A stretch of 64,000 nt of DNA, taken from the NCBI RefSeq assembly GCF_008831285.2, contig NC_045149.1, positions 374,001 to 438,000 on the forward strand, in the 5' to 3' direction. Below are positions 1 through 64,000 of the stretch, one piece after another. Numbering within the stretch: the first letter of the stretch is position 1; every line of letters starts with the position of its first letter. The notes below the pieces were generated by a model. It was not told the origin of the DNA. It saw only the letters and a list, made by a program, of their open reading frames with translations, and did no database searches. This DNA comes from Nymphaea colorata. Lineage: Eukaryota; Streptophyta; Magnoliopsida; Nymphaeales; Nymphaeaceae. Position numbers and translations under genes: made by a program.

Positions 1-116
1 TGACCACATTGTTATTATTATATGTCGATGACATTATTCTTCCGCGCAGCAATTTTTTTAGCCATTTTTCAACAACAGGTTTACAATACTTTTGCCAAGA
101 ATGACCTCGGTGAACT
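1..116 (+). pseudogene. Copia A: reverse transcriptase fragment (left piece)
   Basis: Frame 3 reads TTLLLLYVDDIIL, with the Ty1/copia catalytic YVDD at 21-32. After an in-frame stop near 60 and a frame change, it continues as a stretch ending in NDLGELQ, the usual block about 40 residues after YVDD. Homology stops abruptly near 116, where LTR sequence starts. The next part of the same kind of polyprotein (TLYRSLVRALQY) appears only at 14782. I infer that both pieces belong to one element split by the nest between them. About 65-70 residues that normally lie between these blocks are missing. The piece is cut by the window edge. Confidence 0.75.
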
Positions 117-2633
117 TCAAAGCCCAATCTCAATTTCAGACTAATTCTATGTTTTAAATTGGGATCCGGTTCAAAAAATCATATAGAAGCCTAAGATAAA
201 TCCCAAGAACCAAATCTAGATCCAAAGCCCAGCCCTAGATCCAAATCTGTATTCAAATACTAGCCCCAAATCCAAAATGGATCCCTAGACTCAAACCACA
301 TACAAAATGGATTCATATCCAAATCCAAATTCTAAAAATAGATCCACAACAAAACTTTAGATTTTGACTCTCATACAATTCTCAAATTTGGACTCATTTG
401 ATCCCAATTTGTGCTTTCATATCAATTCAGATCTGATCTAAACCCAAGATCCAGATTGTAGATCCATATCCTCATTCAGATCCAAATTCTTGATCTAGAT
501 CCAAACTTACATCTAATTCCATGTTTTCACCTTATCGGGTCTAAATCTAAGACTCAAAACCAAAAATGAGTTTTAGTTTAAAATTCAAGATGCAAATCCA
601 AATATATTATTTTTTATCTGTTCTAAGCTTTTGATCCAGTTCTAGCCCCAAATGTGAGAGCTAGATCAATTTTCCCTTAGTCAACATATTTTTGGATAGA
701 TTTGACCTTCTAAGTGTTTTTGAGTTATTTTTAAGGCAATAATGACTAATTAATGGACAATTTCTATTTTTAAAAAGACCACAATGCCCTTCAGCCTTTT
801 TCCTCTATAAATACCTCCTCATTTCTCTCATTTAACATGAAAAACCCATCATCTTTTCAAGCCTTTGAGTTGTCTCTCTCCTCTTCTAGATTTCTTCTTC
901 TTTCTCTTCTTCTTGTTCAACTTTTTTTTTTTTGGCTCTCCTAATCTCTAAGCCTTCATTCCAAAGAAGAGGAGACCTTGGAGGAGCTTGTGATGGACTC
1001 CTAGGGAGATCTCTAACCCGTTCAAGCCATCATTAAGGAGTTCTTTTTGCCTAAGATCTAAAGAGCTGCCTATACATCAAATCTTTTTTTTTTAAATATT
1101 TATAGTTTTTCTTTCTACCATTTTCTTGTCCATTCTCTTCATAATAAGTCGATGAAGGCCTAGAGTCTCTTTGAAGCTAAGGATTTACATTGAAGCTCTG
1201 GAAAGCATGACCTAGGCAAACATTTTTCTCAAGATCATTTTACCTCTCATTTTAACTCATTTATCTTTTTTAAACTTATTTTCCTCTCATTTTAACTTGT
1301 TCTTTTCTCATTCTTTACTCCTCTTATTTTCATTTTAATGTTTATCTCTCTCATTTTTAATTTTCCTCTATCATTTTAACTTATATACCTCCCATTTTAA
1401 TTTCTCATCTTTATTCCTCCTTTTGATTTTATTCATCTCCTCATTTCTCTCTCATTTAATTCTTTCTCTTTCAAACATCTCTCTTTTTCTTTCTATGTAT
1501 TTTCATTTTTTTTCCTTTCTTTCTTTTAATTTTCTCTATTGATTCTTGTTCTCTCATCACATATCTATCTTTTCATTTCTTTGTCTAATTCTCTATTTTG
1601 ACTGTTTGATTTAATGTGGATGTACATTAAGGTGTGAGGATTTGGGGTGGGTCATTTTTCTATTTTTATCATTTTGAGGTTGTGACATATCCAATCTGAA
1701 ACACCCAAACATGCTTGATGTACATGTTAATTTGCATTGAGCATGTCATTTTTTATTTTTAAATTGCAAATCCATTTTTCATATTTTTTTTAATCATTAT
1801 TCTAGTCTTTCATTGGACCACCTATATTTTCAATACATCATTCTTGAAATTTACTTAAGATTTAAGAGAAACATCCTACAAATTATAATATTTTCTTGTT
1901 TCAAATATCAAATCTTTATACATTTCAACATATTATTTTGATATTTGCAATATTCCAAAATCTTTCTCTTTGGCCATATGATGAACAAGAACTATGGTCA
2001 TCGTCCATCTATTTTGATATCTTGTTTTCAAACAAAACTTGAAAAACTTGTTTTTACGAAGTATGACAAGTTGAAGCCATGTTTTGTAAAAATAAGTAAT
2101 TTACAAGTATGTTTCCAATGATATTTCCTTAAACAAGTTGAAAACTTCGATTTTTCATAACTATATTCAAATAAAAGTTATCTTTTAGTTGAGTTTTAGT
2201 GATAATATTTGAAAAACTCAAATGATCATACAAGCGTCTTTTTTTAATGCTATTTGGCTATTCCAACAATTCAATCTCAAGTTTGTAAAGTTACTAACTA
2301 TTAAGGGTTCGTTAACCTTTAAAACCATAGTTCTAGACCTAAGGGCACCCTACTTTTTTCTAAAACCAAACCATATTTAATCATTTCAAAATTTGTCTCA
2401 ATATATTTTATTTAGACTTGAGCACACATGCATGTAGGATTTATGAAACATTTCAAATATAAGAATGTGCAAAGCAATAGGCTAGTTCTTGATTGGATTA
2501 CCCCCAATAAAGGCGTTGGAAATGGCCGGACCTCGTATCGATGGGTAAGTCCCTTTATCTCTCATTTTAAAACAAAACTTCATTCTTCTGAAGCACTCCA
2601 AAGACCAAAATAGATTTTTGGAAGTGCAAAAAA
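117..2633 (+). repeat. 5' LTR of the Tat/Ogre-like element, 5'-truncated
   Basis: The sequence aligns along its length with 9549-12916. It begins about 190 bp inside the LTR as defined by the right copy, so its own 5' end is missing. Early parts are rich in imperfect repeats of TCCAAATCTAGATCC. A TATA-like box lies at 806-813, followed by a T/C-rich leader. The end, around AGACCAAAATAGATTTTT, is shared with the right copy. The missing 5' end next to copia A sequence indicates a deletion. Confidence 0.75.
806..813 (+). promoter_or_regulatory. TATA box of the gypsy 5' LTR
   Basis: TATAAATA lies in an LTR and is followed by a pyrimidine-rich stretch. The equivalent position in the 3' LTR (10751-10758) reads TATAAGTA, a weakened version. 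It is inferred to be the LTR promoter from position and conservation between the two copies. Confidence 0.5.
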
Positions 2634-2652
2634 TGGCGAATGTAATGGGACC
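2634..2652 (+). other. Degenerate primer-binding site (tRNA-Arg type)
   Basis: TGGCGAATGTAATGGGACC directly follows the left LTR. Tat-lineage elements usually carry a site beginning TGGCGACTC and ending TGGGGA. The first six bases and the TGGGA block are kept and the middle is mutated. This fixes the left repeat as the 5' LTR and the element as plus strand. Confidence 0.6.
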
Positions 2653-4385
2653 AGTCATCGTCTAACTAACCTCTTTATTTGCGTATTTTAAGAGTTAAAT
2701 GTTAGCTTTAATGCCAACACTTATCATGCACCTATCTTCATGTTTTAAATCTAGTGGCATTCCATTACATATGTCTCTAAGCATGGTTTGATGATTCGAT
2801 TTTATATGCTTTCTTGCATCTATCTAGGAGTAACTGAGGATACTTATTCATGTTCATTTAGACTTGGAATTCAAATACAAACCTTCCCAATTTAAGGTTT
2901 GATTGGTTACATTATGTGCTCATTTTTTATTTTAATCACAGTCTTGGGCAATATTACATTAGAGACAACCGATTTTGTATGTTTGCTCATATTTCAAAGC
3001 TTCCTATACCTATTTGTCTCTGGCATCATGTTGTGAGACTCAGTCATACTGAACAACACCTGGGGCAAGAAAGTCATCTCGTTAGTACCATGAGTAGTAA
3101 TTTGTGGTATATTGACGAGTACCAAGGAGAAATGAGAAACCCAACTTTTAGTTGCCTAATGAAGGAGTTGATCCTCGTACTAGGCCTTTTGGGTAAGTTA
3201 TATTGACATATTTTATATGGAACAATCAAACGATCATAGTTGATCAAACCAAACTCAATCTGGGTCCTATGTTCCTTTTCCAAATATATGTACGTGATGT
3301 TTATCATTGTATGATGAATGCATGTATGTCTTCCATCTTTCTCATTTAAATCAATATTTTTTTTATCATCTCTATCTAATCTTCAACATGACCACATCAT
3401 AAACTCATGCTTTAACCCTACCACCTAATTAACATTGTTTTTTCAAGTTCTATCATTTGACAAGTCCATTTTTTTAAAATTGTTTCAAAATCTACCTCTT
3501 ATCATACCTTGTCAACCCCTTATTTATTCATTTGTCCAACCTCCTATTCTTGAACATGATAGCAATCTATTTGTTCAATTACCAACTTTATTTAACTCTA
3601 GTCATGCATTCTTTTTATCCTCCTTTATATTTAGCCAAATAATTTCCTAGCTTCAATATCCATAGTGTGTTTTTCTTCTCATTTTACTACTTTCATGATT
3701 TTATTGGGTCATTATTTATTCCAAGTTGATTACTAATCTTTGCTTTACTCTAGTATATTCTATTTTCAATCGTTGGATACTTGATTGACTTATTCATTCA
3801 CCCCTATTGAGTCTATATCTTTCTAAATCAAACCTCATGTATTTATATTTTTGCCTGAGCTTTAATCCTCTAAAGTCAAGATTCTTCACCACTAGTAAAT
3901 TGTTTATACTTTTCTCTATTTTCTTATATTATCTTTATAATGCTATCAACTTGATATCTCAATGTGAAAATCACTATCTACTAATCATATTCTTATAATA
4001 AGTTTTTTTCCTACAAGCTTTGTTTCAATTGCTTATCAAATCGAAATTTTTTTTATACCTAAGCTCACGCACATGATATTATCTTTCACCCTCAATTTTC
4101 TACTAGCAATAAATATATCAATTTCTTTTATACAATTTTGTTCACACCGTTCTTTTTGTTGAGGCATTTTCTATTATTTTCTTTTCCTAAGTCTCAATCA
4201 AGGACACCAACCATCTATTTTTTACCCAGTACATTGGTGCATTCTGTTTTGAATAATCTTATCTCTCACTAGTCATGGCAATTGCTAACATTGGGGCATT
4301 TTTCTTAATTATGAAGATTTTGAAGAATCTTCTAAATTGCCTTTGCGACATATAATTTTATTTCACAAGAATTATTAAAATCATC
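2653..4385 (+). other. 5' interior of the gypsy element, no recognisable gene
   Basis: AT-rich sequence between primer site and hAT insertion. The longest frame (2916-3206, 96 codons) shows no gag, protease or RT motif. I read this stretch as decayed leader or interior sequence of the LTR element. Confidence 0.5.
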
Positions 4386-4393
4386 CTTGTCCA
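4386..4393. repeat. hAT target-site duplication, left copy
   Basis: CTTGTCCA, identical to 8733-8740. The perfect 8-bp match shows a single insertion event and suggests it is fairly recent relative to the host element. Confidence 0.93.
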
Positions 4394-4600
4394 TAGGGGT
4401 GCACAACGAGTCGAGTTACTCTAACTCGACTCGTTTAAGCTCGACTCGTAAGTTAAACGAGCTGCTTCATTAATTAAATGAGTCGAGCTCGAGTTGACGA
4501 GTCAACTCAATTAATTAATCGAGCCGAGTTCGAGTTCACTTGAGTGAACTCGTTAAAGCTCGACTCAGCTCGATTAGTTAATGAACCGGTTTTAAAAAAA
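4394..4600. repeat. Left terminal and subterminal repeats of the hAT element
   Basis: Dense array of ACTCGACTCG, GAGTCGAGCTCGAG and TAATTAATCGAG words in both orientations. In hAT elements, clustered subterminal motifs are transposase-binding sites; here that role is inferred. Confidence 0.75.
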
Positions 4601-4975
4601 CCGGTTGGGACTCATTTCTTCTAACTTCAAAGGCGGGAAAGAAGTTTTAGGGTTTCCTTTCGTCCCTCTTTTCGACTCCGACTCTCCCTCTCTCTGACTT
4701 CTCCTTCTAGGGTTTCTTTTCATTCTCCCTCTCACTTCTCCTTCTCTTCTCCGCCTGTGCTCGCTCCTGCCGCCCTGTGTGTGCTCTCTGTGTTTGATGG
4801 GCCCTGGTTACAGCCACACCAAGCCAAGCACTTGCCCTGTTGTCGGCATCACACCGCTATCCTCTGCTCCTCGCTCATTTCTTCCGGCGATCATCCAACC
4901 AGGGACTCGACAAAAGGTACTGTCGTCTTGCTCTTACCGGTTGTCGCTAGAATGGAACATGGCAGGGCACACCGC

Positions 4976-5126
4976 TCGCATTTTGCCCTCTATTTTTTTA
5001 GGGCACCAAAGAGGAACACATCGTTCTATTGCCCTCTGCTTTTTAGGGCAGCGAAGAGAAGGCACCAAAGAGGAGCACATCGCTCTCCGTTGCCCTCTGT
5101 TTTTTAGGGCACCGAAGAGGAGCACT
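4976..5126. repeat. Tandem hairpin repeats inside the hAT element
   Basis: Three units of about 45-60 bp, starting near 4976, 5021 and 5080. Each contains a T-rich segment between TGCCCT and AGGGCA, which can pair as a short hairpin, followed by an ACCAAAGAGGAGCAC-like tail. Short frames run through the region but look like by-products of the repeat. It lies in the leader-like part upstream of the captured exons. Confidence 0.65.
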
Positions 5127-5977
5127 TCGCCTGCCCTCTTGTTTTTTTTTCTGCTGCATTCACCTTCCGTGCAAGAATCATCTCTTGCTGGAGCGCTTGT
5201 TGTCTGTTGGATCGCATTCCAAATGATATATTTAATATGATTGCATATGCTAAGCCAGTAAAAGTCGCTTTGCTAGTGAAGTTGCTTCTGTTTGAGTGAT
5301 GTTTTGCAGCTTGGTGTTAACAGGTTTTGCTCTCTTTAGATGGCAAACTTTGCTGTTACGTATATTGGATATTCTAAGTCCTGCATTTATTCTATTGGAT
5401 TGATATTGATAATGTTATTGTTTTGTAGTTTGATATTGCATGAGGTTGCAAAAATAAGCTTCTTGCTTTGTTTATTTATACTTGAGCCAGCTAAAGAGTT
5501 CGTATCCACCTAGAAGAAACCTCTCAGTGCTGTGATGATGCAAAAAGGAAAAGTTCTGTTCTGCAGATCGGCTTCTAAACATTTTTGTGTGTATGAATGC
5601 AAATTTACATAAAGATGTTTATTCATGATGAAGCAAAAAGCTGTGATGTAGAAGTAACAGAACTAAACTTGAAGTTCTATTCCTAAATAATGAGGATTGT
5701 ATTCAAGTAAATAATTAACAGGCTGATATTGACTATTTGGTTTCTTACCTTGATTTGGATTTTGGAGTTCCCCAAATAATTATATAGTAAACAAGCAATT
5801 TGAGTGAGATGATGGCTGCTATTTTTGAGAAACAACAGTGGTGAAGGTTTTGAAATTCAGAGATGGCTCGTACAGGTTAGCATCTTGTGTACTCCTTGAT
5901 CTTAAGTGCCCTGCCCACGTTAAGTGATTATTCCTGGTTAACTTTGTGGCTTATGAACTGTCTTTTACATTTTTCAG

Positions 5978-6736
5978 TTTGAAGACTTTGCCAATCACAA
6001 TGCATTTGAGTTGCTTGCAAAGTATGGGACTACACATCTCGTCTTCAATGATGATATACAGGTAAAGTTATACAACTGTAGTATGTGTATTTCTTCTGCT
6101 TTTTTCTTTTCAATTTTTTGTAATGTATATGTGTTCTACTAAACTTCATTGCCATCTTCTTCTTCTTTTCTGATTATCTGTTGTGTAATTTCTGCAGGGA
6201 ACTGCTTCTGTTGTTCTTGCTGGGCTTATTGCAGCACTAAAATTAGTTGGCGGATCCCTAGCTGAGCACACTTTTCTCTTCCTTGGTGCTGGTGAGGTAA
6301 GTTGGAAATTAAATTTATATCCGATGCTATTTTCATTCATATATAGTTCATATCAAATGGTGATCAGAAAGTATCTATGTCTCTTTTGCTCTTTGTTGCC
6401 TTCCATGTCAAGAACCTGATACTATTAAGTCTTTTTTTATCAATAGTTGCATCTGTAACTTCACGAACTATAATGGAAAAATACTTTGCTGACATGTGTC
6501 ATTTTATCTTATCAACTTTGTTTTTATCACTTGCAGGCTGGGACTGGCATTGAAGAGCTGATTGCTCTTGAGATGTCAAGACAGGTATCCTTTATCCACA
6601 TGTTTAGCGGCCCAACTGATCCTCTGATAATTAGCGAGTTCTGAATTTGAAGTCTAAAATCACATGTCTGATTCTCTTTCAGACCAAAGCTCCATTGGAA
6701 GAATGCAGAAAGAGAATATGGCTTGTGGACTCAAAG
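5978..6736 (+). pseudogene. Captured NADP-dependent malic enzyme fragment (four exons)
   Basis: NADP-malic enzyme converts malate to pyruvate, CO2 and NADPH. Four exons with introns are readable: 5978-6061 ([20 protein letters not shown], then LVFNDDIQ), 6198-6296 ([12 protein letters not shown] to FLFLGAGE, the nucleotide-binding turn), 6537-6584 (AGTGIEELIALEM) and 6683-6736 (TKAPLEECRKRIWLVDSK). Introns keep GT and AG at most borders, so this is a genomic, not cDNA-derived, copy. After the last exon the donor position reads AT instead of GT. A preceding exon may end at 5875 (...LVQ before GTTAGC), but it is diverged. The N-terminus and the C-terminal half are absent. It lies wholly inside the hAT transposon and cannot encode an enzyme. 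Confidence 0.9.
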
Positions 6737-7342
6737 ATAACGTGGGATTAACTCTTGCTTCGCCTTCTGCCTTGGGTTTGAACTACCATCTAATTTTGAC
6801 AGTTTCATTTGTTATTTTGATTGATACGGTCTATTCAAATGTTTGCCTTCCATACTTCAGGGACTTATATCATAATATCATAATATTACCAAAATGTTCT
6901 TTTGAAATTTGATTATTCTCATTTTCAAATTTTCACTTTTTCTTTTTCAAGTTTAGAAGACCCTCTTGGCCTTCCTACGAACTCATGAAACAAAAGCACT
7001 CATTTATAGATCCCTCTAAGTAGGAGCTTCATCAAAAGTTTTATCAAGTTTAACTCACATCACTTAAGGTTGGGGATTTAAAGGCAGGGTAGTGACAATA
7101 TCTTACATTTTTATGTAATCTGGCCATTTTATGTAAAAAGGGGGGGAACATGAGCAGGTAATCCTCCAAGTGTGTTATTATCAGTCTGTTTGCTACTTCT
7201 TAAAATATTACTTTGTGTTATTTCTAGGACAACATTAGGTCCTGTAGTTTCTTATTGGAAACAAGTAGTAATCTTACATGCCATTGTTAATGTGGGTGCA
7301 AAATTCCATGTCCTCTGCTGCTAATATTTGTCATTTGATGCA

Positions 7343-8245
7343 GGTTTTATGATCTTAATGTACATTTTTGAGACGTATTTGGACATGAGATAGCATTCTG
7401 CTCTGAGGCTCCCCACCCTTCCTAAACCATTGCTAGGGGTGTTCAGTCAGGAAAATTTTGAGAAATCACGTGCTTACAGCCTTGATAAGAGATATCATTG
7501 TTCTTCTTGTCTGAAACTTTGAAATATATCTGGTTGGGTTCCTTGTTTGGAAATTCTGCTGCAAATATGACTAGTATGTCCTTACTTTCATGTTCCGGTG
7601 ATTGGCAATGTTATGTGGTGAGCTCATTTAGTCTTGTATGTTGGGTTTCAGTCGCTTCCACTTTGTTCACGAGGCCTTTACAATTGCGATAGACTTCGTG
7701 AATCTTGTACTTTGGTGCATTGCCTTGGTGTTGGAAGGTACATGTTTTTGTGCATTGAAATGCAGTTGCTTTGCTCATTTACTTTGGGTTAGCTTCTGCA
7801 ACCTTTGGTCTTTGGTTGCAGAAATCAGCAGATCTTTTAATATCCATGGGCTGGAACCCTGAGAATGAGATCCTTCATACACTGGCATTCTTGGCAGGTG
7901 TCATGCTTTGGTCACATGTACGTTTTGAAATGTGAGCTACTACAGTTTGTCTGGGACTTTTTCTCTTTCCTATTGAACTTTTGGTCTTATTAACTCATGG
8001 TTAAGTTGACCTGCATTGCTTTCAGGTAAGTTCTCTCATCATTCTGTCTTAGGTTAAATTGGAAAAAAAATACTTCTTGAATATCAGTCTTTGTCAGCAT
8101 AAATGTTGTTAATTGTTATTTGTCTATTATTATATGATCCTAAGTGATTTTCTAATCAATACTGATTATTGTGTTGCAGATCATTGATTTGCCGTTCTCA
8201 CTGTACTCGACCTTTGTAATTGAGGCTCGCCATGGCTTTAACAAA
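7343..8245 (+). pseudogene. STE24: Captured CAAX prenyl protease 1 (STE24) N-terminal fragment
   Basis: STE24 is a multi-pass ER zinc metalloprotease that processes prenylated proteins. Four exons are readable: 7343-7491 (FMILMYIFETYLDMR, stop, HSALRLPTLPKPLLGVF, SQENFEKSRAYSLDK), 7652-7737 (RFHFVHEAFTIAIDF, with a small frame-shifting deletion before PWCWK), 7822-7917 (GWNPENEILHTLAFLAGVML) and 8180-8245 (IIDLPFSLYSTFVIEARHGF). The introns are retained. The first donor reads AT instead of GT, and an in-frame TAG interrupts exon 1. The catalytic HExxH half is absent. It lies directly downstream of the malic enzyme fragment, in the same orientation, inside the hAT element. The start codon region is missing or altered. 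Confidence 0.9.
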
Positions 8246-8429
8246 GTTTGAACTGCTTGGACTGTGAACTCGTTGTCAAATTTGAATTAAATATAGTTGG
8301 TTTATCCTCATGAATGGCATCTGAACCTCTTATTATTATTTTTTTAAGTTGAAGTTTTTTCAGGAAATCATAGGCAAAAAATAATTATGTGGATAAACAT
8401 TAATGAGACATTTGATTTCCTCGGTAACT

Positions 8430-8732
8430 AGTTAATCGAGCCTTAAACGAGCTCGATAAGGATGAGTAATATTAATCGAGCCCACATATTCGAGCCTTAG
8501 TCGAGCTCACTTATTCGAGCCGTAGTCGAGCTCACGGTCGAGCTCAACAAGTTAGGATGTAAGTAAACGAGCTTAATCGAGCCGAGCTCGAGCTCGACTA
8601 TTGACTATCGAGTCGAGTTCGAGCCAGGATAGTCGAGCTATAATCGAGTTCGAGTCGAGCTCGTGTCTTATTTAGTCGAGCCGAGTTCGAGCTGACCGAG
8701 CTCGGGCTTGACTTGGCTCGTGTTCAGCCCTA
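8430..8732. repeat. Right terminal and subterminal repeats of the hAT element
   Basis: More than ten copies of TCGAGC or GAGCTCGA words in about 300 bp, ending in the inverted repeat. They correspond to the left array but are longer and differently arranged. Confidence 0.75.
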
Positions 8733-8740
8733 CTTGTCCA
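8733..8740. repeat. hAT target-site duplication, right copy
   Basis: CTTGTCCA, identical to 4386-4393, directly after the right terminal CCCTA of the transposon. Confidence 0.93.
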
Positions 8741-9358
8741 TCAAGAAAATGGTTATATCCCAATCAAATCAATTGAACTGCTAAGCTAAAGATTTGATCA
8801 AGCGTAACTTGGTCGTTTGGCCAAGGGCTATTCCAAGCAAGCTCAGCCCAAGCACTAGTTTGAGGAATTTTACTAAGAAAGTTCAAAATCCAGCCTTCAT
8901 TGAAAACAAACACTTCACCATATGACACTCAAGGTGATAGAAAGTCTTTTTGTCACGACCAATATAGGAGCAATAGGGTCTCATTTTCAGCTTCAACAAA
9001 GGTATTCGAAGTGATGAGGGTTCTTTCCTGGCATTGCCACTTCTTATCAAGCAACGAGCAACCCACTCAAGAAAGGGGTAAAACCTGAAATTATAGACAA
9101 AAGAGTAACTCATGCAGGTAGGGGGTTAAACCTGCAATGCAAGCTAAGACAACCCATTGAGAGGGGTCAAACCTAAGTTTAATTTCGGCAAAGCCGTGCA
9201 GTAAGGGGTTAAACTTGCAACATAAACTCAAATAACCCATTCGGGTAAGGGGTTAAACCTGAAATGTCACTCTAAATTTGTTTTGTTTGAAAAATTCGAT
9301 GTGTTTATCTTTGTCACTAAAAGCAGCTAATGTCAACTTAGTTACAAAGAGGAGCATT
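8741..9358 (+). other. 3' interior of the gypsy element with irregular tandem repeats
   Basis: No coding signal. At about 9055-9262 five irregular units of 35-50 bp repeat the core AAGGGGTTAAACCTGCAA, often preceded by AACCCATT. Short tandem arrays between pol and the 3' LTR are known from Tat/Ogre elements. A purine-rich stretch (AAAGAGGAGCA) before 9359 could be the polypurine tract. Confidence 0.6.
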
Positions 9359-12300
9359 TGTTATCACCCCAAATTTTTCGAAGATTCTATATTTAGCCTT
9401 TCGCAAACATTTTGTGATAACTTTACAACAACCTTCAAGGATTTTCATTTTCAAACACTTCAATTTTTCTTAATTATGGTCAATTTCTTCTTTTATTTCA
9501 CTATCAATGATATTTGGGACTTATTTGGATCTATTTCAGACTTTGGTTACAAAGCCCAATCTCAAGTTAGACTAATTCTATAATTTAAATTGGAATCCAG
9601 TTCACTAAATCATATAGAAGCCCAAAACAAATCCTAAATCCAAATCTAGATCCAAAGTCTAGCCCTAGAGCCAAATCTAGATCCAAATTCAAGCCCTAGA
9701 TCCAAATCTGGATCGAAATACTAGCGCTAGATCCAAAATAGATCCCTAGACTCAAACCACATACAAAATGGATTCATATCCAAATTCAAATTCTAAAACT
9801 GGATCCACAACAAAACTTTATATCTAGACCCTGATCTAAATCTCAATTTTGGATTCATTTGATCCCAATATGTGTCTTCATAACAATTAAGACTCAATCC
9901 AAACCCAAGATCCAAAGTCCAGATCCATATACTTATTCGGTTCCAAATTATTGATCTAGATCCAAATTTGGATTAAATTCCATGTTTTTACATTATTCCA
10001 AATCTAAATATGAGACTCAGAACCAAATATGAGTTTTAGATCAAAATTCGATATCCAAATCCAAGTATATTAGTTTTGATCCATTCTAAGCTTTTGATTT
10101 AGATCCAAGCCCAAATCTAAGAGCTGGATCCATTTTCATATTCGAATACAAGTCACGGATCATTCATAGTCTAAGTATCAAAACATTATGATCATTTTCT
10201 AAATACCAATAACTGTTAGTTTAAGATTCCCAAAATACCCTTGATTTTTTTAAAATGTCATTGGATGTTCTTGGTCTTCTCGAAATATCCTTCCGTTTGA
10301 AAAAATAGCCTCATTTTTTCTCAAATAATACCCAAATACCCTTTGTAGGGCCCACAATCAATGTGGCAGGCTAACCAAGCTTGGTCTGGACAATCGAGGC
10401 TAGGGCAGACCTAGACCGGCGCAGCCCTGAACTGGCATTGACCCGGCGCGGCCAATTCTGCCCTGACCCTGGCTTGGGGCATCCTGGCTTGGCCAGGCTA
10501 GGCCTGTAGCCGGCTAGCATAGGCTAAAATAGGCTTGTGGCTGGCCAGCTCGGCTGGCAGTGGCTAGGCCTAGGTTGGGCGAGCCTTGGGTAGGCATGAT
10601 ACCCCTGGTGCGGTCAATCCTCGAGTGAACATATTTTTGAACCGATTTAACTCTCTTACTGTTTTTGAGTTATTTTTAATCCAATAATCACTAATTAATG
10701 GACAATTTTTATTTAGAAAAAGACCACAATGCCCTTGAGTCTTCTTCCCCTATAAGTATCTCTTCATTTCTCTTATTTAACATGAAAAATCCATCATCTT
10801 TTCAAGCCTTTGAGTTCTTTCTTCCTCTTTTAAATTTCTTCTTATTTTTCTTTTTCTTCTTGTTGAAATTTTGTTGTTTGGCTATCCTAATCTTCAACTC
10901 CAAACTTTCATTCCCAACAAGAGGCGACCTTAGAGGAGCTTGTGATGGACTCTTGGGAAGCATTTCCAACCCGTTCAAGTTATCATCAATGAGTTCTTTT
11001 TGCCCAAAAGAGTTAAGGAGCCTCTTCTACATCAAATCCTTTTTTAAAGTTATTTATAACTTTTCTTTATATTAGTTTCTTGTCTATTTTCTTCATAACT
11101 AACCGATGAAGGCTTGGAGTCTCTTCGGAGCTAAGGGTTCTCGTTGGAGCTTCGGAAAGTGTGACCAAGGCAAATATTTCTCTCAAGATCATTTTCCCAC
11201 TCATTTTAACTTGTCTTTTTATCATTTTAACTTGCTTCTTCATTTCTTTTAACTCATTTATCTCTTTTAAACTTGTTTTCCTTCCATTTTAACTTTTCCT
11301 TCTTTCATTTTAACTTGTTTTTCTCCCATTCGTTACTCCGTTTATTTTAATTTTAATGTTTATTTCTCTCATTCTTAACTTTCCTTTATCATTTTAACTT
11401 ATATTTCTCTCGTTTTAGTTTCTCATCTTTGTTTCTTCTTTTCATTTTATTTCTCTCTTCATGTCTTTATCATTTAATTCTCTTTCTTTCAAATATCTCT
11501 CCTTTTCCCTCCCTCTTTTATCTTTATTTCTCTATGTGTTTTCATTTTTTTCTTTCACTCTTTTAATTTTCTCTACCTATTCTTGCTCTTTCATCATATA
11601 TCTATATTTTCATTTATCTGTCCAATTCTCTATTTTGATGGCTTGATTGCATGTGGATGTGTATTATGATGTGAGGATTCGGGGTGGGTCATTTTTCTAT
11701 TTTTATCATTTTGAAGTTGGAACATGTCCAACCCGAGAAACATCCAAACACGTTGGATGTACATGTTAATTTGCATTGAGCATGTCATTTTTTTTGTTTT
11801 TAAATTGCAATTCCATTTTTCATATTTTTCTTAATCATTATTTTAGCCTTTCATTGGTCCACCTATATTTTCAATACACCCTTATTTGACTCGCTAGATT
11901 AAATCTTACAACTATCAATTTGTATCAAAATTTTCTTTTCCATTGCTCCATAGATGTATATTATGGTAGGTTTGGTTTATTTTTCATTATGTATATAGAA
12001 TTTATGTAATCATGCACACATAATCACTTATGAAAATCACAAATGCTCACAAGCACATCTCTAGAAAGCTTAAATAAGACAAGATGAAACCCTAATGAGG
12101 TGATAATCGAATTAAGGCAAAACCTTGAGATTTATTTAAGATTCAAGAAAAACAATATAAATTATAATATTTTCTTGTTTCAAATATCAAATCTTTACAC
12201 TTTTTAATATATTATTTTAATATTTTCAATATTCCAAAATCTCTTTCTTTGGCCCTATGATGAACAAGAACTATGGTCATCGTCTATCTATTTTGATATC

Positions 12301-12916
12301 TTATTTTCAAACAGAACTTAGAAAACTTGTTTTTGCAAAGCATGACAAGTTAAGCCATGTTTTGTAAAATAAGTAATTTACAAGTACGTTCTCAATCACA
12401 TTTCCTCAAACAAGTTGAAAATTTCCATTTTTCAAAACTATCTTCAAATACGAGTTGTTTTTAATTGAGTTCAGTGACAATATTTAAAAAATTCAAATGA
12501 TCGTACAAGTGTCTTTTTTTCTATGCTATTTGGATATTTCAACAATTCAATCTCAAGTTTCTAAAGTTACTAATTATTAAGAGTTTGTTAACCCTTAAGA
12601 CCATAGTTCTAGACCTCAGGGCACCACTACTTTTTTTTTCTAAAACCAAACCATATTTAATCATTTCAAAATTTGTCTCAATATATTTTATTTAGACTTC
12701 AGCACACATGCATGTATGATTTATGATAACATTTCAAATATAAGGACGTGCAAAGCAAGAAGCTAGTTCTTGCTGGGGTTACTCCCAATAAAGGCGTTGG
12801 GAACAGTTGGGCCTCGTACTAAAGGGCAAGTACCTTTCTGTCTCATTCTAAAATAAAATCCTATTTCTTTTAAGCACTCTAAAGACCAAAATAGATTTTT
12901 TGGGATGCAAATAACA
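9359..12916 (+). repeat. 3' LTR of the Tat/Ogre-like element
   Basis: It starts TGTTATCACCCCAAATTTTT and ends ATAACA, giving the usual TG...CA ends. From 9549 on it aligns with the 5' LTR. Two blocks are absent from the left copy: 10145-10622 (GC-rich in its second half) and about 11880-12125. The right end abuts copia B polyprotein sequence, so this LTR marks the insertion point in copia B. Confidence 0.75.
10145..10622. repeat. LTR block present only in the right LTR, with a GC-rich minisatellite
   Basis: The segment is missing between the equivalents of about 672 and 682 in the left LTR. Its second part (10375-10620) repeats GGCTTGG, CCAGGCTAGGCCT and GGCTAGC-like words and is far more GC-rich than its surroundings. 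Whether it was gained in the right copy or lost in the left cannot be told from this window. Confidence 0.55.
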
Positions 12917-14517
12917 AGCCCTGCATATCTCAAGGACTACCATTGCTGTTACTCTACTCAACTCAAAGATTCCAATTCAAGCACCGTTTTGGCATGTACA
13001 ATGGGTACTTGGTATCCCTTACAAAATTTTCTTCGCCTTGACAAATTTTCTTCCTTCCACCAAGCCTTCATTGCTGCTGTCCTGAATCACCAAGAACCCT
13101 CATCATACCTTGAGGCCATGCAACAACAATGTTGGAGAGTTGCCATGCATACTGAAATTGATGCCTTAGTGGCCAACTATACTTGAGAAATTACCAGCGT
13201 TACTCATGGCAAATCAACTTATGGGTTGTCGTTGGGTGTACAAAATCAAGTTTTGTGTTGATGGATCAATTGAGTGATACAAAGCTCACTTCGTCGCCAA
13301 GGGATATACTCAAACTAATGGTATTGACTATGTCGAAACTTTTTCTCCATTTGTTGTCTTTTGTCTATGCAGCAATCAAAGGATGGCATCCTTTTCAAGT
13401 TGATGTCAATATGTCTTCCTTCATGCGATATCCAATAAGATGTGTACACGGCTCTAGCTCCCGGATTTACCCAACATGCGGAATATTTGATGTCAGCTAA
13501 AAAAGTTTCTATATGGGCGTAAACAATCCTCCTACAATTGAGTTTGCAAGCTCACCGAACACTTGAAGAAACTTGGTTTCTCTTAGTCTAAGCTGATTAT
13601 TCACTATTTTCCAAAATCAACAATAGTGGGAAGCATTTTTCATGTCGTCTATGTAGATGACATTGTTATTGCAGGAGATAATGTTGAAGCTATTCAAGAG
13701 CTTAAATCCACTACTACCAACAAGTTCCGACTCAAAGATCTGGGTGTTCTAAAATATTTTCTTGGCATTGCAGTTGCTAGATCAAAGATGGGGAATCTTC
13801 TTATGACAACAAAAATATGTTCTTAACATACTACATGAAGCTGGCTACCTTGGTGCTAAGCCAAGTGACACACCGATGGAGCAAAATTTGAAGATAGATG
13901 ATAAAAATGGTGAAGTTCTCAAGGACCTAACATTTTTTCGGAAGCTTATTGGATGTCTTGTTTACTTGACCATTACAAGACCAAATATTCTCCATTGCGT
14001 CCACATTCTTAGTCAATTTATGGCACACCCAAGGAATTCTCATCTTGACATTGCTTTCAGATTGATAAGGCATATAAAGTCCACTCCAGGCCACAACATC
14101 CTACTATCCTTCAATAATCAGCTTATGGTAAGAGGATTTTGTGACTTAAATTGGGCTTCATGCCCCATGACAAGGAGATCCACATCAAGCTTTTGTATCT
14201 ATATTGGTGACAATCCTATTTCTTGAAAAGTTAAAAAGCAAACGACAGTGTCAAGATCGTTTGGAGAAGCTGAGTATAGGGCCATGGCCATGGCCTTAGC
14301 CACATGTGAAATAACATGGATCAAGTACATTCTTAAGAACCTTGGGATTTCTCTTAGTCAACCTATGGAACTACTATGTGACAATCAAGTTGCAATCCAT
14401 GTAATAGCTAACCCTGTATTTCATGAAAGAAGCAAACACATTGAAATTGACTGTCATGTGGTTCAGGAAAAAATTCAAAGAAAAGAAATATGCACCAAAC
14501 ATGTGGAGGCAAGTTAG
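12917..14517 (+). pseudogene. Copia B polyprotein remnant: RT and RNase H
   Basis: Readable blocks in order: a pre-RT linker (SPAYLKDYHCC), EAMQQQCWRVAMHTEIDALV (start of the RT domain), a shifted piece of the RT palm, VVYVDDIVIAGD with YVDD at 13650-13661, LKDLGVLKYFLGIAVARS, then RNase H blocks at 13876-14226 (LIGCLVYLTITRPNILHCVH) and 14248-14517 ([38 protein letters not shown]). Several frameshifts and stops separate the blocks, so it cannot be expressed as one protein. Confidence 0.85.
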
Positions 14518-14547
14518 GCTTACTTGATCCTCCAACTTGAGGGGGAG

Positions 14548-14781
14548 TGTAACGCTCCCTCGCCTATCTTCACGATAGTTTAGGAGACCACCAATCATGT
14601 ACAGTTGTAGATCACCATTGTAACTCTTGCCATTTATATTTTCTCTTGTTTTTAGGAAAGGAGAATATCATCCCCTTCATTAGTACATAGCTTTATATCC
14701 TTATTGTAATTTTTTTTTTGTCATCAATACGAGAATACAACATCTTGTTCTCTTCTGTTTTTGGTCTCTCGTTCAGTAACA
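14548..14781 (+). repeat. 3' LTR of copia B
   Basis: It starts TGTAACGCTCCC directly after a polypurine tract (TTGAGGGGGAG, ending 14547) and ends CAGTAACA, 234 bp. No second copy exists in the window. The next base resumes copia A polyprotein sequence. Confidence 0.75.
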
Positions 14782-15450
14782 TTTCATGATGCCACTTTAT
14801 ACAGGAGCCTCGTTAGAGCACTACAGTACGTCACCATCACACAACATGCTCTTCCATATATAGTAAACTTTGTTTCTCCATTCATAAGTGCTCCTTTGAC
14901 AAAGCACTTTTAGCTTATTAAACACATTTTGTGTTATACTCAAGGTATTATTTCTCTTGGAATTCAATTTCTTGAGCCCAAACATTTATTTTTTGGGCCT
15001 ATTCAGACACCGATTGGTCTAGCTGCCTAGACACTCGCCAATCTGCTAATGGCTATTGCACTTTTCTTGGACCTAATTTGCATTTTTTGGAGTTCCAATA
15101 AGTAAACTACCATACTTCAATCTTCATACGAAGATGAAAATTGTGACATTTCCGCTGCAGCTGTAGAATTAACTTGGGTGTCTTCTTACTTAAGCCACCG
15201 ATACTTTTTTGTGACAACTTATCTACTCTTCAAACTACTATGAAGCCAGTCTTTCACTCTCATATGAAGCATGTAGAAATTGGCTATCATTTCATTATAA
15301 AAAAGTGGCCCTTTGAGCGCAGTAACACAATTTGTATCTTTGCATGGTCATCTTGCAGATCTTTTCACAAAACCATTATCAATATTAGGATTGCTGTTCT
15401 AGGGCACAATATTGGCCTCTGGGTTCCTTCAAGTTCTCAATTGAGATAGA
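14782..15450 (+). pseudogene. Copia A: RNase H fragment (right piece)
   Basis: It begins with DATLYRSLVRALQYVTIT, the block that precedes copia RNase H. Diverged blocks follow: YSDTDWSSCLDTRQSANGYC near 15000-15060, an AAVELTWVSSYL block near 15155, and at 15174-15449 ILFCDNLSTLQTT and HMKHVEIGYHFI, ending in a degraded HLADLFTKP-like tail. Stops and shifts are frequent. Together with 1-116 it represents the oldest host element of this nest. Confidence 0.75.
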
Positions 15451-18437
15451 TTGACATCAGTAAGCCATCGAGAAGCAGGACATAATTCTAGAGATCAGAA
15501 TTATCATAACAGCATTACATTAAAAGAGAAATTAAATGACAAGGATAATACCAAATACTATCCAAATCATGTGAGCTGTTTAGATAAATCAAAGAAGCAG
15601 TTACAACAATCTATCGGGTGCCAGATTTGGAATTGAAAATATTTCTCAATTGTAAATCTTTCCATGATGCACCCTATTTAATGTTTTGGGCTCAATAAAT
15701 TTACTTACACAATGAGAGTTGTGTGTGAGTATCATGGATGTACGATTTGTTCCAAACCTTATCAAAGTCCTTTTTTTTTCCTCATGTGGTTATTCTTCAT
15801 CAACTGTATGTTGTGCAAGGGTTCATGCCAGCTGGGTCGCATATTGTATATGTTTAAGCCCTGTTGTGTGCTGGAGTGGTGCCTAGCATTGGTCTTGGTA
15901 GGGTGGTTAATATTTGGCTAATAATAATGTTCCATCTTCAATTAAAAACAAAAGTCCTTTGTTGGGGCCAAATCTCAATGTCCATGTTCCTTTGTATATG
16001 TGCATGGGAATGATCACTAGTCCTCGAGGAAAAAGGACTTAAGCCGTACAAGTTTTAGTGCAAATTAAGGAACGAATAACTTCTGCCTGTGACAATTCAC
16101 ATTCTAGAATTTGAGTTCAAACAAACGTCCTTGTCCAATAACTATTTGTTTTAAAGGTAGACTCTCAACGAATCATGATGTGGTTCAGATCTGGTGATAT
16201 ATTTGAAAGTCAGATTTGGATCAGATTCATATTATGAGTCTGAAAAACAGAGTCAGCTAGATATAATACAATGTTTTTTTTACTCACATTCAAATACGAA
16301 TTCAAACCACAATATGTAAATATTATGTAAGTTAGATCTGATAAATAGTACATCTGGTTCAAATCCGATTCATTGATATCTCCCATAAATTACTGGCAAA
16401 CTAATAGCCTCTTCCATTAGGTTGACACCTCTATAATAAGATTGGTAGCTGCTTCAAAGGTGACGTGTATCGGCTTTATTTTTTAATGTTTTCATACTTT
16501 TTCATTTTTTAATTATTTTATATTTTTCACTTTAAAAGAATTTTTTTCGGGTCCACATCCAATTCAACTAACCCAGCCGTTTTAGCAGACGATTCAGTTT
16601 GGGAGACCAATTTTCACAACATTGGGCATATGATCTCAACCAAAAAAGGGACACTGTGCGAGGCTTGGCAATGATAAAATAACATTAGTCTCTTATTTTA
16701 TTTGATGACGTCGACAAAGCAAATGGAAAGGAGCCAACCAATTACAAATTTATGCTGTCATTGTGTGCCCAATTAATTGAAATTTGCCTTGAAAATGGAA
16801 AGGTGAATGATAGCCATGAATTTAACACCAAAATTAAAAGAAGACACTCTGATGTCGATGAATTTGGGACATCTTATCTGACTTCCTATTTCACTGACCG
16901 GGGGATAACGCTAACTAACAAGCAATCAAACCCGGTTTAACTTGCCTCCTTCATGATGGTCAGCCGGTCACATGATAACAACGCTTGACTGCCCTTAGTT
17001 ATGCAAACACTAAAAAGAAACATGGATTCACCGATCCATGAAAAAAATGACTGCGGTGGAAGTTAATTTTTATCGAGAGGTGATGTTAGTGAAGATTGAC
17101 GTGACACCCTTCTAAAATTTAGTTATTGTAAAGACGAAGTTTCGTAAAAACCTGTTTAAAAACACGGTCTCGTAAACTTGGTTTGGATAGTTAGAGGATC
17201 AGCGAAAAACATGGTTTCGAGGTCAAAGTCCGTTTTGCCTGGAAAACATGGGGGGGAATGCAGGTTTTTGATGTCCTTTATGAACCAAGTTTTGTTAACA
17301 CCATATTTTAATATCATCTTGATCCAAACATTCTTGAAATGACTTTTTGACGCGATCTCAAAACCTGGTTTTAGGTTGTTATCTAAATACCACCAATTAA
17401 ATGTGGCCTCAAATATATCGGGAATGGAATTGAATCTTTCAATTTTATATTTTTATCTTTAAACATTTTTTTCATTTATATTTTCTAGGAAATGTTTCTT
17501 TGCTATGTACTGGTTCCCAACTGATTCAATAGAAGTGGTGAATCATCCAATCCATTGATTGGGCAGCTACTGGTTTTTCTAAGTCGCTTTAACACATGAG
17601 GTGCATGCAACGGAAGAAAGGAAAGGGAAACGATGGAGAAAAATGATGAACTCATCTTAAAACAGGACCTTTTCTTAGATTTGATTATCCAATGAGCCAT
17701 TTCAAAATGCTATTCGCAGATACGACCACAAAAATGTGGACGGATTATAAAAAACTATAGGTTTCAAGAAAAATCAAATAAAAACTAATGAAAATAATTT
17801 AATTTTGCGACATGATCAACTTAAACTATGCTATTCTATTGATCTTTTAAACCCCTATGAAATATAATGTTTATTCTAGAAGCCCTGTCCCTTTGGTGAG
17901 CTTACATTTATTGATGGTCATATATTGCATGTTATCTTTTTAATAGCCTCATTTAAAAGCAATTTAATATGCTTAGTCTGGATCATCTCAATTAGAATGG
18001 ATCCCAACATGTGTACAAACCAAAGGGAATCCCTGTCCCGCTCTATGATGGGCAAAACAAATGTTGAACTTTCATGAATCTATAATTAATTCATTTCGTG
18101 CTTCCTAAGGCTCTACTAATAAGAAACTTTTCTTGGATATTTCATGTACTCCAATTTTATATGGGGCGCATCACATAAGTTGTTGGAAGATCTACATGGC
18201 TCTTTATGCTTGAGCAATTTATTTCGGGCGGGCCTGCCGAACGGCGTCGGGGCGTTGCTGGGCGTCAATCCAGCCAGCGATGGCAGGGAGAGCCGCCGGA
18301 CGGCTCCCCTTTGCTCTACCTATCGTGAGTGGAGGTTTTCCTCTCTCTATCTATGATAGATGGAGGCAAGAGAGGCCTGGAAAGCTCCCCTGACGTCGTC
18401 GGAGGGATCGATGCAATTCGGCGATCTAGGCTGCTGG
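15451..18437. other. Intergenic, no gene recognised
   Basis: Mostly AT-rich. The first 250 bases, with an AATAAA near 15695, may be LTR remains of copia A, but no partner copy is present. Frames of 60-70 codons at 15712, 16752 and 17503 match nothing I know. At 18220-18310 a short GC-rich segment stands out. Confidence 0.5.
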
Positions 18438-18465
18438 TTTTTTTTTTTTTTTTTTTTTTTTTTTT
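18438..18465 (-). repeat. Poly(T) tract of 28, flanked by a near-direct repeat
   Basis: An uninterrupted T28 run lies between GGAGGGATCGATGCAA (about 18401) and GGAGGGATCGACGCAA (about 18496), which differ at one base. This could be the tail of a small minus-strand retroposed sequence with its target duplication, but no retroposon body is recognisable. Confidence 0.4.
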
Positions 18466-19804
18466 GTGAACCAAGATAAACACGCCGGGTGACCGGAGGG
18501 ATCGACGCAACCAGAGCATCCAAAATCAATTTTGTCGTATGAGAAACGAATGGAATATAACCTCATCGCGTGTCAACGGAGAATAAAACATACAAAGCGA
18601 AGGGCAGAAGGAAAAGGGAAAGAAAACGTCCATCTTTTACGTATAAATCTAAGAATGAAGAGGACGGATCTCGGAAGCAAGGCATGATTCTTGTACTTGT
18701 CCCTGTCAAGAGAAGATATCGGGAATACTCCTTGTTTCTCTAAGCCGCTATCTTTCCATTTCATACTCAGCAAGATCAGTGTCAATATCGGATCCCAACC
18801 CGTCACTCGTTTCGGAGAAAAAAATATATATATCATTTAGTGCCCACCATTTTTTACTACAACCTCGAGTAGACTTTGTCTTTCTGGTTTTTGGCTGATA
18901 CGTACGCGCCCTTCGCTAATGGCAGATTTCCACGTAATTAAGCCTTAGCCCTTAAGTCAAGTCCTCTTGAAGAACGTCATTAATCTTCTTTGTACTTTTT
19001 TCGTTTTTATGTTGTATTAAACTGAAGAGTAGCTTTTGATATTTACATAAAACGTGAGCATTAAAGTCACTTTAGTTAATCTAACCCAACTTTTAGAGAT
19101 AATGGTCAGACTAATTCTTTGTTTGCAAGTAATTCTTTTTTTCTTTTTTTAAATTTAAGAGATCTGACTTCCCCCCTCTCTTCCCCGCCCTTTTCTCTAT
19201 GCCTTTTGGGTCCGAGGCTGTAGCACCCCATCAGAATAGAACTGAGGACATGCTGTCAAAACTCCACCGCCCCACCAGGAGCACTGCTCTCCTTGAAACA
19301 TGCTTGTAAGTGTTCATTGTCATTATACTTAATTAAATCTATTATAACTCTGACTGTTCAACCTTTGTTTGTTAAAAGAAGCTGAATCCGAATCTTCAAT
19401 TTAAGAGCCAACATCTAGCTGCTTCATTTTTGTGAAAAATTAGCTTCCCTTTTGAAATCTAATGGGAAGAAGTTTAAACATATATGACATATGTACAAAG
19501 GATCATTTCGTAAGAAGACCATTGTGCATTTTTTAGCACATGACATTCATATGGCATCCGTTTCAAAAAAACTATTTGTTGTAGAACTATCTCTAGGGAC
19601 GTGCCTCATGCTGTCCACTTCCTTTTGTTTTTTTTTTTTCCCTCACATTCGCTCTTTCATCCTCCCTGTCTCCCTCCCTCCCCCAACTCCCCTCCTCCGT
19701 TTTCAACTTCAGCGGCCACCGACGTTATTTCCAATGGGGAGAATCGGGAAAGGAAGAAAAATCATCAGCTATTCATTTGACAAAAAAATGTTAGAGTCAT
19801 GGAT
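18466..19804. other. Intergenic, one possible orphan exon
   Basis: No known gene. At 19199 an ATG opens a short frame containing QNRTEDMLSKLHRPTRSTAL that runs into a consensus donor (GTAAGT at about 19310). It resembles a first exon, but no partner exon or family is recognised. Pyrimidine-rich tracts occur at 19620-19700. Confidence 0.35.
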
Positions 19805-20500
19805 TGTTGTCGGTCGACTATGTCTGGCCCGGCCAAGTCAGTAAAAGGTAATGTTGCTTGGCCAACTTAGACATGGAAGGCATGTGGGATTCAATCACGC
19901 GCCGAGTCTAGCAGAAAGCAATGCACGTGGAATGTGCATCGCGGTGGTGCAGCGACGAAGCGAATCAATGCATCAAGATCAGCGGCCCCTTTGGAAGTGC
20001 AAGTCCGTCGTTGGGGAATCCAGTGGGTTCCCCACGCATAGTGTTTGGATACAAAGGGGGTACGCGTGGGTTAGGGGCAATTCCCCAGTGGGCGCATACG
20101 CTGTGTTCCACAACCACGTAGAGTCACACGGGGGTGAGCAAGTGAATGCTCATCGTCGAGTAGGGCGATGGTCGGCCGTCTTACTTAATGACATATAGTC
20201 GTCAACTGGCTTCGGCTGGGGACTTCCTCCCAAGGGAAGTCTACCCCCACCTAGATTTCGTTTCGATGTAGATAGGCACTTGGAGGAATGACGAAGTTCT
20301 GATCATGGTCACGGCTTGCCGATGGTCGACAATGGGATAAACGTGGGTGATGGTGTGCCGAGTGCTTAGCACTCCTCGTCTAGTCCACAGTCCCGAAGAA
20401 AAGATGAATGCTTCTGCTAGCTTAAGAGAGAGACGGCTGGTCGAAAGCTTTGCGGAACGCCTTTGGCGCCGCGCGGGTTGGAGAAATTCAGCCCGTGACA
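19805..20500 (+). repeat. 5' LTR of the compact element
   Basis: TG...CA-bounded repeat, near-identical to 21112-21817. Frames such as 19851-20198 are repeated in the second LTR and are not genes. Confidence 0.88.
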
Positions 20501-20502
20501 AG

Positions 20503-20514
20503 TGGTATCAGAGC
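20503..20514 (+). other. Primer-binding site, initiator-Met tRNA type
   Basis: TGGTATCAGAGC, two bases after the 5' LTR. The same core occurs in copia C, D, E and the TRIM of this window. Confidence 0.88.
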
Positions 20515-21111
20515 AGACGATTTCTCGAAAAGAACTTGAAAGATGAGAACGCTACGATGATAACAAACAAGTGGTTCAAAGAAAAATGTTGGCTTGTTTG
20601 GTGCCCTAAGGGTTCGGACATGTTCGTCGGACACTGGTTCAGGTGACCGCGTTGGTGTTGGCCAGATGGAGATCACACGTTCCGAAGATGTTGTCTGGGC
20701 GTCAGGAGCAGAAGGGCCAAGAGAGCCGCTCGCTGAGACAGATAGGGTGAGACCCGACGTGGAAAAGGATTGTCCAGGAGGGCAAGTGCCCTTAGTGTTG
20801 ACATGTCTCGAGAAAGGAGCATGTGCACAGGATGGCAATACAGCTTGGAAGTTTGAAACTTAGTGGTCGTCGGAGATGTTCCGAACTTTACTAAGAAAAA
20901 GAGTGCAAACAGTGATAGAAAAGTGGGATGATGCTAAGGAATGGACTAGAGGCAAAACACCCAATAAGGTAACTAGCCGCGACGTGACAGGTGCGTCAAC
21001 CAGATGAACGGATGAAGGCTGAGTTCAAGAGAAATCAAGGGAATGGTTGATGAACTTCTCTCGTTCGGGACAAAGTCATTGGGGTCAGTGATGATTTTGG
21101 CGGTGGGAGAG
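20515..21111 (+). other. Interior of the compact element, non-coding
   Basis: 597 bp without gag, protease, RT or integrase motifs. Frames up to 116 codons exist on both strands but carry no recognisable domain. Confidence 0.6.
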
Positions 21112-21813
21112 TGTTGTCGGTCGACTATGTCTGGTCCGGTCAAGCCAGTAAAAGGTGATGCTGCTTGGTCAGCTTAGGCATAGTTGAAAGGCATGTAAGA
21201 TTCAATCACGCGCCGAGTCTAGCAGAAAGCAATGCACGTGGAATGTGCATCGCAGTGGTGCAGCGACGAAGCGAATCAATGCATCAAGATCAGCGGTCCC
21301 TTTGAAAGTGCAAGTCCGTCGTTGGGGAATCCAGTGGGTTCCCCATGCGTAGTGTTTGGATACACAAGGGGTGCGTGGGTTATGGGCAATTCCACTAGTG
21401 GACGCATACGCTGCGTTCCACAATCGCATCGAGTCACGCGGGGGTGAGCAAGTGAATGCTCATCGTCGAGTAGGGCGATGGTCGGCCACCTTAGTTAATG
21501 ACATATAGTCGTCAACTGGCTTCGGTTGAGGACTTCCTCCCAAGGGAAGTCTACCCCCACCCAGATTTCGTTTAGATGTAGATAGGCACTTGGAGGAATG
21601 ACGAAGTTCTGAGAGGACCTCATGGCCACGGCTTGCCGATGGCCGACAATGGGATAAACGTGGGTGATGGTGTGCCGAGTGCTTAGCACTCCTCGTCTAG
21701 TCCACAGTTTCGAAGAAAAGATGAATGCTTCCGCTAGCTTAAGAGAGAGACGGCTGGCCGAAGGCTTTGGGGAACGCCTTTGGCGCCGCGCGGGCTGAAG
21801 AAACTCAGCCCGT

Positions 21814-21817
<4 letters not shown>
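21112..21817 (+). repeat. 3' LTR of the compact element
   Basis: Second copy of the LTR; its end CGTGACA runs directly into a TA repeat. Confidence 0.88.

Positions 21818-21867
<50 letters not shown>
21818..21867. repeat. (TA)25 microsatellite
   Basis: Pure TA run starting at the first base after the 3' LTR. It may have grown from or erased the right target duplication. Confidence 0.9.
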
Positions 21868-21870
<3 letters not shown>

Positions 21871-23132
21871 ACAAAACATGAACCATTTTTAAATTGTGTA
21901 TTATAAGAATGTACGTTCCCAAAATATAATGTCCTTATCAAGAGCCTTCTAAATGACACACACGCTCTGAGCTATTCATGGGCTACTCCGCCTGTTTCCC
22001 GGCCTAAGTCAACCCTAATTTATCACCATCCGCCGGGTGACGGTGAGATCCTTCACCAAAATATATAAGTGAAAGCCATTGAGTCGATCTTTAGCTGATT
22101 TAGTTGAGTGGCTTTGACTGATTGCCCGCATTAACTGAAACAGGTGGTGGCGTCATTGGTCATGGATCCTTTTGAGCATTGAGAAGCTCTCTTGCGCCAA
22201 AGACCTCGTCAATGCCCGAATCTTATAGTCGGGGAGGCCTTCTTGTGCTTCGTCAAACCTTGCCACTATCTCCAGCCTTTTTCGGTTCAAGGCTTCATCG
22301 TGGCTTAGTAGACCAAGTGGATGCAATTGGGTCTCCACCAAGTATGTGGGAAATCGAAAATTCCAGTGGATTGTGCATATTTGACCATAGGAAATTACGG
22401 CCTTACCCTTGGTTTAGGTCGTGTCACGTTGAATCCCCATTGTTATCGGTTCCCCATGTGGTTCAGGAGTATAATACTTACAGGAATCAAAATAAGTACG
22501 CCAGCGTTCTTCACCCAACCGATTCCTCTTGATGCAATACACAATTAAACCTTGATGCAACTAGATATGAAAGCTATAGGTTTCACCCACTTATGCATAG
22601 CTAGGAAATTCATATACCAAAGAGATTCATCGAAATCCATATCGAACATAAGGTTTAGCCCTTTTTACTTGTAACTGCAGAGTGGACTAGAGAATGGCCA
22701 AGCTCACACATTTTGCATTTGGTATGGTTGGCACTAACGACATACAATTTGTGTTTCATAAAATTCATTCTAAAACATTGAATTTACATGTTGGATCTAG
22801 ATGAATCTGAGTCTAGTTATATAGGGCAGCCCCCACAAAACTCCAAGACCAAATGTATATCAAATTTTCAAATTTTGAGTAAAAGGAATATTTCATTGTC
22901 TTGTTCAAGAAAAAAAAAAGTCGAAGAAACCCACCATTTCCCTTATCCCCCAAACCATCAAACTTATTTTTGGTGCTTGGAAGTGAATCTACGAGGGAGC
23001 AACGAAATAGGTTAATGTAAGATTTAAATTATTATTATTCTTATTTTCTTTTTCTTGAAATTGCTACTTGGATTTTGGACCACCTCCAGCATATCCGAAT
23101 CCGACTGGTTGCCAGACTAGCAGACTAGCAGA
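21868..23132. other. Intergenic, with one unassigned minus-strand frame
   Basis: The minus frame 22153-22341 contains SHDEALNRKRLEIVARFDEA and looks protein-like (charged, helix-forming). I cannot assign it to a family; a decayed gypsy polyprotein tail is one possibility. The rest of the stretch shows no gene. Confidence 0.35.
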
Positions 23133-23848
23133 TAGGGGTGGGTATCGGGCCGGGCCGGCCCGGGTCGGCCTGTCGGGCCTGAAACCCTGCCCGGGCCCGG
23201 CTCGATAATATTGCCGGCCCGGGCCGGGCCGAGTCCACCAAAATCAGGCTCAGCCCGGCCCGTTTGGCAGGCCGGGTCGGATCTTCTCTCGCTCTAATGA
23301 GTTCGGTTCAACCCGCGCTCGACCGCCCGACGCCCGTCACCAACTCACCGCTCGCCTGCCGAGTGCCTAATGGCAGGGCGATGGTCTTTCACCGGCAGGC
23401 GGCAGGCCACCCAACTTCGTGGGTGGCCACCGACGGATGCCGCCAGGACGGCCGGCGTCGCCCGCCGCGGTGGCGGACCGTCGCCCACTGAACATTTGCG
23501 TAGTTGGGTGAGAGAGTGGGAGCAGAACGAAGAGGGAGAGTGGAGAGGGGGAGGAGGAGGAGAAGGGCAAGGGATCGAGAGAGAAAGAAGACGAAGCAGC
23601 AGATGAGATGACGCGGTAGAAGGAGCAGCCGGGCTTGGAGCAGCTCCCGCGAGGCTGAGAAGATCGGGCGAGAAATGACAAAACGTTTAGGGTTTGACAA
23701 GTTTTATCTCAAATTTAGAAAATTACAAAAATGGTCCACCATATTTGCAAACTTTTCAGAAAAACGGTTATAATAATATAATTTTTAAAAAAATTTCATA
23801 ACGCAACCGGGCCGGTCTACCGGGCCCGGGCCCGGCCGACGCCCAGTC
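23133..23848. mobile_element. GC-rich hAT-like non-autonomous insertion (tentative)
   Basis: It starts TAGGGGTGGGTATCGGGCCG, a common form of plant hAT ends. The first 150 bp are dense CGGGCCGGGCCG words. The right end (23805-23848) carries the inverse GGGCCCGGGCCCGGCCGACG. The middle is GC-rich and followed by an AT-rich stretch. No clear 8-bp duplication is visible, so the right limit is approximate. It lies just upstream of the ATI-like gene. Confidence 0.5.
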
Positions 23849-23890
23849 GCGGATGGTAATCTCGTAAATTTTGGTTCGAGTTTGAACAGT

Positions 23891-23910
23891 TACGTCAATT
23901 CACACGTGTC
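23891..23910 (+). promoter_or_regulatory. CRE-like and G-box-like elements upstream of the ATI-like gene
   Basis: TACGTCA (23891-23897) and ACACGTGT (23902-23909) lie 5 bp apart, both with an ACGT core, shortly before the likely transcript start. Such pairs bind bZIP factors in abscisic-acid and stress responses. The function here is inferred from motif and position only. Confidence 0.4.
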
Positions 23911-23929
23911 TTCCATTTATTTTTTTCAG

Positions 23930-26348
23930 TTAATTTATCTCTTGCTGCCCGAAGAACTCCCTTTAAAGCGCTCTCCTCTGAAATGAAGCAATCTCCTTCC
24001 TCATCTGATCGGAGCTCGGAACCCTCGTATCTCTCGTGGTTCCTCGGTTGAATCAAGGCTTCCGAGTTCTGTGGTATAAAGCCTTTTATTTTTGGATTTT
24101 TTTTTTCAGATTTCGCATATAACAAGAAGTCCTCCTTTTGCTCTTTTTGTTGTTCCTTTCAGTTCCTTTTAATTAGTTTTCATTTCGTCGATGTTCCCGA
24201 TGTTCTCCCGTTACTCTTCATAAGGCTTCCGGGTCGTGGGATAATCTTCTGCCTTTTTCCTCTTCACTTATTGGGGTTCCTTCTTCGAATCCATGAAGAA
24301 ATAGTTTTGTCCTTCCTTTTATTTTCCTTTTGAAGCTATTTTCGTTTTATATTGGTAGAATTTGTTGCCATGATGGGAATTTGCATGTCTCATTTGGAAT
24401 TAGTTGGCTGATTTTCTGAATTTTGTTTTTCAATAGTTTTCTGAAGTTGCCGTTCTTTTTTAGATTTCCTGGATGGGTGTTTTCACAGAGACAGTAAAGA
24501 ATCATGTTTCCATTTTTTTCTATGGAAAGTTCGTGCCTTCTTTTTCCTTCTCTATATCTGGACAGTTTTTTTCTGCTTTGGTGGCTCGGTGGGTTTGGAG
24601 TCATTGTTCATTCACTTTTCAGATTTGATGAGGTTAGTTGAGTTAGTATCGTGTGCGATACTTAGGTGAAGGTCATCAAAGTCTGTGGTTTATCTTGATT
24701 TTTGGTGTTGACTAGGAGGGAAATAAATGAGTATGCCGTTGTATTTGATAAAACTTAAAAACGATAGAATTAAGAACTGGATGTTCTTTAAAAAAGAAAT
24801 ATCAAGCTGGAACTCTTGACCTTCTTCAACTTGAAAAGTTTTAAGTCCAAACTTAAGTCAAGATTGGTGGAGGTGGAGTCCTCTTTTGGCTTCTGTTGTC
24901 AATGGTTTTGGTTGGAATAATGTGTTGTTCTTTTATTGATTTGGATGTTCTAATCCTGGTTATTTCTTCCTTGAACTTTGTCTTGGCTTTTCTGAACGTA
25001 TTGCTGAATAACTTTCTGTGTTGAGGGAATAGGCATGCATGAGCTGGTGGGTGTGGGAAAATTACTTATTGGTGGGCTACCCAGTCAATGGTTGTACGGA
25101 CTGATAAGAAAATATGTGACATCATTTTTCAGGACTAGTTCATGCCGCTTGCCTTTACTTTGATTTATGGCATTAATAACAAAGACTCGGACTGATAACC
25201 ATATAAAGCTTTCCTTAAAACTGTTAACATTTTTCAAAAATGATATTTATTCCCTTAATGAATTGAACAGTTAGCAGTTTTTAGATACTGTTTCATTGTC
25301 TTATGCTTGTGAGGAACTTGTTGATAATTTATGTTATATATAAGTATTTCACAGAATCTAACACTAATTTGCACATCTATGAGCTGCAAACACGTCTGCA
25401 TGAATGGGAGAGAAAAAAGATGGATTCTTTTTGTCATTAAGTATGTCATTTTTTTGTTCCATTTGACCAAGCAAATCAAATTTGTAGACTACCTTTTTTC
25501 GTTCCATTTGAACAAGCTAATCAAATTTTTATACTAAGTTGAAGGCTACCATCTTCTAAATTTTGAAAAGCTAAGGATGTCTTTGAGAACGGTATGAAGG
25601 CGAGGTCTTTTTTTTTATGGCTAATATGATAGGGATGCAATGTGGAAAATCTCCTTTTTGTGTGTGTGTGCACACAATAAAATATAGCACAGTTGAACTT
25701 TAAATTGTAAAATCACTATATTAAGGGCACAAAAAGTGTGATGAAGCTGTACTTTGTATACAACCATTGATGATTATTAACATGTGTATGAACCACTTTT
25801 AGTCCTATCTCACAAGTGTTTTCTATGGCATCACATGTTAAAATTGTAAAACGTATGATAGAAAAGCCTTAAGACATACTTGAATTTAGTTTTTTGTCCT
25901 TATTGAAAACATCATGCTCTTAGTTCTTAGGATATTGTTTAAACTATAAAAAGATACAGGTGAATCAAACACCATAAAAAGGTGACCCATTTGGGTCAGA
26001 TTTGGGTCGACTCAGACGAACTCACCTCAATGGGTTCGCGAACTATGTATTAGTTCTGTGATTGGTTTTAGGTTTCTCATTGAACAGTCAAACCATTGGT
26101 TTTTAATATCAGTATGTACAATGGGCAGAGAGCTACTTATGGACTGGAACTTGCATCAAGTGTTCTTCTCTCTGCTGTACATTTATTTCTTAATTCTTAT
26201 TGAAAGGAAATGCATAACACATCCAGTCTGAACACGCAATCAAAGGACTTATTACTTGTGGTCCTTCTTGGTGCCGTTTCATTAGTTTGGATCTAGTTGG
26301 TGATTTTATTGTTCTTCTCCTTTTGCATAGAAGAAACAGCAACAAAGG
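23930..26348 (+). other. Probable 5' UTR exon and 5' UTR intron of the ATI-like gene
   Basis: 23930-24075 looks like an untranslated leader exon. A small upstream frame of 22 codons (23983-24051, starting MKQSPSSSDRSSEP) lies in it. A possible donor (GTG|GTATAAAG, near 24075) and an acceptor just before the start codon (TTTTGCATAG, then AAGAAACAGC) suggest a leader intron of about 2.2 kb. No other coding signal is seen between. The exact transcript start is unknown. Confidence 0.45.
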
Positions 26349-29300
26349 ATGGCAGATGGTGAAAAGGATGGGGAAGGGACTGCAACTCGTGGAAATGATT
26401 GGGAAGTAGTATCTCTCACTGCTTCAGCATATGCTGCATATCCAGGTCCTAGGAAGTTTGATGAAGGTAAAGTTGATGAGCAGGGTGAATTGACAGATGC
26501 TCAGGAAGAGGGTGCAACCCCAATGTTCTTGTCCAATCATTTTGTACCGCCATCTGGCCAACATGAAAATCTACTCGCCAAGTTTCATCAGACTTCCTTT
26601 GTCAAAGAACATAAAAGTGCTTCTGATGGCGTTCAGAAGTTGCCAGAAGAAGTTCCCAGTTCCGAAATTTGTGATGAATCTGTGAGTGAAGTTGATGATC
26701 CAATGGCAATGCATAAGCCAGTAGGAGAAGGGGAGATGATTATGAAAACTGTTGAGAGCTGGAACTTCAATGAGATACAGAAATCAGTTAAAGGTTTGGG
26801 GGAATCAGACTCTTTGCATGAAATTCCCTTTTTTGATGAAAAGGGTAAGAACCTACCCCGTCCTGGTAAAAGTTTCAAAGACATCAACACTTTGGGAGGA
26901 CTCGACTGGATTGAACCAATCCAGCGGTCAGAAATAACTGTAGAGCAAAAGCTTGAACCATTCTGTGCAGAAGCTGATAAAAGTGGGTCAACCACCTTCA
27001 ATGATAGTCATAGTGGCCTAGAGGCTGAGTTGCATAAAGATGTACCGGAGACAGAGGCTTCTTCTTTGCAATTGGATTATGTTTCTGATTCTTCAGAGTC
27101 ATCAAAGCTTGTAGAGGGAAGGGAAAGCAAAAGATCTGATCTTCCCTGTGAAGCATGGTGGAAGAGGCAGGCTGCCTCTTTATATGCACAGGCTAGGGAA
27201 GCAAATGCCTTATGGTCCGTTTTTGTTGCTGCAGCTGTTATGGGCCTTGTGATTCTAGGTCACCGTTGGCAGCAGGAAAAGCTGCACATTCAGCAGCTTA
27301 AGTGGCAATTTAGCATTAATGATGAGGTAAATTTTTCCTTTGTTTTTGTAGGAGGAGATAAGAGTTAAATAAGTTCATATGAAAAGCGGGCTCTCGTTTT
27401 CCTCAATCTGCTGTGTTTTCTGCAATAAGACAAGGCCTTGCATAGCATAGAAGCTTCTCCTTTGTGGTTACTCCGAATACCTATTCAAAATTTTTGAATT
27501 ATGTGTACTTTGTGAGTATTTTTTTTGGATGCTATTTTCAACATGTATGAAATTGATTAAGTGTTATGGGTCTTGGAATGTTGACCTGTGGATGTTACGT
27601 TGAGTTCTTGAGTTGTTGCATGTGCTACTCATGCACCGTTTGTATGGTTTGATACGCTTCTCCTTTGTGGTTACTCCGACTACCTATTCAAAATTTTTGA
27701 ATTATGTGTACTTTGTGAGTATTGTTTTGAATGATTGGTTTTCAACATGTATGAAATCGCTTAAGTGTTATGGGTCTTGGAATGTTGACCAGTGGATGTT
27801 ATGTTGAGTTCTTGAGTTGTTGCATGTGCTATTCATGCACCTTTTGTATGGTTTGACACATTCAATAATACGTTATTTGTGTCTGTTTTCATGTTAATCA
27901 TATCATAGACACATACTGTTGAAGGTTTTGGTGTGTTGATTTCATTATAATTGCTTTTGAACATGGTGATGGACAATTTAGGTGGTGGTTTGCTATTAAT
28001 TCCATGTATGATGCCTTTAAAAGATCGTAAATATTTTGCTTTTTGGTTTGTCAACTTTTAACTCTGATAAGCACTCCAAATTATTGTCTATTTTTTCTTC
28101 ACGATTATTTGTTTGTGTGTTTTTTTCCTCTTCGTTAAGAATGGTAAGAATTGTATCCCTTGGTTTCCGGCCTTTTTTTGTACATAAATGAGTTGTTCTT
28201 GGGTATGGAACTTTCATAAACCACATCTTCGTGTTCTTTACAATCAGCAGCAACAAAAAATAACCTTTACTGGGAAAGTCATAAATGAGTGTACCATATT
28301 ACCATTATGATATTATAAGATATGGCCAAAAAAATTAAAGACAAGGAAAAAGTCTTGAGAAGAAAAAAGCTACAAATGTAACGGAACAAATGAAATTCAG
28401 TTTAGACGTTGGATTAATTCATAATATGGGTGTACACTGTAAAACAAGTTAAATGCTTGATTTGGACATTTTTGTTTACAATATATGCTTCTTATTGTTG
28501 GTAGCATGTCGTGGAACATGATACAGTTTTTATCATCATTTTTATCACATTATTGTCTAGTTTCTTGTTACGTTTAATGCAATAGCATGATGCAGTGGCG
28601 TGCTGAGTAATTCCAGCTCTGTCATCGGTGAAGTGGTGGGTGTGAGAAATTTGTTGCTTAGAATCTGCGTAATTATGGATGTCTCATAAGCACAACTCAA
28701 ACTTTTCATCAAGAGAAATATGCCACGAGAAGAGTCATTTCCAAGGTGCCAATAAAATACCAACATTGTCAGCTGTGAAACACAAAAAATATGCTATTGC
28801 ATCTTAAAATACATTTACTCTCCCTTAAATGACATATTGTGTGGATTGCTGAACTTTTTGATTTTATAACTACGATCCACTTGAAATTGGAAAATTTAAG
28901 GTGACAAACTGAAAAGAGTTCTTACCTGGAACAGAAGTTAACCATTGTGGCCTGACTAGGGGGAGCATGACAAGGTGATAAAGGAATTCACAAATGATCC
29001 TTACTTAAAGCATATACTGACAAGTGTTATACTGTCTCCCATATGATCTAATCATTGTGAAAAAAAATTGAATTAGCTTAAGCATCTGGTGGCCTGAAGA
29101 ATGATAATATTTGTCCTTCTCAAGACTTTTCATAGACAGTCTAAGTGGGTGAACAAATGCTTTTCAGCATTCTATTTATTTGCAAGAGTAAGAAAAGAAA
29201 ACATGGAATGGAAGCTTTTCTCATTTTTTGTCCATTTCAGATTATTAATCCCTATTAACTTGTGGCTTCCTCAGCACATGATTCTCTTCTGTGATTGCAT

Positions 29301-29489
29301 ACGGTTGTTTACTAGATTGATATCGCTGATGCTGATTTTGATAATCATCCATTCTCCATGCTTCACCATTTTTAGTTGCTTTTGCAGAAATTAAGCCGCT
29401 TGTTGGCTCCTGTGTCGCGGTTTAAAGGTGCACTCCTCGGGCAGCGCCGGGCTCCAGTTCTGGGATGCAGCAACTCAGTTGAGCAATGA
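26349..29489 (+). CDS. ATI1/ATI2-like: ATG8-interacting protein 1/2-like (ATI), two coding exons
   Basis: Exon 1 is 26349-27326 and exon 2 is 29388-29489, joined at INDE|KLSRLLAPVSRF over a 2061-bp GT-AG intron, giving 359 residues. ATI proteins are plant-specific membrane proteins that bind ATG8 and mark ER- and plastid-derived bodies for autophagy. Visible hallmarks are the N-terminal GNDWEVVSLTASAY block with a candidate ATG8-interacting motif WEVV (residues 18-21), a long acidic variable middle, the conserved WWKRQAASLYAQAREAN block (from about 270), one membrane segment (about 289-304, WSVFVAAAVMGLVILG), HRWQQEKLHIQQLKWQFS and the short basic tail after the intron. An unspliced reading would stop at 27368 after adding intron-coded residues; the conserved tail in exon 2 argues for splicing. 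No stop or frameshift interrupts it. It is the only intact host gene in the window. Confidence 0.93.
27453..27870. repeat. 203-bp tandem duplication in the ATI-like intron
   Basis: Two adjacent copies start at 27453 and 27656 with GCTTCTCCTTTGTGGTTACT. The second runs to about 27870. They differ at only a few positions, so the duplication is recent. It lies inside the coding intron and should not change the protein. Confidence 0.85.
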
Positions 29490-30335
29490 GGAGGCCTCTG
29501 TTAAACAATTAGATGATGACGACAAAACCACAGAGAGAGAGAGAGAGAGAGCCTTGGCTGCACTTGTGCAGCAGACATTTAAACTGAACTTAGTCTCACG
29601 TAAATGTCACTGTATAAGCTTGTATATATTCTCCGTTTAATGATTGCAATGTATGCTGGGAATGACTGATGTTTGAATTCTCTTGCATGGAAAGGAAAAA
29701 TCCTCTCTCGTCTTTATGTCCTGAAATTATCATATGTTCAGAAATCCAATGAGGTCCCGTTCTTGTCGTGATGTTCCCAGATTTTCACAATGTCATGTGA
29801 TCTTAAACATGCTTCTTAAGAACTATCTTGGGCGGTTCGCTTGCAAAATTTGGGTACCTCTGCGACCACTGTGTTGATGACTGATGAAAAATATTGGATC
29901 TAAAGGCCTATTGGAGGCTAGGGGTATCACGATTCCCGTTTGCCGTTTGGTCCAGGCATATTACCTGTGCTCTGTGGCCTTGACGGCGACCGTGATGGTG
30001 GTTGTCGTTGGACTGAATTGGCTGCACTGTGTTGTCAAACCCTCCCTCAAAGAATTGGGACCGGGAAATGGGCTGACTTTTCCCTTTTTTAAGCTCCGTG
30101 ATTGTCCCATCAGAACATAGCGTGAGGTACGCTCACGACCTTTATTACACACGAATCAAAACACAGACAAATATTACCGACACATGTGGGAATACACAAC
30201 GCCTGTGCCGGTGGATTGACAAAACGCCTATGCAGGGAGGAACAAAAGGGCAAAACTTTTCTGTGATTGTCAATGAAACTGTAGACATGCTTTAGATATC
30301 ATTTATGTATTTTTCTCATGTGTATCCGCAACCCT
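29490..30335. other. 3' UTR and downstream sequence of the ATI-like gene
   Basis: The stop codon (29487-29489) is followed by about 150 bp of probable 3' UTR containing (GA)10 at 29532-29551. No canonical AATAAA is obvious; the transcript end is unknown. The frame at 29884-30120 has hydrophobic stretches but no recognised family. Confidence 0.45.
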
Positions 30336-30368
<33 letters not shown>

Positions 30369-30411
30369 GAGAGTGAGAGAGAGAGAAAGAGAAAGAGAAA
30401 GAGAGAGAGAG
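30336..30411. repeat. Compound microsatellite (CA)n(TA)n(GA)n
   Basis: A CA run, then TA, then GA with interspersed AAAG units. A second pure (GA)21 run lies at 30548-30590. Confidence 0.9.
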
Positions 30412-30544
30412 GAGACGAGGGGAAGAGGGACAAGAATTGGTCCACTTAGCTTTCATAATCATATCTTTAATCTCAAGCTCAACATTCCTCAACTGCTAGT
30501 CTGCATTTTATGGATGCTTGAATTTCATGTTGAGGTTACGTTGT

Positions 30545-30547
<3 letters not shown>

Positions 30548-30590
<43 letters not shown>
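30548..30590. repeat. (GA)n microsatellite
   Basis: Uninterrupted AG dinucleotide run of 43 bp. Confidence 0.9.
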
Positions 30591-30593
<3 letters not shown>

Positions 30594-33500
30594 GGTCAAT
30601 GTGCTATGGCCAATGACCTTATTGGTCTGTGTAATAGAACTTCAAAGACTGCATGCTTGAACTTTAAACTCTTTAAAGCGCATGACAGTGTCATGAGAAT
30701 ACCTGAGCAGGAGTATGCTTTGGCTGGGGTTTCACCCACGATTGGTGCAGGGAGTCTGATACGGGTCAACCTTCAGCTTGGCCTAGAGCGGCCACAAGCG
30801 TCGCCGAGAGCAGTCAGAGGGCGCGAGGCAAGGCTGCCCTTCATGCGGTTCAGGCCCATCATGGCCGTGTTGACCTAAATCCGGGTCAAGAGGGAGGAGT
30901 GGGAGGCATAGATCAGCAAGTGCAGTCCATGAATGAGTATAGTGATCAGCTTAGAGTTGAAGCCGAGGGAGGAGCGAGAGGAAATGCAACGACTCTAAGC
31001 GAGGCTCTTGAAGACCAAGGCGAGAGGGGTCAAGTCCAAGTCCGGTCTAGTCCAGCCTAGGTCTTTGTTAAACCCATTCACTTAGGGTCAGCCTAGGGCG
31101 AGCCTAGGCGAATCTAGGTCTACACCGAAGCCCACAACGAGCGGGCTAAGGGAAGGCCGTTTTAGGATTGAGGCATTAGGTCTCACGTTTGATGCGCTTT
31201 TCTTAGATTAGGAGTGCGTTTTTGCTTTAAGTGTTTTGAGGTTTGGATCACATGTTTAGATCCACATTTAATTCAAAACTATAAATAATTGGTCCGCATT
31301 TGGATCTGTATGCAAATTTTGGAATTGAATTTCATTTGACACTTTCGACTCTCTCTCATCTCCACGAGTTCTCTCTCTCTCTCGCGTGCTCTCCTCTCCA
31401 CGATTCTCTTCTCTCCCATCTCACATTTGGGGAAAACCAGCTTCCCTGGCTGGTCGTCCTCTAGCAGCAGCAATACCCGACGGCTTTCTTCATTCCTTGC
31501 CTAGATTTCTCTCTTCTCTTCCTCTATCACTCGGCCAAAGGGATTGACAACTGAAGAACTACCAAGCGACCGACGCAAGGTGATTCTTCCTCACGGATTC
31601 TCCCCCACTACAACTAAGGCGATCGAAGTGCAGCCTCACGTTTTCACCCGTGAAGGTTAGAGGCGACATCGCACCGGGAAGGCTTCTCTCATCTAGGCGA
31701 CTAGGCGGGTGAAGCAACAATTCCATCATTAGGCTTTTGGAGGTAAGCGTCCGTAACTTGAAAGAAAGAGTGTGTAACGGCGTTGAGTGTGCTTAGGGAA
31801 GAGTTCGGCCTAGGGGGGTGTCTTGCTGGAATTACAGCCAGTAGGTCATTCGTGTCCGCGGTGGAAATCCTCCCTAAGTCCCCTTTTACGAGTCACATTC
31901 CTTCCTCTCGTTACTGTCGTTCCCTTCCTATAAGTCTTGTCTGTTTTCGTACATTTCATCTTGCCAAAGGAGCAAATTCAGTCACGGTTTAGGCCTGCCC
32001 TTCTTGCTGGAAAAGCTAAGAAAAAGTTAAAGAAAGGGGCGAGAAAGTAAGAAAGAAAAACAAAAAAGAAAAGCCGCCCCAAAAGATTACAAGAAAACAA
32101 AGAAAAGAGGAAAAGCGAAACCAGCAAGATGGGGTAAATTTGGGCCATCTCTAGGACCGGTCGGAATTTGCAAGTCCCGGTCATTGCTGCCAAATTTCCG
32201 GCAAGATTCCGGCGAGGGGTAGCAGGCCATCCAAGTCCCGACCTAGTGCAATTGGAGAATCTGGCAGCCATTTGGGGAAATCCGGCGACATTTGGGAAAG
32301 AATCTTCTAGCGCCGGCCACATTTGGGAATTCCAAGGTTTTCTCTCCACATTTGGTAAGTGATTTGTTTACCTTGGGCCCTTCGCCACTCCAACCCTTCA
32401 TCTCGACACGTGGCGAGATCTGAGAGCATAAGAGAGTGACTAGTGGTGCGAGATCCTCCCCTTCCCTAGTTTTTAGCTAGTGGATCTCATTTGGAGGGGG
32501 CGAGATCCCTTTTGAGAGATCTTCTAGGAGAAGGAATCCTTAAAGATAGGATTCTCCCCTACACCTTAGGAGCCTCCAACCTTCGTAGCCTGCCACCTAT
32601 CCCACCTCATTAGCACGAGTTCCTCCCAGCCACACACCTCATCACCTGGCCGCCACCTCACCCCAACACCTCACCGTCCACATTCCTTGCCACCTTTCCC
32701 TCAGCCGAGCCCCCCTAGCCCACACCCGAATTACCCAAGTTACTGCATTCCCCTTTCCATTTCCACTCAGCCTAGGCGCCTAAACCTACCCTAGCTACTT
32801 TGTAGGGACCCACATTTTAGCCCTTTTCCTTCACCCGGTCAACCTAGGACTTGGACTCTAGGACCCACTTCGCCTAACCCTCCATTGACCAAGCTCACTG
32901 ACCGAACCTAGCCCTGGCCCACCTGGGCCGAGCTCACCCAGTCCAAGACCCGCACCTAGAAGGTTCCAACCCTAGCGCCAAGGAAGACCGCGGCTCACTC
33001 AGTCGCATCCTTGAGAGTCTTGGAACCGGCGGGCCTTGCCCCAGCCACCTCCGGCGTTCTCAGGCCGCTGCCGGCCACCTCTGCTACTTTTCCGGCGACC
33101 CTCCGGCGTGGACTCCATCAGGTTCCCAAGTCAACCAGCAAGTACTTGGAAAGCTCTTAGACGGTTTCGGCAAGGCGTAGCCTCAACCGAGCGACCCTTG
33201 GAGCGTTCTCATCCACCGACCGGCGACTTCAACCTTGGAGCTCCATCCCTACGCCGGCCTTTTCTCTCATGTTGCTGCTAGTGCCCGAGTGTGGAATCTC
33301 ACCTCGTGGCTTGAGACTTGATTCGCCAAGCTTGCCTTGGCCGGTACACTCTCTTCCTCTCTTTAGACCCGCGGGTGGTAGTTTTTGCTTGTGCTTTTGA
33401 TTTCAGCCTGGCCTTGGGTCGTTGTTGTGCATAGAGGGACCTTCGAGGCACTGCGCCAAGGACACGACCTCGTGCCAACCTAGCCTCCTACGGGTGGGTG

Positions 33501-33812
33501 TGGTTTGTTCGACTAGGCTTGGTTTGCATGGTTTGTTTGAGTGAGTTTGAGTGTTTTTATGCAATGTATCGCTTCCGCTTGTACTAGCCTCACAGTTTTT
33601 AGTTCTTTGTAGTAGGATTTGCTTTGGTTTGGGATAGCCCTACTTGTATTCCTCTTCCTACATCGGGTTTTTAAGTCGGAGATCCTGTCCGACTGGGTAG
33701 TGTCTCTGTATTTAATTCGTCCTAGGAAAGTCTTCTGGTTGGTCCAAGGTGATCGTGGGGGTAGGCACGGCCGTTGGCTTTGGACTTTGGTCGGCCACGG
33801 GCAAGACCCTAC
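30591..33812. other. GC-rich non-coding segment, possible old LTR material
   Basis: From about 30700 to 33800 the base composition rises well above the neighbours. CT-rich leader-like tracts (31340-31420), repeated CCTAGGCGA-type words and several 80-120-codon frames on both strands occur, but no domain is recognised and no second copy is present to define an LTR. A solo or fragmentary gypsy LTR is the best guess. Confidence 0.35.
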
Positions 33813-33965
33813 CAGAGTCCTAACATGTGTTACATCCACCTACTTTGCAATGCTTAGGGAGGTCTTCTTATCGCAAATGCCCACGATGGGTGCAGAGACT
33901 CCTAGCATGTGTTATGGCCACCTACTTTGCAATGCTTAGGGAGGACCTTTTATCGCAAACGAGGA
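33813..33965. repeat. About 80-bp tandem repeat, two copies
   Basis: Copies start near 33813 and 33893. Each contains CACCTACTTTGCAATGCTTA and GGGAGG...TTATCGCAAA, with a few substitutions and small indels. Confidence 0.75.
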
Positions 33966-34210
33966 TTTGCCAAATCACCCGATCTCTCCCATGCAACAGA
34001 ACACGCGTGTCCCGTCTAATCGATTTTTTCATCAAACACTGTCCAGGATGGCGAGCTAACCCTCAAACTCTCTCCCGCCCCAACGACCAGGAGCCTTCGA
34101 CCCCGACCACGAGGCCCCAACCCCATTGTCTTTCTCTCCTTCTCCTGCCCTTCTCCTCCGTCACGGCCCCCGAGATGCCTTTCTCCTCCGTCTCTGCTCG
34201 TCTCCGCCGC

Positions 34211-34325
34211 CGAGCTGCCCTAGCCCTTCCTGTTTCTCTCTTTCTCCATCATCGCCCGAGCTGCCCTAGCCTTTCCTGTTTCTCTCCTTCTCCATCATCG
34301 CCCGAGCTGCCCTAGCCCTTTCTGT
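34211..34325. repeat. 46-bp minisatellite, two and a half copies
   Basis: Units start at 34211, 34257 and 34303 with CGAGCTGCCCTAGCC and contain TTTCTC and CCATCATCGCC. The region is C/T-rich, like a leader. The frame running through it is unlikely to be a gene. Confidence 0.8.
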
Positions 34326-36003
34326 TCCTCTCCTCCTCCGTCTCCGAGAGAGGGCGACCGCCAGACAATTTTGTTCCGTCTGTTGAAAAATATCGCTCCT
34401 TTCTTCCTCTGCTCAACGGAGTCATTGAGGGAGTGATCTGCCCCCGTTGGTCTTTGCCGTTCATTGGCCTCTTCAGTTGGAAGAAGGAAGAAGGAGAGAA
34501 AGATGTGGAGCTTTCTGTTTCCGAGTGATTGAAGATTTCAACAGTGGCACTTAAGTGAGTAATCCTCTCTTCTTGATTTTTGCATCCCAAATCGTCTGAA
34601 AGTCTAAAAGTTACTGCCCCATTTCAAGTCTCCCTTTTGTCAATTGCATTTTTCTCGTTGGTATGGCCTCTGTATTTGCAAAGTCATGTACGTGGAAATG
34701 CTTTTATTCATTGGAAAAGCTATCAAAGTTGCACTAGAATCATATTTGGTTGGCTGCTTCAGCAACCAAGCATGTATTGAAAAAGTTCGAGGTTTTTGTG
34801 CCCTGAATTAATGCATAAAATCTTGACATAAAAACAGAGTCGGTGTATATACTAGTCTTTGATCTGTTTCAAGGTTTTCTTTGTTGATTGAAGACATTGT
34901 CTTATTATTAGCCTCATTTGCTTGAATTGGGGTCACTTCGTTTTTCTCGTTCCTATTTCTGTGTACTGTGGTGGAAGAGATGATCAGGGAAAATGACCAA
35001 CCGAAATTCGTCCCTCTTGGATAATACTCCATTTTCTGATCCTGGATTTCGTTCTGGAGTGGCATAGAAGACAAAGAAATATATATCACTTCCTGCATAA
35101 TTCATTTTAGCTGAATCCCTGCCCACTGTTTGCATCCCATAGCTGAGAAAGATGTACCACACCAAAAAAATGAAACAAATCAGATCCTTAATCAAGGATG
35201 CATGCAAACTGTAATCAAGCAAAAATTACGATCTAAAAGTACAAAAAAGTCATCACAAACTAATTTTTTACTTAATTAGCGGTCTCTGTATTCTAACGAT
35301 TCAGTTAGGTATCTAACTTCCAAACCTACAACTTATTGCAAATTTTACAAATTAATTATATTGTCCAGATTAATTGTCTACCTTCCAAACCTGCAACTTA
35401 TTGCAAATTTTACAAATTAATTCCATTGACCAGCTATGGTTCCAGGTTGAGATAAAGTTTGTCAAGTCCAAGGTAATTTTTCCTCAATTTCAAAATAATA
35501 TCAATTATCAAGTGCTTTTTTTCCTTTCTAACGTTGCATTTCCATCCCTAATTTTCATTTCCTTGTCAAAGCAATTTGGTTTCATGCAGGACAACTATGA
35601 GATTTTTCAATTCTTTACCAACAGTTTGCATATTGAAGCACATGTTAAACATGAACACAATGAAATGGAGCATGACATAAATCCATAAATGTGTGAAACA
35701 ATCACAGAAACGACCAGCTTCATATTTCTTAAGTAGAGTTTTAGTTCCTGGTTTTTCCTATTCTCTTTTAGTGTTTTAAATATTTTCAAGAAAGACAAGA
35801 TGAGACGAGCCTCCTTAATAAGAAGAATGGTTTTATTTAGGTGTGCATGAAAGAGAGCTGGAAAGAAAGGATATAGAAGTTGCAAGATAAAGTAGAAGGA
35901 ATTAACAGAATCACTATTTATGATTCCTAAAAACAATGAATAAACTGTCAGCATGAGAAACATTTTCACCAATTATTTTTTCCAGTAGATATTGAAGACA
36001 AAT
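34326..36003. other. Intergenic, no gene recognised
   Basis: AT-rich. The remaining WD40 repeats expected downstream of the SPA exon on the minus strand were looked for here and not found. Sequence just below 36003 reads like SPA intron. A 65-bp direct duplication lies at 35317-35446. Confidence 0.5.
35317..35446. repeat. 65-bp tandem duplication
   Basis: Two copies start at 35317 and 35382, both with CTTCCAAACCT and ACTTATTGCAAATTTTACAA, with a few differences. Confidence 0.8.
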
Positions 36004-36895
36004 CTGAACTATACCATCATAATCAGTTGATGCCAAGTAGTTTTTAATATAGTTATTCCAGCATACACAGCTGAGCTTAGATCTGCTTGACATCTCAATC
36101 ATAGGGTAGTGAATATCAACCATCCCATTCATTAAAGACTGGAACTCAAAGATCTTGACCTTCTTTGATACACCAGCAGCAGCAAAATACTCCTCATCAC
36201 GGTCAAAACTTAAATAGCAAATAACATTTGCAGAATTGAGGAGATCGCCATTTCTTAAAACACCACGTACTACAAACTTAGAGTATCGTGCATACCTACA
36301 GAAGCCATCAAAAAAAGCTCCACGTGTGTCCTCTATTTCAGAATCCTTAGAACCCTCAGCACTATCAGCTGATGGTGAGGAGCATCTATCTTGATTCCTC
36401 AGCATGTCCTGTCTGCCCATGTTACATTGTCACTTTCAGCAAGTTTAAGTTTTGAATGCATGGAAAAATATGCATCCTGTAGCTGATTAACATTCTTTAA
36501 TATCTTGGCTTCATTAGAACATGAGATAGGTGACCAAGAGGAATCTCCCACATTTGTTGCCAAAGATTCTTTATTTTGACATGCTGAACCTAGAAATTTA
36601 ATGATATCCTGAATTTGAGTTCTCAGGTCATTGCCTGCTTTATCCTCATTGTGTGACTTCAACAGAAAGGAATTACCTTGCAACAGTGCTTGCCTTCTCT
36701 CAACTTCCAACTTCTTCTAGGCTTCCGATATCTTCAACCAGCTTACAGGATAGTGTGTGCTTCTGCTCTTTCAAGGTTACAAGGAAATGCAACAACAACT
36801 CTGATTCAACATCTTCTTCATCAAGGGATAGAGCTGAATGTTTTTCCACTGAAATCTCAGGTGATTCAAAGATCAATCCTGATTGCAGCACTTCC
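36004..36895 (-). pseudogene. SPA-like: SPA (SUPPRESSOR OF PHYA-105) family exon fragment
   Basis: SPA proteins pair with COP1 in the E3 ligase that represses light signalling. The minus strand reads [142 protein letters not shown]. These are the coiled-coil region and first WD40 repeat of SPA. A pyrimidine-rich tract and CAG precede the exon at 36896-36898, so intron sequence is included. At the other end the donor reads AT instead of GT. A 7-bp tandem duplication (36701-36714) and a small indel near 36410 break the frame. The kinase-like N-terminus and the other WD40 repeats are missing. Confidence 0.9.
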
Positions 36896-37493
36896 CTGTT
36901 TGTTATACCAAAGGATGAAAAATGAAAAGCCTCCATGTCTAAGCAGAGATGCCAAACTTCAACTAACTTGATAAGGTAGACAATCAAGACTTCCATTCTC
37001 TGGAGGCCTATGCTATTTACCAAATAAAGTACATGAAATTGCTCTCTTTCTCTCTCTCTCTAAACAACATTTTAGATGAAAACTGTAAGCAAAAAGTCCT
37101 ACCACATTATAATTAATATACCAATAAATCAGTCCAAATAAAGGTAGAATAAATGCAAATTTCATAAAAATTTCCAATGCATATTGTTCAAATAAGCTGA
37201 ACGTACGTTGATTGCATGACATACTGGTTTAATACAAAACATGTCTATTACGTGTTTTTCTAACAACATGTCTGTTAAGTGTTTTTCTGACATAGCTCAC
37301 ACAAAATCACTTAAAGTAATGTTGTGAACACAGATCTGAACAAGTATAAAAAAACAGAAGCTAGACTATCTCAGTAAAAGCCAAAAATCAATGCATTGCT
37401 TCTTCTGGCTCTGCCATGCATTCCTTGCACATATCACTGAAGACAATTTCTTCATCATCGTTTAAACTAATCGGTGGGGTGTGATATGTTGAT
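36896..37493. other. Upstream SPA intron remnant and unassigned sequence
   Basis: The 36896-36960 part is the 3' end of a SPA intron. Beyond it no upstream SPA exon is found. A minus-strand frame at about 37392-37490 contains LNDDEEIVFSDMCKECMAEP and ends in a stop. It looks like a protein tail but is unassigned. Confidence 0.4.
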
Positions 37494-37686
37494 TGTTACA
37501 GTCGGCAGCCTTAGAGAGAGAAAACGTAACTTCATTCACTAACCCTAATCTCCATAATAAAGAGATTAGGGTTGAAGAGAGATTTACAAAGACATCAACA
37601 GAAAATAGAGGAATGTTTAAAAAGACCTCCTAACTATTAAATATTGCAAAGAACCACTTAGAAACATAAACTCTTCTAATTCAACA
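37494..37686 (-). repeat. 3' LTR of copia C
   Basis: 193 bp. It contains a perfect 10-bp inverted repeat, CCCTAATCTC (37543-37552) and GAGATTAGGG (37562-37571), with a 9-base loop, also present in the other LTR. Confidence 0.92.
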
Positions 37687-37693
37687 CTCCCCT

Positions 37694-40600
37694 TCAAGCT
37701 GGAGTATACATATTAATCATGCTCAGCTTGTCACAACATTTAGAATAGTCACCAATAGGATGAGCCTTATTGAAGACATCTGCAGCTTGATCTTCTAATG
37801 ATACATGAATGGTGGTTATGGTTCCTCCTTGAACGAGATCCTGAATGTAATGGCAATCCACTTCAATATGTTTAGTTCTTTCATGGAAAACTAGATTATT
37901 CACAATGTATGTGGCTGCTCGATTGTCACAATACATCTTCATGGAAAGCGAAATCAACACACTTAGGCTAGATAGCATGGATTTAGCCCAAGTCATTTCG
38001 GCGGCAGTTTGAGCCATAGCTCTGTATTCAGATTCTGCACTAGATCTTGACACCACACCTTGCTTTTTGCTTCTCCAAGATATAAGGTTGCCTCCCACAA
38101 ATACACAGAATCATGTGGTAGATTTCCTGTCTTCGACTGAGCCAGTATAGTCAGCATCACTATAGGCTTCCACTTCCAGGGTCTTGCCTTTTGTGAACAA
38201 AAGTCATTTGCCATGAGATGATTTCAGATATTTGACCACCATTAAAGCAGCATCCCAATGAACTTTCCTAGGTCTTTTCATAAATTGACTTAGTTTCCCC
38301 ACTGTAAAACTAATGTCTGGTCTGGTCACAGTAACATAGAGTAGCTTTCCAATAAGAGACATGTATGATCAAGAATCGACTAATTCTGATTGGTCATCAT
38401 AAAGATGTATGCATGGATTCATAGGTAGATTGGCCGGTTTAGCTCCTAGCATCTCGGTGTCTTACAATAAATCTAGAACATACTTTCGTTGAGAGAGAAT
38501 TACACCTTCCCTGTTGCGAGCCACCTCTATTCCCAAGAAATATCGTAGTTGACCAAGATCTTTCGTCACAAAGTGTTTTTGAAGGAACAACTTTGTATCA
38601 AAAATTTCTTGATCGGAGTTACCTGTCAGGATAATATCATCAACATAAACCACTAGAACGGTCATGCCCCTGGAATTCTTCTTGATAAACAGAGAATGAT
38701 CAAGAGGGGATCTCGCAAAGCCACAGTTTGAGACTGCCTCAGAGAACTTGTGAAACTAAGTACGAGGACTCTGCTTGAGTCCATAAATAGCTTTCTTCAG
38801 TTTGCACACTTTTCCACACTCCTCCTGTCGTTCAAACCCTGGTGATTGTTGCATATAGACAGTCTCATCAAGATCACCGTACAAAAAAGCATTTTTGATA
38901 TCAAGCTGATACATGTGCCAGTCATGGTGTACAGCCACAGAGATGATAAGATGAATGGTCCCCAACCGAGCAACAGGAGAGAAAGTCTCGAAGAAATCAA
39001 TCTCATAAGTGTGCGTGTAGCCCTTAGCAACCAACCGAGCTTTGTATCTTTCCATAAAACCATCAAAATTATATTTCACTGTGAATACCCACTTGGAGCC
39101 AACAATGTCACAACCAGGAGAAAGATCAACAAGTTCCCAAGTGTCTCGCTGAACTAATGCATCTATCTCTTTTTGCATAGCTTGTCTCCATTGGGTATCT
39201 AATAAGGCCTGTTGGTAACAAGTAGAAACTGCATGGGCCACCAGAGCTTGAATAAACTGTTGCATACTTTGTCGCTTGCCTTTACGAAGAGCAATAGGTA
39301 AGTCCTGACAGAGATTAGACGGACTAGGTATACTCACTTCAGATGTACTTACCTCCTGAGAAGCGGTTGAGGAAGGATCATGAGAAGGGTCCTGTCGACG
39401 TGTGTAGACCAGCGGAGGATCACGAAACTTGGACACTACAATGAGAGAATCCCCAGAAGGAGACTTGTAAGGGAATGACTCCAAAGGAATAGGAGAAATA
39501 GGTAGTGGGTAAGATGACAATGGCATCTCAGTAGAGGTAGGTGAGGAACTATAATAAGGCTGAGACTCAAAGAATGTCACGTCCGCACTGATATACTCTT
39601 TTTGAGTCAAGGGGTCAAAGCATTTGTAACCTTTATGATTTCTGGAGTAGCCAATAAAGATACACTTAATGGCTTGGGCACTCAATTTATCACGTGTGGG
39701 TCCAGGTATGTGAACGAAGCATGTGCAACCAAATACTTTGGGAGCTACTGGAAACAAGGATCGTTGTGGGTACACAAGTTTAATGGGAACATTGTTGTCA
39801 ATGGAGGATGAGGGTAAATGGTTGGTCAAGTAACAGGCAGTGAGGATGACATCTCCCCAAAAATATGCAGATAGATTAGTATGAAGCATTAGAGAACGTG
39901 CCACATTTAAAAGTTGGCGATGTTTCCGCTCAGCTACTTCATTTTGTTGGGAGGTATGGGGACAAGTAAACTGAGGAGAAATGTCATTATCAGAGTAAAA
40001 TTTCATTAAGGTAGATGCCTTGAACTCAAGAGCATTATCAGTGTGAACGCTTTTAACAAGAATAAGGTTCTTGAGAGTGCATATGACATCAGACCTTTCT
40101 TTCAAAAAAAAAACCCAAGTGCCTCGAGAATAATCATCAACAATGACAAGGACATAACGAAATCTAGACCTACTAGCAACTCTGCTAGGACCCCACACAT
40201 CAACATGAAAAAGATCAAATAGTCCACAACTGGACGGACTAAGATTCGATGAATAACTGCTACGAGTGTGCTTGCCAAGTTGACAGGCCTCACACTGGAA
40301 GGACTCTGGAACTGATAGATGAGGAGTAGGTGACGGAGCTTGGAGACAGATGGATGACCAAGTCTGAGATGCCACTGGAAGGAGGAGGACAATGAAGAAG
40401 TCGAGACGACTGCATTACCCACAGAATCAGACAGGAAGTAGATGCCCCCTTTCTCATAGCCTCCACCAATCGTCTTCCCAGTTTGCAAGTCCTGAAATGA
40501 GCATACACCAGAGTCAAATGTAACACGATAATGTAAATCATTAATCAATTGTCCAACTGATAAAAAATTAGTGGGAAACTTAGGAGCATATAACACATTA

Positions 40601-41157
40601 GGAATTGTCATAGACTGAGAAATCTTAATATCTCCATTACCCATAATAGGAGACCATCTATCATCTGCAAGTCTCACATGACGTGTCTGAGGTAATGAGT
40701 GTAGCACGATAAACATAGAAGGCCTACTACAAAAGTGTCTCAATGCTCCTGAATCAATAATCCAAGTAGTACATGTATCATGTGGAGTAGTATCAACGGA
40801 CATAGCACTATCTATCATAACTGTAGAGGCCGACGGTTGAGTAGATCTGTGTGCTAAGAACTCCTCATACTCTGACTTGTTGATATTCACAATCACAGTC
40901 TCAGGATTGAAAGAAGGTAAAGACCCCTCTACTACTAATGAAGCTGCCTGGATAGATCCAATATGAGACTGTAATGAATTTTTGCCCTGCTTAGATGCAA
41001 TACCTTTTCCTAGGGGTATAGCGGAAGGACGACCAAGCTTATCCCAACATCTGTCTTCCAACTTAGGAGCATCTAACTTTACAGTAGAGCCATAAGAAAA
41101 AAGATTGCCTGTGTTCTTATGCTCATATTGTGTCTCTGTCTTACCTTCAACGGCCAT
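37694..41157 (-). pseudogene. Copia C polyprotein: protease, integrase, RT, RNase H
   Basis: Starting at 41157 (MAVEGKTETQ), a short gag remnant leads to the protease motif WIIDSGA, the pre-integrase block WHLRLGHPSVSKLRHLL, then after a frameshift near 40320 the integrase (HVDVWGPSRV; SVHTDNALEF; NEVAERKHRQLL), the RT domain (RYKARLVAKGYT, QLDIKNAFLYGDL, KKAIYGLKQSP), YVDD at 38636-38647, DLGQLRYFLGIEVARN and RNase H (SAESEYRAMAQTAAEMTWAK; HERTKHIEVDCHYIQDLV). In-frame stops occur at 38756 and 38462 and between there and 38098. The frame is otherwise continuous, so decay is moderate. Confidence 0.92.
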
Positions 41158-41325
41158 AGTGCACGACTTGACAATGTGATCTTAATCTGGTTGCACTATG
41201 ATACAATCAATAGTATAGCGCGCAACAATCAACTTGAGAAAACTTAGGCAGCTGATATATATATATATATTTTCTTGCACCAAAAGCAGTCCTTAAAAAG
41301 AATTTTTGTAAACTTGCTGCTCAGT

Positions 41326-41580
41326 AAATCAGTCCACCAATCACAACAATCAATAAATGAACAAGAATATACGAACTTCTTGTTCAAAATAGGCCACCAG
41401 GCTTCTACGTATCCACATATGCATATGAAAAAAACTTTCTTGTTCAAATCAGTCCACCAATCACAACAATCAATAAATGAACAGGAATATATGAACTTGT
41501 TGTTCAAAACAGTCCACCAGGCTTCTACGTATCCACATATACATATAAAAAAACTTTGTTGTTCCAAATCAGTCCACCAA
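41326..41580. repeat. 120-bp tandem repeats in the copia C leader
   Basis: Copies start at 41326, 41446 and (partial) 41566 with AAATCAGTCCACCAATCACA. Each unit has two related halves. They lie between the primer site and the polyprotein. A repetitive minus frame (41244-41600, rich in WWTDL and ICICGYVEAWW) is a by-product of the repeat. Confidence 0.85.
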
Positions 41581-42070
41581 ATTATAAAACAAACATTCAA
41601 TCTGATAAAAAAAATATACCCAATGTGCAGCTACTCTACTTGCAGCCACTTTTCCACAGTCATCAAAAATATGATAAGAATATGGTCCACGTGTATTTAA
41701 TCTTCCACGAGCCCAGATTTGAACTGAATCCACATGCAGCTACGCTTCCCATGAGCCTAGATCTGAATAATAATGGAGTCCATGTGCTGCTATTCATCCA
41801 CGAAGCTAGATCTGACTTACAACTTTCCACTGCAACTCCCACGCAGTTGCTTATGCTCCACTACATCCACGTTGGGGACCTAATCACAAATACCTTTCAC
41901 ATGTGATTAGGTTCCCCTTTCTCGCTGCTTCACTATCTTTCGATCAGCAGAGAGAAGAGAGAAAGGAAGGATAGAGGAAGATAAGAAGTGGGAAGAGATG
42001 GGAGAGGAAGAGGAGAAGGGGTCGCCGGAAAATCACGACAGCCACCGGCGGAGAAGGGTGGAGATCGCCG

Positions 42071-42082
42071 GCTCTGATACCA
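42071..42082 (-). other. Primer-binding site of copia C
   Basis: The minus strand reads TGGTATCAGAGC directly after the 5' LTR; initiator-Met tRNA type. Confidence 0.9.
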
Positions 42083-42275
42083 TGTTACAGCCGGCAACCG
42101 TAGAGAGAGAAAACGTAACTTCATTCACTAACCCTAATCTCCATAATAAAGAGATTAGGGTTGAAGAGAGATTTACAAAGACATCAACAGAAAATGGAGG
42201 AATGTTTAAAGAGACCTCCTAACTATTAAATATTGCAAAGAACCACCTAGAAACATAAACTCTTCTAATTCAACA
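42083..42275 (-). repeat. 5' LTR of copia C
   Basis: 193 bp, with the same 10-bp hairpin as the other copy. It is followed on the minus strand directly by the primer site. Confidence 0.92.
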
Positions 42276-42500
42276 TTGACAACCAACACTTTATTTTCAT
42301 ACTCTAGCTTTGTTCTTTTTGCTTGTCTTCCATGTGAAATTTGGGATTTTGCACCGGTTACCCACCGGTCTGGCTATAGTTCTATGCTTGGTTGCCGGAC
42401 AATATACGGTCAGATTCTTGTGGGAGGATGAGGATGGTAGGAAGCATTTGCATCTCATTTCTAGAAACAGGCATGCAAACCTCACAAGGAAGGGGGTATC

Positions 42501-42691
42501 TATAACAACCCGACCCACTCCTGGGCTCGTGCCCCTGGTTCGGCGGATCCCAACCCACCTCCTAGTAGTTTCGGCTCCAACCTCAAAAAGGCTAGAAACC
42601 AGGACAATCATCTCATTAATAGCTTCCCATTATAAGCCCTTGAAAATCCCTCACAATTTTCGATACGGGACTAAACTTCTCGGGTGTTACA
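42501..42691 (-). repeat. 3' terminal repeat of the TRIM
   Basis: 191 bp, near-identical to 42768-42958. It contains TTTAGTCCCGTATCGAA on the minus strand. Confidence 0.93.
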
Positions 42692-42767
42692 ATCCACCCC
42701 CCTTAAGGCACATACGTCCGCGCGTGTGGGGCCACAGGTCCGAGTGTTGAAACTGCTCTGATACCAC

Positions 42768-42958
42768 TATAACAACCTGACCCACTCCTGGGCTCGAGCC
42801 CCTGGTTCGGCGGATCCCAACCCGCCCCCTAGCAGTTTCGGCTCCAACCTCAAAAAGGCTAGAAACCAGGACAATCATCTCATTAATAACTTCCCATTAT
42901 AAACCCTTGAAGATCTCCCACAATCTTCGATACGGGACTAAACTTCTGGGGTGTTACA
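42768..42958 (-). repeat. 5' terminal repeat of the TRIM
   Basis: 191 bp, second copy; the primer site follows it on the minus strand. Confidence 0.93.
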
Positions 42959-43643
42959 GTATCAGTCTCAAACCTATGGTAGAGTACAACAGGGCCATTC
43001 TTGCCTCGAGATGGTGCAAGATAGTCAACGGGAACAACTGCCTTGCAAGTTGGATGTTCAAGCGACATCTCACTGGCTGCTCCAACATGTGGGTAAAATA
43101 AACGCAAGCAGAGGCTCTAGGAATTGGACCACTGATGTGGGGCTGGAGTATGGTTGCCAACCAAGTTTGTTGGGAGATTTGTCATTGAGACAAGGTTAAG
43201 ATTTGGCATGATAGGGGGAGGGTGTCAGCCCCTTTAGTTTTCAACATAAAGGCAAGGATTAGGGTAAGGTTGAAGCGGATCTTAACACCACGATTAATAA
43301 CTGATGAGAAGACAGTTACAACATCGTGCAAGGATTTGTCAATTTATTCTTTTCTTATTGATTTTGCTCTTGTTGCCATTTACATTTTGTATAGCCGTTA
43401 ATGGAACATTGAGGAAAACTCCTTCCTTGTAAATCTTTCCTCAACGACGACATATATTCATTGTAAATATGTAAAACGGTAATGACAAACAAAGCAAGGC
43501 TGCGTGATGTTATTGTTGTGGATGTAGGATTTACAAATTCGAACCACGTTAATCCTGTTAGAAATTAAGGCCTAGACATCATGTAAGTATACATATATAT
43601 ATTTTTCATATGTACTATCATACATTTAATTTCATGTATGATT

Positions 43644-43708
<65 letters not shown>

Positions 43709-43804
43709 GCATAGGTGTTTATGTAGTTTATTTTATGTACCCTTTTTTATTTCTTTTTTCCTTTTTCTGTTTTTACCTTTTTTTATTGTAAAAGGGGAAC
43801 TAGT

Positions 43805-43855
43805 TGTTGGACCAGCTTCCAACGGCTAGATTTCTAGCCGTTGGAGCTGGCCCAA
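43805..43855. repeat. 51-bp near-perfect palindrome in the copia D LTR
   Basis: TGTTGGACCAGCTTCCAACG pairs with CGTTGGAGCTGGCCCAACA around the centre GCTAGATTTCTAGC, with only a few mismatches. The same structure occurs in the 3' LTR (about 48703-48756). It lies just upstream of the TATA box. Confidence 0.88.
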
Positions 43856-43892
43856 CAGCCAACTCCTCCCTTCTTTCCTCCTTTCTTTGCTT

Positions 43893-43898
43893 TATAAA
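43893..43898 (+). promoter_or_regulatory. TATA box of the copia D 5' LTR
   Basis: TATAAA, overlapping the start of a perfect 10-bp hairpin, AACAAGGGAC (43897-43906) and GTCCCTTGTT (43911-43920). In the 3' LTR the TATA box reads TATAAATA and the hairpin has lost pairing. Confidence 0.6.
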
Positions 43899-44390
43899 CA
43901 AGGGACTGCTGTCCCTTGTTTTGGTTAAGGCTTTTAGGCCTCTCTTGTGTATTCTTCTCTTGAGATTAATATATTTGGTATCTTCTCCTCAAGTTTGAGG
44001 TTTGACTTTGTGTTATCCATTGAAGTTGTTGGGATCTTCAAGAGTGTATCTCTTGAAGCAGCATTTGCATTCTCAAGATCGGGCCTGATTTACATGGTAT
44101 CAGAGCCTCATTTTGGCTCTTTGTCTTGTTGACTTTCAAGCTTGAAGTTTCAGTTATTTCTCTTCCTTTGGAGCTGTGAAGCACTCCAAGTGTTCGATAT
44201 ATTGTTCGCTGAGATTTGACACAAGAAGGTGCTGTTATTTTGCTGGCCTCTTTTAGTGATATTTGTGACGGGATAAAGCTTCCTTGGTGGTGAAGATTGT
44301 GGCAGTCCTTAGCACGTCAAAAGCTTCTTTTTTTGTGGCTGTTTTTTCATCCTAGCACTACCTCAACGTCTCTTCTACAAGGTACACATT

Positions 44391-47300
44391 ATGGATGAAA
44401 GAACTTCTTCTACTCCTCTCCCTAAACTTACTTCATCAAATTATGTTTCTTGGGCAAAAACTACGGAACATTTTATTAGAAGTAAAGGCCTATGGGGACT
44501 TGTTGATGGGTCTAAAAGTGAACCTCAATTAGTCCTCACCAAAACCATAGATGGTAAAGCCCAAGAACTAGATGGAGTTGAAAAAGACAAGGTTATGAAT
44601 GAATATGAGAGAAGATGGGAAGAGTGGAAGATAGGACACCACAAGATTATCACTTGGATTATTGCTTGTGTTGATACTACAACCATGGGTCAAATAGCAA
44701 AACAGAATTTTGATCATGAAGCTTGGGAATTCCTCAAGAAAACCCACACTATGAAGGATGTGGCTTACATGTGCAATCTTCAAATGAAGATTTCAAGTCT
44801 TCAACAAGGGGATAAGTCCATTAAAGAATACGTTGGAGAAATGGAGCAATTATGGGACGAAATTGCTCTATTTGAACCCGAATGGTATGATCCAAGAGAC
44901 ATTGGAGTTAGAGAAAAACAAATCCAACGGGAGAAATTTTATAAATTCATTCTTGGTCTTAGATCGAAATATGATGGAGTCAAAACTTCCTTGCTCCATA
45001 GGCATAAAGTACCATCTATGAATGAAGCCATAGCGGAACTTCAAATGGAGGAGAATAGACTCAATTTTTCCAAAGAAAAGAGTGAGAATGTTCTTGCTAC
45101 CTCATGACCCGGTGCTCATATGAGAACTTATAGGCCTCCTCACTTTAATCGAAACTATGAGAATAACAATAATGGCAACAAGAAGATCATATGTTTCCAT
45201 TGTCAAGAAGAAGGACATACTAAACTTAGATGTCCTAAATTGAGGAGATTTGATAAAAAGACAAGTGTGGCTGGGACAATGTATGAAGAAAGCAATCGAT
45301 TTGACCTAGACAAGCTTGTAAGTGCCCTCCAACCAAAGCTTATTGATGCTCTTCAACCGCTTTTCAATGGAGGAGGGACTTCTCCAATCTCCGGAGCAAC
45401 GGTGGCATCTACATCATCAAGTAAGTACTCTTGGATTCTTGATTCCGGAGCTTCATTTCATATGACCCCTTGTAGTTCTTTACTTACCGAATGCACTAAG
45501 GAAGAAGTGTGCCCATTTGTTAAAACCGCCGATGGAACTCCTCTTGAAATCAAATGTGTTGGGAATATTGATCAAAATTTTAATTCAAAAGTTTTTAAAA
45601 TACCAAAAGTTAGATTTATTCCTAAACTTAACTTAAATCTCTTGTCAGTTTCTCAAATAACAAATCATGGATGTGATATTGTCTTCTCACAAAATAAATT
45701 TTTGATACAGGACCATCTTTCCAAGAAGACGATTGGGGAAGGTTCTAGAAAAAATGATCTCTACTATGTTGATTATTTGGATCTTTCCAACCCTACTTGC
45801 AATGTAGTCAAGAAGAGTGACATTCAAATTTGGCATCAAAGACTTGGGCATTCAAGTTTAGGAAAAATGTCTTGTATCCCTTTTTTGGAAGAGAAATGTA
45901 AAGAAATGATCTCTTGTGATGATTGTATTAAAGCCAAAATTAAGGCTTTACCTTTTGGAAATAGAAATTTTATTGCAAAAGCACCTTTTGAATTAGTGCA
46001 TTCGGATGTATGGGGTCCCGCTCCTATTATGTCTAAAGGCGGTTTGCTTTATTATGTCATTTTTGTGGACGATTACTCTCGATATGATTGGGTTTACTTT
46101 CTTAAATGCAAATCGGAAGTCTTTATGAATGTCAAAAACTTTTACAACATGATCAAAACACAATTTGATGCAAACCTTAAAATTTTTAGAAGTGATTTCG
46201 GGAGAGAATTTATTTTAAATGAATTTGAAGAATTCCTAAAGAAAAAAAGAGTTATACACCAAAAGTCTTGTCCCAAGACTCCCCAACAAAACGGAGTCGC
46301 CGAAAGAAAACATAGACATATTCTTGAAACAACAAGAGCTCTTATATAAAAAAAATGTTCCAAAAAATTTTTGGGCTGAAGCGATTTTAACATCCATTTA
46401 CTTGATTAATAGAATGCCCTCTAAAGTTTTAGAAAACATTTCACCTTTCCAAAAACTTTTTAATTTGGAGCCAATTTATAAAAGATTCAAAGTTTTTGGT
46501 TGCAAATGTTACATTCTAAATGACAAAAATGACAAACTTTCATCTAAAGCTATTCAATGTGTCTTTATTGGCTATTCTGAAACTCAAAAATGATATAGAT
46601 GCTATGATATTGAAAAAGATAAGGTGTATGTTTCAAGAAATGTGATATTTTTAGAAGAAGAAAATGACTTTAATGAAGATAAACCCAAGCATGAAGACGA
46701 CTATTCCTTTTTATGGATAAATGATGATGATGATGATGATGTTTTGCATTCTTCATATGATGATGCTCTAAATGAGGTTGATAGCACTTCTTTTAATAGA
46801 CCACCAAGGGAAGTTATAGTTTATAAGAGAAGGTCTCAACAAAACATCTAAGAGTCTCAACCTACTCTTAGGAGATCTCAAAGAGATATTCATCCACCTC
46901 AAAAATTTGTCTCCTACGAGTCATTTTCCCCAAAACATAGAGCTTGCTTATTAGCTATTCACTCTCTTGATGAACCTTCATCCTATTTTGAAGCTAAAGC
47001 TAACCCACATTGGGTTGAAGCCATGAACAATGAACTTAAAGCCCTTGAAAATAATAAAACTTGGGACATTGTGTCTCTTCCTATCGGAAAAAAGACAATA
47101 GGATGTAGGTGGGTTTGCAAAATCAAGACTAGAAGTGACGGATCACTTGAAAGATATAAAGCTAGACTAGTTGCCAAAGGATATGCCCAAGAATATGGGA
47201 TTGATTATGAAGAAACTTTTGTCCCTGTCGCCCGTATGACCTCTGTTAGAGCTCTTATTGTTGTTGCTTCAATTAAACAATGGTCCATATATCAATTGGA

Positions 47301-48489
47301 TGTCAAAAATACTTTTTTGAATAGTTACTTAACTGAGGAGGTATGCATGGACTCACCCCCTGGGCTTGATTTACCTCAAGGAAAAGTTCTTTATCTTAGA
47401 AAGGCACTATATGGTTTGAAACAAGCTCCAAAAGCTTGGTTCGACATGTTTAGCAATGTTATGTTTAAACAAGGTTTTAAATCATGTTATTTTGACATTG
47501 CTATGTTTGTTAAAAATACTGCTATAGGTATAATTGTGTTACTTTTATATGTAGATGATATGATTATTACAGGTGATGATGCCAATGGAATTATGCAGGT
47601 AAAGGATTTTCTAAAGAATGAATTTGAAATGACTGATTTGGGTAAACTAACATATTTCCTTGGTATTGAAGTAGCTTATAGTAGAAGAGGATATTTACTC
47701 TCATAGATGAAGTTTGCCAATGACATTATAAACAGATCAGGAATCACTGATGACAAGGTGGTTGACACTCTTGAAGCATTAGGAGTAAAGATGAAGATTG
47801 ATGATGGAGAGCTTTTAGAAAATCTCACTCCATTTCGTTAATTGGTTGGAGCTCTCACATATTTATCCATCACAAGGCCTGACATATCACATGTTGTACA
47901 TGTCATAAGTCAGTTTCAACAAAGACCCACTTTTGTACACATGGGAGCCGCTTTGAGGACTGTTCGATATGTCAAACACACTATCACTAAGGGCCTTTTT
48001 CTATCCTCCTCATCAAACTTGAATATGATTGCCTATACTGATGCTGATTGGGGTGGAGATCCTAATAATAAGCATTCCACCACTGGTTTTTGTGTTTTTC
48101 TAGGTGACTCTCTTATTTGGAGATGCAAAAAACAAAATAAAGTCTCTTTATCTTCAACCGAAGCAGAGTATCGTGCCATGGCCACCACCACTATGGAGAT
48201 TGTATGGTTAAAAAGCTTATTGAAGGACATTGGAATTGACTTAAATGAAGCCACCAAGCTTTGCTGTGACAATAAAAGTGTCATCTACATTGCTAGCAAT
48301 CATACTTTTCATAAAAGGACAAAGCATATTGAAATGGATTGTCACTATGTGAGAGAAGAATATCTTAGCCGAACAATCAATATATCCTTTGTCCCTTCCG
48401 AATATCAACTTGGAGATTTCTTCACCAAGGCACTTGCTTCAGCACGATTTCAGTTTCTTCTTGGCAAACTTTCGGTGATCATACCATAA
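44391..48489 (+). pseudogene. Copia D polyprotein: gag, protease, integrase, RT, RNase H
   Basis: From ATG 44391 (MDERTSSTPLPKL) gag runs to an in-frame TGA at 45105. The same frame continues with the zinc knuckle CFHCQEEGHTKLRC (from 45192), protease WILDSGASFHMTP, WHQRLGHSSLGKM, and integrase (ELVHSDVWGPAP; FRSDFGREF; NGVAERKHRH). One frameshift near 46330 follows. Then one frame holds FWAEAILTSIYLINRMPSKV, the RT (RYKARLVAKGYAQEYGIDYE; QLDVKNTFLNSYL), YVDD at 47548-47559 and RNase H ([52 protein letters not shown]). It is interrupted only by in-frame stops at 46591, 46849, 47704 and 47839. It ends at 48489. Recently active but not autonomous now. Confidence 0.94.
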
Positions 48490-48502
48490 GTTTGAGGGGG
48501 GG

Positions 48503-48992
48503 TGTTAGAAATTAAGGCCTAGACATCATGTAAGTATACATATATATATTTTTCATATGTACTATCATTCATTTAATTTCATGTATGATTTGTATATATA
48601 TATATATATGCATAGGTGTTTATGTAGTTTATTTTATGTACCCTTTTTTATTTCTTTTTCCCTTTTTCTGTTTTTACCTTTTTTTATTGGAAAAGGGGAA
48701 CTAGCTGTTGGACCAGCTTCCAACGGCTAGATTTCTAGCCGTTGGAGCTGGCCCAACAGCCAACTCCTCCCTTCTTTCCTCCTTTCTTTGCTCTATAAAT
48801 AATGGACTGTTGTCCCTTGTTTTGGTTAAGGCTTTTAGGCCTCTCTTGTGTATTCTTCTCTTGAGATTAATATATTTGGTATCTTCTCCTCAAGTTTGAG
48901 ATTTGGCTTTGTATTATCCATTGAAGTTGTTGGGATCTTCAAGAGTGTATCTCTTGAAACATTTGCATTCTCAAGATCAGGCTTGATTTACA
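48503..48992 (+). repeat. 3' LTR of copia D
   Basis: 490 bp, starting directly after the polypurine tract. It has a short TA run (48593-48609) and the same long palindrome. Confidence 0.94.
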
Positions 48993-49051
48993 AATCCTTC
49001 TGCAATTCTCTTGTTTCCTCTCTCTCTCAAAAATTATCATGGTATCAGAGC

Positions 49052-52000
49052 GGTGAAATCCTTTAAAGTGTTAAGTTCCCTCTTGGTTTTTCTTACCTAT
49101 CAATGGAGTCATATGATAATGACAGAACCAGTGATTCTCAAGGACAGAACTTTAGCAAATGGATCTTCTAGACAGCAGCATATTGTCGTGGAGACAGGTA
49201 GCACCATTCTCAAAATTACAAATGTTCCATTGAATAGCTTAAATTATATGTCATGGTCCAAGGCTGCTACTCTGTTTTTGAGTGGGAAACTTAAACTAGG
49301 GTTTGTTAATGGAAAAAAATCCAAAACCAACTATTGACGACCCTAATTATGATGAGTGGGAGTCTAGTAATCATATGGTCATGCCTTGGTTATTAAACTT
49401 TATGGATGCTAAAATTGTTGAAAGCGTTTATTACTTCGAAACTGCCAAAGAAATATGGAATGCTGCCAAAAAATTGTATAGTGAAAAATATAGTACAACG
49501 TGCATGTATGAATTCTCCCATGAAATCTATGAGTTGAAGAAAGGTCATATGTCCTTGAGTGACTAATTGCTACACTCAAAGGAAAATGGAATGAGATGGA
49601 TTCTCATTGTCCGCTTTCAACCGATCTTGCTCGCATTAAGAGGCAATGAGATGAAGAAAGAACTTTCAAACTCTTGGCTGGTTTAAGCGAGGATTATGAA
49701 CAAACAAGAAGCCAAATATTAATGACTTCTGATCTGCGCTCTTTGGATATGGTGTGTAACACCCTCTTACGAGAAGAAAAAGGAGGAAGATTATGAAGAC
49801 CAGTGACACTATTGATACTAAAACCAATAGTGAAAATATTGAAAAAGTTGCTTTTTAATGCCTCGGTCAGCAAAAAAATTTGAAGAAAAATTAGAGGTTC
49901 AGCAGTCATTTAGAAATAGAGGCAAATGACCAGTGTGCACGTACTGCAAAAAAGAAGGGAATGTTCGAGAAAAATGATGGAATTTACATGGAAGGCCTAC
50001 CAACAAGGAAGATCCTCTAAAGCAACAGTATAACCCGCAGGCCCAACTGGTTCAATCCGACGAAGGTGAGGTTACTCTTGCGACTATTGCCATATCTGAA
50101 TGGCTAGAAACACACGAACACGATAACCGCTGCATCAACATTCACTTCACCCGAAAATCAGCCAGGAACGAACTAAAACCCCTCTCTTACTGGAAAATAC
50201 TCGTGGATTCAAGTGCATCTGAACATATGTCATGTTTTCACAATAACTTGAAAGGTATAGAAAATAAAAGTGAAAATAGAACTGTCACTATAGCAGATGG
50301 CACCTCCATTAAAATTGTTGGAGTTGAAAAAACAAATCTTTTTGAAAAAGTATTGAAGACTCTTTATATGCCTAATCTAGCATCCAATCTTCTATCTGTC
50401 TCTAAGACTACACATGATCTAAATTGCAAAGTTATTTTTTCTCCCACCAATGTAATCTTTCAGGACAGGTTGACGAAGATGATGATTGGTGAAGGAAAAG
50501 AAGAGAATGGAGTGTATGTGATCAGTCAAAATAATGATGTAGCTATGATTGCTAGCTCGAGATTTGATTCTCACTTATGGCATTGTAGACTTGGCCACCC
50601 ATCCAGTCGAGTCATGTCTCTAGCATTTCCTCATGAAGCATTTGATTTATATGTGTGTGAAATTTGTCAATATGCTAAAATGACTCGTCCCTCCTTTGGT
50701 TTGTCTGAAACTATTGCTAGTAAACCATTTGAATTGGTACATGCTGATATTTGAGGTCTTGCCCCAGTAACCTCTTATAATGGTTTTAAATATTATTTAT
50801 CTTTTATTGATGATTTTTCTAAGGTTACTTGGTTATATCTTTTGAATTCCAAGGATCAAGCTTTTGAAAAATTTGTGATTTACTATAATATGGTAAAAAC
50901 TCAATACAATGTTTGTATTAAAACCCTGAGAACCGACAATTAGACAGAGTTAAAAATAGTTTTTTTGAAAATCTTGAGAATACGAATGCTATGATGCATC
51001 AATATTCATGTGTAAAAACTCTGGAATAAAACGGAGTAGTCAAGAGGAAAAATCGTCATATTCTTGAAATTACTTGTTCCTTACCTTTTTAGTCTTGTAT
51101 GCCTAAACAGTTTTGGAGCAAGGCGATTATGACTGCTTGCTATCTGATTAACTGAACTCCTAGCTGCAGACTAAGAGGAAAATCACGTTTTCACATCTTT
51201 ACTAGGCAAAGATCAGTATCAATCACTTGAAGTTGTTCAGTAGCATCGTGTATGTTATGATCGACAAAACTAAATGAAACAAACTTAGGTTGAAAGCTCG
51301 CAATGTGTGTTTATGGGATATTCAGTCAACAAAAAAGGCTATAGATGCTACAACCCTTGTGTCTAACGCATGTATATCTCTAGAGATGTCAAATTTGACA
51401 AGTGAGTGCCATATTTTAAAAATTACCATCATAAAAAAAGACAACAGAGGGAGACTACTTTGCGAAATATTAGCATATATGATGATTTAGTTGCCAGTTC
51501 TACAAACCAAAGATATCGTAATGTACACGAAGAAGCTCAAGTGCAAACCTTGATCAAAAACATAGGAGCTCATAAAGTTGAAGATAACACAACTGAAGTT
51601 GCCAAGCCTAGAAGATCACAAAGAATCATTCAAGCATCTAGGCACTTGAAAGATTATGTTACATACAAAGCTGTTATGCATCCTATCGAAAAACATGTGA
51701 CGTTCAAAAAAAATTTCGAAAATCACTCTATTTTTTGGCCACCATAGAAAGAGAGTTAGAGCCAATATCATATGAGCAGGCCAAAGATAATCCTGTTTGG
51801 GTCAAAGCTATGCAGGAAGAGCTTGATGCCCTAAACAAACATCAAACATGGGAAATTACTCAATTGCTTGAAGGAAAACGCGTGGTTGGTTGCAGATGGG
51901 TTTTTAAAATCAAATACAATATTGATGGAACAATGGAAAGATACAAGGCCAAGCTCATTGCAAAAGGGTACACCCAAACACAAGGATTGGATTATGAGGA

Positions 52001-52560
52001 AACATTTGCACCAGTAGCTAAGATGAATACTGTTCGAATATTGCTCTCGATCGCTCTCGGCCAAGGATTAATGTATAAACTAAATGGCCATGTCAATATT
52101 AGAGCATATTCTAATGCAGATTGGGGAGAAAGCATGGATAGAAAATCGACTACTGGATACTGTATTTACGTAGGTGATAACCTTGTATCTTGGCGAAGTA
52201 GGAAACAATGAGTCACTTTTAGATCAAGTGCCGATGGCGATGGCCACTACAGCTAGTGAAATTATTTGGATTCACACCCTTTTATCACTACAGCTAGTGA
52301 AATTATTTGGATTCACACCCTTTTATCTGAAATGGGCTTAGAACTCAATTCTCCCATACCAATGCATTGTGATAATCAAGTTGCCATACATATCACAGCA
52401 AATGTCGTGTTCCATGAAAGAACAAAACATATCGAAACTGATTGTCACTTCGAGAAAATGTTTAGAATGGTGAAATCAGTACTCCCTTCACACCAAGTTC
52501 GCAACAACTTGCAGATGGATTAACCAAAGCGATATCAAGAAAGGAGTTAAATGATGCCAT
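49052..52560 (+). pseudogene. Copia E polyprotein remnant with RT core deleted
   Basis: Blocks in order: gag (ITNVPLNSLNYMSWSKAATL; MVMPWLLNFMDAKIVESVYY), a zinc-knuckle relic (CTYCKKEGNVRE), protease ILVDSSASEHMSC (DSS instead of the usual DSG), SNLLSVSKTTHDL, pre-integrase HLWHCRLGHPSSRV, integrase (LVHADI, stop, then FIDDFSKVTWLYLL; TLRTDN), the RT start (WVKAMQEELDALNKHQTWEI; ERYKAKLIAKGYTQ; DYEETFAPVAKMNTVRILLS) and then directly an RNase H block (AYSNADWGESMDRKSTTGYC). The RT palm with YVDD, about 200 or more residues, is absent at about 52078. A 41-bp tandem duplication sits at 52245-52326. Many stops and shifts. Confidence 0.88.
52245..52326. repeat. 41-bp tandem duplication in the RNase H remnant
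   Basis: CACTACAGCTAGTGAAATTA and the following 21 bases occur twice in direct succession (52245 and 52286) and are identical. It is a local replication-type event specific to this copy. Confidence 0.9.
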
Positions 52561-52606
52561 TAACAAGTGATGCTGCCATGACTTGTAAGCCCTACTTGAG
52601 GGGGAG

Positions 52607-52906
52607 TGACGAGAAGACGCATTACAACATCACGTAAGGATTTGTCAATTTATTTTTACCTTATTGATTTTTCTCTTGTTGCCATTTACGTTTTGTATCG
52701 CCGTTAATGGAACATTGAGGAAAACTCCTTCCTTGTAAATCTTTCCTCAATGACTACATATATTCTTTGTAAATTTGTAAAATGAGTAATGAGAAACAAA
52801 GCAAGGCCGCATGATGTTATTGCCGTGAATGTAGGATTTACAAATCCGAACCACATAAATCCTTGTGCATTTCTCCTCTTTCCTCTCTCTCTCTCAAAAA
52901 TGATCA
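52607..52906 (+). repeat. 3' LTR of copia E
   Basis: 300 bp. It aligns with the split 5' LTR (43302-43555 plus 48993-49039), with scattered substitutions. Confidence 0.92.
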
Positions 52907-53560
52907 ATAACCTTGGAATGAGCTACACTCCCCAATTGGAGTATCTGCAAGAGGGGTTCAAAAGTTTGCAGCACATCAAGATATCAACCAATGATGATGT
53001 CCTGGTTTGGAGCTCTGGGGTACATAGTGCTTTCAGCTCCAAGCATATCTGGAACATCACAAGGAAGCGAGGTGAGGAGCAATGATGGAGAGAAGCTGTC
53101 TAGAAAGTAGGAGGATGTGCTAGAGCCACGTGGTTTTTGTTTCTTGCATGCAAGCAAAGGCTGGCTACGCAAGACAAAATCCAAAGAATGGGAATTTAGC
53201 TTGTCCACAAGTGTTTGCTCTGCGGCAGGCCTGCTGAAACCAACCAGCATCTTTTCATTAGCTGCAAGTTTACGAAGATGGCCTTGAACCATGTAGTGCA
53301 GCAATTTGGACAACAACGGCTGCCCTGGCAAGGCCTTTGTTGGGAATTTCAACATTGGTTGCAAGCAAAATTTCAGTAGAGATGGCAAGTTAAATGCTGG
53401 AAGAGCATCTTTCCTACTACATCATTTGGAAGCTCTAGGGTCTTAGGAATAAGATCCTTCATGACCAGGTGCTAAGGATTGCACTCTACCAGCTCAAGAA
53501 TGAAATCTGGAGTGCATATAATATAAGCAGAAAATGAAGAGCCTTCGTTGGACGCTGGAT

Positions 53561-55141
53561 GAAGACAAGCTTGTGGATATATGGATTTGTACCGGAGTTG
53601 CATGCCAAGCAGGCTCCTGTCCTACATCGGTTAACAAAGTTTATATTCTGAGAGTAGTCAGGAATGGTATATGCAGTGTGGAAATCCAATGGCGAGGGTG
53701 GTCTGCAGATTGAAGGAACGGGAGATGCAGCGAAATGTGGTGCCCTTTCAAAATGGTTGTCTGTTAACCATACTAACCGCCCACCACCATATGCAGTAGT
53801 GACCAATAACAAAGCATGGGGGCAGGGACTTCAGAGGTTTGGCAAGGGGCCTCTCTAAGACTACTCAACATTGGCCTAACCTCGTATTGCTTGTAGGACA
53901 TCTGAGTCTGCCTAATGAGCTTGCTACCCAAGATGTGGGGCGATTGATAGTTCAACACAAAGTCGAAAGCACGCGCTAAGGAATCAGATAATGTCCCTCT
54001 TTGTGCTAGTTTTTGGCTTTTTCTCTTTTGTTAGCATTTTTGCTTACATCTCTTGCCAAATCCTTTATTTTGCTCTGGGGCTTCAACTTGTGGATGGGTT
54101 AGCCTGCTCACTTTCTTTTGGTTTTTCCTTGTTATTGTTGATGTTGTGTATCCTGTATATACCATTTTTTGTGATTAATTTCAGAGAGAGAGTGTGTCGG
54201 ACCAGTCGATCAAAGGGCAGATAGAGGGCAAGTTAAAAGAGCCTTTTGATCGATCAAAGTCCTCCAATTAATTAGATAGCATTGCCGCTTTGATTCATGT
54301 TTAGCTATGTGGGACCCAACTTTCTCTGACAGCTATTCCAAACCTTTGCCAAACACTTGATCTGTTATTTCATGTTTCCTTTTCTTGGAGAAAGATGCCA
54401 AAATTGAGAATCTCCTCAAGAGCACAAGGAGCTGAAGGTCTCCCCAGACAACGTACAAGGTGGTGAGACAACTATTCCGTCAAATGATATTGAAAATGTT
54501 TTCCAAGTCTTTTCATGAAACAAGTGTCATCTTTCTTTGAAAAATTATATCCAATTTCATGCACAGAAATTTCACTAGAGCGAGGGTTGAGACCAAAGTG
54601 ATGCATGTAAATATATTTTTTGCTTTTGCCATTTCTTTGTTTATGGCATAAACAATTACGGGAAGAGACAGCATGCATGTAGCCTGCTTTAAACATCAAA
54701 TTTCCTTCATTTTGTCCATCATCCATCTTCTAATCGCATAGCATAAGTTACATAACCATGAACAAATAGCTAATAGATTTGTGTTTGAAAGCAATTTTGC
54801 GTGAATATCAGAATTTCTGACTCATTATCATTCGTCATTGCAAAAAGAAAAAGCAATATCCAATGTTCCATGTGACTTTTTGGGAAACAGTTTTTCTTTT
54901 TTCTTAATACAGACAATTATTGTTGAGGAATGGCAGTTGTGATACATTACCTATGGCAACAATACATGTATTTCTTATTTGAAATGGGCATCAAATATCT
55001 AATTTTGCTTCATCATTATGTCATGAACAATATACTGTAACTTTTAATGAAAAACTTGCACAAAAGTTAGACAATAAATAGTCTGACAAGGTAAACTTAT
55101 AAACTTGTGAACCATCAGAGCATACATTTGCAGTATTTTTA
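53561..55141. other. Intergenic, possible LINE 3' tail
   Basis: 53664-53858 is an open frame next to the LINE remnant but has no recognised domain. 53990-54180 is T-rich with a hydrophobic frame (MSLFVLVFGFFSFVSIFAYI), most likely chance or LINE 3' UTR. No gene is supported. Confidence 0.4.
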
Positions 55142-55358
55142 GAGGTCTTTTAGCAGTAAAGACACTTAGTATCTTATGAATTTGCCTCAAAGATTTGGTA
55201 GATTCGTAGAAAAATAAAATCAAATTATTGTACTATGAACCTACCCCAAATTTTAGGACAAATTTATTGGACACTCACAAAGTGTCCATGAACCTGCCTC
55301 AATCTTTATGGCAGGTTCATTAGATACTCACAAAGTGTCTTTGCAGCCAAATGACCCC
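55142..55358. mobile_element. MITE, 217 bp, PIF/Harbinger-like
   Basis: The left end GAGGTCTTTTAGCAGTAAAG and the reverse-complemented right end GGGGTCATTTGGCTGCAAAG pair over about 36 bp, including GACACTT...GTATC. The flanking trinucleotide is TTA on both sides (55139-55141 and 55359-55361), the duplication type of PIF/Harbinger elements. Inside, TGAACCTACCCC / TGAACCTGCCTC and GACACTCACAAAGTGTC-type words add further internal symmetry. No coding capacity. Confidence 0.75.
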
Positions 55359-55941
55359 TTAGAGAATAAGAAACTTAGTTCCTTACATGGATTCAAGATG
55401 TATTTAATTCACGTTAGAAATGTACATTAAATAAAATGGAAGGTGTTTCCAGTTCTCATATTTGGGAATTGTAATTGGTTTTGATATGCATAATTAACCT
55501 GAGTGGGGAAGATTGCTTGTGCACAATTTTAATATTGTTTACGTGCTTTATTATTATGGTTCAATATGTGAAACATTTTTTCATAATGGAAAACATTTTA
55601 CTTCAAAAAAGAGGCTTGACAATATGCACCAAAAAATATTGGAATTTCTTTAAACCCCACATAATTTAGTATGTTTTTCTCCTTTTCTAAAAGTGATCGA
55701 ATGGTAGTTTTTGTTTTTAGAAGTCAAGCACTACTATATTGTTGTGCTTAGTTAAGGTGAAATGATTGTGTCCAAAGTGAACCCACTGAAAGAAGTTAGG
55801 TTTCAATAAAACCTAGAGATCCAAATTTTCTTTAGACAAATTAAATATGATTTCCCTATTATGCAATGTTTATGGAGCTTCTGTAACTTGGGTTTTGGAT
55901 TTGAATCCTTGTTTTTCCTTTGATGGGTTAAAGATAGAGGA

Positions 55942-55944
<3 letters not shown>

Positions 55945-55978
<34 letters not shown>
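55945..55978. repeat. (TC)17 microsatellite
   Basis: Pure TC run, followed by a short (GT)5 at 55981-55990. A (GA)12 run lies at 56897-56920. Confidence 0.9.
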
Positions 55979-55980
<2 letters not shown>

Positions 55981-56896
55981 GTGTGTGTGTTTTTAAGTGA
56001 AACACTTATCAAATGATTGAGTTCTTATACCATCTTGAAACTGCTTTACAAGTGCCACACAAAGTTTCATAAAGGCAACCTTTTGTTGTGTATCGATCTT
56101 CTGCCAAATCATTCTTTGGGTGAGAGACTTTATCCTATTTGTTTTACCTGTCATATTTATGATGCATCCTTTTCAGCATTAACCTTAAGCTCTGTGGAAC
56201 AATCATGCAAACAACAATTAGGTCTAATTAGATGTTGAATAGATTGAGTTGCATTATTGTTTTTCCTTCAAACCCTTGATCTAACATGTAATCAACTTTC
56301 TAGCATCTCATAAAAACATCAAATTACAACTTTTAATGGAAATATAAACTACAGTCTAGGAATGTTTTATTATAGATTCATCCTTCAACAATAGGCAGCA
56401 TATAATTAAATTTGTCCATGTCTTACTGTTATTGTAACACTTGTCCTTCCCTTTCAATAAGGTTTTCCAAAATGGCCATTAAGGTTAAATATATCACTTA
56501 AAGATGTTTTCCTTCCAATGGAAAAGAAAGAAACTAAGTAATGAATTAGTGGACATAAATCTACTGCATGTTATGAATGCAAATACCAAGAATCCTTTAT
56601 CAATCACAAAAATAGAGAAAATGTTGTTTAAGTGCTAGCAATTAGTTACAACTTGTAATTCTTAATATTGAAGTTACAATTTTTGTAAAAGAAAGTCATA
56701 AAGTAAACTAAGTGACTTATCAGTTCCCATGTGATTGGATGTCTCCGAAGAGACAACTACCTAATACTAGTTTTAGATGGAATTATATGCATTCAAATGC
56801 TTGAACAATTCGTTTTAATTGAGAATTCTAAGAAATTGAGGTGTTGGAGAGGTGGATTTAGGCAAGATTAAAACCAAATTCGTTCAAGGCACACAT

Positions 56897-56920
56897 GAGA
56901 GAGAGAGAGAGAGAGAGAGA
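56897..56920. repeat. (GA)12 microsatellite
   Basis: Pure GA run of 24 bp. Confidence 0.88.
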
Positions 56921-58349
56921 TGTTTAAGTCGATGCATAAATTTGAGAGAGGTGCTAACATGCTTGTCAATTGTCATCCTTTAAATATTTCAAATTCAGAT
57001 GACAAATAGTTTAGTGAAATAGTGTAAATATATGAAGTACTCCAACATCTCCTTCATAAATTTTGAAGTTTAAGCGCTTGCTTTCATGATAATGATGAGG
57101 TGAATTTCTACGTTGCTTCTTTCATACGTTTCATAAAAAAAATGATGAGGTCCTTAATCGTATAGAGGGTGTTGTAAAACCTGGGCGTATGCTTGGTGTT
57201 TTAATTAAAAATATTTTACCAGAAGCGATAGAATATTCCATTATTGGTTACTAGATTACTTTCTTCTTTTAAGTTATACAAAAAGAACATTGTTACGATG
57301 CATGGATGGGAGGCATACCATGACGATCTGCACAAGCATTAATGGTTTGAAGCTTAGGATGTGGTCGGTCAGTCAGCCCTGATGAAGTCCTTGGCACAGT
57401 AGATGCCAAATCTTCCACCACCCCAGAAGCTTGGTTGGATCTGTAACATCTATTCTGGGAGGGGGGAGTTTTTAGCATTAGCAATGAAACAAAGCACTTG
57501 CTTAGGAAATGAGTTCTATACTAACATAGGCTCAAAGCCTTGCCTTACAGAGCATAATTTAAAAAGGGAAATTAAATATTGAGTAGAAAATAAGACATTT
57601 CAGTACGACATTCTTCTTGAGATGAGCCTTAACCAAACTATTTTGTTTAATTTTTTTCCAAATAATTTACATAGTTGCATGTCATGCATAATATGCATCA
57701 CCTGCGCTTATATATATTTAAAATGATGAATATATCTTAATCAGTATAAAATATGCTCATTTGCTTTCTTTTAGTTAAATGTGACTCTAGTGCGTAGTGG
57801 TTGCAAGACAAGGCATGTTCGAGCAACTCAGGGAATTGTAGCTCACGCACATGCACACGTGCATTTTTTTTGGCTTGTTTATGGTTTTGCTTCATAAAAT
57901 ATATGTTTGTATTGGCTCGTTAGCTAGTTCAATGTATATTGGGACTTCTTAACTGAATGTTATTAGAAAGAAAACTGTTATTTTTGGTTTGTAGCTCAAA
58001 TATTTATTGTAAGTAAACTATTTGAGTTTTGGAAGTAGTCAACTTTCTTTTTTAATTTAAGGGTTAACCTAGAAAGAAGGAGAATCGTGATACAAGAAAT
58101 GCTGTCCAAGAGGAGGTGCCTATACCGGATAACCCATTTGCTCTCCAAGTAACCAAATCTCGATGTGTGAGGACTTGCCTCTGGTATTCTCTTTCTTTGC
58201 TAAAGGGCTAGTTAAGCGTGTTGAAGAGGATGAATTCCACGGGCAGTCTATAAAGGATGGTATGAACAAGATTTCTCAAGGGGCGATCAGAGGTAAAGTT
58301 GGCTCGCATAGTAGCTACCAGGGCAAAGACTATAGAGGGGGTTCTAGAA

Positions 58350-58742
58350 TCAAAATGGAGAGATAATTGAAAAATACATGAATTTTTTAAAGTGGTTCAG
58401 CCAACAAGCCTACGTCCACTACTCTCTACTTTCCAACTTGTTTTTCTTTCATAGAGAGCTTTCTTTATATAGAGGAGATACATAAGAGGTCCTTTCCCTT
58501 GGGTAGTTAAAAAAGATTTATTATCATTACTAATTACCAAGAGACATAATTTTTCATCTCTCAAGCAATTCACTTTGACTTACGAGAGTTGATTCTCTTT
58601 AAGAGTCTTCTTGGTTGACAAATGTTGCTTTTCTCAAAAAATCTTATTGATTGATGAGAGTTGTTCTTTCTAAGAGTACCCTTGGTTGACGAGAAATGAT
58701 CTCTAAGAGTTTCCTTGGTATTTCTATTATTTCTGTTAACAT
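58350..58742 (-). repeat. Probable 3' LTR of copia F
   Basis: Follows the polypurine tract on the minus strand. It contains repeated AAGAGT...CTTGGTTGAC words. The inner edge (TGTTAACA) is clear; the outer edge is a guess because no partner exists. Confidence 0.55.
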
Positions 58743-59084
58743 CCCCTCACAAGGTCAATGTACCAATAATGAGATTGAGCTTGTTAATTATTTGACAATG
58801 GTGTTGCTTACTAAGTGGCTTAGCTAAAATATAGCAACCTGATCTTTGGATGAGATGTATTGAATTTTCAAATCTCCTTTGGCCAGTTTTTCTCGAACAA
58901 AATGAAGGTCAATCTCTGTGTTTGTTGTTGTTATGATACATAGGATGAGCTATAAGATAAGTTGTGCCGATGTTATTGCATAATAATATATAAGAGGTTG
59001 TGATTGAGCAACACCAAGTTCTTTTAATAGAAATTATAACCACATGAATTCAACAGCAGTATCGGCAATAGATCGATACTAGGC

Positions 59085-62000
59085 TTAAGTGCTAAAATGA
59101 GAGACAACTGGATGCTTTTTAGCACTCCATAAAACTAGATTGGGTCCAATAAATACTGTATATCCACCTGTAGACCGTCCATCATCAAGACATGCGGCCC
59201 AATCTGCATCATTGTAAGCATTAATATTAAGAACTGAACTAGATCTAATAACAAGACCATAATTAATAGTGTGTTTCAAATATCTTAGGATTCTCTTTAC
59301 AACATCCCAATGGGCGCCAATAGGATGATGCATGTATTGACAAACCTTGTTGACAACATAAGAGATGTTTGGGTGAGTCATAGTAGAGTATTGAAGAGCT
59401 CCAACAATGTTGTGATAATGAGTTAGATCATGAAAATTTGATCCAGATTGAGCAAATAAAGTAGGAAGCATGCCATAGGAGTTGAAATTACCTTAGCTAT
59501 AAGCATATTTTTTCGTTTGAGAAACTCAAATATATATTTCCTTTGAGACAACATTAGCTTATTGTCAATTCTTGTTGCTTATATGCTTAAAAAGAAATCA
59601 AGCACACCTAGATCATTAATGGCAAACTCAATTTTGAATTGACAAATAATATTCTGATGAGCTTCTTATTATTATCATGTGATCAACATATACCAAAACA
59701 TATACATGTATTTCTTATTTTCTCAAAATAAAAAGAGATGAATCTATTTGAGCTCCTTTAAAACCCAGATTTTGGAGGAATAGACTAAGACGGGCAAACC
59801 ATGCCCTAAGAGCTTGTTTTAAACATCCAAAGAACGTTCAAGCTTGCATACATGATTTGGGAAAGAATGATTTTGAAATCCAAGTGATTGAACTACATTT
59901 CTTCTTAAATAGATCCATATAGAAATGCATTTTGAATATCCAGCTAATGTATTTTTCATTTTTGACTAATAAAAATAGCCAATATTGTTCGAATTGTAGT
60001 AGACTTCACGACAGGGCTGAAGACTTCAGAATAGTCAATTCTTTCTTTTCTACTATACCTCTTGGCGATGAGTTTAGCTTTCTATCATTCCAATGATTCA
60101 TCTGTTTTTCGCTTGATTTTGAACACATATTTACATCCTACAATGTTTTTGGGTTCTTTCTTTGGAATAAGTTTCCAAATATTATTCTGAATAAGGGCAT
60201 CATATTCTTCTTACATAGCATTCCTCTATTTTTTTCATCTTCATATGCTTCCCTGAAATTTGAGGGTTCTTTGTCTTCAAGAAGAGTGGTGACAAGAGCC
60301 TTTGGAAGAGAGTGTTTGCCAGAAAAAAATTATATAGAAATCATTGTATTTAGGATTGAGTTTGAAAGTTTCTACTTGAGATCTAGGAGATATGATAAAC
60401 ATGTTCTTGATTTGGGTCATTTTCATTGGATTGGGTTGACTCTTCATTTCCAAAAGTTTCATGCTGAGATTCATTATTTGTTTCAGACTGAAGTAAGGGT
60501 TTCCCTGATGTTGTGGTGGTACTAGATGACGGTATTATAGAGTTTGAGAACTTGTATTTATGAGAGAAGGTTAAAATGATAGCTTGGTTTTGACTTTCTA
60601 GATCTTGAATTCTAGTTTCTTGAGTATCAATAAAAGAAAATTTCCTCTCATTAAATTGGACTTGTCTCAAAATATAGATTTTACTACTTCACACACCCAA
60701 ACAATGATATCCTTTATGTTGAGGAGCATAGCCCAAGAAAACACATCTTTCATATTGGTAATCTAATTTGCTTTTCCGATAAGATCTTAAACAAGAAAAA
60801 CATTCACGTCCAAAGATCTTGAGGAAGCCATATTCAGGTGCCTCTTTGAACAACTTTTTCATAAGAGAAGCAAAATCAAGAATATTGGTTGACATTCAGT
60901 TAATTAAATAAACTGCAGTACAAAAAACATAGAACCAAAAGTTCTTGAGAATATTACATTCTACCATTGAAGATAAATCTGTTTTAACAATATGTTTGTG
61001 TTTCCTTTTAGCTGCTCCATTTTATTCAGGGATAGGAGGACATGATATTCTATGTCCAATCCCATTATATTTTATTTTGTGTCCAGTGACATTTTGAGAA
61101 AGTGCTTGAAAGCTTTGAAAATATTACAAACATCTGATTTTTTTCATCAAATAAATCTAAGTATACTTTGAAAAAACATCCATAAAAATCACATAATACT
61201 TGAAAATATTCACACTTTCCATCGGAGCTGAACCCCATACATCAGAATAGATGAGTTCAAACAGGTGTTTCACCTTATTTGAAATAGCGTTAAATGGAAG
61301 TTTATGGCTCTTAGTTTTTTGACAAGATTCACACAAATAGTTCAAACAATTATCATAATAAGACAAACCACACTTGTTCAAAATCTTCTTAACAATGGAA
61401 AATGAAGGGTGACTAAGTTTTTTGTGCCACTGCCCAACAGTCTGTCTTTCTCCAAGTTGAGCTTCCTTTGTCCTGCTATCAAGGTCCATCTTGTATAGAA
61501 TTTTCTCTGTTCCTTGTTGCTTAACAAAGCATATATTAGGATGAAACTCAAAATAAAGTTCATTATCCTTAGAAAAAATGTTGTAAGGATAACAAGTTTC
61601 TTGTTATATTGGATACATGAAAGAGATCATTTAAAACTAATTTTGAGATGTCTTTGAAGAACCAGTATGAAAAATTCTCAAACCTGATCAATCTCCAATT
61701 TTAACTGCACCTCCATCTTTGTATTTGACATGAATGGACAAGTTGTTGATATCATTGGTGATGTGATAAGTCGCATCATAGTCATGATACGAATTGTCAT
61801 CTCCAATGTCTTAATTCAGAGTGCTAGAAGAAATTGCATGATACACTTGAGGCGATGTTGTCTCTTTTTCTTTAAGCAAGTTAGTATATGACCAACAAAA
61901 CTTTGCAATATGATCAACTTTTCTACATATTTGAGACACAAGACGATCACCTTTGTATTGCCCATTTTTTCATCCTCCTCCTCTAGATTGGTAGTTGTTT

Positions 62001-62400
62001 CTACTATGACCTCTATAGTTGGTTTGCTTGTTGTAAACCTGTTTTGAGACAATATTTGCAGTAGGCATAATAGATTCAAAAGCTTGAGAATCATCTTCTT
62101 TTAAGTTGGCTTATTGTATGAGAAGACGTCCATGAAGTTCATTCAAAGAGATAGAGTCCTTTCGAGTTTCCATACTGATTTTAAAGGCAAGAACAAGATC
62201 ACATTCATCAACTAATTTGGATGCAATGTCTAGTTGATGAGCAATAGCTTTTGCTTTGTTTATATAAATATCCATAGAACTAGACCCACTTTTCAAATCT
62301 CGAAACTGTAATCTTAACTACATATTCGAGCCCTGGATTGAGCAACATAAGACTGCTTAAGAACACCCCAAACCTCTATAGAAATTTCTAAACAAATAAT
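59085..62400 (-). pseudogene. Copia F polyprotein remnant
   Basis: Minus-strand blocks: gag (VLKQSYVAQSRARI near 62340; SSSMDIYINKAKAIAHQLDI at 62230-62290), a zinc-knuckle-like CQICRKVDHIAKFC near 61890, pre-integrase and integrase at 61157-61489 (QWHKKLSHPSFSIVKKIL; LFELIYSDVWGSAPMESV), an integrase-end block at 60689-60895 (KIFGRECFSCLR; RCVFLGYAPQHKGYHC), a degraded RT with YVDH instead of YVDD at 59679-59690, and RNase H at 59085-59471 (IVGALQYSTMTHPNISYVVN; AYNDADWAACLDDGRSTGGY). Numerous stops and shifts; old. Confidence 0.88.
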
Positions 62401-62440
62401 TTGGGTATGTATTGCTTTAGATATAAAGAACGTAACTCAA

Positions 62441-62639
62441 AAGTAACTGGTCCTTTCTCAGCGTAACCCCTTTTTCATGCTTATGTTCTCCTTGGACTTC
62501 ATGTCTTGTATGAAAAGACCTCCTCCACTCTTTTGGTTCTACAATTACTGCTAAGCAGCCTGGCTGCTTGCATTTAGTATCTCGTGCTTAGGCCATGCAC
62601 GTTAGGGATGCTCCTTGATTCAGACGATCTCCAAGTTAG
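62441..62639. other. Short unassigned stretch between copia F and LINE remnant 2
   Basis: No coding similarity recognised; it may be earlier LINE sequence too decayed to read. Confidence 0.4.
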
Positions 62640-63560
62640 GTTGGTAAGAAAATATCTAGCAGTGGCAAAAGTCATAGGTTAGCAGCATTAAGGCTACCAG
62701 TAAAGGCATTCGACATTTCCTAAACAACCTCAAAACTAGGATGGAGGCTGGTGAGACAGGTCTGCAGATCATGGAGACTCTTCCACGAGAAGAGCTAAGC
62801 TTTGCTTTGAATGCATGAGAGAGCCAATGAAGGCGAAGGTCCATAGTTAAGTGGCTTAAGAGGGTGATAAAAACACAACCTTTTTCCAAAAAGTTGCCTA
62901 AAGATGTCAAACCAAAAACTTCATCCATTAATTAGAACATGAGGGAGAGGTGGTCGAAGAGCTAGCTAGTGTCTATGAGATCTACTACACCTATTTTTTT
63001 AAACCTCCTCGAGATGAGTAAGGGATCATGGGAGGTTCTATCAGGGGATGACAGTGGGCCCCTTGTGGCAAATAGAGAAAATAATGACTTTCTCAAGTCG
63101 ATAACCATGGACAAAGTCAAGTGCATTGTCTTTTAGGCCTTCCATCGTTCATACGAACTCTCAAGGAGGAGTGGTGTGCTCCCTTCATGCTAAAAGTTGA
63201 CAAACGTCTTTTTTATGGGAAAGCAGTCTTTTTATCCTATGTTGGATGGTTGTCTCATCCGTTATACCATGTGGAGCCTAGTAGGATTTTAGAGTTCTAT
63301 TTTCCTCTTGCCCTGAAAGGTTCTCGACAAAATTAATGCTACAATGGCTAGGTTTTTGTAGGGGAGTGGAGCTCGAACAAAAGGAACAACCCTAGTGCTT
63401 GGAATACCATATGTAGGCCTTGTGCTAAAGGTGGGGGAGGCATTCCTAACCTGGCTGAGTGGAGATAGGCAAGGGTGGCCAATCTTGCCCTTAAAATCTG
63501 CCCTCACAAAGAATTTTGGGCATCTTTGTGTTTCAAAAATATGCCTTTCCTAAGGGACTT
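62640..63560 (+). pseudogene. LINE remnant 2 (ORF2 fragments, internally deleted)
   Basis: At 62700-62930 the plus strand reads NNLKTRMEAGETGLQIMETL and SIVKWLKRVIKTQPFSKK, matching the linker before LINE RT (usual form SRVKWLKEGDKNTKFFHK). From 63110 it continues with GLPSFIRTLKEEWCAPFMLK and AVFLSYVGWLSHPLYHVEPS (RT thumb), then AWNTICRPCAKGGGGIPNLA and ANLALKICPHKEFWASLCFK. The central RT with its catalytic FADD-type motif is missing between about 62960 and 63100, so most of RT was deleted. Stops and shifts are present. Confidence 0.75.
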
Positions 63561-64000
63561 TGGAGGATTAAGCCCTCCCAAACTTGTTTTTTCAAGAGAT
63601 GCTTGAAACCTGGGAGGCTAATTAAGGACAAAGTAATTGGGCATGCATGGTCCTTGCCAATCTTATGAATGATGAGGAGACCATATTAATGGAGGGGCAC
63701 TTGAATTTCTCTATTAAATAGGTGTTGGATTCCGACCTCATTTTGGAACCTACTTTCCAAGCAATGCTCCTTAGAGTGGGCATTGAGAGCACACAACTAG
63801 GGTCAAACAAAGATCTCCTATTGATGAGTGGCGTGAATGCTATGTTAGAGTTATTGTAGCAGAATGAGGCATTTGTTCAGTTTTGTGTTCCTTGAGCAAG
63901 TTCATCAACAGAGCCTCCAGGATGAGTGCACAAATAGTAGAAGCACCGAAAAAACTGATAGCAGCTGGAGCTGAAATAGAAAAAAGAAGAAGAGAAACAA
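63561..64000. other. Intergenic to the window end, no gene recognised
   Basis: Possibly further LINE sequence, but no motif can be read with confidence. Confidence 0.4.

Follow-up and report, generated by a model that had tools for sequence, protein, structure and literature searches.

How does a cut-and-paste transposon come to carry pieces of several host genes that are unlinked to one another, and in what form, and by how many steps, did those pieces get inside? The question is raised by one element (E1; C12:378394-382732) within the window, by which we mean the whole stretch of 64,000 nucleotides of Nymphaea colorata DNA that was analysed. Gene capture by such transposons generates new exon combinations, and here a single genome offers the donors, several related chimeras, transposase-bearing relatives and junctions that can still be read.

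What, then, is the element? Positions 4394-8732 are a complete non-autonomous hAT element, whose borders read exactly CTTGTCCA, TAGGGGTGCACAACGAG ... CTCGTGTTCAGCCCTA, CTTGTCCA. The original prediction of a hAT element with a perfect 8-bp target-site duplication (TSD) is borne out; the matching terminal inverted repeats (TIRs) it described are there too, and are imperfect (TAGGGGTGCACAACGAG and TAGGGCTGAACACGAG share TAGGG exactly and about 14 of 16 bases by hand count, with one gap). The joined flanks match related empty sites elsewhere in the genome. A first genome search with the two ends lists 547 and 670 candidate copies. Three transposase-bearing relatives (A9, A8 and A11) in the same genome have the same ends and perfect 8-bp TSDs; a stop-free transposase frame of 699 amino acids lies at three loci, and Pfam finds hAT RNase-H (2.7e-27) and Dimer_Tnp_hAT (2.2e-28) domains in the relatives, PF14372 in L045, and both PF14372 and PF05699 in L046. 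Among the candidates scored in a genome transposase search, none fell inside E1, and its alignment with the examined parts of A8, A9 and A11 is confined to the 5' region. A perfect 8-bp TSD flanks seven of nine elements: E1, its second copy (L029), a related chimera (E2, L030), the 738-bp L044 and the three relatives; another chimera (E3, L036) agrees at 7 of 8 bases, and L041, with flanks TCCCCGGG and TCTCTGGG, at 6 of 8, where the TSD test is not clean.

Two better-known gene carriers have to be set aside. Pack-MULEs have TSDs of about 9 bp and MULE-type ends, and they are ruled out by the 8-bp TSDs and the hAT transposase of the relatives. Helitrons, those of maize included, are rolling-circle elements with a 3' CTRR end and without TSD or TIR; E1, unlike them, has both, which rules them out as well. 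Three features were tested, namely lack of a transposase, host-gene DNA inside and movement as a unit, and all were found: the element is a Pack-hAT, that is, a Pack-TYPE element.

Table. Features of the element, in window positions (exon borders placed by eye from reading frames and splice signals)
Feature	Position	Strand	Source or basis
Left TSD CTTGTCCA	4386..4393	.	Flank reading and empty-site search
hAT 5' terminus: TIR TAGGGGTGCACAACGAG and subterminal CGAGTC/CGAGCT repeats	4394..4787	+	Common to transposase-bearing relatives
Copia-leader-like piece	4793..5219	+ sense	Shared with E3 (352/367 gap-free); resembles Copia element leader at L040 (288/321 gap-free)
TSR2 gene piece, probably intron	5216..5412	+ sense	Donor L034 4953-4757, 189/197; 4-nt overlap with Copia-like piece
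MIC10-like (DUF543) gene intron piece	5394..5857	+ sense	L035, 381/432 gap-free; left border ambiguous
Short filler between MIC10-like and malic enzyme pieces	5858..5866	+	No source assigned
Malic enzyme piece: four full exons, introns, slivers of two flanking exons	5867..6868	+	Donor L031 5647-4647, 953/1000
Malic enzyme full exons	~5978-6062, 6198-6297, 6537-6586, 6684-6731	+	
5-nt junction filler creating short tandem repeat (ATCATAAT twice)	6869..6873	+	
OST48 piece a, probably intron	6874..7020	+ sense	L033 4942-5088, 142/147
OST48 piece b, probably intron	7019..7133	+ sense	L033 5895-6012, 111/115
STE24 piece a: three exons with introns	7127..7950	+	L032 7951-7127, 771/820
STE24 piece b: one exon	7944..8250	+	L032 4140-3833, 290/306
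STE24 exons	~7344-7490, 7651-7738, 7821-7920, 8180-8247	+	
TAG stop in STE24 exon	7391..7393	+	Window copy only
TGA stop in STE24 piece	7699..7701	+	Both chimera copies; donor codon TCA
51-nt scrap	8244..8294	+	Identical to part of L037 (C1), where a family 3' end lies close by; overlaps STE24 piece b by 7 nt
hAT 3' terminus: subterminal CGAGCC/CGAGCT repeats, TIR ...CTCGTGTTCAGCCCTA	8296..8732	+	
Right TSD CTTGTCCA	8733..8740	.	

What does it carry? Four malic enzyme and four STE24 exons with their introns, in one orientation, had been read from the sequence, and they are there. As a list of contents, however, the two genes were an undercount, and capture in two steps no longer describes the element: the cargo has at least six sources (at least five plant genes and a retrotransposon-like, Copia-like piece), divided over nine pieces and a further short scrap, all six in sense relative to the element, and most of 4793-5857, 6874-7133 and 8244-8294 is cargo or foreign DNA beyond malic enzyme and STE24. 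Five gene donors (L031-L035) are still present in the genome, and Pfam matches at these loci support them; those of malic enzyme and STE24 are on separate chromosomes (C1 and C9). Within the element, one of the four malic enzyme exon frames matches Pfam (Malic_M, 1e-7) and none of three STE24 frames does, the fourth being left out; STE24 is named from its donor locus, which matches Peptidase_M48_N (7.2e-11, plus 6.5e-4 below the curated cut-off), and one STE24 donor exon, searched against the PDB, matched nothing up to E 1.

Some donor DNA was skipped: about 800 bp between the OST48 pieces and about 3 kb of intron between the STE24 pieces. The skipped STE24 intron (2986 bp) contains a dispersed repeat, mostly at 1587-2437 and in parts of 31-790, yet about 540 bp at one end was found nowhere else in the 40 candidates scored out of 415. 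We have therefore not adopted a simple insertion in the donor as the cause of the skip, which may be either that or a deletion in the element.

Was it DNA or RNA that was copied? The malic enzyme and STE24 donor loci match across exons and introns both, and because the introns are kept, the material was DNA, as the original prediction of a DNA-level capture and a chimeric Pack-hAT had it. We found nothing in favour of capture through reverse-transcribed messages and give it next to no weight: spliced RNA is refuted by those introns, whose identity with the donors is about 92-95 per cent, and by the MIC10-like piece, which consists solely of intron, and unspliced RNA is very improbable.

Nor is the assemblage an accident of one locus. 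The second full copy, on C9, agrees with E1 at 4280 of 4332 aligned bases; because it preserves all the junctions and is flanked by a perfect TSD of its own (CCAACATT), the chimera moved as one unit, and that copy, taken with the joined flanks that match empty sites, shows that E1 did not arise by chance. Two findings that could have overturned the original prediction, inverted ends drawn from different elements and malic enzyme adjacent to STE24 without hAT ends, were not seen: other copies carry the two ends as a pair, and the sole other site with both gene pieces is the second copy.

The search for relatives with other cargo succeeded, for E2 and E3 carry OST48, TSR2 or Copia-like pieces in an order different from that of E1. 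These two share an exact junction, CCGTTA before the OST48 piece, bases that are absent there from the donor. E2 also contains a 33-nt inverted copy of this junction, whereas the donor locus matches that stretch exactly over 30 nt at most; the inverted copy is a mark of template switching. Junction and inverted copy both help to weigh template switching against local double insertion, a model published for Pack-TYPE elements (PMC13317346; PMC8903248, in their accessible parts), in which two nearby family elements undergo aberrant excision and leave a hybrid that takes in the intervening host DNA, as has been proposed for Arabidopsis Pack-CACTA. An inverted self-copy is not expected from such an event; with sources on several chromosomes and donor DNA skipped within pieces, many rounds of it would be needed. 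Over 9.9 kb at each of the five gene donors and at L040, nothing matches the element's ends for at least 40 nt at E 1e-4 and there is no exact TIR core word, although old excised insertions would not show. We think double insertion unlikely here.

Could a single template-switching event have joined everything in one burst? Four of the five gene sources have diverged to the same order, with differences from the donor common to both copies of 7/262 for OST48, 7/197 for TSR2, 41/714 for malic enzyme introns and 37/483 and 11/238 for STE24 introns. Divergence is higher in the MIC10-like piece (51/432), and heterogeneity across sources has P 7e-6 with it and 0.035 without it. Moreover, E3 shares the Copia-like piece but has no malic enzyme or STE24 matches, so some of the joining was probably earlier. 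One burst seems to us a poor bet; successive captures are the better reading.

The relatives hold further combinations. E3 has cargo related to C9:14160615, and in a member on C16 a TSR2 fragment fused to hAT 3'-subterminal sequence lies upstream of the transposase frame, which is interrupted. The TSR2 piece occurs at ten further places, one of which was read. In OST48 and TSR2, a hand count of E1 against E2 gives about 6 donor-side, 10 E1-side and 6 E2-side changes and a shared 3-nt gap. These substitutions fit descent from an E2-like element and direct origin from the genes alike, and we have not adopted the former. Neither do we claim that E1, E2 and E3 left hAT sequence independently at one preferred spot, because E1 and E3 share the Copia-like piece and E2 and E3 a junction.

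The junctions themselves, read by eye from ungapped displays, overlap by 4, 2, 2 and 7 nt at four of eight simulated junctions, the other four scoring zero; the total of 15 compares with a random-breakpoint mean of 6.07 (P ~0.008). The simulation covered 8 of 10 junctions, the hAT to Copia-like and TSR2 to MIC10-like ones being ambiguous.

Might the chimera be a new gene under selection? Besides the common sense orientation, the malic enzyme exons are free of stops and indels, and before the copies split, exons had changed less than introns (12/688 against 89/1435 differences common to both copies). Such exon differences fall below what plain neutral decay within the element would lead one to expect, and some of the divergence may therefore be older than the capture. 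In the polarisable malic enzyme part, element-side exon and intron rates are alike (3/154, 10/417), and changes since the split (8/688 exon, 10/1435 intron) give no sign of exon constraint. Both copies have the nonsense codon at 7699, and the window copy adds another stop, as well as an insertion of 1 nt (stop codons were read in all the exons but the last of STE24). From these reading frames, selection for a new function appears very unlikely, and an intact product would not be expected.

We therefore favour, with considerable though not complete confidence, a chimera built by serial template switching during repair or replication, with exchange between elements, and then moved as a unit. On this view the inside of E1 would have been built up as DNA repair or replication (gap repair) was interrupted several times over and resumed on another template, be it the element itself, an unlinked host gene or a sister element, leaving many switch points marked by short matches or small fillers. 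Retention of both hAT ends would have let the assembled chimera be mobilised, most likely by transposase supplied in trans by family relatives. If exchange is true, capture does not happen once per element; cargo and junctions pass among family members. One may go further, tentatively and with less than even expectation of being right, and imagine the family as a combinatorial gene shuffler, whose members, transposase-bearing ones included, draw on the same set of host genes, hand assembled junctions to one another by template switching and keep cargo in sense, so that chimeras grow and recombine within it. E1 and some of its relatives, with their reordered, overlapping scraps, illustrate how host DNA can be rearranged by elements of this kind.

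How new is this? Gene capture by hAT elements is known from grapevine (PMC2528002), maize and rice (PMC8903248, PMC3260210) and frog (PMC8277862), and in the accessible parts of the plant papers it is better documented than the original prediction, which had it as much rarer than in Pack-MULEs and Helitrons, implied. A hAT chimera of six sources with junctions common to several elements was not found in the literature examined, most subscription journals lying outside the search. Hatvine-6 of grapevine (PMC2528002) likewise has constant ends, a transposase and variable insides that often resemble genic (introns, exons) and non-genic host DNA, but its TSD is 9 bp rather than 8, and the available text makes no mention of chimeras from six sources, of cargo junctions common to several elements or of inverted self-copies. 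The Pack-hAT and Pack-TYPE elements of maize and rice (PMC8903248) have TIRs, an 8-nt TSD and captured gene DNA, although multi-donor chimeras and cargo shared between elements are not treated in the part available. Maize Ds2 and Ds-l4 (PMC3260210) are hAT elements too, and hold exon and intron DNA taken from genes at unlinked loci; errors of post-excision repair were suggested as the cause. They belong to the Ac/Ds family, and the captures spelled out in the accessible portion are single-gene, with Ds-l4-483 called compound. Metazoan Pack-TIRs, including frog Pack-hAT (PMC8277862), show breakpoint microhomology, template switching (gap filling or FoSTeST) and transposed multicopy forms, but in animals, and reshuffled multi-source cargo is not described in the sections available. 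Maize Helitrons, in what is accessible of PMC3288121, resemble E1 in carrying several gene fragments per element, gained stepwise, with internal losses. Set beside these systems, the element is a rich new example of a known process.

The window element, a chimeric nonautonomous Pack-hAT at 4394-8732 of the window (C12:374001-438000), is bracketed by two copies of CTTGTCCA and ends in imperfect inverted repeats (TAGGGGTGCACAACGAG and CTCGTGTTCAGCCCTA), both of which adjoin dense subterminal repeats of the CGAGTC/CGAGCC type. Its flanks were joined with one copy of the target-site duplication (TSD) into a 393-base query, the join lying at about 227-235. This query hit related sites elsewhere: the top match covers bases 1-380 at 85 per cent, and of 81 matches listed, 43 span the join (start <=200, end >=270). 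The element thus inserted cleanly into a repeat that was already there.

Searches of the genome (408 Mb, 783 contigs) with the hAT ends gave 547 first-look candidates for the 5' end and 670 for the 3' end, 40 of each being scored. In a further search, the full inside of the element had one second copy among the candidates scored. This copy, on contig C9, matches the window element in its pieces and their order, carries a TSD of its own (CCAACATT) and is identical at 4280 of 4332 aligned bases over the whole element (Jukes-Cantor distance 0.012). The interior is a mosaic, which we mapped by comparison with 20 loci, counting identities gap-free.

Composition of the window element (window coordinates; E3 is a related chimera on C3, L040 a Copia locus)
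Piece	Position	Orientation	Identity
hAT 5' end	4394-4787		
Piece common to E3, resembling Copia leader at L040	4793-5219	sense	E3 352/367; L040 288/321
TSR2	5216-5412	sense	donor 189/197
MIC10-like intron	5394-5857	sense	donor 381/432
Malic enzyme	5867-6868	sense	donor 953/1000
OST48, two pieces	6874-7020; 7019-7133	sense	donor 142/147; 111/115
STE24, two pieces	7127-7950; 7944-8250	sense	donor 771/820; 290/306
51-nt scrap, identical to part of L037	8244-8294		
hAT 3' end	8296-8732		

All six sources lie in sense relative to the element. The gene names come from Pfam matches at the donor loci: malic and Malic_M in L031, Peptidase_M48_N in L032 (STE24), OST48_N in L033, WGG/TSR2 in L034 and DUF543, which we take to be MIC10, in L035, with RVT_2 in L040; a PDB search with the window exon 6189-6416 put malic enzymes at the top of the list. 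The MIC10-like piece is intron because the donor exons flanking it bear the two halves of DUF543, and the TSR2 and OST48 pieces, lying within genes yet outside the Pfam-recognised exons, are likely intron as well. L040 3670-9314 is a Copia element (reverse transcriptase frame 7254-8003) whose leader resembles the hAT cargo; the piece may have passed between Copia and hAT elements in either direction. The STE24 donor intron (L032 4141-7126) harbours a dispersed repeat found in many copies across the genome.

The cargo was captured at the DNA level; the malic enzyme and STE24 introns are kept, and in them the two copies have in common 41/714 (malic enzyme) and 37/483 and 11/238 (STE24) differences from the donors. 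Overall, such common differences are scarcer in exons (12/688) than in introns (89/1435; Fisher P 2e-6), whereas changes after the two copies split are alike in both (8/688 and 10/1435; P 0.31). A stop at 7699 is common to both copies. Only the window copy has another, at 7391, together with a single inserted nucleotide at 7695. Where possible, malic enzyme changes were polarised by two repeat-borne fragments (L038 and L039), which placed exon 3/154 and intron 10/417 on the element side and exon 1/154 and intron 6/417 on the donor side, with 4 intron sites unassigned to either. The overall shortage of exon differences might reflect alleles that had already diverged from the reference donors when they were captured. 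The fragments belong to a 2.1-kb repeat (L038 5142-7195 and L039 3756-5867, 90.7 per cent alike), and their borders differ from those of the window piece; further short malic enzyme fragments lie at L043 4614-4808 (C1:1173613; partly inverted) and C1:1348018-1348126.

Two related chimeras carry overlapping cargo in another order, with TSR2 ahead of OST48 in the window element, unlike in either of them. E2 (L030, on C2; 4219 bp, TSD GCTATCGC) holds OST48 (donor 4085-4247 and 4455-6122) and then TSR2 (5006-4520), and E3 (L036; 4575 bp) holds a Copia-like piece, OST48 4085-4171, a C9-related stretch of ~2.5 kb and two TSR2 pieces. In both, CCGTTA precedes the OST48 piece; the donor gene is without it there. 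The E3 stretch (L036 1941-4434) is 90 per cent alike to C9:14160615-14163150, and C2:7103694-7104652 contains a further, fragmented copy of OST48 in which two stretches are skipped. A further family element, L023 (C8; 3' end at C8:18781888; ends read in part), has an STE24 exon piece of ~160 nt (1501-1664; 92.5 per cent to the donor) whose borders differ from the window's, and so the STE24 gene was perhaps captured twice.

How, then, were the pieces joined? Two insertions flanking donor DNA could have carried it off together. Evidence against this comes from six 9.9-kb loci, those of five gene donors plus L040: none holds a match to the element ends or the exact TIR core word. We infer instead template switching during gap repair or replication, which would join cargo pieces and fits because of donor skips, small overlaps, fillers and an inverted self-copy. 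That self-copy is E2 2350-2382 (E2 being L030 2462-6680), a 33-nt inverted copy of E2's own OST48 junction at 513-545; its longest exact match in the OST48 donor locus is 30 nt, and it was therefore templated by an element already bearing the junction. The window element has 10 junctions, and eight were compared with random breakpoints in simulation (hAT/Copia-like and TSR2/MIC10-like were omitted as ambiguous). Overlaps, read by eye, were 4, 2, 2 and 7 nt at four and zero at the other four, two of these having short fillers; they sum to 15 vs a simulated mean of 6.07 (P about 0.008), and the 7-nt overlap taken alone has P 0.0016. Template switching is named as the mechanism for animal Pack-TIRs (PMC8277862), and repair error is suggested as the cause for maize Ds (PMC3260210).

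Three larger relatives (A9, A8 and A11) have the window element's ends, perfect TSDs (AGCATAGA, ATTTCAGC and TCCATAGG, respectively) and, in the parts examined (L045, L046 and L047), coding for hAT transposase, with Pfam giving PF14372 in L045 and PF14372 plus PF05699 in L046, and L047 assigned by similarity alone. Across nine elements whose flanks were compared, the 8-bp TSD is perfect in seven and agrees at 7/8 bases in E3 and 6/8 in L041. Of 758 candidates in a search for transposase, 81 were scored; they yielded 90 matches, and among these a 699-aa frame without stops occurs at three loci. The TSR2 piece was not found in the examined parts of A9, A8 and A11; it recurs at ten additional places (C12, C16 three times, C8 four times, C7 and C10), over 142 nt at seven and 104 to 111 nt at three. 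At the one place whose sequence was read, C16:1201313 (L052, C16:1201240-1201700, 74-254), it is fused to 39 nt of hAT 3'-subterminal sequence. A transposase start follows ~180 bp downstream, in the same sense, and its frame has stops further along. Here captured host DNA sits within a transposase-bearing member, its transposase frame interrupted. By coordinates alone, C12:10362560 and C16:1179224 also have stop-bearing transposase close by.

Gene-capturing hATs are, as a kind of element, already known: such capture is described in grapevine (PMC2528002), in maize (PMC3260210), in maize and rice under the names Pack-hAT or Pack-TYPE (PMC8903248) and in a frog (PMC8277862). What is distinctive here is the number of sources, the related elements with cargo in other orders and the presence of cargo in a transposase-bearing member.
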